Source of the DNA: Adhaeribacter pallidiroseus
GTDB lineage: Bacteria; Bacteroidota; Bacteroidia; Cytophagales; Hymenobacteraceae
Length of the DNA stretch: 64,000 nt
Assembly: GCF_003340495.1 (NCBI RefSeq)
Contig: NZ_QASA01000001.1
Span: 2,604,001-2,668,000, forward strand
Reading direction: 5' to 3'
In this document: one piece after another, positions 1-64,000 of the stretch
How the letters are laid out: each line of letters begins with the position of its first letter
How positions within the stretch are numbered: the first letter of the stretch is position 1
Position numbers and translations under genes: made by a program
Notes under the pieces: model-generated
What the model saw: the letters and a program-made list of their open reading frames with translations, nothing else
The model's database searches: none
Told to the model about the DNA's origin: nothing

Positions 1-160
1 TTAAATCTTCGCGCATGCCAAAAGACCAGAATACCCGGCGAATGGTAAACGGCAAATTTGCTGCTTGCTGCGTAGAAACGAGATAGCCGCGGTTTTTATC
101 TCCTGCAAAATCAGCGGCAAACAAAACCGGCTCCGGCTCCCAAATACGTGGTTCCAACAT
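1..160 (-). CDS. FdtA/QdtA-like sugar 3,4-ketoisomerase (WxcM-like), N-terminal part
   Basis: An open frame runs on the minus strand from an ATG at 160 off the left window edge (53 codons seen). The residues include RGYLV, then LPFTIRRVFWSFG. This matches the start of the cupin-type FdtA/WxcM family, where a DERG-like turn is followed by LPFxIxRVFW. Family members isomerise dTDP-4-keto-6-deoxyglucose to the 3-keto sugar that a DegT-type aminotransferase then aminates. Such an aminotransferase lies next door in divergent orientation, which supports the call. The catalytic histidines would lie beyond the edge and cannot be checked. A different 77-residue minus-strand frame over the same bases is judged a shadow. 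Confidence 0.6.
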   Translation of the reverse strand, partial: MLEPRIWEPEPVLFAADFAGDKNRGYLVSTQQAANLPFTIRRVFWSFGMREDL

Positions 161-316
161 GTAGGTACAACAGCAGCTCCCCAAGAGCTATTTTTTAAAT
201 TTTTATGTTCTTTTGGAGTCAAAGATACCATCAATAATAAAATTTTTAGTAATAACGCACCACCCGATTTAATTTTATCCTGTTAGGTAGTGTTTATTTT
301 AGCCGTACTTTTGGGT

Positions 317-1426
317 ATGTATGTCCCGTTTTTATCCTTTACCTGGCAGAACGCCCTTATCCGGACCGCTGTTCAGGAGAAGAGCCATTTATTTTTTAAT
401 TCTGAAAACTACATCTTAGGTCCGGAAGTTACCGCCTTTGAACAAGCGTACGCGGCTTTTAACAACACGTCGCATTGTGTGGGTGTTGGTAATGGCCTGG
501 AGGCGCTCATTATTAGTTTAGAAGTACTGGGAGTTAAACCCCACGATGAAGTAATTGTACCCGCTAATACGTACATAGCCACTTGGCTTGCCGTTTCCCA
601 GGTGGGCGCCGTCCCCGTACCAGTGGAGCCCGAAGAATTTACCAGTAACCTGGACCCGAACCAAATTGTTGCCGCTCTTACTGTAAAAACCAAAGCCATT
701 CTGCCGGTCCATCTATATGGGCTCCCCTGCAACATGACGGCCATTCAGGCTATTGCCGACCAACACGGTTTGTTTATAGTGGAAGATAATGCGCAGGCCC
801 ACGGAGCCCGGTGGCAAGGGCAAATAACCGGTAGCTTTGGCCACGTAAATGCTACCAGTTTTTATCCGACTAAAAATTTGGGAGCTTTAGGCGATGGCGG
901 CGCCATTACTACTAACCAGGCGGCGTATGCCCGGCAAGCCCGAATGCGGCGCAATTACGGCTCCGAAACGAAAAACTACAACGACATCATTGGCCGGAAC
1001 TCGCGCTTAGATGAACTACAAGCCGCTTATCTGAACGTAAAATTACCTTTTTTAAATACCTGGAATGCCGAACGTCGTAAAATTGCGGCTTACTACCTCA
1101 CCCATTTACAGCAAGTTCCCCAAATTACCTTACCTCCTACGTTGCCCGAAGCAGAACCGGTATTTCATTTATTTGTTATTCATACCCCACAACGCCAAAA
1201 ATTACAGCAATTTTTAAAAAAACAGCGGATTGAAACGGCCGTGCATTACCCTGTTCCGCCGCATTTGCAAAAAGCTTACGCTTTTTTAAATTATCAAACC
1301 GGCGCTTTTCCGATAACCGAAAAATTAGCCCAGACTTGTTTGAGTTTACCGGTTTGGCCAGGAATGTCAGAAGAAATGCTCCAATATGTTTGTGAAAAAA
1401 TAAAACAGTTTTTTAATGAGGAGTAA
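317..1426 (+). CDS. DegT/DnrJ/EryC1/StrS family PLP aminotransferase (sugar nucleotide transaminase)
   Basis: PLP-dependent transaminase acting on keto-sugar nucleotides, usually to make amino sugars for surface polysaccharide. The start at 317 (MYVPFLSF) is preferred over an upstream GTG at 290, because family members begin with a VPFLSL-like strand; this gives 369 aa, a usual length. Visible motifs are the PLP phosphate/ring residues in VEDNAQAHG (Asp about 157) and the Schiff-base lysine in SFYPTKNLGALGDGG (Lys about 186). The C-terminal part has the small-domain HLFVIHTP strand. The partial FdtA-like gene next to it suggests a 3-amino-3,6-dideoxyhexose pathway like FdtA/FdtB. The exact sugar cannot be read from sequence. 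Confidence 0.9.
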   Translation: MYVPFLSFTWQNALIRTAVQEKSHLFFNSENYILGPEVTAFEQAYAAFNNTSHCVGVGNGLEALIISLEVLGVKPHDEVIVPANTYIATWLAVSQVGAVPVPVEPEEFTSNLDPNQIVAALTVKTKAILPVHLYGLPCNMTAIQAIADQHGLFIVEDNAQAHGARWQGQITGSFGHVNATSFYPTKNLGALGDGGAITTNQAAYARQARMRRNYGSETKNYNDIIGRNSRLDELQAAYLNVKLPFLNTWNAERRKIAAYYLTHLQQVPQITLPPTLPEAEPVFHLFVIHTPQRQKLQQFLKKQRIETAVHYPVPPHLQKAYAFLNYQTGAFPITEKLAQTCLSLPVWPGMSEEMLQYVCEKIKQFFNEE

Positions 1427-1627
1427 ACAATTCTAACCTTCCGACTTTTTAGCCCGGCTGGTAAAAAAATTCAATCTCCTTATTCATACTGTACTAATAC
1501 CCTGGTGGTAGAAAGCCGATTTTGAATGCGTAACAATACGCCTCCTTCGTAACCCGGCATTTATAAAGCGTAACAAAATTTAATTCCGCAGCTAAACTGT
1601 ATTTTTACGCCAGCATCCCCCTTCTGT

Positions 1628-2218
1628 ATGAGTCAGTACCAAACCATTGCGGCGCCCAGCACGGCGGTTTACAAAGAAAAAAACAGTAAGTTTTTAGCTT
1701 TTGCCTACCCGGTATATTCCGAAGCCGAGATCAAAGAAATTTTAAATAATTTAAAAAAAGCGTATTTCGATGCCCGACATTTTTGCTACGCGTACCGTTT
1801 AGAAGCGGATGGCCGGATTTACCGCGCCAACGACGACGGCGAACCTAGCCATACCGCCGGTGACCCCATCTTGGGTCAACTGAAATCGGCCGACCTCACT
1901 TTTGTTTTAGTGGTAGTAGTCCGGTATTTCGGCGGCATTAAATTAGGGGTGAGTGGTTTAATTCAGGCGTATAGAACAGCCGCCCAGGCAGTTATTGCCG
2001 CCGCTACGTTTATACAAAAAACAGAACAGTGCCAGCTAACCTTGCACTTTGCTTACGAACAATTAAGCTTGGTGATGAACCTGATAAAAAATGCGCCATA
2101 CGTGGTAGTAAAGCAGGATTTCTCCCAATATTGTTCGCTTTGCCTTAAACTGCCCAAAACGCAGGAAACCATCCTCCGGGCCCAATTGCAAAAAATTGAG
2201 CACGTAGAAATTGTTTAA
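1628..2218 (+). CDS. YigZ/IMPACT family protein
   Basis: A 196-aa protein of the UPF0029/IMPACT family. The N-terminal domain holds the family block HFCYAYRL, then NDDGEPSHTAG and VVRYFGGIKLGVSGL, at about residues 55-115. The C-terminal half is the less conserved ferredoxin-like extension seen in bacterial YigZ. The biochemical role is not settled; the fold is linked to RNA or nucleotide binding and, in eukaryotes, to regulation of Gcn2. It stands alone, 200 bp after the aminotransferase and 93 bp before corA, all on the same strand. Confidence 0.9.
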   Translation: MSQYQTIAAPSTAVYKEKNSKFLAFAYPVYSEAEIKEILNNLKKAYFDARHFCYAYRLEADGRIYRANDDGEPSHTAGDPILGQLKSADLTFVLVVVVRYFGGIKLGVSGLIQAYRTAAQAVIAAATFIQKTEQCQLTLHFAYEQLSLVMNLIKNAPYVVVKQDFSQYCSLCLKLPKTQETILRAQLQKIEHVEIV

Positions 2219-2311
2219 AAACGGCCTGTTTTCATAAAAAATCGTAATAGGTTGCAATACTAGGTTCTGTAACTACATCATGCAAGCTGCTTATTTTGCT
2301 AAATCTGCCTT

Positions 2312-3445
2312 ATGAAAGTTTTTCGCTCTTTAACTAAATCCAAAGCTTTACAGGAAAATACCTTTGATAAAAAAGTGGGCCAACGGCCTGGTTATTTGTA
2401 CGTACCCGACAATGCGCATCAACCGCGCATGTTTCTGATTTCTTTCGACGAAGATCAAATCCAGGAAAAAGAATATCAAGACTACGACCAATTGCTGCAC
2501 TACTTTAAAACAAACCCGCAGCAACAACACTGGATTGATATCCGAGGTTACGGCAATATTGCTTTATTGGAAAAAATAATGGCCGATTTTACGATTCACC
2601 CTTTGCAGATGGAAGATGTGATCAGCGATTATCAACGGCCCAAAATGGATACGGAAGGGAAAAACCTGTTTTTTATTTCCCGGATGATCATGTTTTTGCC
2701 CGACCATTGTCTCGATGATGACCAGATTTCCATTTTTACGGGAGTAAATTACATTATTACTTTCCAGAGCGATTACGAGGATTGCCTGGATGTTTTACGT
2801 AACCGCATCCGCTCCGGCAAGGGAATTATTCGTCAGCGGCCGGTGCAATATATGGCGTACGCCATTATGGATGTTACCATCGATAATTATTTCCCGGTGC
2901 TATCTGCGGTGGGCGAGTACTTGGAAGAACTGGAAGATGCCCTGTTTGATCATCCCACTAAAAAGCAGCTGAACAGTATCTTAAACATGAAAAGGGAATT
3001 ATTAAAGGTGCGGCGCATTGCCTGGTCGGAACGGGATAAACTTAACGAAATATTGCGCAGCGACAACAATACCATTCCGGACGAAATAAAAATTTACTTT
3101 AAAGATGTATACGACCACGTGGTGCAGGTATTAGACATTGTCGATAATTACCGGGAATTAATGGGGAACTTAACCGAGCTCTACCTCTCGAATGTAAGCA
3201 ACCGCATGAACGAAATCATGAAAGTGCTGACTATTATTTCGAGTATCTTTATTCCGTTGAGTTTTGTGGCAGGCGTGTACGGCATGAACTTTTCGCGGGA
3301 AAATCCGGATGGCACCATTAATTATTTAAATATGCCAGAGTTATACCATCCTTACGGATACGTAATTTTACTAGCCGTCATGTTTTTGATCTTAATTGGC
3401 CAGTTGTACTTCTTCTACCGGAAAGGGTGGCTGCGATCTTTTTAA
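2312..3445 (+). CDS. corA: CorA-type magnesium/cobalt transporter
   Basis: Inner-membrane pentameric Mg2+ channel (377 aa). The long soluble N-terminal domain carries IDIRGYGNIALLEKI and the helices of the cytoplasmic funnel. The first membrane helix (about 300-322) ends in the signature GMN at residues 324-326 (VYGMNF), and the second helix is about 348-370, followed by a basic tail. The length fits the family. The stop lies 11 bp from the convergent stop of the next gene, with an A/T tract (TTTTTAAAATTTTTAAA) between them. Confidence 0.95.
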   Translation: MKVFRSLTKSKALQENTFDKKVGQRPGYLYVPDNAHQPRMFLISFDEDQIQEKEYQDYDQLLHYFKTNPQQQHWIDIRGYGNIALLEKIMADFTIHPLQMEDVISDYQRPKMDTEGKNLFFISRMIMFLPDHCLDDDQISIFTGVNYIITFQSDYEDCLDVLRNRIRSGKGIIRQRPVQYMAYAIMDVTIDNYFPVLSAVGEYLEELEDALFDHPTKKQLNSILNMKRELLKVRRIAWSERDKLNEILRSDNNTIPDEIKIYFKDVYDHVVQVLDIVDNYRELMGNLTELYLSNVSNRMNEIMKVLTIISSIFIPLSFVAGVYGMNFSRENPDGTINYLNMPELYHPYGYVILLAVMFLILIGQLYFFYRKGWLRSF

Positions 3446-3456
3446 AATTTTTAAAA

Positions 3457-6180
3457 TTAAGGCTGGGTTCTAAAAGAAAATTGCTGCAAAACATTGTCCT
3501 GGATTAAATAAATCTGGTACTGCTGAAGCAAAGAATTAAAAGCCATTTGTACGGGCCATTTATTGGTAAGCGGCCCTACGCCCAAAAGCTTAATATTAAT
3601 ATCGTATAAGTACGTTTTTTGGGGCCCGCGTTCCGTAATGGCGTATATAATATTGGCCGGGTCGAAGTAAAAAAATTGAATAAGCTTGGGAGCAGAAGTA
3701 ACGTAATTTTTTTCCATTACTAATTTCTGCTCGGCATCGTACAAAGTTACCCGACCTAAATCCTGACGAGCTACCAAAAAAGATTTACCGCTGTTTTCCA
3801 GCACCAGATTAAAAGTAGTGCGCCTAGAAGGCCGGGCAAAAGCCATGCGTTTTTTTACCTGGCCCGCCAAATTAAACGTTATCAGTTCGCCGGCCTGTGT
3901 TAGCAACAGCAAATTTGTATTCTGGAAACTAGCTCCCGGTTGGGCTATTAAAGGCGCAGTAAGGTTACCTTTTAAGTTAATGGGAAACCCCGGATAATTC
4001 GCCCCGTTCAGGTCCATGGCGTATACATAACCGTTTTCCAGCACGATAACAAACACTTCCCGGCCTTTTATCTGTAAATAATAGGGAGCCAGGGCGAGTT
4101 TCCCGGGCATTTCTTTGGGTTCCCAACCGGGCAATAAACTACCCTGCTGATCGTACAGGTACACGTTGTTCTGAGTATCGGTCACCAAAAAATGCAGGCT
4201 TTGCGCCGGACCGCGATTTATTACGGTTAAGTTCTGAATTTGTGTGGTATCGCTCAGGTTAAAAGGAAAATTTTCGACGTCGTACCCCCCTTGGTCGAGG
4301 CAATAAATGCGGTTTTTAGTAGAGAAAATGTATTTAGGCTGCGAATTGCTACCAAGTTGTACCGGGTAAATGGTACTGGTAATTTTACTATCCAAGGAAT
4401 CCGACCAGGCTATTTTTCCATCTTCCGTAACTTGGTGCAAAACCAACGCCGAATCTTGTATAAGAACCGGCGATCCGCTGGTGCCTAAAATGGGGAAAAA
4501 CGAGGGGCCGGAAATAAGGGGGGCGGCAAAAGCAATTTCCTGCTCTTGTTTAAATACTTCTTTTAATTTAAGGGGCGAGCTGGTTTCGGGTTGATGCTGC
4601 AGTAAAAACCGGGTTATAAATTGTTTATCTTGATGCCCGAACTGCAAGCTAATTTGGCCAAATTTTTTAATTATTCTTTCGTAACGCAATAAACCTACTT
4701 TTTTATCTTCCACCAGATTTTGACTGAGTATATTCCAAGCCAAGTTAGTATTAACGTACAAACTAACATTGGTGTGCGTTAAACCAGACTGCCTAAAGGT
4801 TTTATAGGCCGTTGAATGAGTCAAAACTTTTTTATCCCGAATATTTTGCAAATAGCCCCGTAACGCTTCTTCGCTGGCCGCAAAAAGCATGAAACTATCG
4901 ACCTGCGCTACGTAACACCGGGCAAACCCGCTGAACCCCCGGCCAAAAAGCTGTTGCGGCAATTCCGGCACCCCTACTTCCTGAATTTGGTACCGGCCCG
5001 CCCGTTTCGCCGAAAAAGAAGTTCCCAGCACCTGGTTTATTTCCTGTACAATCGTTCTTATTTTGTTAGGTTGAGGAGTATAGGCTAACACTATTTTATC
5101 CGGGGCAGTATTCTGGGTAGCGGCGGCCAGGTAGTTAATGGCCAGTTCTTGTTTAAAATTACCGCGGAGCGAATCTAACGCTGGTGCTATTTCGGGAGCC
5201 ACGGGCAGCGCGGCATTTTTCTGGGTAGAAAGCCAATGGGTAAATTGCGCCTCGCCGAAGTGAATCAGAAGGGCCGTCCGTTCCGGAATCAGGCTGGCCA
5301 TCCGGGTAGTGGGCGGCCGGAGCGTTTTAAATTGCTCGTACAGCGAACCCGCTAACGTTTCGGGTTGCGAAACCCCGTTTAAATAAAAGTTCTGATTATC
5401 TAATTGCAAGCCCAGTAAACTGCTGCGGCACAAACTAGCCAGAAACTCTACTTCGGGGTACACCGCTGGTTTTAAAAAAAGCGCTAGAAAGGGCGGTAAA
5501 TGCCGGTAGTTGATAAATAAAGTGTCGTAAACAGTGGATTTTTTTAAAAAACTTTGTTTCTCATACTCCTGAACCGGCGATTGCAGATTCGTACGATTTA
5601 TCTTCCGGATTACCTGATGCAGCAAGCTTACCTCCGGGCTCAGAATAATATTGTTGCGGTACGTAAAAAAGTAGAAAGTACCATTAGACTTTTGGTTGTG
5701 AACCGAGGTGATGGTATAATTCTGGTAATCTTGCTCTTCTGAGGCAAATAAAGTGCTTTTTGATACATTCTCGATCACGTTGCGCACGTAACGGTGTTCG
5801 GCTACCGTACTAATCGGGACGTACATCACCAAACTAAAATCAACTTTGCTGGTAACGTGCAGCGAAGTAACTATTTTCTTCTGGTCTAAAAATTCCCGGA
5901 GCGTTACCCGTCGGGTGGCGGCACTGTCCAGATAACTTAAATTTTCCTGTAAACCGGTAAAAAACGGTAAGCGCGCCAGGCTTTCGTAAATTTCCGTTTT
6001 TTTAAGCTGCCGGATAAAATGGTTGTTCCGGTTGGTTTCCGCTACAAAAACAGCATCATCCGGTACTAAGGTCCAGAGATTTACCTTATTCTGGGCTTTC
6101 TGCCATTTATAATAGCCGTATAAACCGGCAGCCACCAGCAGAACTAACCCGAACAGGTAAGCAATATATCTTTTTGGCAT
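3457..6180 (-). CDS. Large membrane-anchored DUF3352-like protein with a C-terminal beta-propeller-like half
   Basis: A 907-aa protein of unknown function. Residues 7-26 form one hydrophobic segment after a short basic start (MPKR), so the bulk is probably periplasmic and anchored. The following VNLWTLVPDDAVFVAETN is typical of Bacteroidota proteins annotated as DUF3352. From about residue 540 the sequence turns into repeated strands such as GYVYAMDLNGANYPGFPINL and NNVYLYDQQGSLLPGW, which look like PQQ/WD-type propeller blades. No catalytic motif was recognised. A good promoter lies just upstream at 6202-6232. The gene is monocistronic, convergent with corA. Confidence 0.75.
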   Translation of the reverse strand: MPKRYIAYLFGLVLLVAAGLYGYYKWQKAQNKVNLWTLVPDDAVFVAETNRNNHFIRQLKKTEIYESLARLPFFTGLQENLSYLDSAATRRVTLREFLDQKKIVTSLHVTSKVDFSLVMYVPISTVAEHRYVRNVIENVSKSTLFASEEQDYQNYTITSVHNQKSNGTFYFFTYRNNIILSPEVSLLHQVIRKINRTNLQSPVQEYEKQSFLKKSTVYDTLFINYRHLPPFLALFLKPAVYPEVEFLASLCRSSLLGLQLDNQNFYLNGVSQPETLAGSLYEQFKTLRPPTTRMASLIPERTALLIHFGEAQFTHWLSTQKNAALPVAPEIAPALDSLRGNFKQELAINYLAAATQNTAPDKIVLAYTPQPNKIRTIVQEINQVLGTSFSAKRAGRYQIQEVGVPELPQQLFGRGFSGFARCYVAQVDSFMLFAASEEALRGYLQNIRDKKVLTHSTAYKTFRQSGLTHTNVSLYVNTNLAWNILSQNLVEDKKVGLLRYERIIKKFGQISLQFGHQDKQFITRFLLQHQPETSSPLKLKEVFKQEQEIAFAAPLISGPSFFPILGTSGSPVLIQDSALVLHQVTEDGKIAWSDSLDSKITSTIYPVQLGSNSQPKYIFSTKNRIYCLDQGGYDVENFPFNLSDTTQIQNLTVINRGPAQSLHFLVTDTQNNVYLYDQQGSLLPGWEPKEMPGKLALAPYYLQIKGREVFVIVLENGYVYAMDLNGANYPGFPINLKGNLTAPLIAQPGASFQNTNLLLLTQAGELITFNLAGQVKKRMAFARPSRRTTFNLVLENSGKSFLVARQDLGRVTLYDAEQKLVMEKNYVTSAPKLIQFFYFDPANIIYAITERGPQKTYLYDINIKLLGVGPLTNKWPVQMAFNSLLQQYQIYLIQDNVLQQFSFRTQP

Positions 6181-6201
6181 TTAGTCCGTTTATTCTCGGT
6201 A

Positions 6202-6232
6202 CAAAAATAAAAATTAAACGTTACCGTACCAA
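6202..6232 (-). promoter_or_regulatory. Bacteroidota-type promoter of the DUF3352-like gene
   Basis: On the minus strand TTG (6230-6232) is followed after exactly 20 bp by TATTTTTG (6202-6209). This fits the primary sigma factor consensus of Bacteroidota (-33 TTG, -7 TAnnTTTG). The start codon is about 20 bp further on. Confidence 0.6.
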
Positions 6233-6446
6233 GCTAACGTTTTCAGCAGTTTTTGGATTACCCTTTAGTAGTTTTTGGTTATTGGTTGTTCGTTGTTAGT
6301 TATTCTTTGTTCGGCAAATTACTGGTTATAAAACACTTCATTGTCTGTCTCCTTTTTTAACAAGATTAAAGGCATTAGAAATACTGATTATTTACCAGAA
6401 ATAAGCTAGTTTTCCATTCTAAAATATTTAAAATTTAAAAAATAAC

Positions 6447-6896
6447 ATGCGGTTAGTAATTCAGCGGGTGAGCCAGGCCGACGTACAGATTGACAACAAA
6501 ATAGTTGGGCAAATTGATGTTGGTTTGTTATTACTAGCTGGTATTACGGCCACCGATTCCGAAGAAGATATTCATTGGATTAGTAAGAAAGTGGTACAAA
6601 TGCGCATTTTTAGCGATGAGGCCGGCAAAATGAATAAAAATGTGGTAGATATTAAAGGCAGCATTTTATTGATTAGTCAGTTTACGTTGATGGCCAGCAC
6701 CAAAAAAGGCAACCGGCCTTCTTTCATCGAAGCCGCTCCACCCCACTTGGCCATACCTTTATACGAACAACTGATTAAGCAACTAGAATTAGACTTAGGC
6801 CAAAAGATACAAACCGGAATGTTTGGCGCCGATATGCAAGTTTCCTTAACCAATGACGGTCCGGTAACCATTATCCTGGATTCATTTAGTCGGTAG
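6447..6896 (+). CDS. dtd: D-aminoacyl-tRNA deacylase (DTD)
   Basis: Hydrolyses D-aminoacyl-tRNAs (and Gly-tRNA-Ala) to keep D-amino acids out of translation; cytoplasmic homodimer. The 149-aa length is standard. The two family motifs are present: SQFTLMAST (SQxT, about residues 78-86) and, near the end, NDGPVTIILDS (NxGPxT). The start MRLVIQRVSQADV is the conserved N-terminus. The gene is separated from mazG-like by a 230-bp intergenic stretch rich in repeated CAACTTGTAAC-like words. Confidence 0.95.
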   Translation: MRLVIQRVSQADVQIDNKIVGQIDVGLLLLAGITATDSEEDIHWISKKVVQMRIFSDEAGKMNKNVVDIKGSILLISQFTLMASTKKGNRPSFIEAAPPHLAIPLYEQLIKQLELDLGQKIQTGMFGADMQVSLTNDGPVTIILDSFSR

Positions 6897-7019
6897 TCCA
6901 CAGACGATAATTCATGGTCAACAGATTACATTGGGAAATCTTTAGGTGTTAATTGGTATAGCTAATATTCTTACGTATAGAACGCTCGATCAATTTTTTT
7001 AAATTAAATAATTTTTTAA

Positions 7020-7126
7020 AATTTTAACCTGCAACTTGTAACTTATAAACTTTCCAACCTTCCAACTTTTCAACTTAAAAACCAATTCTCAACCTGTAAC
7101 TTGCCACCTGTAACCTGTAACTAAAA
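7020..7126. repeat. Low-complexity intergenic word repeat (CAACTT/CCTGTAAC units)
   Basis: The stretch is built from near-identical words: CAACTTGTAACTT, CAACCTTCCAACTTTTCAACTT, CAACCTGTAACTTGCC, ACCTGTAACCTGTAAC. The same vocabulary returns, in either orientation, at about 6280, 46735, 56541-56692 and 59930-59996, always between genes. Function is unknown. Confidence 0.6.
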
Positions 7127-7129
7127 AGT

Positions 7130-7456
7130 ATGACCTTAGCCGAAGCACAGCAAACCGTTGATGATTGGATAAAAACCAATGGCGTACGCTATTTTAATGA
7201 GCTTACCAATCTGGCCATTTTAACCGAAGAAGTAGGAGAAGTGGCCCGTCTGATTGCCCGCCATTACGGCGAACAATCTTTTAAAAAATCGGACGAAGGA
7301 CAGAATTTGGGCGACGAATTAGCCGATGTTTTGTTTGTTTTGATTTGTCTGGCTAACCAAACCGGGGTAGATTTAACCGCGGCTTTAGCGCAAAACCTGG
7401 CTAAAAAAACCACCCGGGACCAGAACCGCCACCATCAGAATCAAAAATTAAAATAA
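7130..7456 (+). CDS. MazG-like nucleotide pyrophosphohydrolase
   Basis: A short (108 aa) single-domain all-alpha NTP pyrophosphatase of the MazG/dUTPase-like superfamily. The metal-binding signature is seen as EEVGEVARL (about 31-39) and, later, DELADVLFVLICLAN (EExxE...ExxD pattern). It probably hydrolyses a non-canonical or excess (d)NTP to the monophosphate; the substrate is not readable from sequence. It ends 40 bp from the convergent comB-like gene. Confidence 0.88.
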   Translation: MTLAEAQQTVDDWIKTNGVRYFNELTNLAILTEEVGEVARLIARHYGEQSFKKSDEGQNLGDELADVLFVLICLANQTGVDLTAALAQNLAKKTTRDQNRHHQNQKLK

Positions 7457-7495
7457 AGAAAAAATAACAGGTTCTATTTTAAAAATCTTTCCGGG

Positions 7496-8227
7496 TTAAA
7501 CCCAGTTCTTGATAGTTTCGGGAATATACGGTACCAGGTAATTTCCTTCCAGCACCGGTACTACTTCGTACACATCTTGTTGCAGACAAAAAGCAATATC
7601 TTTAATGATGTGCAAATTTTGCAAACGTTGAACGTGCGAGGCTTTACTTAAATATTCCATTAAATCGTTTTGCGCGGCAGCGTACAGATGAGCTGCGGCC
7701 AAAGTGGCATCGTTTTCAAATTCAAAATTACCTTGTAGTTTATGGGCTAAAGCGCCGGCAAACAAGGTATCTTCTAAGTTAAACTTTCCTTTCCAGCCGG
7801 CACAAACTACTAATACATCTTTTTGTTGCGTCGTGAGGTAAGCGGCTACGCTGCTTACGTTTAAAAAGGCTCCTGCCACTACTTGATCGGCGGCTTCGGA
7901 TAAGCGGATGGCGTGCGTACCGTTGGTAGTAGTCATGGCGAGGGTTTTGCCTTTTACCAGATCTTCCATGTAGCTGAACGGCGAATTCCCTAAATCAAAA
8001 CCATCGGCTTTTTTTCCATCGCGCTCGGCGGCGGTTAAATACCCGTGTTTTGCTAGTTGCTGGCATTCGGCTAAAGTGCTTACCGGAATTATTTTTTCGA
8101 GACCGTGTGCTAAACCAGTTACCATCGTAGAGGTAGCCCGTAAGATATCCACCACCACTACTACCCGGCCTTTTAAGGCGTATAAGTGAATCAATTCGGG
8201 CGTAAAACAAACATCCAGTAAAGGCAT
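7496..8227 (-). CDS. comB: ComB-like 2-phosphosulfolactate phosphatase
   Basis: A 243-aa member of the ComB family (Mg2+-dependent acid phosphatase that converts 2-phosphosulfolactate to sulfolactate in coenzyme M synthesis). Family features are the N-terminal VVVVDILRATSTMVTGLAHG, then AAERDGKKADGFDLGNSP, TMTTTNGTHAIRL and VVCAGWKGKFNLEDTLFAGA. Methanogenic coenzyme M synthesis is not expected here, so the true substrate in this organism is open. A -7-like TAATTTTG lies at 8270-8277, but no clear -33 element. Confidence 0.85.
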   Translation of the reverse strand: MPLLDVCFTPELIHLYALKGRVVVVVDILRATSTMVTGLAHGLEKIIPVSTLAECQQLAKHGYLTAAERDGKKADGFDLGNSPFSYMEDLVKGKTLAMTTTNGTHAIRLSEAADQVVAGAFLNVSSVAAYLTTQQKDVLVVCAGWKGKFNLEDTLFAGALAHKLQGNFEFENDATLAAAHLYAAAQNDLMEYLSKASHVQRLQNLHIIKDIAFCLQQDVYEVVPVLEGNYLVPYIPETIKNWV

Positions 8228-8307
8228 TTTTTTAAATTTTAAGAAGCAATGCAGCGATTGTTCCGGTTACAAAATTATTTTTTAAAAATTATCCGTTGCG
8301 CGCGCTC

Positions 8308-9396
8308 TTATTTTACAAAAGGTAGCTTTACAATTTTTGCCCGCAGCAATTTACTCCGGACTTTTATAAACAGTTCTTGCCCTGGTTGGCTAAAAGCCAG
8401 CGGAACGTAGCCTAATCCAATTCCTTTGCCCAAAGTAGGCGATTGGGTACCGGAAGTAACTTCACCGATGGGCTCGCCTTGTTCGTTGGTAATTTCGTAA
8501 TGCGCCCGCGGAATGCCTTGCTCCTGCATTTCAAAACCTACCAGCTTTTTATTGATTCCTTTTTCTTTTTGCTCGCGCAGGAAAGAGGCATTGGTAAAAT
8601 CTTTGGATAATTTGGTAATCCAACCTAAACCGCCTTCCAGCGGCGAGGTAGCGTCGTTGATATCGTTGCCGTACAAACAATAACCCATTTCTAAACGCAA
8701 CGTGTCGCGGGCACCCAGGCCGATGGGTTTCATGTTAAAAGATGCGCCGGCCGCTAAAATTTTTTGCCATACTTCCGGCGCGTGTTCATTGGGCAGGTAT
8801 AGTTCAAAGCCACCCGCGCCCGTGTAGCCAGTAGCCGAAATAATAACATCAGGAACTCCGGCAAACTGATCCACCACAAAGGTATAATACCCCATATTGG
8901 CTAGGTTTACCGCGGTAAGCGTTTGTAGCGCGGCCGCCGCTTTCGGGCCTTGCACCGCAAACAACGACATCTGCTCCGAAATGTTTTCTAATTCCGCCCC
9001 GTTGTGATTAAACTGGTTAATCCAGTTCCAGTCTTTTTCGATGTTAGAAGCATTTACCACCAACATGTACGCTTCTGCGCTAAACCGGTAAACCAGTAAA
9101 TCATCCACAATACCGCCTTGCTCGTTCGGGAAACAAGAATACTGCACTTTGCCATCGGTTAATTTGGCAGCATCGTTGGTAGTAACCTGCTGGATAAGGT
9201 CTAAAGCCCGCGGCCCCCGCACCATAAACTCGCCCATGTGCGACACATCAAAAATACCTACGTGCTGCCGCACGGTATGGTGTTCGTCCAGGTCAGAAGT
9301 GTACCGGACCGGCATGTTGTATCCGGCAAAAGGTACCATTTTTGCGCCTAAAGCTACGTGTACACTGTTTAAAGCAACTTTTTTTAATTCATCCAT
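8308..9396 (-). CDS. gcvT: Glycine cleavage system T protein (aminomethyltransferase)
   Basis: Transfers the methylene of aminomethyl-lipoyl GcvH to tetrahydrofolate, releasing ammonia. About 362 aa from ATG at 9396 (MDELKK); an ATG two codons earlier (9402) is also possible. A longer frame to 9426 would start upstream of the likely -7 element (9424-9431), so it is disfavoured. Diagnostic segments are PFAGYNMPVRY, GIFDVSHMGEF (folate/lipoyl site), DDLLVYR, GYTGAGGFELYLP and ARDTLRLEMGYCLYGND. No gcvP or gcvH is in the window, so the system is dispersed. Confidence 0.95.
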   Translation of the reverse strand: MDELKKVALNSVHVALGAKMVPFAGYNMPVRYTSDLDEHHTVRQHVGIFDVSHMGEFMVRGPRALDLIQQVTTNDAAKLTDGKVQYSCFPNEQGGIVDDLLVYRFSAEAYMLVVNASNIEKDWNWINQFNHNGAELENISEQMSLFAVQGPKAAAALQTLTAVNLANMGYYTFVVDQFAGVPDVIISATGYTGAGGFELYLPNEHAPEVWQKILAAGASFNMKPIGLGARDTLRLEMGYCLYGNDINDATSPLEGGLGWITKLSKDFTNASFLREQKEKGINKKLVGFEMQEQGIPRAHYEITNEQGEPIGEVTSGTQSPTLGKGIGLGYVPLAFSQPGQELFIKVRSKLLRAKIVKLPFVK

Positions 9397-9423
9397 AATC
9401 ATGAGGGCTCCCAAACGCCGTAG

Positions 9424-9431
9424 CAAAAGTA
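9424..9431 (-). promoter_or_regulatory. Probable -7 element of gcvT
   Basis: TACTTTTG on the minus strand fits TAnnTTTG. Twenty bases upstream stands TTT instead of TTG. The position would put the transcript start near 9418, which helps to choose the gcvT start codon. Confidence 0.4.
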
Positions 9432-9547
9432 GGTATTTTAAACAGGTTCTGAAACAGTTTTAATAGCCTTTCTGGAGGTCTCCATTATAAGCGGCCACCC
9501 GTTAAAAAACAGTTTGCCGAATTGTAAAAATTTAAAAATGTTATTCC

Positions 9548-9675
9548 TAAGTAAAAGGACAAATTGAAAGCTACATTCCAATATTGAAAACACAAGGTTA
9601 AATTACTGCTATTTAATTTATTATATTTTATTTTGTCTTGATACTGGTGTCTTACTACTTGTGTCCATTTACTTA
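9548..9675. mobile_element. MITE-like 128-bp repeat, copy 1
   Basis: Starts TAAGTAAAAGGAC and ends GTCCATTTACTTA, so the outer 13 bases are inverted repeats with one mismatch. TA stands at both ends, as after insertion by a TA-targeting (IS630/Tc1-mariner type) transposase. It carries no ORF. Copies 2 and 3 (17994-18121 and 54696-54823) have exactly the same length and are about 91-95 percent identical by eye. This copy lies directly upstream of the histidine kinase gene. Confidence 0.75.
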
Positions 9676-9773
9676 AATACATGTCAGCCTTATTGCGGGA
9701 AGAAGGATTTTATGATAATCCTTATTTAAATGGTAAATTAGCAGTTCAAACGCATCCCCGCAGTTACTCTTGC

Positions 9774-11294
9774 ATGAAATTATCTACCAGGATTTTTGCC
9801 GGTTTCTTTATTATTTCCCTCATTTTCACTTCTATTACTATTATCAATTTTCAACTTTCCGAAGATGTTCTTGCAAATAGTCAATGGGTAACCAGGTCGC
9901 AAACGGTGGTAAAAGCTTCCTCGGCTTTACAGCGCCATATTGTGGATATGGAAACCGGCATGCGGGGTTTTTTGCTTACCGGCAACGAAGTTTTGTTAGA
10001 ACCTTACCATACGGCTAAACGCCAATTACCGGCCCAGTTTAAACAATTAGAATTGCTGGTAAAAGATTCGCCGGTGCAAAAAAGAGCTTTACAGCAAATT
10101 AAAAGCACGCATGCCCGCTGGGTAAGCACCTTTGCCGAAGCCCTGATTGCCCAAAAACGTAATCAAAACCTAGAAAATAATACATTAAAAAACTCAGGTT
10201 TACTTAACCTTAAAAACGCCGATAATGCGGTAAACTCCCGGGGAGAAACCATGATGGCCTCGATGCGCGAAATGTTCCAGGGCCTCAACGCTATTGAAAA
10301 CCAGATAAGCGAATCGCACCGCACGCAGCTTCGGAACAGCATTAACAATACCCGGATTCTTTCGAGTGTTATTACTTTTTTAACTATTGTAATTGGCTTA
10401 GGCTGGTCTATTTACATTGCCCGGCTTCTCTCCTACCGCATTAACTCGATGGTAGCATTAGCCGAAAAAATAGCTTCCGGCGAATACAAAACGCAAATTC
10501 TGGATACATCCCGCGATGAATTAAGTCAACTGTCGGCTTCGCTGAATGTAATGGCCAGTAAAATTGATCAAACTATTACGGAGCTGGAAGTAAAAAATAA
10601 AGAGTTGGATCAATTTGCCTACGTTGTTTCGCATGATTTAAAAGCGCCTTTACGGGGCATCGATAATGCCTCCCGATGGGTTATTGAAGATTTAGGCACT
10701 AATTTACCCGGGCACATCCAAGAATATTTACGCATGATGCGGTTGCGCGTACAACGCATGGATAATTTGATTAATGGTATATTAACTCTGGCCCGGATTG
10801 GTAGAAAGAAGATAGCGGAAGAAAAGGTACATGTAAAGCAACTTTTATCTGAAATTATTGAAATGCTGGAACCGCCCGCCGGTATGAAAATTCAGGTGGC
10901 CGATAACCTACCGGAATTAATAACGGCCCGCGTGTATTTGGAGCAAGTTTTTGTAAACTTAATCAGCAATGCTTTAAAATACCATCACCAACCAGAAGGA
11001 ACAATACTCATTAAATACGCCGAACTACTGGACACGCACCAATTTACCGTTACGGACGATGGCCCGGGCATTGCTGCTGCTTACCACGAGCGCATTTTTG
11101 TAATTTTTCAAACTTTACAGGAACGAGACGCCGTAGAAAGCACCGGTGTGGGCTTAGCTATTGTTAAAAAGATTATTGAACAGCAAGGCGGCAAAATAAT
11201 TTTAAAATCTAATGTAGGCCAAGGTTCTTCTTTTATTTTTACCTGGCCTAAAAAAGAATATTCTGGCCCGGATTTTGAAAATAGCTATGAATAA
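9774..11294 (+). CDS. CHASE3-domain sensor histidine kinase
   Basis: Membrane histidine kinase, 506 aa from MKLSTRIF. The frame is open back to an ATG at 9681, but those 31 codons abut the MITE and lack a family match, so the inner start is chosen. Domains: TM helix (about 8-30), extracytoplasmic CHASE3 (DMETGMRGFLLTGNE), TM helix (about 195-215), HAMP, HisKA with the phospho-acceptor in VVSHDLKAPLRGI, and HATPase with N box (NLISNALKY), G1 (DDGPGI) and G2 (GVGLAIVKKI). All catalytic residues are present. Its partner is the CheY-like protein 46 bp downstream. Confidence 0.93.
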   Translation: MKLSTRIFAGFFIISLIFTSITIINFQLSEDVLANSQWVTRSQTVVKASSALQRHIVDMETGMRGFLLTGNEVLLEPYHTAKRQLPAQFKQLELLVKDSPVQKRALQQIKSTHARWVSTFAEALIAQKRNQNLENNTLKNSGLLNLKNADNAVNSRGETMMASMREMFQGLNAIENQISESHRTQLRNSINNTRILSSVITFLTIVIGLGWSIYIARLLSYRINSMVALAEKIASGEYKTQILDTSRDELSQLSASLNVMASKIDQTITELEVKNKELDQFAYVVSHDLKAPLRGIDNASRWVIEDLGTNLPGHIQEYLRMMRLRVQRMDNLINGILTLARIGRKKIAEEKVHVKQLLSEIIEMLEPPAGMKIQVADNLPELITARVYLEQVFVNLISNALKYHHQPEGTILIKYAELLDTHQFTVTDDGPGIAAAYHERIFVIFQTLQERDAVESTGVGLAIVKKIIEQQGGKIILKSNVGQGSSFIFTWPKKEYSGPDFENSYE

Positions 11295-11340
11295 TACTAT
11301 AAGAATATAATTTCAGTCTAACATTGCTATCTCCCTTTTT

Positions 11341-11766
11341 ATGAATAAAACGTTACCCCAGATTTTGTTAGTAGAAGATGATTACATGGATATCATCAAC
11401 GTGGAGCGTGAACTTCGTAAGCTCAGTATCAATTTACCTTTACTGATTGCCCGCAACGGCCAGGAAGCTTTAACTTTATTAAAAAACACAGATTCTTTAC
11501 CCAGTGTGGTAATGTTGGACATTAATATGCCCAGAATGAACGGACTGGAATTTCTTACGGAAATCCGGAAAGATAGAGAACTGGAGCATTTAAATGTATT
11601 TATTACAACTACCTCTATGGAAGATTCTGACTATTCGGAAGCAGCAGATTTAAATGTAAGTGGCTATATCGAGAAACCGTTATCCTTCGATACCTTCGGT
11701 GACCGTTCTAGTTCCCGGATTGATACCTTTAGTTTGTTCCTGGAATTATTAAAATTAAAAAATTAA
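11341..11766 (+). CDS. Single-domain response regulator (CheY/Rcp1-like)
   Basis: A 141-aa receiver without an output domain. The acidic pocket is seen in LLVEDDYMD, the phospho-acceptor Asp in VVMLDINMPRMNG (about residue 60), the Thr of ITTTSM and the Lys of GYIEKPLS. The insertion of acidic/hydrophobic residues resembles Rcp1 regulators that pair with CHASE3 or phytochrome kinases. It probably relays phosphate from the kinase just upstream to another protein. A Rho-independent terminator follows at 11791-11812. Confidence 0.92.
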   Translation: MNKTLPQILLVEDDYMDIINVERELRKLSINLPLLIARNGQEALTLLKNTDSLPSVVMLDINMPRMNGLEFLTEIRKDRELEHLNVFITTTSMEDSDYSEAADLNVSGYIEKPLSFDTFGDRSSSRIDTFSLFLELLKLKN

Positions 11767-11790
11767 CGCTCTTCTATTTTTCTATGCATA

Positions 11791-11820
11791 AAGCCGGTGT
11801 AACAACCGGCTTTTTTATTT
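11791..11820 (+). terminator. Rho-independent terminator of the kinase/regulator operon
   Basis: AAGCCGGT (11791-11798), 6-nt loop, ACCGGCTT (11805-11812), followed by TTTTATTT. It lies 25 bp after the response regulator stop. Confidence 0.85.
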
Positions 11821-12171
11821 TATAATCTAGTACAGAACAGTATATAGCAGTTACGGTACACCTGCCAAGTAAAAAAGGAAAGTACCACTCGGTGGGATTT
11901 ATTTTTAAATTTATTTATGTCTAGAGTGGGAGCTATGTAGGCAAACCGGGCTGCGTTTGCTCCCCCGTATAGCCTGTCGCACCTGGCCCAGCCCGGTATC
12001 GTTAGCCCGCAGGGCTGCCTGAATGCGGGAACCGGCTATTAAACAAATTCTTGATAATAGGCTTTCTAGGTATTACTAAGTTCTTCGATAGAAGTAGTAC
12101 CATGCCCATCTATGATTTGCCTGTTTCTTTCACTTAGCTCATCGAACAACTAATAACGACTGCCTCCGCAT
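11821..12171. other. Gene-free GC-rich stretch, possible degraded mobile element or structured RNA
   Basis: About 350 bp without a gene. The core (about 11935-12045) is clearly richer in G+C than the surrounding intergenic DNA and contains several short inverted pairs, such as CCCGCA near 12008 and TGCGGG near 12025. On the minus strand short protein-like stretches appear in different frames (IIDGHGTTSIEEL; SRIQAALRANDTGLGQ), each closed by stops. This could be the remnant of a transposase gene. No family was recognised. Confidence 0.35.
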
Positions 12172-12783
12172 TTAAGCTTGCGGCACATCGGGTAATAGTT
12201 TAAAAGATAAGCGATGGTACGGGGTAATGCCTACTTGCTGAATCGCTTGCCGATGGCGCATGGTAGGATAACCCACGTTTTGGTCCCATCCATAAGCCGG
12301 AAACTGCTTGCTTAGTTTTACCATTAAATCATCGCGGTACGTTTTCGCCAAAACCGAAGCTGCCGCTATTGAATAATATTTTTGATCGCCTTTAACAATG
12401 CAGGCGTGCGCCATTTCCGGATAAGACGTAAATTGGTTGCCATCTACAATCAAAAACTCCGGCAATACAAGTAATTGGGCTACGGCTTGGTGCATGGCTA
12501 AAAAAGAAGCTTTGGAAATATTTATTTGGTCGATAATACGCGGTGGTACTTCGGCAACGGCCCAGGCCAAGGCAGCCTGGCAAATTTCATCCCGGAGTTT
12601 CTCCCGTTGTTTTTTAGTCAGTAACTTCGAATCGGTTAATACCGGGTGCGCATAATCAGGCGGTAAAATAACGGCAGCGGCTACTACCGGACCAGCCAGA
12701 CAACCTCGCCCCACCTCATCCAAACCCGCTTCCAGCATTTTACCGCTGTAATTTGCCAGTAAACTTATTCTTTGTTTATGCAC
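12172..12783 (-). CDS. rnhB: Ribonuclease HII
   Basis: Endonuclease that cuts the RNA strand of RNA-DNA hybrids and removes misincorporated ribonucleotides. 203 aa. The acidic active-site motif is LDEVGRGCLAGPV (DExGRG, about residues 21-33); a second acid lies in FLIVDGN, and VKGDQKYYSIAAASVLAKTYRD is the conserved substrate-recognition helix. The C-terminal HRLSFKLL is typical. It appears monocistronic. Confidence 0.95.
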   Translation of the reverse strand: MHKQRISLLANYSGKMLEAGLDEVGRGCLAGPVVAAAVILPPDYAHPVLTDSKLLTKKQREKLRDEICQAALAWAVAEVPPRIIDQINISKASFLAMHQAVAQLLVLPEFLIVDGNQFTSYPEMAHACIVKGDQKYYSIAAASVLAKTYRDDLMVKLSKQFPAYGWDQNVGYPTMRHRQAIQQVGITPYHRLSFKLLPDVPQA

Positions 12784-12983
12784 CTTTTAGTTAAATAGAA
12801 TTTTCCGTTTTCTTTTTTTTGCGAATAATTACAAGTAAAGGTAAAAAGTTCTGTTGTAAGCCGCCAAACCACTAGGATTATACCGCCGCAATTCGCCATA
12901 TTTAGGGCGGTGTATTTACCCAAAAGGATTAAAATTCTTGTTTTTTACTCTTCTAAAACTTAAAATTTAAAATAAACAGCACC

Positions 12984-13298
12984 ATGCCCCCTACCCACAC
13001 CCACGCTACAGCCGTTATAGAAAGCCCGGAGTTTAAGCGCTTAGTAAAAAAACGCTGGTCGGTTTCAATTATATTAACAGTTACCATACTGGTTATTTAT
13101 ATTGGTTTCTTATTAGTAGTGGCTTTTGACAAAAATTTGCTTGCGGTCAAGTTAGGTAATTTTATCCCCTGGGCGCTGCCTGTCGGGTTCGCGATTATTG
13201 TGGCGGCCTGGCTTTTAACGGGTATTTATGTGTACTGGGCCAATAACTCCTACGACCCGGAAGTACAAGCTTTAAAAAATAAAATAAACGCCAACTAA
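12984..13298 (+). CDS. DUF485 inner-membrane protein (YjcH-like), acetate permease partner
   Basis: A 104-aa protein with two membrane helices (about 31-53 and 65-90) and the family words [12 protein letters not shown] and [17 protein letters not shown]485 genes typically precede actP and are co-transcribed with it; actP starts 7 bp downstream here. The role in transport is not established, possibly assembly or regulation of the symporter. Confidence 0.88.
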
Positions 13299-13305
13299 GT
13301 TCTAT

Positions 13306-14886
13306 ATGCTGCTTTTTACTTTGTTCCTGCAAGCGCCCGCCCTGCCGGTTGCCTCCACTTTGGGTACCGCCAATCCGGTTTCTATGGTTATGTTTTTTTT
13401 GTTTGTGGCTATTACCATGTATATCACCTATTGGGCCGCTAAAAAAACTAAAACCGGTTCGGAGTTTTATGCCGCTGGTCGAAATATTTCGGGTTTTCAA
13501 AATGGACTGGCTTTGGCCGGCGATTACATGAGTGCCGCTTCTTTTTTGGGTATTGCGGGCATGGTGGCCACCAAGGGTTACGATGGATTAATTTACTCAA
13601 TTGGTTTTTTAGTGGGCTGGCCGTTAATTATGTTCTTAATCGCGGAACCGCTGCGTAACTTAGGTAAATACACGTTTGCCGATGTGGTAGCTTACCGCCT
13701 ACAACAACGCCCCATCCGCATTGTGTCGTCGGTAGGGTCGCTGCTTACCATTGCTTTTTACTTGATTGCGCAAATGGTGGGCGCGGGCGGCTTAATAAAA
13801 ACGCTGTTTGGTTTACAGTACGAACTAGCTGTGGTAGTAGTAGGCACCGTTATGACCGGCTACGTGCTGTTTGGCGGCATGCTGGCCACCACCTGGGTGC
13901 AAATTATCAAAGCGGTATTGTTACTGAGCGGCGCTACGGTTTTGGTTATTTTGTCCTTAGCCACTTTTAATTTTAGCCCGGCTTCTTTGTTTCAGGCGGT
14001 GTCGGAAAAGTACGGCGAAGCCATGCTTTCGCCAGGCGGATTTATTACCAATCCTTTCGATGCCTTATCGTTGGGATTAGCTTTAATGTTGGGTACCGCG
14101 GGTTTACCGCACATACTTATGCGCTTTTACACGGTACCCGATGCCAAAGCCGCCCGCAAATCCGTTTTTGTAGCCACGGGTTTTATCGGTTATTTCTATA
14201 TTCTTACTTTTTTTATTGGTTTTTCGGCTATGGTATTGGTGGGTAAACCGGTTATAGAAAGTATTGACAAAGGTGGCAATATGGCGGCGCTTTTACTCGC
14301 GGAACAAACCGGCGGAACCGCTTTTTTAGGTTTTATAGCGGCGGTGGCTTTTGCTACTATTCTGGCGGTAGTAGCGGGCTTAACGCTTTCGGGTGCCAGC
14401 AGCATTTCGCACGACTTGTACGTGCACGTTTTTAAAAAAGGCGTATCTCACGAACAAGGCGAGATGAAAGTAGCGAAACGGGCCACTATTGCTTTAGGTA
14501 TTCTTTCGATTGTGCTGGGCTTGGTATTTAAAGGACAAAATGTAGCGTTTATGGTGGGCTTGGCTTTCTCCATTGCGGCCAGTGCTAATTTCCCAGCCTT
14601 ATTAATGTCCATTATCTGGAGGAGATTTACTACGCAGGGCGCTGTTTGGAGCATTGCAACGGGTGCTTTTCTTTCTATAGTGTTAATTATTCTCAGCCCC
14701 ACCATTTGGGTTGATCTATTGCATTACCCCGAAGCAATCTTTCCACTGAAGAATCCGGCTTTAGTATCTATGTCGGCCGCGTTTTTAGTCGGAATACTGG
14801 TTTCCCTGTTAAAACCCGAAATTGCCGCCGCCGAAAAATTTGAATCAGAAAAATTACGCACGTATTTAGGAATTGGCGCGGAGTAA
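13306..14886 (+). CDS. actP: Cation/acetate symporter of the SSS family
   Basis: Na+-coupled solute symporter (526 aa, about 13 TM helices) that imports acetate and related short acids. Typical segments are [25 protein letters not shown] (SSS TM1/TM2 region), [30 protein letters not shown] and [18 protein letters not shown]. It forms an operon with the DUF485 gene. The acetyl-CoA synthetase that usually follows is displaced about 3.3 kb by accessory DNA. Confidence 0.93.
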
Positions 14887-15003
14887 GGAAAATTTTAAAA
14901 AAGTAGTTTTAAACAATCCTGAATACCGGTAAACAAAACAATATTGTTCCGGTTATCGGTTAATTTTGGGTGGATATGTGGAATAATAAAGGTAAATATA
15001 ATG

Positions 15004-15032
15004 CAGATAACCGGAGTAACTCCGTTTATCTG
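15004..15032. repeat. 29-bp near-perfect palindrome after actP
   Basis: CAGATAACCGGAGT, one base, then ACTCCGTTTATCTG: a 14-bp stem with one mismatch and almost no loop. It lies 32 bp before the TTG start of the lipoprotein gene. It is not followed by a T run, so a terminator is less likely. It could be an operator or the edge of the inserted DNA. Confidence 0.5.
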
Positions 15033-15063
15033 GTAGTTATAATGCATTTAAAAGAAGATAAAA

Positions 15064-15639
15064 TTGAAACTACATTGTCTCATTATCCTGAATTTTATAG
15101 CTTTAACAGCTTGTAATCAAGTCGATTCGACCTCTACTACTAGCCAGAGGAATGTGCAGACAGCAAAAGGCAAAATTGAAAATAAAAAAACAGGAATTCC
15201 TCAATTAGATACAAGTAGAATAACTTTTACATCAATTAATCAAGTAGTTCAAAGCAAAAAATTTAATGCATGGGTCGAGCTGAAAGATAGTACGGCCTCT
15301 CTTGCGTTACATTTTGACTCTAGCAACCAGGATACTCTTTCTATGTCTTACTCTCCTGAATGTTGGCTTTTTTACCCATTTAAGGTTGAGGATAATCAAA
15401 TAATATTGTATTGGGATAACCTAATTGATAGTAAGTACGACTTTGATATTGTAAAAGCTATAAACAAAACCGACAAAAGATTTATTGGGAAACCATTTAT
15501 GACTTTAGAGCTTATCAATGACACTACTCTAAAAGCTACTTATTTGATTCCTGACCTGATTAAGAAGATAAATAACTCAAGTAAGGAGCGGATCTTGTTT
15601 CCTGAAAAGTTCACCTTATCACAAGAGTTTTATTTATAA
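15064..15639 (+). CDS. Putative lipoprotein of unknown function
   Basis: 191 aa from a TTG start; the only nearby ATG (15042) is out of frame. The N-terminus MKLHCLIILNFIALTAC gives a lipoprotein signal with a lipobox ending at Cys17, so the product is probably attached to a membrane on the periplasmic side. The rest contains WLFYPFKVEDNQIILYWDN and TTLKATYLI, a beta-rich pattern, but no family was recognised. Base composition is more A+T rich than the neighbours, with little CGG/GCC codon use, consistent with acquired DNA. The stop lies 17 bp before an attC-like half-site. Confidence 0.6.
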   Translation: MKLHCLIILNFIALTACNQVDSTSTTSQRNVQTAKGKIENKKTGIPQLDTSRITFTSINQVVQSKKFNAWVELKDSTASLALHFDSSNQDTLSMSYSPECWLFYPFKVEDNQIILYWDNLIDSKYDFDIVKAINKTDKRFIGKPFMTLELINDTTLKATYLIPDLIKKINNSSKERILFPEKFTLSQEFYL

Positions 15640-15655
15640 GAAAAAAAGAAAAACG

Positions 15656-16308
15656 TCGCCTAATCGAGTGGATGGCTGACAGCCAATTGACTGCCAGTGC
15701 ACCCCTCACACCACCGAACGTACGGATCGCGTATTCGGCGGTTCGTTAAGGATAGTATAATCGCTCTTTACACCGATTGTACCCTTGTCCTAGTTTGAGA
15801 TAAGGCTAGCAAACTATAATGTTTGAACCTGCTTATCGGATTTCGGACAACTTCACGTTTGGCCCTTCTCTGCCCGGTGAGACCTCCGTAGTGCTTACGG
15901 CTCGTTTCCGGGCGGCTACTATGGCCGCTGCTGACTTCTCCCTTGCCAACTCGTGGCCGCGAGACCTCCCCAGGTAAGACCCTTATCCTTCCTTCTAAAC
16001 CGGCGGCATCTACCAAGAATCGTTTGTGGGCCCAGGGCTTCACCAAGAGGTGCTTGCTTACCCACGACTCCCGGCCTCTTATACCGTTTCTGTTCGTCCG
16101 TTCAGAAGTTTGCAGTTCCGCTTCCTTCCCTGCATGGGTCACCCCAAACCAGCTTGCGACTTGCTAATTGGCTTCACCAACTTGCCAATACAGGATTTGC
16201 ACCTGCTGGATAATCTGAGTATATTACTTGCGTAATATTACTCGTGCCATGCTGGGCACACACAACACCTAAAAACCATTAAAACGCATTTTAGCCCAAC
16301 CGTTAGTG
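15656..16308 (+). other. attC-like recombination site 1, split by the intron
   Basis: If the intron (15663-16261) is removed, the exon ends join as CGTCGCCTAAC|AACACC. GCCTAAC fits the integron core box RYYYAAC. It is followed by CTAAAA...TTTTAG as a short inner stem and by CCGTTAGTGG as the second, partly complementary box (16300-16308). The order gene, box, stem, box, next gene is that of an integron cassette border. The match is partial, because GTTAGTG does not fully satisfy GTTRRRY. Confidence 0.4.
15663..16261 (-). ncRNA. ORF-less group II intron (self-splicing ribozyme)
   Basis: Read on the minus strand, the element begins GTGTGCCCAGCATGGC, matching the GUGYG 5-prime end of group II introns. 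Domain I words such as GACGAACAGAAACGG and TTACCTGGGGAGGTC follow, then GAAGTCAGCAGCGGCCATAG, the block that normally precedes the intron-encoded protein. Domain V is the hairpin at about 15728-15695 (ACCGCCGAA...TTCGGTGGT, CGC triad). A domain VI hairpin (CTGGCAG/CTGTCAG) follows and ends CCACTCGAT. No reverse transcriptase/maturase is left: only about 180 nt lie between the pre-ORF block and domain V. It would therefore need a maturase in trans to move. Borders are estimated from the consensus ends. Confidence 0.75.
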
Positions 16309-16352
16309 GTAATTTTCATGATAACCTTCAGAGATTAATTTGGAGTAATTCT

Positions 16353-17428
16353 ATGACTTCGAAACACCCTCATATAATAATAATAGGTGCTGGTATTGTA
16401 GGTGCTAGTCTTACTTATCATTTAGCCAAACAGAATGCACGTGTTACATTGCTTGACAAAGCGGCTAAACCAGCTAATGAGGCAACAGAAAAATCGTTTG
16501 CCTGGATTGTAGCAGGATATGATGCAACACAGATGTATATGTCTCTAAGACAGCAAGCAATTAGTGATTGGCATCGAGTGGAAGACGAACTAAACAGGCG
16601 GCTTAAAATTGACTGGACAGGCGCTTTGACCTGGCTTGAAAGTAATGAGAAAACAGAAGAGTGGATGTGTAAACTTAAACACTCCGACTCTAAAGTGCGC
16701 CTGGTTGAAGAACAGGAACTCCGTTTGTTGGAGCCTAATCTCAAAACTGTACCTTCCTTGGCAATGTTTGCTGAAGATGAAGGTGCAATAAATCCTAATC
16801 TTACTACAAATTTATTTATCAAGGCTGCTCAGGAATGGGGTGCAAAAGTTCTACTTGATGCGGAAGTACTTTCTTTATTAATTAATAAATCAGCTATAGA
16901 AGGAGTAGCAACGAACAAGGGTACTATAATAGCTGATGTGGTAGTGTTAGCAACAGGAGTAAATACAGTTTCACTGTGCCATCCGTTACATTTGAAGTTA
17001 CCAATTGATGTATCACCCGCTATTTTAATGGAGCTTCATAATCCAGACCGGTTCGTGAATCATATTGTTTCTAATCCCTTTATGGAGATACGTGCGGCTT
17101 CGGATACACTAACATTGGCTGCAGAAAATTATATTGATGAATCTTCAATCCAACAGCGATAGCGCAACGCACGCTAGAAACAATCAAACACCACTGGCAA
17201 GGTGCTGAGCAACTAAGGCTTGTAAATGTTAAAGTGGGCAAGCGACCATTGCCAATAGATGGTTTGCCAATCATTGGGAGAGTAAAGGATGTTGGGTGTC
17301 TGTATCTTTTTGTTATGCACTCAGGGGTAACACTTGCCGCTGTTGCCGGTAGACTTGCTGCTTCCGAAATATTGACTGAGCAGGATGAAGCTCTATTATC
17401 ATCCTACCGGCTGCAAAGATTCCTCTAA
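16353..17428 (+). pseudogene. FAD-dependent oxidoreductase (DAO family), frameshifted
   Basis: The first frame (16353-17162, 269 codons) starts with the dinucleotide-binding motif IIIGAGIVGASLTYHLA and matches glycine oxidase/D-amino acid dehydrogenase-like DAO proteins. It ends early at ESSIQQR. The sequence resumes in another frame from about 17147 as NPTAIAQRTLETIKHHW and runs through KRPLPIDGLPIIGRV and MHSGVTLAAVAGRLAASE, the normal C-terminal FAD-contact segment, to the stop at 17428. One lost base (or two gained) near 17145-17155 explains the break; there is no homopolymer there. Together the parts give a full-length protein of about 357 aa. It could be a sequencing error, but the cassette-like setting makes decay plausible. 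Confidence 0.8.
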
Positions 17429-17446
17429 TATAAGGCAAAAGTAAAA

Positions 17447-17588
17447 CTACCACCAACAAATGGCTTTCTGCTGTGCGGGCTGACACTTCTCACCTCATCA
17501 TTTATAATTCTATCCGTCTTTAGTAAATTATTTAGCAGACGCAACAATACTGCCCGCACAGCAGAAAGCCGGAACCGTAAGCGGCATT
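17447..17588 (+). other. attC-like site 2 with a 19-bp perfect inverted repeat
   Basis: GGCTTTCTGCTGTGCGGGC (17462-17480) and its exact reverse complement (17552-17570) enclose 71 nt. Outside the arms lie CCACCAAC on the left and CCGTAAGCGG on the right, again partly complementary. The arrangement, 20 bp after one coding region and just before the next ATG, resembles long bacterial attC sites. No T run follows, so it is not a standard terminator. Confidence 0.45.
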
Positions 17589-17594
17589 AAAAGA

Positions 17595-17759
17595 ATGAAT
17601 TTGGAAGAATTTATAAATTATCAAAAAGTTAAGTTAGTCGGATACAGCACAGAAAAGAACTGGCTAGACCAACTACCAAACCAAGATGGGCTCTGTATCC
17701 TAGTGATAAATAACAAGCCAAGAAGGTACATCGACCTGGAAAAGCAAAATTTTAGGTAA
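17595..17759 (+). CDS. Small ORF (54 aa), unknown function
   Basis: ATG at 17595 lies about 7 bp after the right box of attC-like site 2; the frame has 54 codons (MNLEEFINYQKVK... to EKQNFR). The composition is protein-like (CILVINNKPRRYIDLE). No family was recognised, and it may be the first part of a longer gene that was truncated by later events. Position directly behind a cassette-type border is the main support. Confidence 0.35.
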   Translation: MNLEEFINYQKVKLVGYSTEKNWLDQLPNQDGLCILVINNKPRRYIDLEKQNFR

Positions 17760-17993
17760 TTGGTTATAGGGCGGGTTTCACTCCGCAGATGGCTCGATTT
17801 ATTTCCCTGCTAAACTATGTGCGACATACTACTTTTTCTGGTGTTAAAGATTTATCCATACGGGAACGAGATTATCTAGAAAATACGAATAGAAGCTTCC
17901 GGATTAAAAGCAAGTCTATAATGGTATATTTTTTAAATTTTTACGCAAGCCGGTGGCCTCAAAACGCTTCTTCTAACTCAGAAATAAAGTTAA

Positions 17994-18121
17994 TAAGTAA
18001 AAGGACCAATTGAAAGATACATTCCAATATTGAAAATACAAGGTTAAATTGCTGATATTTAATTTATTAAATTTTATTTTGTCTTGATACTGGTGGCTTA
18101 CTACTTGTGTCCATTTACTTA
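17994..18121. mobile_element. MITE-like 128-bp repeat, copy 2
   Basis: Same termini (TAAGTAAAAGGAC / GTCCATTTACTTA), same length and same orientation as copy 1, about 7 differences by eye. It closes the right side of the accessory island, about 100 bp before acs. Confidence 0.75.
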
Positions 18122-18218
18122 ACTCTGGGTACTCGTTAATTTTTAAAAATTATTATTGCTTAATACCCCACAAAGTCGCAATTTTCCTTTTCAAAAAATA
18201 CCAATCGCAGCTAAACTT

Positions 18219-20117
18219 ATGAGTTCACGCATTCAATCATTCGACGAGTACCAAGCCGCCTACCAAAAAAGCGTCCAGGAACCGGAAGCTTTCTGGGCCG
18301 ACATTGCCGAAAGTTTTACTTGGCGAAAACCTTGGGACCAGGTGTTGGATTGGAATTTTGAGGAGCCGCGGGTACAATGGTTTGTGAACGGCAAATTAAA
18401 TATCACTGAAAACTGTCTGGACCGGCATTTAAAAACCCGCGGCAACAAACTGGCTTTAATTTGGGAGCCCAACGACCCCAAGGAAAGATTTATCCGGTAT
18501 ACGTACCGCGAACTGCACGAGAAAGTATGCCAACTGGCGAATGTGCTGCGTAATAATGGCGTGAAGAAAGGCGACCGGGTTTGCATTTATATGCCCATGA
18601 TTCCGGAGTTAGCTTTTAGTGTGCTGGCTTGTGCCCGTGTAGGAGCAGTGCATTCGGTAATTTTTGCGGGCTTTTCCGCTAATTCCATGGCCGATCGCAT
18701 TAACGATGCCCAAGCTAGTTTGGTGTTAACCTCTGATGGGTTAAACCGGGGAGCAAAGCAAATTCCGGTGAAACGCGTAGTAGACGAAGCCCTGGAAAGT
18801 TGCCCCAGCGTGAAAAAAGTAATTGTGGTGGATCGGTTAGGCTGGGCGATAAAAATGACGCCGGGTCGCGATGTATACCTGCACGACGAGTTGCAAAAAG
18901 TAGATAAAAACTGCGAAGCCGAAGAAATGGACGCCGAGGATATGCTTTTTATCTTGTACACGTCGGGCTCAACGGGCAAACCCAAAGGAGTAGTACATAC
19001 CTGCGGGGGCTACATGGTATACACCGATTACACGTTCCGGAACGTGTTTCAATACGACGAAAGTGATGTGTACTGGTGTACCGCCGATATCGGCTGGATT
19101 ACGGGCCATTCTTACTTGTTGTACGGTCCGCTTTTATCAGGTGCTACCACGGTAATGTTTGAAGGCGTACCCAGCTATCCCGATGCGGGCCGGTTTTGGC
19201 AGGTAATTGATAAGCACGGCGTCAATATTTTTTATACGGCTCCTACGGCTATCCGGTCGTTAATGGCCGCGGGTATTGACCACGTTTTATCGTATAGCCT
19301 GGATTCTTTGAAAGTATTGGGTTCGGTGGGCGAACCCATTAACGAAGAAGCCTGGCATTGGTACCACATTCACGTGGGCAAGGAAAAATGCCCGGTGGTT
19401 GATACCTGGTGGCAAACCGAAACGGCGGGTATTATGTTATCCGGCTTGGCCGGTATTTCTCCCATGAAACCCAGTTACGCCGGATTACCTTTGCCGGGTG
19501 TTCAACCAGTATTGGTAACTTCGGAAGGCGAAGAAATTACCGAAAACGAAGTGGAAGGCCATTTATGCATCAAATTTCCCTGGCCCGGTATTATCCGGAC
19601 TACTTACGGCGACCACGAACGCTGCCGCCTGAGTTACTTTAGCACCTACAAAAATTTATATTTCACCGGCGACGGGGCCCGGCGCGACGAAAACGGCTTG
19701 TACCGGATTATTGGCCGCGTAGATGATGTCATCAACGTGTCGGGGCACCGCTTTGGCACCGCCGAGATTGAAAATGCCATTAATCAAAACCGGCACATCG
19801 TGGAAAGTGCGGTAGTGGGCTACCCCCACGCCATTAAAGGGCAAGGTATTTATGCTTTTGTGATCTGCGGCGAAGATGCTCCGGCTAACCCGGAAAACGT
19901 TCGGGCCGAAGTAATTGAAACCGTAGTGGAACACATCGGCAAAATAGCCAAACCCGATAAAATTCAAATTGTAAGCGGTTTACCTAAAACCCGTTCCGGC
20001 AAAATTATGCGGCGCATCTTACGCAAAGTAGCCGAAGGCGATACCACCAACTTAGGCGATACCAGTACCTTACTCGACCCGTTGGTGGTAGACGAAATTA
20101 TTCAGGGAGCAATGTAG
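18219..20117 (+). CDS. acs: Acetyl-CoA synthetase (acetate-CoA ligase, AMP-forming)
   Basis: Activates acetate to acetyl-CoA through acetyl-AMP. 632 aa from ATG 18219 (MSSRIQSFDEYQ); a TTG 21 codons upstream is less likely. Motifs: YTSGSTGKPKGVVHT (P-loop-like AMP-binding), DTWWQTETAGI (substrate site), YFTGDGARRDENG, GRVDDVINVSGHR (hinge) and PKTRSGKIMRRILRK with the catalytic, acetylation-regulated lysine. It works with ActP upstream. A strong terminator follows at 20141. Confidence 0.97.
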   Translation: MSSRIQSFDEYQAAYQKSVQEPEAFWADIAESFTWRKPWDQVLDWNFEEPRVQWFVNGKLNITENCLDRHLKTRGNKLALIWEPNDPKERFIRYTYRELHEKVCQLANVLRNNGVKKGDRVCIYMPMIPELAFSVLACARVGAVHSVIFAGFSANSMADRINDAQASLVLTSDGLNRGAKQIPVKRVVDEALESCPSVKKVIVVDRLGWAIKMTPGRDVYLHDELQKVDKNCEAEEMDAEDMLFILYTSGSTGKPKGVVHTCGGYMVYTDYTFRNVFQYDESDVYWCTADIGWITGHSYLLYGPLLSGATTVMFEGVPSYPDAGRFWQVIDKHGVNIFYTAPTAIRSLMAAGIDHVLSYSLDSLKVLGSVGEPINEEAWHWYHIHVGKEKCPVVDTWWQTETAGIMLSGLAGISPMKPSYAGLPLPGVQPVLVTSEGEEITENEVEGHLCIKFPWPGIIRTTYGDHERCRLSYFSTYKNLYFTGDGARRDENGLYRIIGRVDDVINVSGHRFGTAEIENAINQNRHIVESAVVGYPHAIKGQGIYAFVICGEDAPANPENVRAEVIETVVEHIGKIAKPDKIQIVSGLPKTRSGKIMRRILRKVAEGDTTNLGDTSTLLDPLVVDEIIQGAM

Positions 20118-20140
20118 TTTTTTTAAATTTTTACTTTTCC

Positions 20141-20165
20141 AAGGGGCTTTTTAGCCCCTTTTTTT
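20141..20165 (+). terminator. Rho-independent terminator of acs
   Basis: AAGGGGCT, TTTT loop, AGCCCCTT, then five T. It is 24 bp after the acs stop. Confidence 0.9.
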
Positions 20166-20446
20166 ATGGGTAAAACTCGAAGCAAGTCGGTTTAGATGCG
20201 CTATTTATCGAGATAGGCCAGCCTGTAAGCAGGTGATACCTCGAACCGAACGGTTACCCTAAACTGGTAAAAAAAGGCATGAGCAGTACGACTCATCATA
20301 ATTGAGTACTAGTACTTATTCGCGTTGGCACCTATCCCCTATACCTTTGTATCATTCTAAGAAATAATAGCTTTAGCGCTTAGCTATCTGGTAGTTCCTT
20401 ATTAAACAACGCAGGTAACTCTAAAATTTAAAAAAACATACAAACC
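20166..20446. other. Intergenic leader with palindrome and -7-like element
   Basis: No gene. It contains a perfect 12-bp palindrome AGTACTAGTACT (20305-20316) and, 26 bp later, TACCTTTG (20342-20349), which fits the -7 consensus for the small lipoprotein gene. No TTG stands at the right distance. On the minus strand CCTGCTTACAGG forms a small hairpin near 20235. The palindrome could be an operator. Confidence 0.3.
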
Positions 20447-20689
20447 ATGAAAAAAGTAATTAAAACTTCCGCCGTATTTGCCTTAACTGTTTCCATGTCC
20501 AGCTGTGCTACCTTGTTTGGTGGCCGCGTAACCGACTATCAAAAAACCCGACCGGCGGCGGGGGAGCCACAACGCGAAATCCGGGTGGGCGCTTTGGTTG
20601 CTGATGTACTCTTATTCTGGCCCAGCCTGGCCGTAGATTTTGCTACCGGCGCTATCTACAAACCACAGCAAAAAACGGCTACCAAATAA
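20447..20689 (+). CDS. Small lipoprotein, unknown function
   Basis: 80 aa. Signal MKKVIKTSAVFALTVSMSSC with a lipobox (SMSSC, Cys20) followed by ATLFGG, a common start of small Bacteroidota and phage-like lipoproteins. A hydrophobic stretch (about 48-68, VADVLLFWPSLAVDFATGAIY) could be a second membrane contact. The same layout (CATLFGG, then a short hydrophobic hairpin) is seen in YceK-like proteins. No function can be given. Confidence 0.7.
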   Translation: MKKVIKTSAVFALTVSMSSCATLFGGRVTDYQKTRPAAGEPQREIRVGALVADVLLFWPSLAVDFATGAIYKPQQKTATK

Positions 20690-20700
20690 ATTCATAAACG

Positions 20701-20735
20701 CCTGCTGCTGATTTGTTTAGCAGCGGGAGTTTTCT
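20701..20735 (+). terminator. Weak terminator after the small lipoprotein gene
   Basis: CCTGCTGCT and AGCAGCGGG pair with one G-U, with a 9-nt loop, followed by AGTTTTCTT. Confidence 0.45.
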
Positions 20736-20820
20736 TATCAGCTAAATTTCTTTTGTTTCTAATCCACTAAATACCTGCAAAAACCGCTACCAACTAATTA
20801 TTCCAAACATTACCGAATCT

Positions 20821-21474
20821 ATGAAAACTTTGTGCTTACTCGTTTTTTTGGTGTGGAGTTCTACTCTGGTACATGCCCAAGGCTTTTTGAGCGAAAGTTC
20901 TAAACAAATTTTTACGAGTCCGCAGTTACCCAAACAAATCCGGACGCACCAAACCGTAGCTATTCTGCCGGTAGAAGCCAAAATTACGTACGCGAAGCTG
21001 CCTAAAAATTTTAACGCGAAAGTGCATCAGGAGCAAGAAGCTCGTCTGGGTCAAAATATTCAAAAAAGCTTGTACACGTATTTCGCGCGCAGGGTAAAAT
21101 CGTATTCGGTTACTTTCCAGGACGTAGATAAAACCAACGCCTTGCTGGAACAAGCCGGCATGTACGGTAATTTAAAAAATTTTACTCCGGACCAAATGGC
21201 TCAAGCCTTAGGGGTAGATGCCGTACTGAATGGCAAATTTGATCTGGAACAAACCCAGGCGGATGGATCTGCTTTTGTAACCGCCGTAATGCGGCGCGAT
21301 TATGTAGGCAAAACAGGTTTGGGTTCCTTAACCTTAATGCTTTACCATGGCCAAAACGGCGAGTTACTCTGGCGTTTTTTTAAGATAGTGGACGATGATT
21401 TTACCGCGGCCAACAAAGAATTAGTAGAACGCCTAATGCGTAAAGTATCCCGAAATCTCCCTTACTCAATCTAA
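20821..21474 (+). CDS. Exported protein resembling CsgG/GNA1162-type periplasmic proteins
   Basis: 217 aa with a signal peptide (MKTLCLLVFLVWSSTLVHAQ). The mature part starts with TVAILPVEAKITY, and later has LLEQAGMYGNLKNFTPDQMAQALGVDAVLNGKFD and GELLWRFFK. This follows the pattern of CsgG/GNA1162-like proteins (VAVLPF..., LG.D.vl.G.v...., G.llW). These act in export or outer-membrane complexes. The assignment rests on the pattern only. It may form a unit with the small lipoprotein gene 130 bp upstream. Confidence 0.6.
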   Translation: MKTLCLLVFLVWSSTLVHAQGFLSESSKQIFTSPQLPKQIRTHQTVAILPVEAKITYAKLPKNFNAKVHQEQEARLGQNIQKSLYTYFARRVKSYSVTFQDVDKTNALLEQAGMYGNLKNFTPDQMAQALGVDAVLNGKFDLEQTQADGSAFVTAVMRRDYVGKTGLGSLTLMLYHGQNGELLWRFFKIVDDDFTAANKELVERLMRKVSRNLPYSI

Positions 21475-21727
21475 ACAAAAACCGGCTTTATGGTATTCGC
21501 TATCTTGGCTGACCCGTAAATTTTTAAATTTTTTAATAAAAGGCTTCCTCGTACCTCCTATTCTGAGAGTCACCCAACGCCTGCTAATTAACCGTTTTTT
21601 ATCTGGGCAGTACTGCTCCATTAATTGAGGGGCACTACCTATTTTATCTCCCCGGCGCTGGTAGTAGATTTGTTTATTCCAAAACCAAATAAAATGATTG
21701 AAAGCAGGTCCTTATCTTAGAAATAAG

Positions 21728-22609
21728 ATGCGGGAGCTTTTAACCACCAGATACAAAACTATGCCTGCTGCAATATTCTTTTCCTGTTTGCCCCAAGCAA
21801 GTTCAAACTGGAGTACCTACCAACCAAAATTTATTCCCCCTAATAAGTTTTTGTCTTGGCAAAGCGGCCCGGCCGCGTCTTCGCAAGCAGCAACTGCCAA
21901 AGTAGACAGCCCCACCCACGAAACTCCAGCTATTCCGGGTAATTCTCTAGCGCAAGAACTACTGCAAGCCCAGGAACAGGAACGGGCGTGCCTTGCCCAG
22001 GAACTGCACGACAAACTGGGGCAAAGTTTAATTCTGCTGAAAAACCAAGTATTAAAGATTAAAACGCATCCACCGGAAAAATCAGATACCTGGGCGCAAT
22101 TAAATACCTTAGCCGAAATAGTAACGGACAGTTTGCAACAAGTAAGAACTATGTCGTACGCACTACGGCCTTTTGAATTAAACTTACTGGGCTTAACGCA
22201 GGCGGTGCGGGGATTAGTGGATGCTATCGCCCCAACGGTATCCTGGCCATTGGTAGTTGATTTACCCCCTCTGGACCAGCTTTTTCCGAAAGAACGCGAA
22301 ATTTATATTTACCGGATTATGCAGGAATGTTGGCAGCTTATTCAAAGTCAAACAGAAGTTGCCAGGGTGCGTTTGCAGGCGTATACCCGCCCTACAACGG
22401 TAATCTGGGAAATACACGTAAGTGGGCCCGCTACTTTTTTTAGCTTCCTGGCTACTGAATTTTTAAAAAATTTTGCACTTTGCCGTTTGCAGGAATACCT
22501 TAACCTCGTAGAAGGCCGGCTTACCTTTATAGCAACCACTCCCCGGACAACCATCATGCAAATAAACGTACCTCTTTCCTCTGATAACCCCAATCATGAA
22601 AAAACTTAA
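21728..22609 (+). CDS. NarL-type histidine kinase with degenerate ATPase domain
   Basis: About 293 aa; ATG at 21728 preferred over a TTG at 21698 (M at 21761 is also possible). No membrane helix or sensor domain is seen. HisKA_3 dimerisation/phosphotransfer motif: QELLQAQEQERACLAQELHDKLGQ, with the His in ELHDKLGQ. The ATPase part starts normally (EREIYIYRIMQEC) but the N box lacks its Asn (WQLIQSQ), the DxG of the G1 box is replaced by SGPATFF, and no GxG lid is visible. ATP binding is therefore doubtful. It overlaps the regulator gene by 14 bp, so the two are co-translated. Confidence 0.8.
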   Translation: MRELLTTRYKTMPAAIFFSCLPQASSNWSTYQPKFIPPNKFLSWQSGPAASSQAATAKVDSPTHETPAIPGNSLAQELLQAQEQERACLAQELHDKLGQSLILLKNQVLKIKTHPPEKSDTWAQLNTLAEIVTDSLQQVRTMSYALRPFELNLLGLTQAVRGLVDAIAPTVSWPLVVDLPPLDQLFPKEREIYIYRIMQECWQLIQSQTEVARVRLQAYTRPTTVIWEIHVSGPATFFSFLATEFLKNFALCRLQEYLNLVEGRLTFIATTPRTTIMQINVPLSSDNPNHEKT

Positions 22610-23237
22610 TCTTATTATTGCCGATGATCATCCCATATTTTTAAAAGGACTGTGGGAGGGATTGGAAATGGAAGAAGATTTTACCGTAATCGCTCAAGCT
22701 ACTAACGGACAGGAGGCTTTTATGGCCGTGCAAACCTATCGGCCCGATGTAGTGGTACTGGATATTGACATGCCCCGCATGAATGGCTTGGAAGCCGCGG
22801 AGAAAATGCTGGAAATTAATCCCCAACTGCCTATTATTTTACTTACCATGCACAAAGAAAAAGCGCCTTTGTTAAAAGCGCTGGAATTGGGTATTTGTGG
22901 GTATGTTTTAAAAGAAAACGCCGTTACCGACATTATGCACGCTATCCGGATTGTGGCAGCGGGTAACCCGTATATCAGTCCGGAAATGTCGTTGTTTTTG
23001 CTGCGCAAACCCCAGAACACAGCCAAACAAAAAACTCAGGAAGTTCTGGAACTATTAACGCCTGCCGAACGCCAAATCACGCAGTTGGTAGCCCAGTATA
23101 AAACTAGTAAAGAAATCGCTGACGAGTTGTTTATCAGCGAGAAAACTGTTTTTAATCACCGCATGAATATTGCCAAAAAACTAAACTTAACCGGTAAAAA
23201 TAGCTTACTTCGCTTCGCCCTGGAACATTTTGCTTGA
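22596..23237 (+). CDS. NarL/FixJ-family response regulator
   Basis: 213 aa. Receiver domain with DDH (about 10-12), phospho-acceptor Asp in VVVLDIDMPRMNG (about 56), Thr in LLTMHKE and Lys in GYVLKENA. The C-terminal LuxR helix-turn-helix is LTPAERQITQLVAQYKTSKEIADELFISEKTVFNHRMNI in part. It probably binds DNA when phosphorylated. Its gene overlaps the degenerate kinase gene, so the phosphate source may be another kinase or acetyl phosphate. Confidence 0.93.
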   Translation: MKKLNLIIADDHPIFLKGLWEGLEMEEDFTVIAQATNGQEAFMAVQTYRPDVVVLDIDMPRMNGLEAAEKMLEINPQLPIILLTMHKEKAPLLKALELGICGYVLKENAVTDIMHAIRIVAAGNPYISPEMSLFLLRKPQNTAKQKTQEVLELLTPAERQITQLVAQYKTSKEIADELFISEKTVFNHRMNIAKKLNLTGKNSLLRFALEHFA

Positions 23238-23258
23238 GCAACAATAACGAAAATATAG

Positions 23259-23299
23259 CCGGTTGATAGCATATCAATTTTAAGCTACCAACCAGTTAT
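23259..23299. terminator. Possible shared terminator hairpin between convergent genes
   Basis: CCGGTTGATAGC and GCTACCAACCAG pair with two G-U contacts around a 13-nt loop, followed by TTATTT. It sits between the convergent response regulator and pepF genes. Confidence 0.4.
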
Positions 23300-25030
23300 T
23301 TACAAATTAGCCATTTCCTGGCGTACAAAATCGGTGAGGCTTTGAATATAAGCGCCCGAGAAATCAAATTTTATACCGGCGGCGGCGTACACTTCGCCAA
23401 TAGAGGCGGTATAACCCAGCGCCAAAGCATTTTTATAGCCCTGCAAGGCAACTTGCGGATTTTCTTTATAATTTTTCCAGACGGCAATCGCGCCTAATTG
23501 GGCCATGGCGTACTCAATGTAATAAAAAGGCACTTCGTACAGATGCAATTGCTTTTGCCAGATGTAGGGTTTCACGTGCTCTAATCCTTGCCAATCCACT
23601 TCGTGCTGATTAAAATTTTCAAAAATTTCGACCCATTTACCGTGGCGCTCGGCTACCGAGTGGTTTGGATTTTCATAAACCCAATGCTGAAACTGGTCGA
23701 TGGTGGCTACCCAGGGAAAAGTCTCCAGTACTCCTTCCAGGTGCATTTTTTTAGCCCGGCGTAGTTCCTGTGCGTCCGAAAAAAACAAATGCCATTGATC
23801 CATGGAGATCAGCTCCATCGACATAGACGCTAATTCGGCAACTTCGGAGGGCGTTTGTTTAAAAGCGTTTAAAGCTAAATTACGGGTTAAAAACGAATGC
23901 ACCGCGTGGCCGCCTTCGTGCAGCAAAGTAACCACATCGCGCAACGACGAGGTAGCATTCATAAATATAAAAGGCACGCCAATTTCTTCCAAAGGATAGT
24001 TATAACCGCCGGGCGCTTTTCCTTTCCGCGACTCCAGATCCAGGTGCCCCATTTGCTGCATGGTAGCCAGGCAATCGCCTAAAAAAGGATCGAGCGCGTA
24101 AAAGCACTGAATGGTTTTGGCTAATAATTCCTCGCCGGTCCGGAAAGGCTCCAGGGGCGGTTGGCCGGTTTCATCGACGTCTAAATCCCAGGGTTTAAGC
24201 GCCGGTAATTGCAAGGCTTTTTTTCGTTGTTGGTCCAGTTCCCGGTTCAGGGGAACCACGTATTCCCGGATGGCCGCGTGAAAATCAAAACAATCCTGCG
24301 GGGTATAATCAAAGCGGCCCAAAGCAGCAAACATGTAATCACGGAAATTAGCGAAGCCGGCGTTTACCGCTACCTGGTGGCGCAAGTGCGTGAGTTCGGT
24401 AAATAGCGTATCCAGTTGGTCTTTGTCCTGCAGGCGTCGTTCTTGAATGGCTAAATAAGATTGCTCCCGTACGTTCCGGTCTAAGCTTTTCAGGCGGTCG
24501 GCGGCGCGGGGCAAAGTCATTTCCTCGCCATCCAAGGTCACGGTCATGGCTCCGGTAATAGCGGCGTAATGTTGCTGTTTGGTGGTTATCTCGGTTTTTA
24601 AGGGAATGTTTTCTTCCCGAAAAATTTCTAATTGCCGGCGTACCGATCGTAAATAAATGCGATACTTTTCCTGATCCAATTCCGGCAGGTACGGCGACTC
24701 TACTAACTTTTGGTTCAGGGCGTGGTCGTAAGGCGCTACTTTGGGCTCTATCTCGGTCACAAAATACTGAAATGCTTCCGTAGCGGCTTCATCCTGCGTG
24801 TTGATGGTCATCCGGATGTAACGCCAGCCAATTTCTTCCCCAAATATACTTTCGAGTTCGCTGCGGTCCAGCATCCATTTTTCCAGGTCTGCCGCAGAAT
24901 GAAGAGGCCGGTTTTGCAGCTCTTGCAGGTAAGGTTCTAGGGTAGCCCAATCATTTACTGCAAATTGTTGCGGTAAAAAGTGGCGGGTGGGCCGCTGTGG
25001 TAGTTCTATCGTGGTGTTTGGGTTCATCAT
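23300..25030 (-). CDS. pepF: M3 family oligoendopeptidase (PepF-like)
   Basis: Cytoplasmic zinc oligopeptidase, 576 aa. The thimet-type zinc site is LLHEGGHAVHSF (HExxH, about residue 355-366) with the third ligand in ELASMSMELIS downstream. The C-terminal YEVPFYYIEYAMAQLGA is the conserved substrate-tyrosine region. No signal peptide. It probably cleaves peptides of about 5-20 residues. It starts MMNPN; the second Met is equally possible. Confidence 0.93.
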   Translation of the reverse strand: MMNPNTTIELPQRPTRHFLPQQFAVNDWATLEPYLQELQNRPLHSAADLEKWMLDRSELESIFGEEIGWRYIRMTINTQDEAATEAFQYFVTEIEPKVAPYDHALNQKLVESPYLPELDQEKYRIYLRSVRRQLEIFREENIPLKTEITTKQQHYAAITGAMTVTLDGEEMTLPRAADRLKSLDRNVREQSYLAIQERRLQDKDQLDTLFTELTHLRHQVAVNAGFANFRDYMFAALGRFDYTPQDCFDFHAAIREYVVPLNRELDQQRKKALQLPALKPWDLDVDETGQPPLEPFRTGEELLAKTIQCFYALDPFLGDCLATMQQMGHLDLESRKGKAPGGYNYPLEEIGVPFIFMNATSSLRDVVTLLHEGGHAVHSFLTRNLALNAFKQTPSEVAELASMSMELISMDQWHLFFSDAQELRRAKKMHLEGVLETFPWVATIDQFQHWVYENPNHSVAERHGKWVEIFENFNQHEVDWQGLEHVKPYIWQKQLHLYEVPFYYIEYAMAQLGAIAVWKNYKENPQVALQGYKNALALGYTASIGEVYAAAGIKFDFSGAYIQSLTDFVRQEMANL

Positions 25031-25311
25031 CTTTCCTTTAAATCTTTTGTTTTATCTAAGTAAGTAGTTGGTCGTTGTTCGATTGTTAGTATTCTCAAAA
25101 TCAACTACTTATCGAACCTGTCCATCTGTTTAATTTTGTCCAAGTACTTAGAACAGGCACTTGGTTGTTGAGCAAGGTATTTTAACCGCTACCAAAGTAA
25201 AAATTTAAAAAATTAATATAATTCGATCTTAAATCAACTTTCTCTAGGGCGCATTTTCTTTTGTGCCAATCCTTGTCCGAAGAAATACCGAAGCAAATGG
25301 CGCACAAAAAA

Positions 25312-26487
25312 TCAACCAATTTCAATAATCACATTGTTCGTTAAAGGGTGGCCCACGCAGGTTAACACGAAGCCCTGGGCTACTTCGGCGTCCGATAAGC
25401 CTTCCCGTTCATCCAGATGCACCTTGCCGGCTAAACATTTACCCCGACAGGCCGTGCATAAACCGGCCTGGCACGAAAACGGCAAATCAATGTCTTGGCT
25501 TAAAGCGGCTTCCAGAATAGTTTCATCTTTAGTAACTGCTACTACGTACTGCTGGCCTTCAAACAAAATAGTAACCGATTGGTCCTGGATAGTGGTGGTG
25601 TTTTCTTCCTTTGCGGTAGAACCAGCTCCCGTATTTACGGGGTTATGGCCGGAACTTACAAAGCTTTCTTTGAAAACCTGGTGGTTGGGTACCTGTAAAA
25701 TCTGCAAAGCAGCTTTTGCTTCTTCCATCAAACCTTCCGGGCCGCACAAGTAAAATTCGGTAGCTGTTGTATTACGGATTTTTAATTTCTCCAGAATAGT
25801 TAACAGCATCTTCTGGTTTAACCGCCCGGAGTAAATGGTATTAAGTTCTTCCGCCGGCGAGGTGCCCGGAGCAGTTTCTTTACTTTTACCAAACAAACGG
25901 CCGAAAAATGAGGAATTAGCTTTAGGAGTAGTTTCTAAAGTAGTTGTTTGGCTGTAAACATGCGTTACCCGGAACCGCTCGGGGTATTGCTGCTCCAGGG
26001 TTTTTAGTTGATTTTTAAAAATAACGGACTCTTCATTCCGGTTAGCGTAGATAAGGCACACTTGGCTGGCGGTTTCGTGGTGCAATACCGATTTCGCCAT
26101 CGCCATTAGCGGCGTAATGCCACTGCCCGCTCCTATTAATACCACCGTGCGGCGATTGGTAGGTTCCGGGATTATATTGAAATTACCCATGGGTGCTAAA
26201 ACCTCCAGGCGATCTCCTACTTTTAATTGGTTAATCAGGTAATTAGATAACAAGCCGCCTTTTACCCGCTTGACCGTTACCGAAAGGCGCGGTTGCTCCA
26301 CCGGAGAACTGCATAATGAATAAGCCCGTCGCTCTTTTTTCCCATTTACCGGCACTATTAACGTTAAAAACTGCCCGGCTTGGTAAGGTACCGCTATTTT
26401 ATCGGGATGTTCTAAATGAATGGTTATGGCATCCGCAGTTTCCCGGGTAATGTCCACGACCTTCAGTTGTAGGATTAATTCACTCAT
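25312..26487 (-). CDS. Flavin reductase with C-terminal 2Fe-2S ferredoxin domain (PaaE-like)
   Basis: 391 aa from MSELILQLKVVD; a 13-codon longer frame would include the -7 element, so the short start is chosen. Domains: FAD-binding barrel with RRAYSLCSSP (RxYS), NAD(P)-binding with IGAGSGITPLMAMAKS, and a plant-type ferredoxin domain whose cysteines lie in FSCQAGLCTACRGKC and LTCVG. It should pass electrons from NAD(P)H through FAD to the 2Fe-2S cluster and an oxygenase or desaturase partner, which is not adjacent. A roughly 45-residue polar insert (SFFGRLFGKSKETAPG...) sits in the NAD domain. Confidence 0.92.
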   Translation of the reverse strand: MSELILQLKVVDITRETADAITIHLEHPDKIAVPYQAGQFLTLIVPVNGKKERRAYSLCSSPVEQPRLSVTVKRVKGGLLSNYLINQLKVGDRLEVLAPMGNFNIIPEPTNRRTVVLIGAGSGITPLMAMAKSVLHHETASQVCLIYANRNEESVIFKNQLKTLEQQYPERFRVTHVYSQTTTLETTPKANSSFFGRLFGKSKETAPGTSPAEELNTIYSGRLNQKMLLTILEKLKIRNTTATEFYLCGPEGLMEEAKAALQILQVPNHQVFKESFVSSGHNPVNTGAGSTAKEENTTTIQDQSVTILFEGQQYVVAVTKDETILEAALSQDIDLPFSCQAGLCTACRGKCLAGKVHLDEREGLSDAEVAQGFVLTCVGHPLTNNVIIEIG

Positions 26488-26502
26488 AATATAATCTTTG
26501 CG

Positions 26503-26533
26503 CAAAGGTAATTTGGCGAGGCGCAATTAACAA
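26503..26533 (-). promoter_or_regulatory. Bacteroidota-type promoter of the ferredoxin-type reductase
   Basis: Minus strand: TTG (26531-26533), 20 bp, TACCTTTG (26503-26510). The predicted transcript starts only about 10 nt before the ATG at 26487. Confidence 0.65.
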
Positions 26534-26604
26534 TTAACGTTCGGAAAACTCCCTTGTGGTTTAAAGGTTTAATTTTTTTTAATTTTAAACCAAAAAATTT
26601 GCTT

Positions 26605-27303
26605 ATGCCGGTTTCGCCCACTGTACTATTAACTAAACATCAAACTCAATTCGGTCCGGTTTTACCTCTCGACTTAAATGCCAACACGGTTTGCCGTTTA
26701 GATTTTAGCGCCCACAATGCTTTATTGGCGAGCGAAAATCTGGAAAACACCGGGCAGTTTGCTGCTTTTGTAAATAAATTGCTGCAGCAGCAGCAAGCTA
26801 CTGTTGGCATCGGCGGTTATCTGGAAAACCGAATTATTTACCGAAGAAGCAAGCTTTTCGCCGGTGATCTCGCTAACCGCAGCATACACTTAGGCGTGGA
26901 TATCTGGGTGGAGGCCGGCACTCCCGTTTTGGCTCCTTTGGCGGGAGTTGTTCATTCATTTAAAGATAATGTTTTTTTTGGGGATTACGGACCGACTATT
27001 ATTCTGGAGCATACCATTAAAAATTTTAAATTTTTTACACTCTACGGTCATCTGGGCCGGCAATCTTTACGAAATTTACACCCCGGCGATGTTTTTACAA
27101 TAGGCCAGGAATTAGGTACTATTGGCACTTTTCCCGAAAACGGTGATTGGCCGCCGCACCTTCATTTTCAGGTAATTAGCCATATGCTTGGCCTTCAGGG
27201 TGACTTTCCGGGAGTATGTAGCCTGGCCGATTTAAATAAGTTCGCGCAGCTGTGTCCTGATCCGAACCTTATTTTGCAGTGCCGGCATTTAACAGCTTTT
27301 TAA
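26605..27303 (+). CDS. M23 family metallopeptidase without signal peptide
   Basis: Start at 26605 (MPVSPTVLLTKH) is preferred to an upstream start at 26554; 232 aa. The LytM/M23 core is clear: HLGVDIWVEAGTPVLAPLAG (HxxxD zinc ligands), TLYGHLG and PPHLHFQV (HxH). M23 enzymes cut peptide cross-links of peptidoglycan, but no signal peptide or membrane helix is visible. The substrate is therefore uncertain. It diverges from the reductase gene. Confidence 0.85.
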   Translation: MPVSPTVLLTKHQTQFGPVLPLDLNANTVCRLDFSAHNALLASENLENTGQFAAFVNKLLQQQQATVGIGGYLENRIIYRRSKLFAGDLANRSIHLGVDIWVEAGTPVLAPLAGVVHSFKDNVFFGDYGPTIILEHTIKNFKFFTLYGHLGRQSLRNLHPGDVFTIGQELGTIGTFPENGDWPPHLHFQVISHMLGLQGDFPGVCSLADLNKFAQLCPDPNLILQCRHLTAF

Positions 27304-27363
27304 AAAATTGTCACGTACAACTCCCTTTAAACGCAAATTTCAGGTTAAAACAGAACGGAACAG

Positions 27364-28182
27364 ATGAATACTAGTTTTTTCGATTTTGAACGGTACCGCG
27401 CCACCCTCACTACCTTTTTTATAACCTACGGCGCCCGCTTTTTGGTAGCCATGCTGCTCTTACTATTTGGCTTATGGGTGATCAACCGCATTGTAAAGTT
27501 TATTGATCGCGAAATGATCGTGCACCACGTCGATCCATCGTTGCGGCCTTTTTTGCGGAACGTGCTCAACGTTGCATTAAAAATTTTACTGGTTATCGCG
27601 GTTATTTCCCAATTGGGTATGGAAATGACTTCGGTATTTGCCGTGCTGGGGTCGGCGGGTTTAGCCATTGGTTTAGCTTTGCAAGGCAGCCTGGCCAATT
27701 TTGCGGGTGGCGTATTAATTCTGGCGCTAAAACCTTTCCGGGTGGGCGACTACATCGAAGCGCAAGGCGTGGCCGGCAATGTTAATCTTATTAATATTTT
27801 AAATACCGTTATTAAAACGCCCGATAATAAAACCATCTACATCCCGAACGGTCCGTTAGCTTCCAGCACCATCGTGAATTTCGACGTAGAATCGAATCGC
27901 CGGGCCGATATTCGCATTTTAATTCATTACGGCAACGATATAGCCTTGGCGAAACAATTAATTAAACAGCTAATTGCCCAAGATTTCCGTATTCAGCCGG
28001 AACCTGCCCCACAGGTAGTAACCGAAAATACGGATTTAGGCGTTAATATTTTTACCCGGGTGTGGGCCGAAAAAGGCAATGTAGGTGGCATTACCAACGA
28101 TTTCCACGATTGGATTCGGGCGGCTTTTGAGAAAAACAACATCACCATTGCCTACCGGGAGCCCTCCTTTCCGGTGAAATAG
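27364..28182 (+). CDS. Small-conductance mechanosensitive channel (MscS)
   Basis: 272 aa, three membrane helices (about 20-42, 62-84 and 88-120). The pore helix carries the Gly/Ala pattern GSAGLAIGLALQGSLANFAGG and is followed by LKPFRVGDYIEAQG, the start of the beta domain; the C-terminal alpha/beta domain ends in REPSFPVK. It releases solutes on osmotic downshock. It lies 60 bp after the M23 gene and may share its transcript. Confidence 0.94.
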   Translation: MNTSFFDFERYRATLTTFFITYGARFLVAMLLLLFGLWVINRIVKFIDREMIVHHVDPSLRPFLRNVLNVALKILLVIAVISQLGMEMTSVFAVLGSAGLAIGLALQGSLANFAGGVLILALKPFRVGDYIEAQGVAGNVNLINILNTVIKTPDNKTIYIPNGPLASSTIVNFDVESNRRADIRILIHYGNDIALAKQLIKQLIAQDFRIQPEPAPQVVTENTDLGVNIFTRVWAEKGNVGGITNDFHDWIRAAFEKNNITIAYREPSFPVK

Positions 28183-28514
28183 TCGATAGTCCACGGTCCA
28201 TAGACCACAGTTTAGATTCGTGAGTTGTTAGTTTATGGTCCATAGATTACAGTTCGGGGTTGATTCTATTGGCTTTTTATTCTAGGTGATAAAGGGATGG
28301 TTTTACGATGGGATTTTTAAAGGTAAACAACTACGAAAACCATTATGAGGCTTCTCTATAGAGTTATCACTACCTTCTTGCAAAAAAAATTTTAAAAATG
28401 AAACTAAGATCAACCACAAGGCTTAAGGCTACTACCTACTACTCTCTACCTCTCTACTAATTAATAAACCTGTACTGTGGACTGAGGGCTAAGTACTATG
28501 GACTATCGATTAAA
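28183..28514. other. Intergenic stretch made of GTCCA/TGGAC words
   Basis: No gene. Both ends carry mixtures of the same words (AGTCCACGGTCCATAGACCACAG on the left; TGTGGACTGAGGG and CTATGGACTAT on the right), partly inverted relative to each other. The middle is A/T rich with an AAAAAAAATTTTAAAAAT tract. It separates convergent mscS and the permease gene. Confidence 0.4.
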
Positions 28515-29729
28515 TCAATCAAACTTAATGGCCGCAACAGGCTTAATCTTGGCAATCATGTACGTCGGAATCAAAATGGCGAGCATGGTTAGGCCCAAGG
28601 TTACTATATTTAAAATAATAACAATGCCGGGGTTCCAGGCAATGGGCACGGTATCCATGTAATAATTTTCGGGATCGAGCGGAATAATTTTGGTAAAATA
28701 CTGAAAAGCACAAAAGCCCAGGCCTATTACATTACCATAAATCAACCCTTTTATGGTTAACTGCAAGCCTTTATGAAAAAACACTTGCCGGATCTGCGGG
28801 TCGGTGGCCCCCACGGCTTTTAATAAACCAATCATGTTGGTACGCTCCAGAATCATGATAAACACCGACGATACCATGTTAAACGTAGCCACAAAAATAA
28901 TGAGAATTAAAAATATAATGACGTTTTGGTTGAGCAATTTCATCCAATCAAATAGCTGGGCGTATTGGTCGGTTACTTTTTCCAGTTGCAAATCGTAATT
29001 CATGCGATTAAAAACTGTAGATGCTACGGTGTCAATTTTATTGAAATCTTTCAGCATAATCTCGTACCCGGTTACCACGGTATCGCTCCATTTATTTAAA
29101 TCCCGGATGTGCTGCATATCCGACAGCACGTACACCTGATCAAATTCTTCTAAGCCAGTTTTGAAAATGCCTTTTACCCGAAAACGGCGGGCCCGAGGCG
29201 GATTTTGAATAAAAAAGAAACTCACCTTATCGCCTAACTTAATGCGCAGTTTACTGGCTATCTGGCTGCTGATCATAATATCGTTAGATGCCGCCGTATC
29301 GGAAAAAGAAATAATTTTGCCTGCTACCAGGTTTTGCTGCATGGGCTTAAAATCATACGATTTATCCACTCCTTTTAGTACCACGCCATATACTTCTTCG
29401 TCGGTTTTAATAATGGCGGTTTTAAACGCGTAAGGCTGATAGTGCTGAATTTCCGGAATTCCTTTTAAGTTCTTCACCACGGAATTAGTGCCGATCGGTT
29501 TACCTTCGAAAGAATTATTGGTGTCGTATTTACTAATTTGCAGGTGCGCCCCAAAAGAAAAAATCTTTCGCTGTATTTCGTTGCGGAAGCCCTGCAAAAT
29601 GGAAAAAGAAACAATCATGATGGCTAAGCCCACCGCAATACTTATAATGGCTATTTTTGTAACCGAAGAGGTAAAGGAATCGCCTCCGGAGGCGCCAATT
29701 TTACTGGAAATATATCTGGAAATATTCAC
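28515..29729 (-). CDS. LolC/LolE-like ABC transporter permease (FtsX-type)
   Basis: 404 aa, GTG start. One N-terminal helix (about 22-46), a large periplasmic MacB-PCD domain, then three C-terminal helices (about 270-295, 320-345, 372-398). The FtsX core word is LERTNMIGLLKAVGATDPQIRQVF. Such permeases release lipoproteins from the inner membrane, or drive related extraction, with an ATPase partner. No ATPase gene is in the window. A -7-like TATATTTG lies at 29747-29754. Confidence 0.88.
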   Translation of the reverse strand: MNISRYISSKIGASGGDSFTSSVTKIAIISIAVGLAIMIVSFSILQGFRNEIQRKIFSFGAHLQISKYDTNNSFEGKPIGTNSVVKNLKGIPEIQHYQPYAFKTAIIKTDEEVYGVVLKGVDKSYDFKPMQQNLVAGKIISFSDTAASNDIMISSQIASKLRIKLGDKVSFFFIQNPPRARRFRVKGIFKTGLEEFDQVYVLSDMQHIRDLNKWSDTVVTGYEIMLKDFNKIDTVASTVFNRMNYDLQLEKVTDQYAQLFDWMKLLNQNVIIFLILIIFVATFNMVSSVFIMILERTNMIGLLKAVGATDPQIRQVFFHKGLQLTIKGLIYGNVIGLGFCAFQYFTKIIPLDPENYYMDTVPIAWNPGIVIILNIVTLGLTMLAILIPTYMIAKIKPVAAIKFD

Positions 29730-29945
29730 GCGATTGTATTATGGAACAAATATAGGCACGAATTTCAACTTATAAGTAAGCGGCCAGTTTAACTTAGTAA
29801 AGCCTGGTGCCTGATCCGGAATTAAAAATTATTTACCAAACTACTTATTTGCACATTATATTCCCGGAAGACTTAACATTCCGGATAGGATTAAGCGTAT
29901 TTTTTTAAATTTTTTCAATTCTCCTTTATTTACCGGAGGTTTGTT

Positions 29946-30128
29946 GTGCCTACCAGTGGTTGGTTACGGGTATTTTTACGCAAATTCTGGTTAAAGTTGC
30001 TTTGGCTAAGGCCGGGTACCCAAATATTGGTAGCTAAAGCTTCGCTCGAAATAAGGCATTATGTAAATCCGCACTATTTACTCAAAATATATTGGCCGCG
30101 GCTAACTATTTTTACCGGATTAAAATAA
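29946..30128 (+). CDS. Possible small basic ORF before fmt
   Basis: 60 codons from GTG, ending 4 bp before fmt. The product is rich in Trp, Arg and Leu (WLRVFLRKFWLKLLWLRPG). A GGAGG lies 6 bp before the GTG, but Bacteroidota make little use of Shine-Dalgarno sites. The stretch 29730-29945 before it holds no gene. It may be chance, or a leader peptide. Confidence 0.2.
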   Translation: MPTSGWLRVFLRKFWLKLLWLRPGTQILVAKASLEIRHYVNPHYLLKIYWPRLTIFTGLK

Positions 30129-30132
30129 AACG

Positions 30133-31065
30133 ATGGCGCAAGAACTAAGAATTATTTTTATGGGTACTCCGGATTTTGCAGTACCTACTTTGCAGAAACT
30201 GGTAGAAAACCATTACCCGGTAGTGGCGGTAATTACGGCTCCGGATAAACCGGCTGGCCGCGGCTTAATCCTTACTCCCTCGCCGGTAAAGGAATACGCC
30301 AAGAGTCAGAATATTCCGGTTTTGCAGCCTGTTAATTTAAAATCGGAAGCTTTTATCCAGGAGTTACGGGGGTACCGGGCCAACTTGCAAATTATTGTGG
30401 CTTTTCGGATGTTGCCGGAAGTTGTTTGGAGTATGCCGGAAATTGGCACTTTTAACATTCACGGTTCCTTATTGCCCGATTACCGGGGAGCTGCTCCTAT
30501 TAACTGGGCCTTGATTAACGGGGAAAAAGAAACCGGAGTAACTTCGTTTTTCCTGCGCCACCAGATTGATACCGGGGATATTTTGTTGCAAGCGAAAATA
30601 AAGATTGAAGAGCAGGATGATTTTGGCTCGCTTTACGAAAAACTAAAACACCTGGGAGCAGATGTAGCGCTTAAAACCGTGCGCGCCATTGAAAACAACC
30701 AAGTGCAGCCGCAGCCGCAACCGCAAAATGCGGAGTTAAAAGAAGCCCCCAAAATATCCAAGGAGTTTTGCGAAATCAAATGGGAACAATCGGCCATGCA
30801 GATTCAAAATTTTATTCGGGGTTTAGCGCCCTATCCGGGTGCTTGGACCAAAATAAACGGTAAAATTTTAAAAATTTACCGCGCCGAGGTGCTGCCACCA
30901 ACTGCTGACAACCAGGGGCCACCCGCACCGGGCACTTACCAAACCGATAATAAAACTTTCTTACATTTTTTTACCAGTCAAGGAGTTTTAAAAATTACGG
31001 ATTTGCAGATAGAAGGTAAAAAACGAATGCGCACGGAAGAGCTTTTACGAGGTTTTAAATTTTAA
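30133..31065 (+). CDS. fmt: Methionyl-tRNA formyltransferase
   Basis: Formylates initiator Met-tRNA with 10-formyl-THF. 310 aa. The N-terminal catalytic domain has FMGTPDFAVPTL, the folate-site HGSLLPDYRGAAPINWAL (Asn and His catalytic residues in FNIHGS) and QIDTGDIL. The C-terminal OB-fold domain starts about residue 205 with RGLAPYPGAWT. Complete. Confidence 0.97.
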   Translation: MAQELRIIFMGTPDFAVPTLQKLVENHYPVVAVITAPDKPAGRGLILTPSPVKEYAKSQNIPVLQPVNLKSEAFIQELRGYRANLQIIVAFRMLPEVVWSMPEIGTFNIHGSLLPDYRGAAPINWALINGEKETGVTSFFLRHQIDTGDILLQAKIKIEEQDDFGSLYEKLKHLGADVALKTVRAIENNQVQPQPQPQNAELKEAPKISKEFCEIKWEQSAMQIQNFIRGLAPYPGAWTKINGKILKIYRAEVLPPTADNQGPPAPGTYQTDNKTFLHFFTSQGVLKITDLQIEGKKRMRTEELLRGFKF

Positions 31066-31207
31066 GAATTAGATTGTTAGAATGTTAAATTGGTAGATTG
31101 CTAATTATTAATACGCGAAAGTTAAACAGCCGTATTAGTACATTTATCATGGATGTATGCCGGTAATTTTCAACTTAGAAATTTATCGACAATTAGGAAT
31201 TTAATCC

Positions 31208-31260
31208 TCCAACCATTTAACCATTTAACCATTCAACCATATAAACATTCAACCATATAA
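31208..31260. repeat. Short tandem AACCAT repeats before folA
   Basis: Units CAACCATTTAA, CCATTTAA, CCATTCAACCATATAAA and CATTCAACCATATAA run up to 4 bp before the folA ATG. Similar low-complexity leaders occur at other gene borders in the window. Confidence 0.6.
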
Positions 31261-31263
31261 AAC

Positions 31264-31761
31264 ATGATTGCTTCTGTTTTTGCCATGTCAGAAAACCGGG
31301 TTATTGGAAAAGATAACCAGCTGCCCTGGCATTTACCCGCCGACTTAAAATTTTTTAAAAATCTGACCACCGGGCACCCGATTATCATGGGCCGGAAAAC
31401 GTTTGAGTCGATTGGCAAACCTCTACCGCACCGAACTTCTATTATTATAACCCGGCAAGCAGGCTATTCCCCGCCGAATTGTATCGTGTTGCACGATGTT
31501 CCGGGGGCTATTCAGGAAGCTCTAACAATAAACCCTAACGTATTTATTATTGGTGGAGCCGAAGTATTACAACAAGCCTTACCTTTTATCGATACCATGT
31601 ATCTAACCTTAATACATGCCCATTTTGAAGGTGATACTTTTTACCCCGAGATAGATCCGGCGCAATGGCAGGAAGTTAGCCGGCAAAATTTTGAGGCCGA
31701 CGAAAAAAACCTATACCCCTACAGCTTTATCAAACTCCAGAAATCACCTGGTTTACATTAG
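31264..31761 (+). CDS. folA: Dihydrofolate reductase
   Basis: Reduces dihydrofolate to tetrahydrofolate with NADPH. 165 aa. Motifs: VIGKDNQLPWHLPADLKFF (substrate-site Trp/Asp region), GHPIIMGRKTFESIG (NADPH), IIGGAEVLQQAL and LTLIHAHFEGDTFYP. Complete and of the usual length; probable target of trimethoprim. Folate link with Fmt 200 bp upstream. Confidence 0.96.
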   Translation: MIASVFAMSENRVIGKDNQLPWHLPADLKFFKNLTTGHPIIMGRKTFESIGKPLPHRTSIIITRQAGYSPPNCIVLHDVPGAIQEALTINPNVFIIGGAEVLQQALPFIDTMYLTLIHAHFEGDTFYPEIDPAQWQEVSRQNFEADEKNLYPYSFIKLQKSPGLH

Positions 31762-32385
31762 TTTTTAGCCCGCTGGGAAACTTTATCTTTTGTCGACTAA
31801 ATAACAAAAACTAATTAAGTAAGTAATATTCCTTCCATTTAATTAGAAGTTAGAACCATTGATCTTCCACTTAGAAACAGCTAGCCTGCTGCTGCTTTTC
31901 TTTGTGCTCCGCTTCCTGCACCTTCGGGCACTTTCACCTCTAAATTTAAATTTTATCCTGTCTACTATTTTGCTTGTACAGCAAACCAAATCGGTTTTTA
32001 GATAATGTCTTTATTTTAAAATTTTTACTTCTAATCTAATACTTGCCTTGATAATCTGTTAAAACATTCATAAATGAAAATATAAATTTTTTACAATTAA
32101 AAATTTTCTACTATTAAGCGGATCCCAATTGTTTTTAATTTAAAAATTATTACGGTTGCCTGTAAATATTCATTAAAAATTTAAATTTCAGCATTTTACA
32201 AGTAAACACCTTGGCTAAACCAGGGGATTGCCTATAGGTTTATGTTACCAAATTGTTAATTCATCCGAAATAATAAATAAGAAATTTCCGATACGAAATC
32301 AAACATTAAACCGCCACTACCGTAAGAGCCTTTACTAAGTTATTCTTTACAAAATTTGCATTAACAGACTAAGCAGCAACATAAG
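31762..32385. other. Long A/T-rich intergenic region before the DUF2382 genes
   Basis: About 620 bp without a credible ORF on either strand. It is strongly A/T rich, with many AAAATTTAAA-type tracts, unlike the coding DNA. No promoter matching both consensus elements was found. It may hold stress-regulated control of the downstream genes. Confidence 0.4.
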
Positions 32386-32835
32386 ATGGAGGGAACCCGG
32401 AATGATAACTGGCAGACAGAAGATGATAACTGGCAAACAGAATCGGAAAAAACAATTCGTACTATCCCGGTAATTGAGGAAACTGTACACATTGGTAAAA
32501 AAATAGTAGAAACGGGCCGCGTACGTATAGTTAAAACTGTTAACGAAGAAGAAGCGGTCGTGGAAGCTGCCTTGCTGCAAGAAGAAGTTCAAGTAGAACG
32601 CGTACCGGTTAATCAATACATCGAAACTCCTCCCCAGGTACGTTACGAAGGTGATGTCATGATTATTCCGGTAATTCAGGAAGTAGTAGTCATCGAAAAA
32701 CGCCTGATGCTCGTAGAAGAAATTCGGGTAAACAAACATCAAACAGAAAGAAAAATTTCCGAAACGGTAACGCTCCGGAAAGAAGAAATAAATATTGAGA
32801 GAATCTCAACGGATCTTAACAATAGCAATTTATAA
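32386..32835 (+). CDS. DUF2382 (YsnF/AvaK) domain protein, short paralogue
   Basis: 149 aa, almost only the DUF2382 domain. Two half-repeats are visible: IPVIEETVHIGKKIVETGRVRI (about 26-47) and IPVIQEVVVIEKRLMLVEEIRV (about 96-117), with EEVQVERVPVN between them. Very acidic, no signal peptide. The domain occurs in stress-induced proteins; its biochemical role is unknown. It is followed after 50 bp by a longer paralogue, probably in one transcript. Confidence 0.85.
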   Translation: MEGTRNDNWQTEDDNWQTESEKTIRTIPVIEETVHIGKKIVETGRVRIVKTVNEEEAVVEAALLQEEVQVERVPVNQYIETPPQVRYEGDVMIIPVIQEVVVIEKRLMLVEEIRVNKHQTERKISETVTLRKEEINIERISTDLNNSNL

Positions 32836-32885
32836 TAAAAAGCTTACATTTTTTTTAATCCCTTAAACCTAAAACACATAAAACT

Positions 32886-33725
32886 ATGTCACAAACAGTA
32901 ATAGGAATATTCGACAATTCAACAGAAGCGCAACAAGCATTACAGCAATTAATTAGCGCCGGTATTTCGCAAGATAGGATTGATATATCCACTCCCGGAA
33001 CTTCTGGTTCTACCACTAGTTCTACTTCTTCCAGCTATACTGACCATGATGATAACGATAGCGTAGGCAATTTCTTCCGGAATTTGTTTGGCGCGGATGA
33101 TGATGATAACGTAAGATCTTACAGCGAAGTGGGTCGTAGGGGTAACATTATTACCGTTCATGCTCAATCGGCTCAAGAAGCGCAAAGTGCTGCTCAGATT
33201 TTAGATGAGTACGGTGCTGTAGATATCGATGAGCGGGCGGAGCAGTATCGCAGCAATACCAATACTTCGGCTGATGTAAATACTTCAGGTGCTATTCCGA
33301 TTATCGAGGAAGAATTGCAGGTAGGTAAAAGAGTAGTGGAAACAGGTGGTGCTCGTATCCGGAGCCGGATTATCGAGCGCCCCGTTGAAGAAAGTGTACG
33401 TTTACGCGTAGAGCACGTTCGGGTAGAGCGTAATCCGGTAAATCGTCCGGCTACCGAAGCGGATTTGGCAAACTTCCGCGAAGGCGAAATTGAACTAAGA
33501 GAACAAGCCGAAGTGCCTGTAGTGGGCAAAGAAGCCCGGGTAGTGGAAGAAGTAAGATTAGGTAAAGACGTAGAAGAACGTCAGGAAACTATTCACGAAA
33601 CCGTACGCCGGACCGATGTGGAAGTAGAAGACCTGAGCACGGATATTAACCGGACCAGCACTACTAATACTACCAGTACCACCGGTACTACTAACTTAGA
33701 CCTGGATAGAAATCCAAACTTATAA
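32886..33725 (+). CDS. DUF2382 (YsnF/AvaK) protein with N-terminal general-stress-17M-like domain
   Basis: 279 aa. The N-terminal part (VIGIFDNSTEAQQALQQLISAGI, then HAQSAQEAQSAAQILDEYGAVDID) resembles the general stress protein 17M fold, separated by a Ser/Thr- and Asp-rich linker. The DUF2382 domain (about 135-255) has IPIIEEELQVGKRVVETG and EVPVVGKEARVVEEVRLGK. It ends in a Thr/Asn-rich tail. Cytoplasmic by appearance. A strong bidirectional terminator follows. Confidence 0.9.
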   Translation: MSQTVIGIFDNSTEAQQALQQLISAGISQDRIDISTPGTSGSTTSSTSSSYTDHDDNDSVGNFFRNLFGADDDDNVRSYSEVGRRGNIITVHAQSAQEAQSAAQILDEYGAVDIDERAEQYRSNTNTSADVNTSGAIPIIEEELQVGKRVVETGGARIRSRIIERPVEESVRLRVEHVRVERNPVNRPATEADLANFREGEIELREQAEVPVVGKEARVVEEVRLGKDVEERQETIHETVRRTDVEVEDLSTDINRTSTTNTTSTTGTTNLDLDRNPNL

Positions 33726-33743
33726 CAAAATAACTAACTAGTG

Positions 33744-33778
33744 AAAAAAAGCGGCTTTCCAAAGGGAGCCGCTTTTTT
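33744..33778. terminator. Bidirectional terminator between DUF2382 gene and porU2
   Basis: AAAAAAAGCGGCT and AGCCGCTTTTTT around an 11-nt loop. The A run before and the T run after allow use on both strands by the two convergent genes. Confidence 0.88.
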
Positions 33779-33832
33779 GTTTTTAGATGATTATTTAAAT
33801 TTTAGCCCTTTAACGCTAGGTTCAACATTGCT

Positions 33833-36800
33833 TTAACGCAAAATATACAATTTGCCATAACCCTTTTTAAAAGCTTTATCTGCGGCCGTGTTACGGTGCG
33901 TGAACAGATCGGTGTCCATTACCACGCGGTACAAATACACTCCGTTGGCCAGCTTGTCCCCAAATTCGTCGGTGCCATCCCAGGCGTACTCACTCGTGTT
34001 ATTACCTATCTTAATGGGTCCTAACTCTTCTTTGGTAATTTCCCGGATAACTTTACCCGTAACCGTTAAAATTTGAACTTTCAGGTTTTGGGGTACTTGG
34101 GCCCCGGTTACGGTAAACACAAACCGGGTTTTGCTGGACAAAGGATTAGGATACGGGTAAAAATTAGTAATCGTAGATTCGTTAATCACATTAAAACTAA
34201 TTTCGTACGGTTCAAAACCAGCCTTATTGTTACTGATATCTTTCGCCTGCACCCGCAATTTGTAAATACCGTTTTCCAGGTTTTCCGGATGATACTCTAC
34301 CCGGAAATCATTCTTCTTGTCAGCCGGAAAAATTTTACTATCCTGACCGGATAAGTTAACTTGCTCAAAATTAGGGCTGTTGGGCCGTAATAACAGCATT
34401 TCCATACCTTCGGTATCTTTCAAAAACGAGTATTTATCTTCGTCTTTTACCGAAATGGTAATCTGCGGATTGGGGGACACAATGTCTCCATCCAGAATAT
34501 GTTGGCCATCAAAAGCAACATCTAATAGGGGTGGGGTGTTGGGACCAATGGTAAATGGTATTTCAAAAATATTGTTGGTATACACTAATTCTGGTTGCAA
34601 ATAGGGGTTCACAAATAATCGTAAAGTGTATTTGCCGCTTAAATTACGGGTAGCAAAGGTAACCGGAATTGAAACGACCTCTCCGGCAGCAAGTGCTTTT
34701 ACTTTTACATCCTGGGTAAACCCGTTTGTTCCCGATAAGGTAAAACGGGCTACCAGCGAGTCGGCAAAATTAAAATTAGATACATTTTGAAATAAAAAAT
34801 GAGTACTAATGCTGCCGGAAGCTGCCTGCGCCGTTAGATTTTGAAATTTATCTGAATCTACCGTATCGGCTCGTACCACCCCTTCGGGCGCACCCTGGTA
34901 CAGCACCAGCCATTCTTTTAATTGCGGAGCGGTTCGGTCCAGGGTATCTGTCACGGCTAACTGCAACTGCAAATAAGGATAGCGTTTGGCATTTAGCTTC
35001 GTTAAATCCAAAGCCAGTGCAGTTTGGTTGGTGTACACCAGCGTATCTTTGTTGCGCTGCTCGTTGTAAGCCCGAAGTGTCAAAGTAAACGGATCTTTGC
35101 CGGCCCCATTCTTTTTAACTAGATAATGCACCTTTTTCCAGGCGGTAGCCGGACCAACAAAGGTAGATGTTATATTACCGGCCACCCCGCGAGTCTGCAT
35201 AGTAGCATTTAACTCAATATTTTGTAAGGCTGCCTCCATCGGGCTATTGCGCAAGTAAGTTGCTTCCTGGGCAGTTCCCACCGGGCTATCCTTCCGGCCC
35301 ACCAGAGCAAACGGATAACCGGTTTGCAGGCTATCGATCAGGCGAGAACCTAACTGGTGAAATGTTTCTTTTAAAGCCGGTGAAAAAATGGTAAAAGGCA
35401 CATTTCTAACCGATATTAAAGCCACGTAATAACCCGCTGGTATTTCGTTCAGAAAACGGCGTAAAGTTTCCTGGTTTTGCGCTACATCCAGGTTTACAAA
35501 GTGATACATGGCTTTGGGCGGACTACCGCAGAGAGCTGCTCCTACAGTTGCGGGCATCAGATGCGGTTCCAAGGTTTTATCGTTAAATACCACCGCTAGT
35601 ATATTAGGAACGTTAAAGCCGCAACTTCCGTCGAAGCGAATGCGGCCATCCATAAAAATTCCGTTTGGCGGAAAGGATTGAGCAGTTTTTCCACCTCCTG
35701 CTTTTAAGGTTATCTTTTTAGAATTTGGCGTGAATTCCCATTTCTGAGTGGCGGACTCCAATGCCAGGCCGTTAGTAATGGAATTTTGTAACTGAGCAGG
35801 TTGGCTTTGCGACCAACCATCCGGACTACCCGGAATATACCGGAAAGAACTGCTTCCCCAAATAACCGAATCTTGTCCGGGAGCTAGCTCACTCGTCCGG
35901 AAGCGCCAGTAATACACCACGCTATCTTCCAGTGCCTGATTGGTGGGTAACGAAATTTTCCAGATTGGTAAGGCGCCGGCCCCGCTGATGGTAGTGGATT
36001 GTTTTTGAGCAGAGTTAAAAGTTGGGGCCGTATCGAGTTCAAAATAGTAATCCTGGGTTTTGCTTTGCTCTTCCAGCGACTGACCCGTTAATTTAACGGT
36101 ACTTTCGTGCACGATGGCGTATTCTGGAGGATACAGTGCCTGTAGCGTATTAGCCGGAAAATAATGCTCAAAAGTATAGCTGTTGTTGGTTTCATCTAAT
36201 TCGCTGATCTTATTCAGATGATCCAGGGTAATGGTAAATTGATTAACACCGGAAAAATGATTGGCTCTATCTACAAATTTAAAAATTAAGGTATCTTGAT
36301 TATACACCGGCGGAAACAAAACAGAATCAATTACGGTGGCGTTGTTGCGGCTAACGGATACATAAAACGAATCGGCTACGGCCTTCCCAAAATTAGTAAC
36401 CGGAATAACAATGTTAAAAGAATCAGCCGCTGCGGTAAGCCGCTCGTTGTTGAAGGCCTGCACCTTCGGCCCATTTTCCTGCACTACGTAATCGGGTTTT
36501 TCCGGCGAAAAAAAACGGATAGCTGGATCTCCTTGCAATAAAATTTGCATGGCTTGCGCGGTGGCATTCGGACTTTGGGCCTGCGTTAAAAAACGTTTAA
36601 TAACCTCTTGCTGAATTACGCCCACCGATTTACCGTAATAAAGAGAGTCGGTAAAGGCTACTTCGTAAAATTTTTCGGAGTAAAGCTGTAACAAATTGGC
36701 GTACCCGGTGCTGGTGCTGGCCAAATAAGCAATAATCCCTTTTTTAGGAGCTAACAACCAGTTTACCCCAAAAGTATTATCTAAAAACGGATTTCCGGTA

Positions 36801-38849
36801 GCACAACCGTTCATAATCATGATGGGGTATTTACCGGTGTTGTTATATCCATTTACCGGATCGGTTACAAAGCCAATGTCCAAATCGTTACTGGTGGGCG
36901 AAGAATGACCAAAAAAAGTAACTAAACCCACCCCGGCGTTTATCTCCGACGAAACATTTAAACGCTCCACCCCCGAGGTAGTGTTTAAACGGTAAATGCT
37001 TTTTACCCTGGCCCCTAAATAAGTTTTTTCCACCATATTCTGCCACCGGGTTAAAGAGCTGCGGATATACGTTTTAAGCTGGTCCGTGTCGCCGCCGCCT
37101 AAATGCAAAATGTTTTTTCGCCAGGTTAGTGTATTGGGCAAGGCTTCGTGTTCTTTTACTTTGTCCAGGTACGCGGCTAGTTCTTCCGCATTTTGTGCTA
37201 CTAACCGGCCGGTAGCTACTTTCGGAAAATAAAGATTTTTTCCCAATCGGCGGTTAAGAATATATCAGAGGCCGGATAGCCCGTCGGGATCATATCGCGC
37301 AGGCTGGCGGTTGGCGAAGGTGCAGTCCGGGAACGCCCAAAATTCTCGTAATCGGCTAACAATGCTTGCCCCAATAAAAGCAAATACGCGGGTTTACCCT
37401 GGGTAGACAAATAATTTACCAAGTGTTTTATGGCCTGAGCCGATTTCTCGCCGTAGTGAAACTGATCATACACCTGCCTGATTTCTAGAGATAACGTATC
37501 GTACTTGCCCCCGTTGGTGGAGGCGCGGTATTCGGCGTAAGCTTTTACCGGATCGGGATAAGCAGCGGCGGGTTTGCGTAACCGGCTATGGTATACTAAA
37601 ATAAAATTAGAACGATTATTAGCCAGATTCCGGAAAGTGGTTTTTACGGGTGCCGCGGGGCTGTATATATTACTGGCATTTACCAGTAATATTTTCTGCT
37701 GGCGATTGTTAGGGGCCGGGCCTACGAAAGAAGCCTCAGTGGCCTGATTATTAATGGTAATTTTAGAAATAGCGTAAGGGTTAGTTACGTCGTAACCCAA
37801 AACCGTTTGGTTGTTATTTTTTTGAAAAACAAAATAAGAATCTCCCGTTTTAGTGGTATCTGCCGGCGAAAAGAACCAGCTGCGGCTGGTAAATAAGTTT
37901 TTTCGGGCGTAATGCACCCGTAAATATCTTACCCGAACAATATCGGGGACTCCTTTGGGGTTAACGGTAAACCGTAATCGTAATTTACCATCCGGAGAGA
38001 TGTCGCTGGGGAGCAAGGAATAGATTTTTTAATTTTATCGGCTGGTCCAAATACAATATCGCGCTCTAAGTCGCGCACCGATCCATTTGGGGATACAACC
38101 GCCAAACTTATGTTATGCGGATCCCGCAACACGCCATCGAGTACTATTTCTATTTGGGGTGCGGCCCCACTGGCTTCTACGTTTAGTAAAGAATCTACCT
38201 CAAAATCTTTAATCCGGGATCGGGCGCCACTCCCAATGGTGCCGAACCACATATCGCCGTAACCTTCGCTGGCATCGCCCCACGATAGTTGGCTTTCGCC
38301 GTAAAAAGCGCCGCCCTGATACTCGGTGGTATATTGCTTTAAGCGTTCCGCTTTATGCCAGGGTTCTGGCGTTAAACCATTAGCAGAATTATTTAAAATT
38401 GGCACACGTTTACCAGTACTGGGGGAAACGGTTAAAAAGTAAGCGGCTGTATCGGTGTATAAACTAAAATAAGGATTGGATTGGTGCTGCGGATTCTTGT
38501 AAATCTCGCGATCCAGTTTCCCGTCGTTGCGCTCGCCGTAAAATTCCAGGTAATCGCCTGGGTTTAAGGTACCATCGGCCTCGCCTTCTACGTGCACGGC
38601 TACTTCCTGGCCCCGCCGCCATAGCTGCAAATTTTGGGGGTTGATTGATCCTAAACCAGCATTTGTTAAATAAGTATGATCCAGACGGTAAATCCCGGAC
38701 TTAGCCACTTTTATTTTATAATACGTTTGGGAATAATTGATCCATTCGTTGCCATATTGAACCTGTCCTTTTGCAGTAAGCCCAAACCACAGAACAATCA
38801 AGCTCAGGAACCCTAATTTTTTAAAAAAATAAAAAAAATAAGCAGTCAT
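33833..38849 (-). pseudogene. porU2: PorU2-like type IX secretion C25 sortase, broken by two frameshifts
   Basis: Cell-surface gingipain-type (C25) cysteine peptidase that would trim C-terminal secretion signals of type IX cargo. Three consecutive frames make one product of about 1672 aa: 38849 to about 38020 (signal MTAYFFYFFKK..., then YGNEWINYSQTYYKI), about 38020 to 37235, and 37235 to 33833. The catalytic His (VTFFGHSS) and Cys (MIMNGCATGN) lie in the third part. The C-terminus has FYPYPNPLSSKTRFVF and a FlgD-like Ig domain. Both breaks are at runs of six A (before TCTATT and TCTTTA) where seven A restore the frame. The gene follows its porin partner by 16 bp. Sequencing error, slippage or true decay are all possible. 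Confidence 0.85.
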
Positions 38850-38865
38850 TTTATCTGGTTGGCGA

Positions 38866-39948
38866 TTAATCAAATGCATATCCCACCGAAACAATAATAG
38901 ATGAAACTTCCGAATTATCGGCTACTTTAGACAAAGCCAAATCTACATGCAAACCGTTGGTGGCAATACCAACGCCAAAGTTGGGCTGAAACTGCCAGGT
39001 TTCCTGATTGTTAAATTCTTTAATCTGCTGCAAATTATTCATACCGGCTCGTAGAAAAACCAACCGATTGTAATTTAATTCAAAAGCAATTTTAGGATCA
39101 ATCGAAAAAACAGCGCTTTTAAATAAAACATTTCGTCGTCCATCAAAGGTAAAATCAAAATCAGCAGCCAGGAGCAAATTAAAATTTTTTGGAAGCGTAA
39201 ACGTGCGAGCCGCTCCCAGAATTAACCGAGGCAACGTAATTTCAATGGTATTTTTGGGCAAAGCCGACGTGGAATCCACGAGTAATTGCGAATACCTTAT
39301 TTCTTCAGGATCGTGCGTCCAGGCGTTAAACGTGGTGGTGATATCACGGGCCATCAGGCCAAACTGCCAATCTTTGCGTTGTAACTGCGCCCCAACATCT
39401 AAACCAAAACCCCAGGCGTTAGCAAAATCGCCCACGTTCCGGTAAATAATTTTAGCATTGGCGCCGAGTTGCAAACCTTTAATCAAATTACTTTTTCGGG
39501 CGTAAGAAACTAAAAAAGCATAATCGGCCACGGAGAAAAAACGAATGCTATCGTATTGGTAATAGCCGTATTCGTGGTTTTTGAGCCGACGGGTATCGGC
39601 AATATCATCTACTCCGGAACGGGTAATGGAAAAACCAAGGGCACTGCTGGTATCCAGGGGTAAAGCAAAAGCCGCAAAGTCGTTTTTAACAATTCCTGCA
39701 AATAATTCGGAGTGCATCAAACTCACATTATACTTATTAGGCAAGCGCAACAAGCCGGCCGGGTTCCAATAACCAGCGGTAGCATCATCCACGAAACTTA
39801 CCTGCACGTTGCCCATACCCAAAGCCCGTCCGCCTACGCCAATATTTAAAAATTCGTTGCTGTACTTCGGCGCCGAAATCTGGCTCCAGGCCGAAGAAGA
39901 AAGAAGAAATAAACTAAGCAGAATAAAAGGTAAAATTTTAGGTAACAT
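38866..39948 (-). CDS. PorV/PorQ-family outer-membrane protein of type IX secretion
   Basis: 360 aa from MLPKILPFILLSLF with a signal peptide ending near SSAWSQ; a start 6 codons earlier (39966) is less likely. The mature part begins APKYSNEFLNIGVGGRALGMGN and WNPAGLLRL, the signature of the FadL-like PorV/PorQ family. It should be an outer-membrane barrel of 14 strands. PorV-type proteins hold the sortase at the surface, which fits co-transcription with porU2. PorV and PorQ cannot be separated with certainty here. Confidence 0.88.
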   Translation of the reverse strand: MLPKILPFILLSLFLLSSSAWSQISAPKYSNEFLNIGVGGRALGMGNVQVSFVDDATAGYWNPAGLLRLPNKYNVSLMHSELFAGIVKNDFAAFALPLDTSSALGFSITRSGVDDIADTRRLKNHEYGYYQYDSIRFFSVADYAFLVSYARKSNLIKGLQLGANAKIIYRNVGDFANAWGFGLDVGAQLQRKDWQFGLMARDITTTFNAWTHDPEEIRYSQLLVDSTSALPKNTIEITLPRLILGAARTFTLPKNFNLLLAADFDFTFDGRRNVLFKSAVFSIDPKIAFELNYNRLVFLRAGMNNLQQIKEFNNQETWQFQPNFGVGIATNGLHVDLALSKVADNSEVSSIIVSVGYAFD

Positions 39949-40438
39949 ATCGGAATTTACTCCCAATCTTTTAAAGTGTATTTATTATGAACCCGGTTAG
40001 CCGTTTGCGTTTATGTTAAGTGTACCTTATTATCCTTCTAGCCAAAAATTTAAAAAATCTGTTCACCAGAAGATAAACCAGTATTCTCTTTAACAAGTGC
40101 TTTTTTAGAAATCTTTCCATTATACTCACTGGTTAGTAAATTAACGCTCTCCCAACCAGTAATTATTTCATTAAGTGTTCTGCTGGTAAAACAGGCTTCT
40201 TTCTCTCTCTACTAATAATTAAATCAGATACTAAGTACCAAAATAAAATTTTAAAAAATCAACTTATTCCCTAATTAAACTTACTTAAGTACAATAAAAG
40301 TACGCTTTATAAGCAAGATACGAATTATATTCTTTTATTTTTCATAGTTCAATGCAAATATTTTGTGGTTTATAAACCATAATGGAGTAAAATTATTTCT
40401 AACAAAAAACGAAACAAAAAATATTTTTATCAAGTACC
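39949..40438. other. A/T-rich divergent intergenic region
   Basis: About 490 bp between the divergent porV/Q-like and padR genes, without an ORF. The padR promoter lies at its right end (40439-40469). No clear promoter for the minus-strand operon was found. Confidence 0.4.
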
Positions 40439-40469
40439 TTGTTTTACATAGTACCTTATGTTATATTTG
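40439..40469 (+). promoter_or_regulatory. Bacteroidota-type promoter of padR-pspC
   Basis: TTG (40439-40441), 20 bp, TATATTTG (40462-40469), then TAACGAAC and the ATG at 40495. A clean match to -33/-7. The spacer TTTTACATAGTACCTTATGT holds ACATAGTACCTTATGT, a near-inverted repeat that PadR might bind. Confidence 0.7.
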
Positions 40470-40494
40470 TAACGAACATTAAATCTAAACCATC

Positions 40495-40836
40495 ATGAAA
40501 GTAGAAAACACACAAGTGCAGATGCGGAAGGGTATTCTGGAATTCTGCATTTTGGAAATTATCTCTCGTGGTGAAGTCTACGCCTCGGATATGCTTGATG
40601 AGCTAACCGCTGCTAAAATGATTGTGGTAGAGGGCACGCTTTACCCGCTGCTTACCCGCCTCAAAAATGCCGGACTTCTCGACTACTCCTGGGTGGAGTC
40701 CACGGCCGGGCCACCCCGGAAGTATTATACCTTAACCGAAACCGGCAAAGATTTTTTGGAGCAGTTGCGCCAAACCTGGCTGGAAGTAGAAGCCTCTATC
40801 GAGTTCATAACGAAGCATAAAAAACAAGCATCATGA
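40495..40836 (+). CDS. PadR-family transcriptional regulator
   Basis: 113 aa winged helix. Family words: RKGILEFCILEIISRGEVYASDMLDEL (helix 1-2), VVEGTLYPLLTRLKNAGLLDYSW (recognition helix and turn) and GPPRKYYTLTETG (wing). The short C-terminal dimer helix marks the small subfamily 2. The stop codon overlaps the start of the PspC gene (ATGA), so both are translated together; such PadR proteins usually repress their own operon. Confidence 0.93.
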   Translation: MKVENTQVQMRKGILEFCILEIISRGEVYASDMLDELTAAKMIVVEGTLYPLLTRLKNAGLLDYSWVESTAGPPRKYYTLTETGKDFLEQLRQTWLEVEASIEFITKHKKQAS

Positions 40837-43397
40837 AAAAGAATATAAGTATCAACCTGCAAGGCCTTATCTTCCACATCGAAGAAGATGGTTACGAGCA
40901 ACTGCGGCAATACTTAGCCGCGATAAAAACGTACTTTTCTAATTATGCGGGTCACGAGGAGATTGTTGCGGATATTGAAGGCCGAATAGCAGAAGTATTT
41001 TCGGGCAAGTTAAACCCGGGTAAACAAGTAATTACCCAGGAAGATGTACAAGCTTTAATTACTCAAATGGGTAGCGTACAAGACTTTGCCAGCATCGAAG
41101 AAGAAGAAGATTTAAACCAGCCTTATAGCACCTCGCAAAATAGCTCCGGTACTTACAGCCAAACCGCTGGCGGAGCCACCACTGCCGAGGAAACTAGAAC
41201 CGGCACTTCTCCGGGAACCGGCCCAAAACGCTTGTTCCGCGACTTAAACCACAAAGTAATCAGTGGGGTTTCCGCAGGATTTGCTAACTACCTGGGCGTT
41301 GATCCTATTTGGATTCGTCTGGTGTTTGTGTTCTTTTTCTTGTTAGGGGTATTTACCGCCGGTGTTTCGGCCGGGTTTGTTGGTTTTATTTACGCGCTCT
41401 GCTGGATTGCTTTACCCAAAAGTTACACCCTCACCGAAGTTAACGCGCGAAAACTATTCCGCGATTCACTGGATAAAAAATTAGGGGGGGTTTGCAGTGG
41501 TTTAGCCTTGTATTTCGGGATGGATGTAGGCGTCGTTCGGTTGATTTTCTTGCTTTCCGTTTTATTCGGCGGCTTGGGTATTCCCATCTACATCGTGTTG
41601 TGGCTAGTAGTTCCGCTAGCCACTTCCATCACCGACCGGGTACAAATGCAAGGCAATCCCATAACCTTGTCGGGTATTGAAGAATCGCTGAAAAACAATC
41701 TGCGCATGAGCGACGAAAACGGCCAGGAAAGTAACTTAGCCCGCATTCTATTATTCCCAGTTCGCCTGGTGGCTCAAGTTTTAGAAGTAATTGCCAAGGC
41801 CCTGAAGCCCCTGGTGAGTTTTCTGGGATCGGCCATTCGTATTTTTGCCGGTATAATCTTATTAATCATTGCGCTGAGCTTTATTTTTGCTTTATTCATT
41901 GGTTTAGGAGCAGGTACCGGCTTAATTAACGAGCAATATATACACGGTGAATGGGATGGTCCGATGCAGTTATTTGCCCGCGATTTTCCGGGCTACGGCA
42001 TGGTGGCCGGCTTTCTGGCGGGCCTGATTCCTAGCTTGTTCTTATTAATGATTGCCGTGGGTTTATTAACCAAACGATTTTTCTTAAAGCCGCTGGTAGG
42101 CTGGTCGATGTTTGCGGTGTGGGTAGTGTGTTTATTTGCCATGGGCAGTGCCGTATTCGTATTTCAGCAAAACTTTAACGAACGTGGCGAATATATTACC
42201 GAAAGAACTTTTACGACGGGAGCGCTTCCAACGGTGCAACTAAATGCCCGGAATGCTAGTTCACCGGCGCAACGCTGGATTAATGACGTGGAATTTGGCA
42301 CGGTTAACAACCCGAATATCCGGGTAGTGCAGGAATTCCGGGCCAAAGGCCGCACCGAAGATCAGGCTATCCAAAATGCGAAAATGCTGGACTACCGCAT
42401 TCAACAACGCGATTCTACCTTGATTTTTGATCGGCAAGCCCGCATTAACCGGAACGGAGCTTTCCGCGACCAGGAATTAAGTTTAAAAATTTACTTGCCG
42501 CAGAATAAAAAATTTCGCCTGAACCAGGAATTTGTGTACATGGCCTCCAACTACTTCGACAAAGACTATGATTTTGAAAAAATAAATTTAAGAAAAAGCA
42601 CTTGGGAATTTCGGGATGATAAATTTACCTGTGCCACTTGCGCGGTAAAAGTAGAAGAAGAACCCCGCGAGGAAGAAAACAACAATAACAACGAGGTAGA
42701 CCTTGCCGATATTGATATTAATGTGCTGGAAGGCGATTTAATGGCTGCTTGGGATGATTATGGACCGGAAGAAAAAACGTTTGATTTCAAAGATTTTGAA
42801 GCGGTTCAGGTGGGTGGCGCCTATCACGTCCGGCTGAAAAAAGGAGATAATTTTGAAGTTCGGGCTAAGGGCGATGAACAAGGAATTAAGAATTTAAGAG
42901 CCAAGCAAAACGGAAGTACCGTTGAATTTGAATCGGATGAAAATTTCTGGGATTTTACGAAGAATAACCGGGAGAATGTGTTGATTGAGATTACCATGCC
43001 CGCTTTAAAAAATGTGGATTTATCGGGCGCTGTTAAATCAGAAATTTCGGGATTTGATGAAGATAAATGCGAGATTAGCCAATCCGGGGCGGTACAAACC
43101 AATATCGGTATCAATGCCAACCGTTTAGAATTAGATTTATCCGGCGCCGCTAAAACCACCATTGCCGGCCGCACTGATGAGTTGCAATTATCGGCTTCCG
43201 GAGCCTGCAACGTAGAAGCCGGGAGTTTACGGGCCAAATCTGCGGATATTAACTTATCCGGTGCTTCTAAGGCTTCGGTGTTTGTAACCGAGAAATTATC
43301 TGCTGATGCCTCTGGGGTAAGCAGTGTTAATTACAGCGGCAATCCGCGCAATGTAACCACCGATGTATCCGGAGCATCCAAAGTGCGTAAGAATTAA
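40833..43397 (+). CDS. Double PspC-domain membrane protein with C-terminal GIN/DUF2807-like beta-helix
   Basis: 854 aa. The first 100 residues are a soluble N-terminal domain (INLQGLIFHIEEDGYEQL). Two PspC domains follow at about 130-195 (KVISGVSAGFANYLG) and 205-265 (KKLGGVCSGLALYFG). Then come three to four membrane helices (about 330-450). The part after about 640 is rich in DLSGA repeats (VDLSGAVKSEIS, LDLSGAAKTTI, INLSGASKAS), the mark of the GIN/DUF2807 right-handed beta-helix. PspC proteins sense envelope stress; the GIN part may be extracytoplasmic. Translationally coupled to padR, followed by a strong terminator. Confidence 0.9.
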   Translation: MKKNISINLQGLIFHIEEDGYEQLRQYLAAIKTYFSNYAGHEEIVADIEGRIAEVFSGKLNPGKQVITQEDVQALITQMGSVQDFASIEEEEDLNQPYSTSQNSSGTYSQTAGGATTAEETRTGTSPGTGPKRLFRDLNHKVISGVSAGFANYLGVDPIWIRLVFVFFFLLGVFTAGVSAGFVGFIYALCWIALPKSYTLTEVNARKLFRDSLDKKLGGVCSGLALYFGMDVGVVRLIFLLSVLFGGLGIPIYIVLWLVVPLATSITDRVQMQGNPITLSGIEESLKNNLRMSDENGQESNLARILLFPVRLVAQVLEVIAKALKPLVSFLGSAIRIFAGIILLIIALSFIFALFIGLGAGTGLINEQYIHGEWDGPMQLFARDFPGYGMVAGFLAGLIPSLFLLMIAVGLLTKRFFLKPLVGWSMFAVWVVCLFAMGSAVFVFQQNFNERGEYITERTFTTGALPTVQLNARNASSPAQRWINDVEFGTVNNPNIRVVQEFRAKGRTEDQAIQNAKMLDYRIQQRDSTLIFDRQARINRNGAFRDQELSLKIYLPQNKKFRLNQEFVYMASNYFDKDYDFEKINLRKSTWEFRDDKFTCATCAVKVEEEPREEENNNNNEVDLADIDINVLEGDLMAAWDDYGPEEKTFDFKDFEAVQVGGAYHVRLKKGDNFEVRAKGDEQGIKNLRAKQNGSTVEFESDENFWDFTKNNRENVLIEITMPALKNVDLSGAVKSEISGFDEDKCEISQSGAVQTNIGINANRLELDLSGAAKTTIAGRTDELQLSASGACNVEAGSLRAKSADINLSGASKASVFVTEKLSADASGVSSVNYSGNPRNVTTDVSGASKVRKN

Positions 43398-43417
43398 ATA
43401 AATCAATCTAATTGCCG

Positions 43418-43449
43418 AAAGACTAAAGTTCATCACTTTAGTCTTTTTT
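43418..43449 (+). terminator. Terminator of padR-pspC
   Basis: AAAGACTAAAGT, TCATC loop, ACTTTAGTCTTT and further T residues. Confidence 0.88.
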
Positions 43450-43624
43450 TTGGATGCATCAAGGCCTTTGGCCCGCACGTTCGTCCTGTTAAACTACCAT
43501 CCAGGGGGTTGTATTGGATTGAAACATTTTCACCTTTCAACCCAGCTATTTTATATTCACTTAAAATTGCATCTTGCGTCCATCATAATCATAAAAGAAT
43601 TTATATTAGAATAAAGAAAGCTGG

Positions 43625-45238
43625 TTGGTGAGATTCTTTATAGGTAACAAGTCTAAACGGGTTCTCGCGCTTTTGTGGTTGCTGGCCACTGGCTTAAACC
43701 TAAATAAGGCCTTTCACATTGATGATGCTTTTCATTTGGCGGCGGCCCAATGGATAGAGCAACATCCTTTTACCCCTATGTCGGGGCTTGTGCTTTGGGA
43801 TTATGGCTATGCTCCTATTCACGAGTATAACCAACCGCCTTTGTATTTTTACTTTATCGCTTTATGTGGCCATTGGTGGAGCTATCATGAAATACTCTTG
43901 CACCTGATGCAGTCTGGTTTTACTTTTTTAACTATTTTCTTCTTTTACAAACTGGCCCAACTGGTAGCACCCACATTCGCTTTGTTAAGCACCGCTTTTC
44001 TCGTTTTAAACCCGGCATTTTTAATTAACCAAAATGTAATGGTAGATGTACCATTATTGAGTTTACACTTAATTTTTATCTATCTCCTGTTAAAGCCCCA
44101 TTTTACCTCGGAATGGATGCGCTACGTTTTAGTTGCTTTGGTGTTAAGCATCGCCCTCCTGATTAAATATACTTCCCTCCCATTGCTTGTAATTTTACTA
44201 GCTCACCTGGTACTACCTAAAAAATTTAGATTTTTAGCTGTTTTGCTGCTTCCCATTGGTGTGCTGTTGCTGTGGTCCATTTGGAACTACCAGGAGTTTG
44301 GCGCGGTGCATCTTTTCCGTCCTACCTCTGCTTTAACTATATCCCGGGTAAGTCAGAAATTACTGGCTTTTGTAATTACGCTGGGCGCAATTACTCCTTT
44401 TTCATTAGCTTATGCTGCTGGGTTTATCGCGAAATACCAAAAAAGATATTGGTTTATTATTCCTACCCTAATCATAATGCTCCTGGCCTTTGTAAGCTTA
44501 ACTTACCAGGGATTTATCTCTGAAAAAAACGCTGTGCGCGCTTTGTGGGGGTTTTGTTTTATAAATGCCATTTGCCTCATTTATTTGGTTCTGGATAACT
44601 ACTGGCCTTTCCGGAATTATAAAAATTTAAAAAAATACAGCCAATCTGACCATTTTACAATTTTATTATGGGGAACCGCAATTAGTAGCTTTATTATCTT
44701 GTTCGCCCATTTTATGGCCTCCCGACATGTATTGTTGGTATTACCCGCTGTAATCCTGCTAGCAGCTAAATTGTTGCGTGACGCCCCCGCGAACCTCCGG
44801 ATATTAGCGCTGGTATTTTCCGCCAGCATCAGCTTACTACTAGCGGCCTCCGACTGGACCTTTGCGGACACTTACCGGCAAGAAGCAGTAAAGACCAAAA
44901 ATAAGCTAAAAGGGCCGGGTACTATCTGGACGGTAGGCTATTGGGGATGGCATTGGTATAGCCAACAAGCCGGCATGAAAACCTATGTTGCCGGAAAAGT
45001 GCAGGTTAAGAAAAATGATTATTTTGTGATTCCGGCCAACTTACCGCATCAGGAATTTAAAAATTACACTCATCTAAAGTTGATTTATCAGAAAGTCGTA
45101 CCCAGAAATAAAATCACTTTTTTTTCCTGTTCGACTATTCCGGGCATGTATTCTACCAATTACGCAAACCCACCCATTAAACTGACCAGATTGCCGCTTG
45201 ATACCATTAAAATCTACCAGGTAATGCAGGCTTTTTAG
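43625..45238 (+). CDS. GT39/ArnT-like membrane glycosyltransferase
   Basis: 537 aa with about 11-12 membrane helices. No ATG start: TTG at 43625 or GTG at 43628. After the first helix comes HIDDAFHLAAAQWI, with the acidic pair expected in the first loop of GT-C enzymes, then HEYNQPPLYFYFIALCG (QPPLY word of the PMT_2/ArnT group). Such enzymes use polyprenyl-phosphate sugars to glycosylate lipids or proteins at the periplasmic face. The C-terminal 110 residues are soluble. Acceptor and sugar are unknown. Confidence 0.82.
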   Translation: MVRFFIGNKSKRVLALLWLLATGLNLNKAFHIDDAFHLAAAQWIEQHPFTPMSGLVLWDYGYAPIHEYNQPPLYFYFIALCGHWWSYHEILLHLMQSGFTFLTIFFFYKLAQLVAPTFALLSTAFLVLNPAFLINQNVMVDVPLLSLHLIFIYLLLKPHFTSEWMRYVLVALVLSIALLIKYTSLPLLVILLAHLVLPKKFRFLAVLLLPIGVLLLWSIWNYQEFGAVHLFRPTSALTISRVSQKLLAFVITLGAITPFSLAYAAGFIAKYQKRYWFIIPTLIIMLLAFVSLTYQGFISEKNAVRALWGFCFINAICLIYLVLDNYWPFRNYKNLKKYSQSDHFTILLWGTAISSFIILFAHFMASRHVLLVLPAVILLAAKLLRDAPANLRILALVFSASISLLLAASDWTFADTYRQEAVKTKNKLKGPGTIWTVGYWGWHWYSQQAGMKTYVAGKVQVKKNDYFVIPANLPHQEFKNYTHLKLIYQKVVPRNKITFFSCSTIPGMYSTNYANPPIKLTRLPLDTIKIYQVMQAF

Positions 45239-45272
45239 CTGTGGTTAAACGAACGTTGTTGTAAGTAAACGT

Positions 45273-46691
45273 TTATTCTTTTACAACTACTAATCCCATT
45301 TCCTGACCTTTTTGCAGCATATAGGCAAAAGCTTGTTCGTATTCGTTTTTAATATGGCCATCCAGAATCGCTTCCGTTAAACTCTCTTTAATAATACCTA
45401 CCTCCCGCGAAGGTTTTAGCCCGAACGTTTCCATAATAATTTCACCTGTAATTACCGGTTGAAAATTCCGCAGTTGATCGGTTTCTTCTACCTGCTTCAT
45501 TTTTACGCCTACTTTTTTAAAATTCTGTAGGTACTTCTTTACTTTGTTATGGTCTTTAGAAGTAATATCGGCGTTACAGAGCACCATTAATTCATCAATA
45601 TCGGCACCGGCTTCGTAGAGCAGGCGCCGCACCGCCGAATCCGTTACAGAATCTTTAACTAAGGCAATAGGCCGCAGGTGCAGTTTTACTAATTTCTGCA
45701 CAAAACGCATGTGCTCGTTTAAAGGTAATTTAAGCTCGGCAAATATCTTGGGCACCAAACGAGCCCCCCGGTCTTCGTGCCCGTGAAAGGTCCAGCCTAC
45801 TTTCTCGGAATAGCGTTTGGTTTCCGGTTTGGCAATGTCGTGCAGAATAGCGGCCCAGCGTAGCCATAAGTCGTTGGAAGTTTTGGCCACGTTATCGAGC
45901 ACCTGCAAGGTATGGTAAAAGTTATCTTTGTGCGAGTTGCCATTAATCGTTTCAACCCCGTGCAAAGCTACCATTTTCGGGAAAATCAGCTCCAGCAAAC
46001 CCGTTTGGTACAAAAGCTTAAAACCGTAAGAAGGAATAGCCGCCAGGATAATTTTATTCAGCTCGTCGGTTATGCGCTCTTTCGAAATAATGGCAATACG
46101 TTCTTTGTTGCGCGCGATCGCATCGAAGGTGTCGGGTTCAATGTCAAAATTTAATTGCGTGGCAAACCGGATAGCCCGCATCATGCGTAAGGGATCGTCG
46201 GTGAAAGTTACATCCGGGTTTAAGGGTGTTTTAATAATTTTCCGGCGAATGTCGCCGAGTCCATCAAACTCATCGATGAGGGCGCCGTAACTGTTTGGGT
46301 TCAGGGAAATACCTAAAGCATTAATGGTAAAATCCCGGCGGTTTAAATCGTCCCGTAGCGTACCGGCTTCTACTTCCGGTTTACGGGAGTCGCTGCGGTA
46401 CGATTCGCGGCGCGCACCTACAAACTCTACTTCCCACTCGTCGGCCCGGAGCATGGCCGTGCCAAAATTTTTAAATACCGTAACCGGTGGTTTATCGGGT
46501 AAAAGCCCGGCCACCTTTTGCGCCAAAGCCATTCCATCGCCCACACAAACTACATCAATATCTTTCGACGGTCTTTTTAAGATAATATCTCGTACGAAGC
46601 CGCCGATTACATAGGTTTCTACTTGCAGGTGCGCGGCGGCGGCGGCAATAACTCTAAAAATGCGATGTTCCGGTAACGAAAATGTTTGCAT
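45273..46691 (-). CDS. cca: CCA tRNA nucleotidyltransferase with HD domain
   Basis: 472 aa. Class II polymerase head: YVIGGFVRDIILKRPSKDIDVV (GGxVRD and DxD metal site, about 24-45), then RRDFTINAL and DPLRMMRAIRFA. A C-terminal HD domain is present (AAILHDIAKPETKR; HGHEDRGA), so the protein probably also has phosphatase or phosphodiesterase activity. It adds or repairs the 3-prime CCA of tRNA. Monocistronic; TACCTTTG at 46714-46721 fits a -7 element without a clear -33. Confidence 0.93.
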   Translation of the reverse strand: MQTFSLPEHRIFRVIAAAAAHLQVETYVIGGFVRDIILKRPSKDIDVVCVGDGMALAQKVAGLLPDKPPVTVFKNFGTAMLRADEWEVEFVGARRESYRSDSRKPEVEAGTLRDDLNRRDFTINALGISLNPNSYGALIDEFDGLGDIRRKIIKTPLNPDVTFTDDPLRMMRAIRFATQLNFDIEPDTFDAIARNKERIAIISKERITDELNKIILAAIPSYGFKLLYQTGLLELIFPKMVALHGVETINGNSHKDNFYHTLQVLDNVAKTSNDLWLRWAAILHDIAKPETKRYSEKVGWTFHGHEDRGARLVPKIFAELKLPLNEHMRFVQKLVKLHLRPIALVKDSVTDSAVRRLLYEAGADIDELMVLCNADITSKDHNKVKKYLQNFKKVGVKMKQVEETDQLRNFQPVITGEIIMETFGLKPSREVGIIKESLTEAILDGHIKNEYEQAFAYMLQKGQEMGLVVVKE

Positions 46692-46897
46692 ACGTAGTTC
46701 TAGCTTCCGGTTGCAAAGGTAATATTTACTGGTTGCTAGTTGTTAGTTGCCAGTTGTTAGTTCAAAATTTTAATTTTAATCAACTCTAATGCGTTTACCA
46801 ATATAGCTTCAGTACTTACGGTTTAATTAAGAATGAAGCCTACATCAAAAGGTGGAACTGACTCACGAATATCTAACGACAAGCAATAAACAATTTA

Positions 46898-47302
46898 TCA
46901 TTTTCTTTCCTGGCAGAGTTCAATGAGTACACCATTTGCCTCTTTGGGATGAACAAAACATATCAGCTTATTATCCGCGCCAAATTTAGGCGTTTCGCTT
47001 AGCAAGGTAAATCCGGCTTGTTTTAAGCGGGCCATTTCCACTACAATATCGTCCACGGCAAAAGCTACGTGGTGCATACCTTCCCCTTTTTTTAAAATAA
47101 ACTGCGCAATTACGCTAGTTTCATCGGTAGCGGCCAGCAACTCAATTTTCGATTCGCCAGTTCGGAAAAAAGAAGTAATAACTTGCTCAGATGGTACCTC
47201 TTCCGTTTTGTAAGGTTCGATTCCTAAAAGCTGGGTGTAGATTAGGTTGGCTTTCTCCAGATTTTTTACCGCGATACCAATATGTTCCACTTTATTCATC
47301 AA
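46898..47302 (-). CDS. mce: Methylmalonyl-CoA epimerase
   Basis: 134 aa glyoxalase/VOC fold. Converts (S)- to (R)-methylmalonyl-CoA on the propionate route. The metal ligands are placed in KVEHIGIAV (His), GEGMHHVAFAVDDI (His) and NGVLIELCQE (Glu). No mutase is in the window. It diverges from the cysteine desulfurase gene. Confidence 0.92.
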   Translation of the reverse strand: MMNKVEHIGIAVKNLEKANLIYTQLLGIEPYKTEEVPSEQVITSFFRTGESKIELLAATDETSVIAQFILKKGEGMHHVAFAVDDIVVEMARLKQAGFTLLSETPKFGADNKLICFVHPKEANGVLIELCQERK

Positions 47303-47413
47303 AATGCATGATTCGTTTAGGAAAGCTAAATTTGGCTATTTTTACTGTAATAAAAACTTAATGCCGCAAACTCCTGTTTTTTTAAATTTAAAAGAATCTT
47401 CTGAATAATTACT

Positions 47414-48577
47414 ATGCGCCAACTTCCGATATATTTAGATAATAATGCTACCACTCCCCTGGACCCGCGGGTTTTAGAAGCTATGATGCCTTACCTAACC
47501 CAACATTTCGGAAATGCCGCCTCCCGCCACCATGCTTACGGTTGGGCCGCCGAAGAAGCCGTTGATCAAGCCCGGGAGCAAGTAGCCGCCTTAATCAACT
47601 GCCACCCCAAAGAAATTATTTTTACGTCGGGGGCCACCGAATCTGATAATCTGGCACTTAAAGGAGTGTTCGACATGTACGCCGTTAAAGGCAACCATAT
47701 TATAACCGTTAATACCGAACACAAAGCCGTTTTGGATACCTGCCAGCACCTGGAAAAAATAGGTGCCCACGTTACCTACCTGCCCGTAAATGCGGAAGGT
47801 TTAATTGATTTACAAGAACTGGAAGCCGCCATTACGCCTCGTACCATTTTAATATCCGTGATGTACGGCAACAATGAAACCGGCGTTATTCAACCGATCC
47901 CCGAAATTTCAACCATTGCCCGTAAACACGAGGTGTTGTTTATGACAGACGCCACCCAGGCGGTAGGCAAAGTTCCGGTAGATGTGGAAGCTGATCAGAT
48001 TGACTTAATGGCTTTTTCGGCTCATAAAATGTACGGCCCCAAAGGAGTAGGTGCCTTGTACGTGCGTCGGAATAATCCCAAGGTAAAAATTACCGCGCAA
48101 ATGGATGGTGGCGGACACGAACGCGGCAGGCGTTCCGGCACTTTAAACGTGCCGGGTATTGTGGGCTTGGGAAAAGCCTGCGAGTTGTGTTGTTTGGAGA
48201 TGGTTTCAGAAGCGGAGCGAATAAAAAATATGCGCGATTACCTGGAAAGCGAACTCCTACAAATCGATGGTTCCCGGTTGAATGGTGCTAAAAATTACCG
48301 TTTACCGCATGTTTCTAATATTTCTTTTGATCACGTGGAGGGAGAAGGATTATTATTGGGATTAAAAGATATAGCGGTTTCTTCCGGTTCAGCGTGTACC
48401 TCCGCGGTTATAGAACCATCTTATATTTTAAAAGCCTTGGGTTTAAGCGATGAATTAGCGTATGCTACCCTGCGGTTTGGACTTGGCCGTTTTACTACAC
48501 CGGAACAAATGGAGTACACCGTCCGGCACGTGCGGGAAGTAATACAAAGGCAAAAAAAAATGTCGGCTTTACTATAA
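47414..48577 (+). CDS. iscS: Cysteine desulfurase (IscS/NifS family)
   Basis: PLP enzyme that takes sulfur from cysteine for Fe-S clusters and thiolated tRNA. 387 aa. Motifs: DNNATTPLDPRVLEAM, TEHKAVLDTCQHLE, the PLP lysine in FSAHKMYGPKGVG (about 205) and the persulfide Cys in SSGSACTSAVIEPSY (about 327). The short C-terminal tail and the flexible Cys loop point to group I (IscS/NifS). No iscU follows; a strong terminator does. Confidence 0.95.
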   Translation: MRQLPIYLDNNATTPLDPRVLEAMMPYLTQHFGNAASRHHAYGWAAEEAVDQAREQVAALINCHPKEIIFTSGATESDNLALKGVFDMYAVKGNHIITVNTEHKAVLDTCQHLEKIGAHVTYLPVNAEGLIDLQELEAAITPRTILISVMYGNNETGVIQPIPEISTIARKHEVLFMTDATQAVGKVPVDVEADQIDLMAFSAHKMYGPKGVGALYVRRNNPKVKITAQMDGGGHERGRRSGTLNVPGIVGLGKACELCCLEMVSEAERIKNMRDYLESELLQIDGSRLNGAKNYRLPHVSNISFDHVEGEGLLLGLKDIAVSSGSACTSAVIEPSYILKALGLSDELAYATLRFGLGRFTTPEQMEYTVRHVREVIQRQKKMSALL

Positions 48578-48612
48578 TTTAATAAACTGTTAATAAAGAA
48601 AACAATCCTATC

Positions 48613-48653
48613 AAAACAAGAAGAGCGTTCACCGGGAACGCTCTTCTTGTTTT
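48613..48653. terminator. Bidirectional terminator, 18-bp perfect stem
   Basis: AAAACAAGAAGAGCGTTC, 5-nt loop, and its exact reverse complement. It lies between convergent iscS and the M48 gene. Confidence 0.9.
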
Positions 48654-48692
48654 AATAGGATTTACCGGAATTTTTTTAAATTTTTGACCTTG

Positions 48693-49505
48693 TTACGGCG
48701 TTAAACCTGTTGGTAAACCATTCGGGAATTCCTGACTAATAGCTTGTTCAATTTTAGTTATTCGGTTCTCCGGGTTGGGATGAGTTTGAAAAAATTCCGG
48801 GGTGCTCGAAGCGCCGTCGCGCGAAGAAGCCAGAATATTCATAACTTCTACCATGGCCCTTGGGTCGTACCCGGCGGAGGTTGTAAAACGTACCGCCAAG
48901 TTATCAGATTGCAATTCATCATCCCGACCATACTTCAGTGTCATGAGTTTAGCAATGGCGGCGGCAGCAATAGGTCCGGCTACACTGCGCGGGTTATCGG
49001 GGTCATAAGTGGCAACCCCGGCGGCACCGGCTAACCCTTGCGTAAGTTTAGCTTTCGCTAATTGCTGGGCCGAATGGCGGGCGACCACGTGCCCGATTTC
49101 GTGTCCCAGCACGCCGGCTACTTGTCCCTCGGTTTTTAGTTTACTTAAAAGCCCCGCTGTAATAAATACCTGGCCACCCGGTAAGGCAAAAGCATTAATG
49201 GTTTGTTCATCGGCCAGTAAATGAAAATCAAACTGGTAGGGTGTTTTACCCGCGTCGGTTTGTTGCACAATGCGTTGGCCAATTTCCTTTACGCGAGCCG
49301 CCGCTTGCTGATCGGGATGTAAGCCCCCGTATTGGGCAGCCATTTGGGGGGCGGCTTGTAAACCCAGGGCAATCTCTTGGTCAACGGTCATATCAATGTG
49401 CTGCATTTCGCCGGTTACGGTATTTTCTTCGCGCTTGCACCAATACGTTACCAGCGAAAAGCCCGCAATAAGCAAGGCAATAATATATCTTAAACCACCT
49501 CTCAT
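48693..49505 (-). CDS. M48 family metalloprotease
   Basis: 270 aa. One N-terminal hydrophobic helix (about 6-22) ending in VTYWCKRE; the Cys might be lipidated, but the lipobox is poor. The zinc site is LGHEIGHVVARHSAQQL (HExxH, about 138-142) with the third ligand in DDELQSDNLAV. FALPGGQVFITAGLL is a typical M48 word. It resembles LoiP/YcaL-type periplasmic proteases that clear misfolded envelope proteins. Confidence 0.93.
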   Translation of the reverse strand: MRGGLRYIIALLIAGFSLVTYWCKREENTVTGEMQHIDMTVDQEIALGLQAAPQMAAQYGGLHPDQQAAARVKEIGQRIVQQTDAGKTPYQFDFHLLADEQTINAFALPGGQVFITAGLLSKLKTEGQVAGVLGHEIGHVVARHSAQQLAKAKLTQGLAGAAGVATYDPDNPRSVAGPIAAAAIAKLMTLKYGRDDELQSDNLAVRFTTSAGYDPRAMVEVMNILASSRDGASSTPEFFQTHPNPENRITKIEQAISQEFPNGLPTGLTP

Positions 49506-49844
49506 GATCGTGTGTTTTGGGTTAAATAATTCATGTTTGTAAATGCGCTAGTAGCTTGTTATATCAGCTTTTAGCAGAGGTAAAACAACCAGGTATACTA
49601 GTTACGAGTGATTTTAAATCAGGAAAATGCTTCGTAATGGTGGATAGTTTAGGAGTAAGTATAAATACAAACCAGATACATGAACGGCTTTTTCCCGGGA
49701 TAGTTACACACCTTTAAAGGGAACATTCCTAGGTTTAATTAGCACTAATATAAATCCACAATCCTACTAATTCCGGCAAATTAACATTTTCGGTGGAGCA
49801 ATATGTAATACCAGAAGTATCGTTGCTATTTTAAAAAAGGTGTT
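49506..49844. other. Gene-free intergenic stretch
   Basis: About 340 bp between the M48 gene start and a terminator. No ORF, no repeat and no promoter with both elements was recognised. Confidence 0.4.
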
Positions 49845-49891
49845 ACCAACAGAAAGCCAATCCGGAAACATCGGATTGGCTTTCTGTTGGT
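49845..49891. terminator. Terminator hairpin with 20-bp perfect stem
   Basis: ACCAACAGAAAGCCAATCCG, 7-nt loop, exact reverse complement. It lies 15 bp after the stop of the minus-strand transpeptidase-like gene; CCTTTTTT follows on that strand. Confidence 0.85.
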
Positions 49892-49905
49892 AAAAATATA
49901 CTAAC

Positions 49906-50715
49906 CTACGAAGCAGATTTTAAAGCGAAGAATTTAGTAGCAAAAGAGTCAATAGCGGTAGCTTCGGTTAAGTAAGGCGAAGCATACTTTTGGTCGGAGC
50001 CGTAGATGTATAAACAAGCATTATTTTTAATTTTATTTATGATGGCCGGTGTTTCTTTTACGGGTAAAGCCGGACAACCCAGGCTACGCCCCAAACGGCC
50101 ATGTTGTTTCACGAAATTTTCGCTCACGTAATCGGCCCCGTGCATAACCACGGCCCGCGCCAACGCATTGGTATTAAAGTTTTTATCTAAACCGTTTAAC
50201 TTTAAAGATAAGCCGTGTTTTCCCTGGTAGGTTTGGGCGGTTAGGTAAAAGCCTAAACTACTTTTAAACGAATTAGGCTCATTCGAAAAATAACGGGCAA
50301 ATTCATTACCAGTGCCTTTGCCGTGTGCTACCCACGTATGGTACAGTAATTTGTTAGTTTTTAAATCAATCACCCACAAGCGTTTCTGGCAACTCGACCG
50401 GCTAAAATCAATAACGGTAAGCAAGGGCTTCATGACCAAATGAGCGTTTCGTTGCAGATTATAATAGCCCACCATGGCCTTCCGGAAAACCGTTAAGTTT
50501 AAATTAGTTTTATCTAAAGCAGCTTGTTCATATACTTGTAGTAAATAAGTTTCAAAAGCTTGTGTTTTCACGGCAAAAGAAATTTCATCGTTAACTTTTG
50601 TAGCTGTAAGCAAGTTCTTATTGCCGGAGTAAGCGGGCGAATAACTGAAAGCCGAAAAGATATAGAACACTAAAAGAAGAGTATTAAACTGTAAAAACTT
50701 TTTGCTCATAATCAC
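49906..50715 (-). CDS. Murein L,D-transpeptidase catalytic domain family protein (YkuD_2)
   Basis: 269 aa with a signal peptide (MIMSKKFLQFNTLLLVFYIFSAFSYSPAYS in part). The mature part has VIDFSRSSCQKRLWVIDL and HTWVAHGKGTGNEFA, and the catalytic block VMHGADYV...GRLGRSLGCPALP with His, Ser-x-Gly-Cys (about Cys 210-215). This is the YkuD_2 variant common in Bacteroidota, which may cross-link or edit peptidoglycan. Periplasmic. Confidence 0.9.
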   Translation of the reverse strand: MIMSKKFLQFNTLLLVFYIFSAFSYSPAYSGNKNLLTATKVNDEISFAVKTQAFETYLLQVYEQAALDKTNLNLTVFRKAMVGYYNLQRNAHLVMKPLLTVIDFSRSSCQKRLWVIDLKTNKLLYHTWVAHGKGTGNEFARYFSNEPNSFKSSLGFYLTAQTYQGKHGLSLKLNGLDKNFNTNALARAVVMHGADYVSENFVKQHGRLGRSLGCPALPVKETPAIINKIKNNACLYIYGSDQKYASPYLTEATAIDSFATKFFALKSAS

Positions 50716-50834
50716 CGGAAATTTAAAATATGAATGACTAACAGTCTTTTTTATTTAATTTGTTCCTGAATAACGGCCGTCGTTCATTTTGATTGCCCCA
50801 TTTACCAGAAGTACTGTTTTGTTAAAAAGCATCC

Positions 50835-51233
50835 ATGATTTTTAAAAAAAAGCTTTTGATCTGCTCTCTTATAGCAGCCCTGCATTTTACAGCTATCCAT
50901 TGCCGGCCCAAAGTTACTTTTCCGGAATTTAATTCTACCGCCTGGATTAAAGATTCTTTTGCCTGCCAGAACGTGCGGAGTAAAATGTTACCGGAATTAA
51001 AAAAAATCAGGCGCCAATTACGGGGCTTGGCTATTTCGCAGTTAATGGGCGTTTTGGGCAAACCCGACAGTGAAGCTTTACTGGCCGGAAACGAGCGGAT
51101 ATATTATTATTATTTACAACCAGGCACGCAGTGCCAAAATAAACAAGAGTTATCGGGAGCCAATAAGTTAACGGTACGGTTTAATGCCCTGGAGCAAGTA
51201 AGCGAAGTACTTTTTGAACAACCCGTGCCTTAA
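50835..51233 (+). CDS. Small exported protein, possible BamE/SmpA-like fold
   Basis: 132 aa. Signal segment MIFKKKLLICSLIAALHFTAIHC, with a possible lipobox ending at Cys23. The central LAISQLMGVLGKPDSEALLAGNERIYYYYL and the final KLTVRFNALEQVSEVLFE follow the pattern of SmpA/OmlA-like domains (xxGxPd, Y.l, l.v.F...g.v). Two further cysteines (DSFACQNV and GTQCQN) may form a disulfide. Function unknown. A hairpin terminator follows. Confidence 0.6.
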   Translation: MIFKKKLLICSLIAALHFTAIHCRPKVTFPEFNSTAWIKDSFACQNVRSKMLPELKKIRRQLRGLAISQLMGVLGKPDSEALLAGNERIYYYYLQPGTQCQNKQELSGANKLTVRFNALEQVSEVLFEQPVP

Positions 51234-51239
51234 AACAAA

Positions 51240-51267
51240 AAAGCCAAAACATAGTTGTTTTGGCTTT
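51240..51267. terminator. Bidirectional terminator hairpin
   Basis: AAAGCCAAAACA, TAGT loop, TGTTTTGGCTTT. It sits between the convergent BamE-like and DUF4199 genes. Confidence 0.85.
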
Positions 51268-51292
51268 GTAAAAGGTATAAAATTGAAATTTT

Positions 51293-51760
51293 TTAAAAAT
51301 CCTTGGCTTCCGTACGCGAACGGTCGAAATACATCATGGTAATGTAGCCCGTAAAAGTTCCTACCATAATGCCTAATAAGGAATTTGCCCCAAAAATCAT
51401 TAAAGGAGAAAGATTCGAGCCAAAGAAATCCATTAGCCGCAAATCGGCCATAAAGTTTTGGTCAATGAAGTACGAGTATAAAAACAAAAATATACCATAA
51501 AGAACTGATCCTACTAAGCCCACCAGAAACCCAATGCCTAACCCATTCAGGTAAAACATGCCTTTGGTTTTGTGCTTAGAAAAATAATAAATACCCATTG
51601 TGGCCGCAACAACAATAAAAATCATCGCTAAAAAACGAACCGTATCGTTTTTATCTAAGCCAAATAACTTTAAAATAAGAAAGTAAATCATCATGGCGAT
51701 AGCTGCGTAAACACCATAACGGAAACCGGTTTTTTCAACAGAAGGGTTAGTCGCATTCAT
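51293..51760 (-). CDS. DUF4199 membrane protein
   Basis: 155 aa with four membrane helices (about 14-33, 41-60, 74-97 and 120-143). The start TGFRYGVYAAIAMMIYFLILKLFGLD and the central GMFYLNGLGIGFLVGLVGSVLYGIF are typical of the Bacteroidota-specific DUF4199 family, in which the end of helix 4 is followed by a short charged tail. Function unknown. Confidence 0.85.
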   Translation of the reverse strand: MNATNPSVEKTGFRYGVYAAIAMMIYFLILKLFGLDKNDTVRFLAMIFIVVAATMGIYYFSKHKTKGMFYLNGLGIGFLVGLVGSVLYGIFLFLYSYFIDQNFMADLRLMDFFGSNLSPLMIFGANSLLGIMVGTFTGYITMMYFDRSRTEAKDF

Positions 51761-52041
51761 AGGTACTGTGCGTTTTAAGTTAAGAAGCTAATAGCTTTAG
51801 CTTGGTTTTCGTCTAAAATATTATTTAACTCATTTACTTAAAACTAAGCCACCGTGTTGTGTTTTCACCTAATTTTTTATTAGTCAGGCGGGTAATTAAA
51901 TGTTTATCAGAAAAATAAATAAAATTAATCCTTTAATTTTCAAGCGCTTTCCTTCTATTTATATCTACAAATTCCTATATAAATCCAGATAATTGTTTAG
52001 CATAAAACTAAGTTTAAGCAGCAGTAAATCCGGCTAAACCC
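51761..52041. other. A/T-rich divergent intergenic region
   Basis: About 280 bp between divergent DUF4199 and ABC-F genes; no ORF. The ABC-F promoter follows at 52042. Confidence 0.35.
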
Positions 52042-52072
52042 TGGACAAAGCAAATTTATTTTCGTAATTTTG
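52042..52072 (+). promoter_or_regulatory. Probable promoter of the ABC-F gene
   Basis: TAATTTTG (52065-52072) fits the -7 element. Exactly 20 bp upstream stands TGG in place of TTG. Confidence 0.5.
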
Positions 52073-52099
52073 CACCCAAATTTTAGAATTAAGCATTAA

Positions 52100-53722
<1,623 letters not shown>

Positions 53723-53802
53723 GTGTTAAGGGGTTTATGCAACCATTTAAACCAACCGGGCATCTACCAGTTATACAAGTAACTTTATACTAATTTAAAA
53801 AA

Positions 53803-54645
53803 ATGACCACCATCTATTTAAATAAAAAAGCTTTCGGTATTCTACTGGGAGCTTTATTTTTTTATGCGGTATCCGGAACCCAGGCCCAGGTTATTGATTC
53901 TACCAATCAAAAGCCCGCCCTGAACAACGAGTTACCCGGAGCACCCGTGCCGGTTCAAACGCCGCCGAGTCAAACCACGCCGGTGCCCCAACCAACGGCT
54001 CCGCCGCCCCAACCCGCACCGCGGAAACAACCAACTCCCCGAACTACCCAACCGCAACCAGACGACCAAGGCGCGCCGGTTTACCAAGCCGATCCTAATT
54101 TAGAACCACTGCATCGGAAACCAGGCTCTACCACCGGAAAAAACGGGGAAGAATTACCCGCTACTTTTCTGGACCGGACTTTTATTGGCAGCACGGGCGG
54201 TATAGGCTTCGGGGCAGATTCTTATTCCGGCAATAATTACTTTAATGTAAGCTTATCGCCATTTGTGGGTTACCGTATTTTGAGCCGCTGGGCCGTTGGT
54301 CCGGGGGTTACTTATGAATATGTGGGAACTAATGGTTATCATTTATCTACGTATGGCGGTAAATTATTTACGCAGGTTGATTTATTTAAAGGCATCTTGC
54401 TGCATGCCGAGCACGAGGTATTAAGTGTAGCTGATTTAGAATATAGTCCCAGCGGAGATATTGTTCAAACCAGGCGCAGCGTTAGCAATACTTTGGCTGG
54501 TGGTGGTTACCGCCAAATGAACGGCGATTTTGGAATGGATCTTTATGTACTTTTTAATTTAAACTCGGGGGTGTATCAATACCGCCGGTCTAATCCGGTG
54601 GTGCGGGTAGGGTTTATTTACAATCTGCATTCCCGAAGAAATTAA
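53803..54645 (+). CDS. Exported proline-rich protein with C-terminal beta-barrel-like domain
   Basis: 280 aa. Signal peptide ends near SGTQAQ. Residues 40-90 are a linker of Pro, Gln and Thr (PVPQPTAPPPQPAPRK). From about 125 the sequence alternates polar and hydrophobic residues (GGIGFGADSYSGNNYFNVSLSPFVGYRI, WAVGPGVTYEYVG) and ends in VVRVGFIYNLHSRRN, like a small outer-membrane barrel. No family recognised. The linker might span the peptidoglycan. Confidence 0.65.
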   Translation: MTTIYLNKKAFGILLGALFFYAVSGTQAQVIDSTNQKPALNNELPGAPVPVQTPPSQTTPVPQPTAPPPQPAPRKQPTPRTTQPQPDDQGAPVYQADPNLEPLHRKPGSTTGKNGEELPATFLDRTFIGSTGGIGFGADSYSGNNYFNVSLSPFVGYRILSRWAVGPGVTYEYVGTNGYHLSTYGGKLFTQVDLFKGILLHAEHEVLSVADLEYSPSGDIVQTRRSVSNTLAGGGYRQMNGDFGMDLYVLFNLNSGVYQYRRSNPVVRVGFIYNLHSRRN

Positions 54646-54664
54646 AAATTTAAAAAAATAAAAA

Positions 54665-54693
54665 ACCACCTGAGAATTTCAGGTGGTTTTTTA
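54665..54693 (+). terminator. Rho-independent terminator
   Basis: ACCACCTGA, 5-nt loop, TCAGGTGGT, then TTTTTATTT. It lies right before MITE copy 3. Confidence 0.88.
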
Positions 54694-54695
54694 TT

Positions 54696-54823
54696 TAAGT
54701 AAAAGGACAAATTAAAAGACACATTCTAATATTGAAAATACAAGGTTAAATCATTGATATTTGATTCATTATATTTTATTTTGTCTTGATACTTGTGTCT
54801 TACTACTTGTGTCCATTTACTTA
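54696..54823. mobile_element. MITE-like 128-bp repeat, copy 3
   Basis: Same ends, length and orientation as copies 1 and 2, about 11 differences from copy 1 by eye. It is inserted a few bases behind a terminator. Confidence 0.75.
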
Positions 54824-54932
54824 TAAGTACTTTGCCGTTATTAGTTCATAAAATAATTGGTATAACCTTCTTTACTTACAGGGTATAATTTACCAAATCT
54901 CTAATAACGAACTACTTAATAAATTAAAAATA

Positions 54933-55085
54933 TCAGGCTCCCCGGATCAATCGTAACAGAATGGCAATTACGGCAATTACGAGCAAGATGTGAATCAATC
55001 CGCCCACCGCATCCGGAAAGCCCAGAAAACCAATCAACCATAAAATTATCAGTACTACCGCGATAAGATATAATGTATTTCCCAT
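54933..55085 (-). CDS. Lmo0937-family small membrane protein, copy A
   Basis: 50 codons from ATG at 55085: MGNTLYLIAVVLIILWLIGF, then FPDAVGGLIHILLVIAVIAILLRLIRGA. Two helices with a central Gly-Phe-Pro turn. This is the lmo0937 family of very short membrane proteins, often linked to envelope or general stress. It is a close tandem paralogue of the gene at 55122-55274. The frame is too short for most gene calls. Confidence 0.85.
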   Translation of the reverse strand: MGNTLYLIAVVLIILWLIGFLGFPDAVGGLIHILLVIAVIAILLRLIRGA

Positions 55086-55121
55086 AATAGTTTGTGTGTT
55101 TAGGTTAGTTTAAATAAAGAT

Positions 55122-55274
55122 TTATGCCCGACGAATCAAGCGCAAAATAACAGCAATAACAGCAATCACTAATAAAATGTGTATTAATCCCCCGACAGCA
55201 TCAGGAAAACCTAAAAAGCCAATGAGCCATAAAATGACCAGAACAACTGCAATTACGTAAAGCAAATTTCCCAT
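55122..55274 (-). CDS. Lmo0937-family small membrane protein, copy B
   Basis: 50 codons: MGNLLYVIAVVLVILWLIGF, with the same length and about 85 percent identity to copy A. The 36-bp gap and common direction suggest one transcript, with this copy first. The stretch 55275-55649 upstream is A/T rich and holds no other gene. Confidence 0.85.
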   Translation of the reverse strand: MGNLLYVIAVVLVILWLIGFLGFPDAVGGLIHILLVIAVIAVILRLIRRA

Positions 55275-55649
55275 AGTTTTTTAAAATTTTGTTTGGTTGG
55301 TTCTTATAGGGGAGTTGTTCTTGATTTATTAACACCTCCCTATATTGTATTCTTCAGCTTTACGTACAAACATCAGAAAAGATTTATATAGTACTATTTT
55401 CCTAAAAATTTTTATTTATTTCCATAGCGGCATTTCATCACCTCCGATAAATTACAAATCTCTCCAGAATAATCTAAATGTATTACATTCAATCATTTCG
55501 TTATCAGCAAAATAGACATAATTTTAAAAAAATTTAAAAATATAACTTTTTTGATTATAAAATGATTTTTAAACAATTTTAAGGCAAATAGATTGTATTG
55601 GCAGCTAAGCACCATTAGTTTTCTATTGTAAATATTAAAAAATACACCT

Positions 55650-56540
55650 ATGATACATAAAGTAGCCGTAATTGGATCCGGTACTATGGGGAATGGCATT
55701 GCCCACGTATTGGCGCAACATCATTATCCGGTACATCTCATCGATATTTCGTCAGAAGCCCTACAAAAAGCGCAACAAACCATTTCCAGAAACCTGGACC
55801 GCATGCTGGCGAAACAGCAAATTACGGAAGAACAAAAAACCCAAACTTTACAAAATATAACCTGGCACACGGACTTAGCCGAAGGAGTAAAATCCGTGGA
55901 CTTAGTAATTGAAGCAGCTACCGAAAATGTAAATTTAAAATTGCAGTTGTTCCACGATCTGGATGAATATTGCACTCCCGAAACCATCTTGGCTACCAAC
56001 ACCTCCTCTATCTCCATCACCCAAATTGCTGCGGCTACCAACCGGCCCGATAAAGTAATCGGCATGCACTTTATGAACCCGGTACCCATTATGAAGCTGG
56101 TAGAAATAATAAAAGGGTACAATACTTCTGCGGCAGTTACCGAAACCATTATGGAGTTGGCCCGGAAATTAGAGAAAGTACCCACCGAAGTAAACGATTA
56201 CCCCGGGTTTATTGCCAACCGTATTTTAATGCCCATGATTAACGAGGCCATTTATAGTTTGTACGAAGGCGTAGCCGGGGTTACCGAAATTGACACCGTG
56301 ATGAAATTAGGCATGGCGCACCCCATGGGACCTTTACAACTCGCCGATTTTATCGGGTTAGATGTGTGCTTGTATATTTTAAAAGTTATGCACGACGGCT
56401 TCGGCAACCCCAAGTACGCCCCTTGCCCTTTACTGGTAAACATGGTGCTGGCCGGCCATAAAGGTGTTAAAACCGGCAACGGCTTTTACCACTATACTCC
56501 CGGCAGCAAAGACTTAATAGTAGCGGAGCGGTTTAGATAG
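55650..56540 (+). CDS. 3-hydroxybutyryl-CoA dehydrogenase
   Basis: 296 aa, NAD-dependent, oxidises or forms 3-hydroxyacyl-CoA. Rossmann start VAVIGSGTMGNGIAHVLA; the catalytic Ser/His/Glu triad lies in NTSSISI, GMHFMNPVPIMKLVEI and ETI; YPGFIANRILMPMINEA is the C-terminal dimer domain. The short, single-domain form is typical of the butyrate/PHB or fatty acid route. Alone on its transcript. Confidence 0.93.
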   Translation: MIHKVAVIGSGTMGNGIAHVLAQHHYPVHLIDISSEALQKAQQTISRNLDRMLAKQQITEEQKTQTLQNITWHTDLAEGVKSVDLVIEAATENVNLKLQLFHDLDEYCTPETILATNTSSISITQIAAATNRPDKVIGMHFMNPVPIMKLVEIIKGYNTSAAVTETIMELARKLEKVPTEVNDYPGFIANRILMPMINEAIYSLYEGVAGVTEIDTVMKLGMAHPMGPLQLADFIGLDVCLYILKVMHDGFGNPKYAPCPLLVNMVLAGHKGVKTGNGFYHYTPGSKDLIVAERFR

Positions 56541-56692
56541 GTTACAGGTTGCAGGTCGAAAAATTAAATATTGGGGAAAGCCTTTTAAAACAAGGTTAAG
56601 GAGCAATCATAAATATGTGAACCACGCTTAACTCACTTTTTAATTATTCAAAATTTAAAACTTTCAACCTGCAACTTGTAACCTGCAACCTA
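56541..56692. repeat. Inverted CAACCTGCAACTTGTAACC words between convergent genes
   Basis: AGGTTACAGGTTGCAGGT at the left end and TGCAACTTGTAACCTGCAAC at the right end can pair over about 110 nt (AGGTTGCAGGT is exact). It may act as a loose terminator. Same vocabulary as 7020-7126. Confidence 0.5.
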
Positions 56693-56693
56693 T

Positions 56694-57509
56694 TTACACC
56701 GCTACACTGTTGTCCCGGAGAGCTTCGTTTAAGGAAGTTTTTAAATCCGTACTTTCTTTGCGTTGGCCGATAATTAAGGCGCAAGGTACCTGATAATCGC
56801 CTGCCGGGAAATTTTTGGTGTAAGAACCCGGTATAACTACGGAACGGGGTGGCACGTAGCCATTATAGATTACCGGCTCCGGTTGCGTGACATCAATAAT
56901 TTTAGAAGAACCCGTGATACACACATTGGCACCTATAACGGCTTCTTTCCCGATATGGCATCCTTCGACTAAAATACAACGCGACCCAATAAAGGCGCCG
57001 TCTTCCACAATTACCGGAGAAGCTTGCACGGGTTCCAGTACGCCGCCTAAACCAACTCCTCCGCTTAAATGCACGTTTTTACCCACCTGGGCGCAAGAGC
57101 CAACAGTAGCCCAAGTGTCTACCATCGTGCCTTCGTCTACGTAAGCGCCAATATTAATGTACGACGGCATCATGATTACACCTTTGGCCACAAAGGCACC
57201 GTACCGGGCAATGGCATGAGGCACTACACGCACGCCTAATTGTTCGTAATTTTGCTTTAAAGCCATTTTATCATGGAACTCAAAAGGTCCTACTTTTATA
57301 GTTTCCATTTTTTGAATCGGGAAATACATTAAAACCGCCTTTTTAACCCATTGGTTTACGTGCCATTTCCCATCACCAACGGGCTCGGCTACCCGTAATT
57401 TACCTTTTTCGAGTTGTTCTATTACATCCCGAATAGCATCGGTTGTAGCACTTTCCTGTAATTTGGTCCGGTCTTCCCAGGCTTGGTCAATTAGTTGTTG
57501 CAACATCAT
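56694..57509 (-). CDS. dapD: Tetrahydrodipicolinate N-succinyltransferase
   Basis: Lysine/diaminopimelate pathway enzyme, 271 aa, trimeric left-handed beta-helix. Hexapeptide repeats are visible (GVIMMPSYINIGAYV, VEGCHIGKEAVIGANV). Family words: RVAEPVGDGKWHVNQWVKKAVL and GSCAQVGKNVHLSGGVGLGGVLEP. Needed for peptidoglycan precursor synthesis. Confidence 0.96.
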   Translation of the reverse strand: MMLQQLIDQAWEDRTKLQESATTDAIRDVIEQLEKGKLRVAEPVGDGKWHVNQWVKKAVLMYFPIQKMETIKVGPFEFHDKMALKQNYEQLGVRVVPHAIARYGAFVAKGVIMMPSYINIGAYVDEGTMVDTWATVGSCAQVGKNVHLSGGVGLGGVLEPVQASPVIVEDGAFIGSRCILVEGCHIGKEAVIGANVCITGSSKIIDVTQPEPVIYNGYVPPRSVVIPGSYTKNFPAGDYQVPCALIIGQRKESTDLKTSLNEALRDNSVAV

Positions 57510-57562
57510 GGTCGTCGTATATAAAAGTATATTCGTGGCGTAAAAGTAGCAGATTATACCAA

Positions 57563-58699
57563 ATGAAGAAAACCCGACTTTTAATCGCCTCGGTACTTAA
57601 GCCCGTAAACGATACCCGCATGTTCGAGAAAATTGGATGTTCACTGGCCAAATTACCCAATACCGAGGTACATCTAGCTGGTTTTCCGGGAGTTCTGCCA
57701 AATACAAAGTTTACGATCAGTTTTCATCCGTTTTCTGCTTTTAAACGCTTAAGCTGGGGTCGGGTAAAAGTGCAATGGGAATTCTGGCAACTGCTACGGC
57801 AACTACAACCCGATTTACTCATTATCAGCACGCACGAGTTTTTAATAGTAGCCGTACTTTTTAAACTTTTTTTTAAAAAAAAGCTGTGGTACGACGTCCG
57901 GGAAAACTATTATCTGAACCTGACTACCCAAAATTTTTACGGGGGAGTTACGAAACACTTGCTGGCTTATGGCATCCGAGTTACCGAAATACTAAGCGCC
58001 CCGTTTATAGCGCATTACTTACTAGCCGAAAAATCGTACGCCGGCGAATTACCTTTTATTAAAAATAAGTTTACCGTACTCGAGAACAAGTATATTTCCC
58101 TGATAGCCAGCCCACCTGTTTATAAAACTTTTCCGGTAAAAATTGAGTCTCGTCCAATCCGGTTTTTGTTCTCCGGTACCATTTCGCAAATGCACGGTAT
58201 TTTTGAGGCGATTGCGTTATGCCAACAATTGCAAGAAAGACAGGCTGCTATTTCGTTAACTATTATTGGTTACTGTGCTGTTCCGGATACTTTCAACCGG
58301 CTTAAAGAATTACAAAAGGCTTGTTCCTTTATTACTTTAATCGGGGGTGACTCGCTGGTACCCCATTCCGAAATAGTAAAGCAAATTCAGAATTGCCACG
58401 TGGGTTTATTGCCATACCAACCCCATCCCAGTACCTTCCGGTGCGTACCTACCAAGCTTTTTGAATACCTGGCAAATGGCTTACCCGTGTTAGTTCAAGA
58501 AAATCCCTATTGGGCCGATATCATAAATCAAAATAAAGCCGGAGTGAACCTAAATTTTAAAAAATTTAATGCATCTGCAATTTTAAAAAAGCTTACTACG
58601 CAAGAATTTTACCCGGATGGGTCCTCGCCCGAAGTTTTCTGGAGTACGGAAGAAGTAAAACTTTTAAGTTTATTTAATAAATATTTTAAACATCCTTAA
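57563..58699 (+). CDS. GT4-like glycosyltransferase
   Basis: 378 aa, GT-B fold, no signal. The N-terminal domain has RLLIASVLKPVNDTRMFEKIG, the C-terminal domain FLFSGTISQMHGIFEAI and VGLLPYQPHPSTFRCVPTKLFEYLANGLPVL, with the E-x7-E type nucleotide-sugar region. Probably builds an exopolysaccharide or lipid-linked glycan. Diverges from dapD; 67-88 bp before fabH. Confidence 0.85.
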   Translation: MKKTRLLIASVLKPVNDTRMFEKIGCSLAKLPNTEVHLAGFPGVLPNTKFTISFHPFSAFKRLSWGRVKVQWEFWQLLRQLQPDLLIISTHEFLIVAVLFKLFFKKKLWYDVRENYYLNLTTQNFYGGVTKHLLAYGIRVTEILSAPFIAHYLLAEKSYAGELPFIKNKFTVLENKYISLIASPPVYKTFPVKIESRPIRFLFSGTISQMHGIFEAIALCQQLQERQAAISLTIIGYCAVPDTFNRLKELQKACSFITLIGGDSLVPHSEIVKQIQNCHVGLLPYQPHPSTFRCVPTKLFEYLANGLPVLVQENPYWADIINQNKAGVNLNFKKFNASAILKKLTTQEFYPDGSSPEVFWSTEEVKLLSLFNKYFKHP

Positions 58700-58727
58700 A
58701 TATTTTTATCCGTATAAATAAAAAATT

Positions 58728-58743
58728 TTTAGATTAATCTAAA
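58728..58743. promoter_or_regulatory. Palindromic operator candidate overlapping the fabH -33 region
   Basis: TTTAGATTAATCTAAA is a perfect 16-bp palindrome. Its right end covers the place where the -33 element of the fabH promoter should lie (the -7 TATATTTG is at 58762-58769). The shape resembles DtxR/MntR boxes (TTTAGGTTAACCTAAA type), and an MntR gene lies 1.2 kb downstream. Confidence 0.5.
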
Positions 58744-58761
58744 TATTTAAGATTATACTTT

Positions 58762-58769
58762 TATATTTG
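58762..58769 (+). promoter_or_regulatory. -7 element of fabH
   Basis: TATATTTG followed by C, 18 bp before the ATG at 58788. No TTG at the usual distance, as expected for an activated or repressed promoter. Confidence 0.5.
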
Positions 58770-58787
58770 CCAAGAACACAAAGCTTT

Positions 58788-59789
58788 ATGAGAAATTCGA
58801 AGATTGCCGGGGTTGGCCATTATTTACCCGAAAAAGTGGTTACGAATTTTGATCTGGAAAAAATTATGGAAACGTCTAACGACTGGATTCTGGAACGCAC
58901 CGGAATTGAGGAACGTCGTTATTTTGAACCAGGAAAAGATACCACCGCCAATATGGGAGCGAAAGCCAGTTTAAAGGCTTTGGCTATGGCGGGCGTGGAA
59001 GCTTCGCAACTTGATTTAATTGTATTTGCCACGCTAAGCCCCGATTATGTGTTTCCGGGTTCCGGCGTTTTACTGCAACGCGAGTTAAAGTTAAAAGAAA
59101 TTCCGGCTATTGATGTGCGTAACCAATGCTCCGGTTTTATTTATGCCTTATCCATTGCCGATCAGTTTATTAAAACGGGCATGTACAATAATGTGCTGGT
59201 AGTAGGTTCCGAAATCCACTCTTCTGGCCTGGACATGACCACCCGAGGTCGTGCCGTTTCCGTAATTTTCGGGGATGGCGCGGGCGCCGTGGTGTTAAGG
59301 CCCGCCGAAGCCGAAGATTCCGGCATTTTATCGACGCATTTGCACGCCGACGGAGAATTGGCCGAAGAGTTGGCTTGCCTGGCGCCTACCAGTAACCAAG
59401 CCGAGCGTTTAACCTCCGCGATGATCGAGGATGGCTCTATTTACCCCGTTATGAACGGACAAACCGTTTTTAAAAATGCGGTAGTCCGTTTTCCGGAAGT
59501 AATTATGGAAGCTTTGCAACAAAACAATTACCAACCCCAGGATATTGATATGCTGATACCGCACCAGGCAAACCTGCGGATTATTCAGTTTATACAACAA
59601 AAAATGAAATTACCCGCCGAAAAAGTTTTTAGTAACATTCAGCGGTACGGTAACACTACGGCGGCCTCGGTGCCCATTGCTTTAAGCGAAGCCGTAGAAC
59701 AAGGCAAAATTAAATCCGGCGATTTGGTTTGTCTGGCGGCCTTTGGCAGCGGCTTTACCTGGGCTTCGGCCTTAATCCGGTGGAGCTAA
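58788..59789 (+). CDS. fabH: 3-oxoacyl-ACP synthase III
   Basis: Starts fatty acid synthesis by condensing acyl-CoA with malonyl-ACP. 333 aa from ATG 58788 (MRNSKIAGVGHYLP); a TTG 7 codons before is unlikely. Catalytic triad: Cys in RNQCSGFIYAL, His in IPHQANLRI, Asn in YGNTTAASVPIAL. The acidic SFKDEL-like region and FGDGAGAVVL are present. The usual plsX/fabD neighbours are absent, so this may be a specialised copy. Confidence 0.93.
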   Translation: MRNSKIAGVGHYLPEKVVTNFDLEKIMETSNDWILERTGIEERRYFEPGKDTTANMGAKASLKALAMAGVEASQLDLIVFATLSPDYVFPGSGVLLQRELKLKEIPAIDVRNQCSGFIYALSIADQFIKTGMYNNVLVVGSEIHSSGLDMTTRGRAVSVIFGDGAGAVVLRPAEAEDSGILSTHLHADGELAEELACLAPTSNQAERLTSAMIEDGSIYPVMNGQTVFKNAVVRFPEVIMEALQQNNYQPQDIDMLIPHQANLRIIQFIQQKMKLPAEKVFSNIQRYGNTTAASVPIALSEAVEQGKIKSGDLVCLAAFGSGFTWASALIRWS

Positions 59790-59825
59790 TTTCGTTGCTT
59801 GTTGTTGGTTGTTAGTAAATAGACC

Positions 59826-59855
59826 ATCGTCGATAGACCATTGTTTATCGACGAT
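59826..59855. repeat. Hairpin ATCGTCGATA/TATCGACGAT before mntR
   Basis: Perfect 10-bp inverted repeat with 10-nt spacer, in the 210-bp gap between fabH and mntR. The remainder is repeated words (GTTGTTGGTTGTTAG; CAACCAACCACGAACAACC). Confidence 0.5.
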
Positions 59856-60000
59856 AGGTAAAGCAAATGATTAGAAAATAGTAAAATGGCTAAACTAAGT
59901 AATTAAAAGATGATGAATAAGAAAGTGCAAAGCTTACAACCTTTCAACTTTCTAATCTGCAACCAACCACGAACAACCAATAACAAACAACTAAAAGGAA

Positions 60001-60657
60001 GTGCTGAGCTACACGGAAGAAAATTATATCAAAACCATTTACAAGCTGTCGCAAGGCGTTGATAAAGAAGTAAATACCAATGCGATTGCCGAAACGCTGC
60101 AGACCAAAGCGGCCTCGGTGAGTGATATGCTGCGGAAGCTAAGCAGTAAAAATATTATTTTTTATGTTAAATACCGAGGGGTTTCCCTTTCACCGGAAGG
60201 ACAGCGAATCGCGTTGCAGATCATTCGCAAGCACCGGCTGTGGGAAGTGTTTTTGGTAGAAAAACTGCATTTTAATTGGGATGAAGTACACGAAGTGGCC
60301 GAAGAACTGGAACATATCACCTCTCCCCTGCTGGTGCAGCGCCTGGACGAGTTTTTAGACTTTCCCAAAACGGACCCGCACGGCGACCCGATACCCTCCG
60401 CAGATGGCATACTCACTGACCCAGTAAAAGTGGTAGCCGCCGATTTGGAAGTAAATACTACCGGCGTAGTAAGCGGCGTAAAAGACACCCGACCTTTGTT
60501 TTTGCAGCACCTCGATAAAATTGGTTTGCATTTAGGCGTGCAAATAACCGTTCTGGACCAGATTGCTTATGATAAATCCCTGGAAATTAAAGTAGAAAAC
60601 AACAAGACCTTGGTTATATCGCACGAAGTAGCCCGTAATCTACTCGTATCTGTTTAG
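60001..60657 (+). CDS. mntR: MntR/DtxR-family metal-dependent transcriptional regulator
   Basis: 218 aa from GTG. N-terminal winged helix (MLSYTEENYIKTIYKLSQG; NAIAETLQTKAASVSDMLRKLSSK), then the metal-binding/dimer domain (HRLWEVFLVEKLHFNWDEVHEVAEELEH with His, Glu ligands), and a C-terminal SH3-like FeoA domain. With Mn(II) or Fe(II) bound it should repress uptake genes. The Nramp transporter gene starts 28 bp downstream. Confidence 0.93.
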   Translation: MLSYTEENYIKTIYKLSQGVDKEVNTNAIAETLQTKAASVSDMLRKLSSKNIIFYVKYRGVSLSPEGQRIALQIIRKHRLWEVFLVEKLHFNWDEVHEVAEELEHITSPLLVQRLDEFLDFPKTDPHGDPIPSADGILTDPVKVVAADLEVNTTGVVSGVKDTRPLFLQHLDKIGLHLGVQITVLDQIAYDKSLEIKVENNKTLVISHEVARNLLVSV

Positions 60658-60685
60658 TTTTTTAAATTTTAGTAATACATAGCGT

Positions 60686-62572
60686 ATGATCAATCAAGAT
60701 TCTTTTCCCATAGGTAAATCTTTAGAAGAAGTAAACGCCTCCGTAGATACCACCCGGCAAACAGGTTTCTGGCGCAAATTACTTTCTTTTATGGGCCCTG
60801 CTTACCTGGTAAGCGTCGGGTACATGGACCCGGGCAATTGGGCCACCGACATTGCCGGCGGCAGTCAGTTTGGGTATAAACTGCTGTGGGTGTTGCTGAT
60901 GTCGAACTTGATGGCCTTATTGTTACAAAGTTTAAGCGCCCGGTTGGGGGTGGTACGCGGCAAAGATTTAGCCCAGGCCTCGCGCGAATCGTACCCCCGC
61001 ATTATAAATGTGCCTTTGTATATCTTAGCCGAAATTGCCATTGCGGCCTGCGACCTGGCCGAAGTACTGGGCATGGCCATTGGGTTACAACTGTTATTTG
61101 GCTTACCTCTTATTTGGGGCGTAAGCTTAACCGTACTCGATACTTTTTTGCTGCTTTTTTTAATAAATCAGGGCATGCGTAAAATGGAAGCTTTTATTCT
61201 GGTTTTAGTAAGTATTATCGGCAGCGCCTTTATACTGGAAATGTTTTTTGCTAAACCCGCTTTAACCGAGATTGCTTCCGGCCTAGTGCCTTCCATTCCT
61301 AATAACGAGGCTTTGTACATTGCTATTGGCATTATTGGGGCCACTGTAATGCCGCACAACCTGTACTTGCATTCGTCGTTGGTGCAAACCCGCAAATTTG
61401 AGCGTAGCGTAGAAGGCATCCGGCGGGCCATTAAATTTAACTTTATTGATTCGGCCATTGCTTTAAACATGGCCTTGTTTGTAAACGCCGCAATTTTAAT
61501 TCTGGCGGCGACGGCTTTTTACAAAAACGGTATGTTTGCCGTCGCCGAAATTAAAGATGCGCATAAGTTTCTGGCTCCTTTGCTGGGTTCTAAATGGGCG
61601 CCTATTTTGTTTGCGGTAGCGCTAATTGCCGCTGGCCAAAGTTCTACGCTTACCGGTACTTTAGCCGGCCAGATTGTAATGGAAGGCTACTTAAACTTCC
61701 GCATTCAGCCCTGGCTCCGGCGCATGATTACCCGTTTACTGGCCGTTGGTCCGGCTTTGTTCGTTATTATTTACTTCGGCGAAGAATATACGGGCAGATT
61801 GTTGGTTTTTAGTCAGGTAGTTTTAAGTTTACAGCTCGGGTTTGCCGTTATTCCCTTAATTCATTTTGTAAGCAGCCGCACCCGCATGGGGGAATTTGCG
61901 ATTGGTACTTGGCTTAAATCAGGAGCTTGGCTGGTCGCCACCATTATTGTTCTCTTAAATATTAAGCTGGTTTACGAAGAAATCTCGGGCTGGCTAACTG
62001 CTAGCTCCTACCCCATTATAATCTGGCTGACGGTAGTTCCGATGGCGCTGGCTTGTTTATTTTTATTGCTGTATATCACATTTCAGCCTTTCGTAGTGAA
62101 AGCTTTGCATCATCATCCGGTGGCGAAACACTACCGGGCAGTCGAGTATCAACCCTTAGCGAAACCTATTTACTCGCGGGTAGCCATTGCCTTAGATTTT
62201 AGCGAAGTAGATAAACACGTTATTAATAATGCTTTGGCCATTGGTAACCAGTCCGCCGAATATGTGCTGATTCATATTGTGGAGACCGCCGGCGCCTTAG
62301 TTATGGGGCCGGATATTGTGGATTACGAAACTAGCTCCGACCAGCAAAATTTAGATCGTTACGCGAAAGATCTTCGCGCAAAAGGCTACCAGGTAACCGT
62401 AAAGTTAGGTTACGGCAATCCAAAAAAATGCATCCCCATAATAGTAAAAGATTTTGATGCCGAGTTATTAGTAATGGGTTCCCACGGACACCAACTCATG
62501 AAAGATTTAATACTGGGCACTACCATTGATTCGGTGCGGCATTCAGTTAAAATTCCGGTACTTATTGTTTAA
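60686..62572 (+). CDS. mntH: Nramp-family Mn/Fe transporter fused to a UspA domain
   Basis: 628 aa. Residues about 28-460: eleven-helix Nramp transporter with GYMDPGNWATDI (DPGN metal site, TM1) and VMPHNLYLHSSL (MPHN, TM6). Residues about 495-628: universal stress protein domain (SRVAIALDFSE... ending VMGSHGHQLMKDLILGTTIDSVRHS, the ATP-binding G-2x-G-9x-G(S/T) pattern). The fusion suggests ATP- or stress-dependent gating of Mn uptake. Co-directional with mntR. Confidence 0.93.
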   Translation: MINQDSFPIGKSLEEVNASVDTTRQTGFWRKLLSFMGPAYLVSVGYMDPGNWATDIAGGSQFGYKLLWVLLMSNLMALLLQSLSARLGVVRGKDLAQASRESYPRIINVPLYILAEIAIAACDLAEVLGMAIGLQLLFGLPLIWGVSLTVLDTFLLLFLINQGMRKMEAFILVLVSIIGSAFILEMFFAKPALTEIASGLVPSIPNNEALYIAIGIIGATVMPHNLYLHSSLVQTRKFERSVEGIRRAIKFNFIDSAIALNMALFVNAAILILAATAFYKNGMFAVAEIKDAHKFLAPLLGSKWAPILFAVALIAAGQSSTLTGTLAGQIVMEGYLNFRIQPWLRRMITRLLAVGPALFVIIYFGEEYTGRLLVFSQVVLSLQLGFAVIPLIHFVSSRTRMGEFAIGTWLKSGAWLVATIIVLLNIKLVYEEISGWLTASSYPIIIWLTVVPMALACLFLLLYITFQPFVVKALHHHPVAKHYRAVEYQPLAKPIYSRVAIALDFSEVDKHVINNALAIGNQSAEYVLIHIVETAGALVMGPDIVDYETSSDQQNLDRYAKDLRAKGYQVTVKLGYGNPKKCIPIIVKDFDAELLVMGSHGHQLMKDLILGTTIDSVRHSVKIPVLIV

Positions 62573-62717
62573 GCTTTTGGGCTGCTGACAAGTTAAAAAT
62601 TTAAAAATTTGCCAGATTTAAAGCTTTTTAAAACCGGAACGAATACGGACGCGGCGGATGTTTCGTTAAAAGCATAAACCTAGGTCTTTATTTGTATTTT
62701 CATTTTTGTTGCTCCCA

Positions 62718-63290
62718 ATGCGCTTCTTACCTACTTTTTTTAAATTTTTTATTGCCTTGTTGCTGGTGGCTTCCGTTGTTCCAGCTTTTAGTAAATCCGT
62801 TCTTCATCCGCCGGGTAAAACCAAGAAAGGCGCTATAAATTGGTTAACTTTTGAGCAGGCCGTGGCGCAATCTAAAAAAGAACCCCGTAAAATTTTTATC
62901 GACGTGTATACCGATTGGTGCGGCTGGTGCCGGAAAATGGAAAAAAGCACTTTTACCGATCCCGTTTTAGCAGATTACGTGAACAAAAATTTTTACGCCG
63001 TTAGGTTAGATGCCGAAAGCCAAGAACCTATTACCCTGGATGGTAAAACTTTTAATTACAACCAACAGAAAAGAGCCCACGAGTTAGCTTTTATTTTGCT
63101 GCAAGGTCAGTTGAGCTTCCCGACTACGGTTTATTTAGACGAAAATTTAAAAATATTGGCACCTGTGCCGGGTTATCTGGATGTGCCGGCTTTCCGGGAT
63201 ATAATTACCTTTTTTGGCGACAATCATTATAAAAAATTAACTTTCCCGCAGTATACCGCTAATTTAAAAACAGCCAAAAAGGCAAATTAA
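62718..63290 (+). CDS. Thioredoxin-fold protein with CGWC motif
   Basis: 190 aa from ATG 62718 (a TTG four codons earlier is possible). Signal peptide or anchor ([23 protein letters not shown]). The active site is [14 protein letters not shown], as in DsbD-gamma/thioredoxin_7 domains that reduce or oxidise periplasmic thiols. [13 protein letters not shown] carries the cis-Pro. Partner reductase not seen. Confidence 0.9.
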
Positions 63291-63304
63291 TAACGCACCT
63301 TCAT

Positions 63305-64000
63305 TTGGGAAATACAACCTATCTCCATTCCACAGATACCATTGTAGCTTTAGCCACGGCGGCCGGTAAGGGTGCCATCTCGGTTATCCGTTTATCCGGT
63401 CCGCAAGCCATTAGCATTTGTAATGCAATTTTTAGTGGAAAGAACTTGCTGGAGCAACCTTCTCATACCATTCACTTTGGTACCATTCGAGATGGTGCCC
63501 GCGTAGTGGATGAAGTATTGGTTTCCTTGTTTGTAGCGCCGCATTCTTACACCACAGAAAATGTAGTAGAAATTTCTTGTCACGGCTCCGATTACATTGT
63601 ACAGGAAATCATTAAACTTATACTTCAAAAAGGTGCTCGGTTGGCGCAAGCGGGTGAATTTACGAAACGCGCTTTCTTAAACGGGAAATTCGATTTAACG
63701 CAAGCCGAAGCCGTGGCGGATCTGATTGCCGCCGATTCTTCGAAAGCGCACGAAGTAGCTATAAAACAAATGCGCGGTGGGTTTTCAGTTGAAATTAAAG
63801 CCTTGCGTGCCCAACTCATTCATTTTGCCTCGTTAATCGAACTTGAATTAGATTTTGGTGAAGAAGATGTAGAATTTGCCGATCGTGCGGCTCTGGAAAA
63901 CCTGGTTCATCATCTGCAAAATCTTATTCGTAATTTGCTCCAATCTTTTACTTTGGGTAATGTGCTTAAAAATGGCGTAGCCACGGTTATTGTGGGTAAA
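63305..64000 (+). CDS. mnmE: tRNA modification GTPase MnmE, N-terminal part
   Basis: Works with MnmG to make (c)mnm5U34 in tRNA. The frame has no ATG; a TTG at 63305 gives [32 protein letters not shown], the normal beginning. 232 codons are in the window: the formyl-THF-binding TrmE domain ([38 protein letters not shown]) and the start of the helical domain ([16 protein letters not shown]). The window ends in VGK, at the first residues of the GTPase P-loop. It begins 14 bp after the thioredoxin-like gene. Confidence 0.93.

Follow-up and report, generated by a model that had tools for sequence, protein, structure and literature searches.

An ORF-less group II intron in an attC-like site of an integron-like cassette array of Adhaeribacter pallidiroseus

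What is a group II intron without a reading frame doing in the first box of a hairpin site, and what is the array to which this site belongs? The question is raised by a locus of Adhaeribacter pallidiroseus that lies within the whole stretch of 64,000 nt analysed here, referred to below as the window (C1:2604001-2668000 of the 6.43-Mb, three-contig genome G000). We argue that the locus contains an ORF-less group IIC-attC intron that would have arrived by retrohoming into an attC site of a Bacteroidota integron-like array, a reading to which we assign a probability of roughly 0.85. A preliminary description of the same DNA had recognized the intron and its attC-like site; the membership of this site in an integron-like system lay beyond its view. 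The features of the locus, in window coordinates, are the following.

14944..15036, plus strand: attI-like site, a conserved block, with the crossover G|TT at 15036|15037
15037..16302, plus strand: putative cassette 1, as delimited from the sequence, with a 191-aa ORF and an intron-split attC1; its own start matches R'' in 2 of 8 bases
15064..15639, plus strand: ORF of cassette 1, 191 aa, no Pfam match
15658..15662, plus strand: left part of the attC1 R'' box, GCCTA, continuing at 16262-16263 (AC)
15663..16261, minus strand: ORF-less intron of probable group IIC, 599 nt, 5' GUGUG at 16261, 3' end CGAU at 15663
15663..15743, minus strand: intron domains V and VI, RF00029, 35.1 bits, below the gathering threshold of 40
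15979..16148, minus strand: intron domains I-IV, RF02001, 109.8 bits, gathering threshold 32
16262..16308, plus strand: remainder of attC1 (end of R'', spacer, L arms, R'), with the crossover G|TT at 16302|16303
16303..17577, plus strand: cassette 2, a DAO-family FAD oxidoreductase (PF01266 on both pieces, the second below cut-off)
17447..17585, plus strand: attC2, with a long stem, R'' at 17447-17457, and a degenerate R', G|TA at 17577|17578

The intron and its relatives

On the minus strand of the window, the intron begins with GUGUGCCCAGC at 16261 and ends with CACUCGAU at 15663. Its first bases, GTGTGTG, are compatible with two 5' registers, of which the starts of the relatives (GTGTGGT/GTGCGCCC) favour 16261. 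The coordinates, the strand, both ends and the lack of a maturase agree with the preliminary description, and its classification as an ORF-less group II intron is borne out by the match to RF02001 (group-II-D1D4-3 in Rfam; 109.8 bits), which covers the full model, 1-170, and by the absence of a maturase ORF among the open reading frames of the intron. The outcome for domains V and VI is divided: the expected match to RF00029 is present, with E-values of 6.2e-5 in a 1.1-kb stretch and 8.5e-5 in the whole genome, and its score of 35.1 bits stays under the gathering threshold. This cut-off is not decisive, because the four relatives with an IEP that this genome contains reach 38.4 bits and thus also fall below 40. 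A remnant of an IEP was sought in the intron as well, and tblastn with the IEP of the relatives returned one antisense match only (E 1.6). With neither an ORF nor a remnant, the intron is therefore best viewed as an ORF-less derivative of the group IIC-attC type: RNA domains I-VI, class IIC (by indirect assignment) and an R'' site on the bottom strand are present, and an IEP of its own is absent.

The four relatives are longer copies at about 2.68, 4.15, 5.83 and 5.85 Mb, to which the window intron is 76–77% identical over query bases 45-434 and 85% identical over 52 bases around domain V. Compared with the first of them, two of the others are 99.84% and 100% identical over 1,855 bases, and the third is 98.86% identical over 1,926 bases extending into the flanks. 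All four encode the same intact 438-aa IEP with a YADD motif, a group II reverse transcriptase/maturase (TIGR04416, 381 bits, cut-off 300) whose best solved relative is the GsI-IIC reverse transcriptase. It is by its RNA identity to introns with a GsI-IIC-like IEP that the assignment of the window intron to class IIC is, indirectly, supported. Full-length IEP-bearing copies had been expected in the genome, along with a maturase acting from elsewhere; with these four copies, a source of group IIC maturase is indeed present, and the window intron would be served by it in trans.

The ORF-less form might, however, be a dead remnant, vertically kept or decaying, that is neither spliced nor mobile. 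Such a reading would fit the missing IEP, the low domain V/VI score and the fact that the ORF-less form is single-copy in the window's genome; it fits less well with the match to the full D1-D4 model and with the existence, in a second species (G005), of an ORF-less relative that is 86% identical over 563 nt, domain IV included. In G005, one full copy of 601 nt is accompanied by two parts, the 3' one 340 nt and the 5' one 268 nt long, which lie on two contigs and are identical to the full copy throughout (340/340 and 268/268, 100%). Since these parts overlap by 7 nt, they probably derive from a single copy that was interrupted by an insertion accompanied by a 7-bp duplication. Neighbouring cassettes beside the recombinase considered below harbour the full copy and the 3' part; their R'' boxes, taken across the former and after the latter, agree with the start of the respective cassette in 7 of 8 bases each. 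Thus, the identical ORF-less sequence in R'' at two cassette ends points to recent movement of this form without an IEP of its own, and we consider a dead remnant unlikely.

The attC-like sites and the cassette signature

Removal of the 599 nt fuses GCCTA and AC to GCCTAAC, just as the preliminary description had it; the exact joined-box pattern was absent from the window's genome in a pattern search. The five introns of this genome all interrupt the first box of the same kind of stem-loop, on its bottom strand, and have in common a 5' exon that consists of AACG, a spacer, a hairpin and TAGGTGTKGT, and a 3' exon that begins with T. Sixteen intron-bearing stretches of the genus yielded 13 intron starts, the 5' exon ending in GT in 13/13 (TGGT in eight, TTGT in three, ATGT in two); an attC-like site is detected by one or the other of the two models described below (R1 or R2) at ten of these starts, and not at G005 C36, G006 C410 and G006 C6. 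According to passages of PMC7923331, group IIC-attC introns target R'' of the attC bottom strand at TTGT/T and are oriented opposite to the cassettes. The window intron shares with them the IIC-like RNA, the bottom strand of attC, the orientation opposite to the cassette and the position in R'' at TTGT/T, so that the placement in the first box proposed earlier coincides with the published target. It differs in that it has no IEP and in that its host site belongs, on our reading, to an integron-like system of Bacteroidota, in a genome where no IntI over cut-off was found; also, seven of the eight IEP-bearing copies examined in the genus use TGGT/T, and one uses ATGT. Bacterial group II introns without an ORF usually share their genome with an IEP-bearing relative, as is the case here (passages of PMC4424553), whereas the attC target and the identical ORF-less sequence at two cassette ends in G005 set the present case apart. 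EBS1/IBS1 covariation between ORF-less and full-length introns was also considered, by eye: the loops read ACAA in all 12 cases and the preceding ACCA is GCCC in the window intron, so that no covariation is claimed.

The site family was described by two covariance models. R1, built from the five joined intron sites of the window's genome, attC1 included, finds 36 sites at E<0.01 in this genome, five of which are its own training rows (150 of 955 candidates scored). R2, which was used for the surveys, was built from 31 later hits. On the minus strand, attC1 scores 48.1 bits with R1, which was trained on it, and 49.1 bits with R2; both matches enter the first bases of the intron. In the 31-row alignment of R2, which was fitted to the structure and is hence biased toward it, 90.1% of the cells of the two helices are paired, and covariation reaches a score of 0.395, as compared to 0.176 ± 0.017 after shuffling and at most 0.107 in slid controls. 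By one of five measures, further pair types, the alignment is no higher than the shuffles (225/500), and in 16 of the 31 rows the outermost bases do not pair. With strict filters, R2 at E<=1e-4 has matches in 6 of 118 sampled genomes of the order, the host included, and none in 112. The small contig of the window's genome (66 kb, perhaps a plasmid) carries two attC-like sites of equal score, C3:10408-10466 and C3:45710-45768.

Since group IIC introns insert at intrinsic terminators (passages of PMC4424553), the window intron could simply follow this ordinary preference for terminator hairpins, with the resemblance to attC arising by chance. The window site is, indeed, AT-rich and folds weakly, and single-stranded DNA folding of the five joined sites gave z values of 0.44, -0.89, -0.94, 0.62 and -1.54 relative to shuffles, none clearly better. 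On the other hand, the insertion point in the window is within R'' and not after a T run, five introns occupy one site family that recurs at the 36 places mentioned above, and the sites are related to the cassettes that they terminate. Integron cassettes begin, after G|TT, with bases that pair with R'' at the far end of the same cassette, the two being joined in the circular form. The same relation is found here. For 60 cassettes of the genus (one site skipped, duplicate cassettes removed, L112 left out), R'' matches the own start in 4.78 of 8 bases and the start of the next cassette in 2.93; 5000 shuffles gave 2.80 ± 0.15, with a maximum of 3.33. For 39 cassettes from named genomes, the values are 4.67 (own), 2.87 (next) and 2.50 ± 0.20 (shuffled, maximum 3.21). 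The latter set comprises Pontibacter (15), Rufibacter (11), Adhaeribacter (5), Sabulibacter (2) and others (6); it was derived from 70 of 71 R2 hits, the opposite-strand one overlapping another, with two skipped, nine coming from locus L212 alone and one start containing Ns. When R'' is read across the intron, the intron-split sites L101 and L102 of the window's genome match their own cassette start in 5/8 and 6/8 bases, respectively, and such a match across the intron is also seen in L078.

A search that does not depend on the models was usable in 50 of 80 recombinase loci. An exact nine-base match between a start close to the recombinase and an R'' located beyond it occurs in 24 of the 50 loci and at 19 of 1087 control anchors; in the series of exact matches, five variable bases gave 31/50 vs 86/1087, six gave 24/50 vs 19, and seven gave 16/50 vs 7, and eight bases with one mismatch were matched in 17/50 loci vs 41 of the 1087 anchors. 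The exact search had replaced a version allowing one mismatch, which did not discriminate (41/53 recombinase loci vs 119/202 control anchors). By both cassette-start tests, the model-free matching and the matches across introns, a terminator-only reading of the site is disfavoured; with own-start matching above all shuffles in two sets, a chance resemblance of terminators to attC sites seems very improbable. At base 10, the start has A in 38 of the 39 cassettes and R'' has G in 33, both coming together in 32; this regular A/G mismatch may mark strand polarity.

Given that a cassette start and its own R'' are mutual inverted repeats, one could also think of small transposons with terminal inverted repeats instead of cassettes. 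The repeat, however, varies between cassettes and matches within each, the units are arranged head to tail with the common hairpin at one end only, and the arrays begin at an attI-like site; we find transposons hardly credible as an explanation. As a part of the overall reading given at the outset, and judging from the sequences, the arrays very probably consist of integron-type cassettes of a Bacteroidota integron-like system.

The array of the window and the dispersed attI-like sites

The attI-like block is matched in 8/8 genomes of the genus, the best E-values ranging from 3.8e-63 (own genome) to 7.3e-6 (G002). From this conserved block, the G|TT and the attC-like sites downstream, the array of the window is read as an attI-like site followed by two cassettes, the first of which has the intron in its attC1. 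The start of cassette 2 matches R'' of attC2 in 9 of 10 bases, GTT included, and the frame of its oxidoreductase gene (16353-17428) is broken in two near 17162. Neither R1 nor R2 detects attC2; its 11-base match, with two mismatches, is not unique in the window, where four other places on the plus strand and one on the minus strand match with at most one mismatch. The identification of attC2 therefore relies on its position and its stem, with a bottom-strand fold of -59.7 kcal/mol, calculated with RNA parameters and without a shuffle control. Because its own start matches R'' in only 2 of 8 bases, cassette 1 may have been fused or rearranged; attC sites that have R''/R' boxes combined with own-start matching are thus found in the 60- and 39-cassette groups and in cassette 2, and not in cassette 1. 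As long as the intron sits in R'', attC1 is interrupted and cassette 1 is, hence, probably immobile.

Contig C1 of the window's genome contains 11 copies of the attI-like site (E<=1e-3) dispersed over the chromosome, e.g. at 2618930, 2676735, 2729154 and 4152906, and an attC-like site on the cassette strand follows within 3 kb after 10 of these 11, as compared to 0.6% of random points. Behind the symporter gene, the attI-like block is present in G003 and G007, followed by DNA without similarity to the window, and a decayed block is seen by eye at the same place in G004. The symporter-acs interval was compared in seven relatives (in G003, acs is not reached): the aligned ends are 47 bases apart in G006, and the two genes are more than 4 kb apart in G004 and G007. 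An intron-free allele, for which the preliminary description had proposed to search in related strains, was not found in these relatives at this exact place; the interval itself varies in length and content.

The arrival of the intron can be envisaged as follows. The maturase/reverse transcriptase of an IEP-bearing relative, supplied in trans, would bind the ORF-less RNA to form an RNP, which would recognize the folded bottom strand of attC, the hairpin taking the place of IBS2, reverse-splice at TTGT/T in R'' and then be copied into DNA. From RNA, the intron could be spliced out, whereas in the DNA attC would stay interrupted. This attC would close one of the two cassettes of an array that begins with an attI-like site, in a system composed of G|TT cassettes, R''/own-start matching, attI-like sites and an IntI-related tyrosine recombinase devoid of the IntI-specific insertion. 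To judge from the anatomy and the neighbourhood, this recombinase would cut and join cassettes at G|TT, between the attC hairpin and the attI-like site.

The recombinase at the array heads and known integrons

In the window's genome, no IntI over the cut-off of TIGR02249 was found. The best match, with 204 bits against the cut-off of 265, is a 338-aa tyrosine recombinase (C1:1339519-1340535) directly upstream of an array; the N-terminal part of this gene is in another frame. Intact relatives of about 480 aa are encoded in G003, G005 and G006; G001 has a 431-aa frame, and the match in G002 contains a stop. In G000, G001, G003, G005 and G006, an attI-like site lies, by eye, about 130-190 bases behind the recombinase stop and is followed by the first cassette, so that attI is next to the integrase gene in these five genomes; in G003 and G006 it is of the same type as the dispersed copies, and in G000, G001 and G005 it is of another kind. 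No integrase lies beside the attI-like DNA of the window array. In G004 and G007, which have arrays, no close relative of the recombinase was found beyond Xer-like proteins and, in G007, a fragment.

A scan of GTDB genomes with an alignment of five gave at least 562 relatives of the recombinase, and of the 80 that were kept, most are labelled as Bacteroidota. In these 80 loci, R2 has 71 matches at E<=1 (45 at E<=0.01), distributed over 26 loci; 70 of the 71 are on the strand expected for cassettes running with the recombinase, and 69 of these 70 are downstream of it. The spacing between the K-R motif and HxLRH, measurable in 24 of 30 IntI, 41 of 80 genome-contig recombinases, 5/5 genus recombinases and 12/12 Xer proteins, is 100 residues in IntI (24/24), 58 (40) or 60 (1) in the genome-contig relatives, 58 in the five of the genus, and 64-66 in the 12 Xer proteins of the genus. 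In agreement with this, the alignment to the IntI structure 2a3v has a gap at the place of the IntI-specific insertion. Thus, neither by score (204 vs 265 bits) nor by spacing (58-60 vs 100 residues) is the enzyme an IntI with the specific additional domain. In a tree of 60 of the 82 measured proteins (even/odd thinning), IntI form one group (100/100) and Xer another (100/99); IntI and the insertion-free recombinases go together against the genus Xer (100/99), support for the insertion-free group as such is weak (91/52), and the connection between Xer and IntI runs over long branches. Because of the narrow sampling of Xer, both a gain of I2 in IntI and its loss here are compatible with this tree. 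A structure model of the recombinase (pLDDT 82.7, pTM 0.64) has its best Foldseek E-value with XerA 5hxy, followed by IntI 2a3v, and TM scores by target of 0.66 (2a3v) vs 0.52 (5hxy) for the first chains, which is not decisive. Residues 1-165 of the recombinase at L203:8001-9434 (+) are predicted to form two similar beta-beta-alpha-beta-beta-alpha units and have no Pfam match. In three species, the recombinase is adjoined by a small gene that is read away from it (L173:3051-3431, L175:527-913 and L176:1795-2181); the one in L173 matches DUF2116 (treble clef) below cut-off.

Are the cassettes moved by this recombinase, or by the housekeeping XerC/XerD or an IntI encoded elsewhere, with the neighbouring recombinase as a passenger? 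The latter could be argued from the arrays kept in G004 and G007 without the recombinase, from the 84 genomes, among 296 sampled in the phylum, that have an IntI above the curated cut-off, and from passages of Smyshlyaev et al. (PMC8138268), where the insertion that the recombinase lacks is called essential for integron function, yet is described as not fully conserved in an integron-like subgroup. However, 86 of the 89 genomes with an IntI match at E<=1e-40 are outside the window's class, IntI over cut-off is absent from the window's own genome, the recombinase groups with IntI and apart from the genus Xer proteins, and it lies directly upstream of the attI-like site in the genus and of arrays in several genera. 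Movement by Xer or by a distant IntI appears unlikely on this evidence, and we infer that the tyrosine recombinase at the array heads is the likely integrase of these cassettes.

With integrons, including sedentary chromosomal ones, the present arrays share the attI-like site, G|TT, the R''/own-start match, attC-like hairpins and a tyrosine recombinase at the head. Unlike integrons, they have a recombinase that lacks the IntI-specific insertion and carries an N-terminal part of about 200 residues; its gene points with the cassettes, and several attI-headed arrays are far from any integrase gene found. In the Treponema-type integrons, as passages of PMC3607928 describe, the integrase is likewise transcribed toward attI, in the direction of the cassettes; the enzyme there is called IntI, whereas the enzyme here is below the IntI cut-off. 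The window array, being without an adjoining integrase, resembles a CALIN (attC cluster without integrase), from which it differs by the attI-like site at its head.

The intron by itself is a modest, ORF-less addition to the group IIC-attC introns: it indicates that these attC sites serve as targets for IIC introns and that more than one of them, in a related species, has recently been occupied by the protein-less form. The larger result would be the surrounding system, its notable part being an integron-like organization that has no I2-type insertion and in which a single genome contains ten dispersed, attI-headed arrays. I2 is regarded as the domain by which integron integrases can handle folded single-stranded attC sites. 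As passages of Escudero et al. 2016 (PMC4792948) put it, the origin of I2 and attC is a chicken-and-egg paradox, for which functional intermediates are sought. As a tentative proposal, to which we give somewhat less than even odds, there is a second, widespread kind of Bacteroidota integron, in which cassettes with hairpin attC sites are moved by a sister lineage of IntI that is without I2 (never had or lost) and shows a duplication of its N-terminal domain instead. A single integrase would act in trans on many dispersed attI platforms, and group IIC introns, ORF-less ones included, would reside in attC. If this is true, the second integron kind would be the intermediate form called for by the chicken-and-egg question, and a cassette system with attC hairpins, R''/own-start matching and an IntI-related recombinase without I2 would make the question of the I2/attC origin testable. 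Among the titles and abstracts listed (open-access PMC, preprints not included), none describes an integron from Bacteroidia that lacks the IntI insertion. The present data suggest that arrays in Bacteroidia may escape surveys based on IntI and the known attC model.

The recombinase is also found on plasmids. A shorter relative lies directly upstream of tet(X3) on plasmid pJAT2044 of Acinetobacter baylyi (L284, NZ_CP104735.1); that tet(X3) is a cassette of the integron-like system on this plasmid was considered and is not supported, the best partner having 3 mismatches of 10. On plasmids of Pontibacter kalidii, Rufibacter tibetensis and Chryseobacterium sp. SNU WT5, the recombinase gene is followed by rows of small genes. 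R2 matches are present on the first two; on the Chryseobacterium plasmid, R2 has no match, and an exact ten-base match between start and R'' is present. The latter plasmid (L285) also harbours, at 15464-17318, a full-length intron with RF02001 and RF00029 both above cut-off, the maturase of which is 64% identical to that of the host of the window intron; it sits in the gene row behind the recombinase, in the orientation opposite to the genes.
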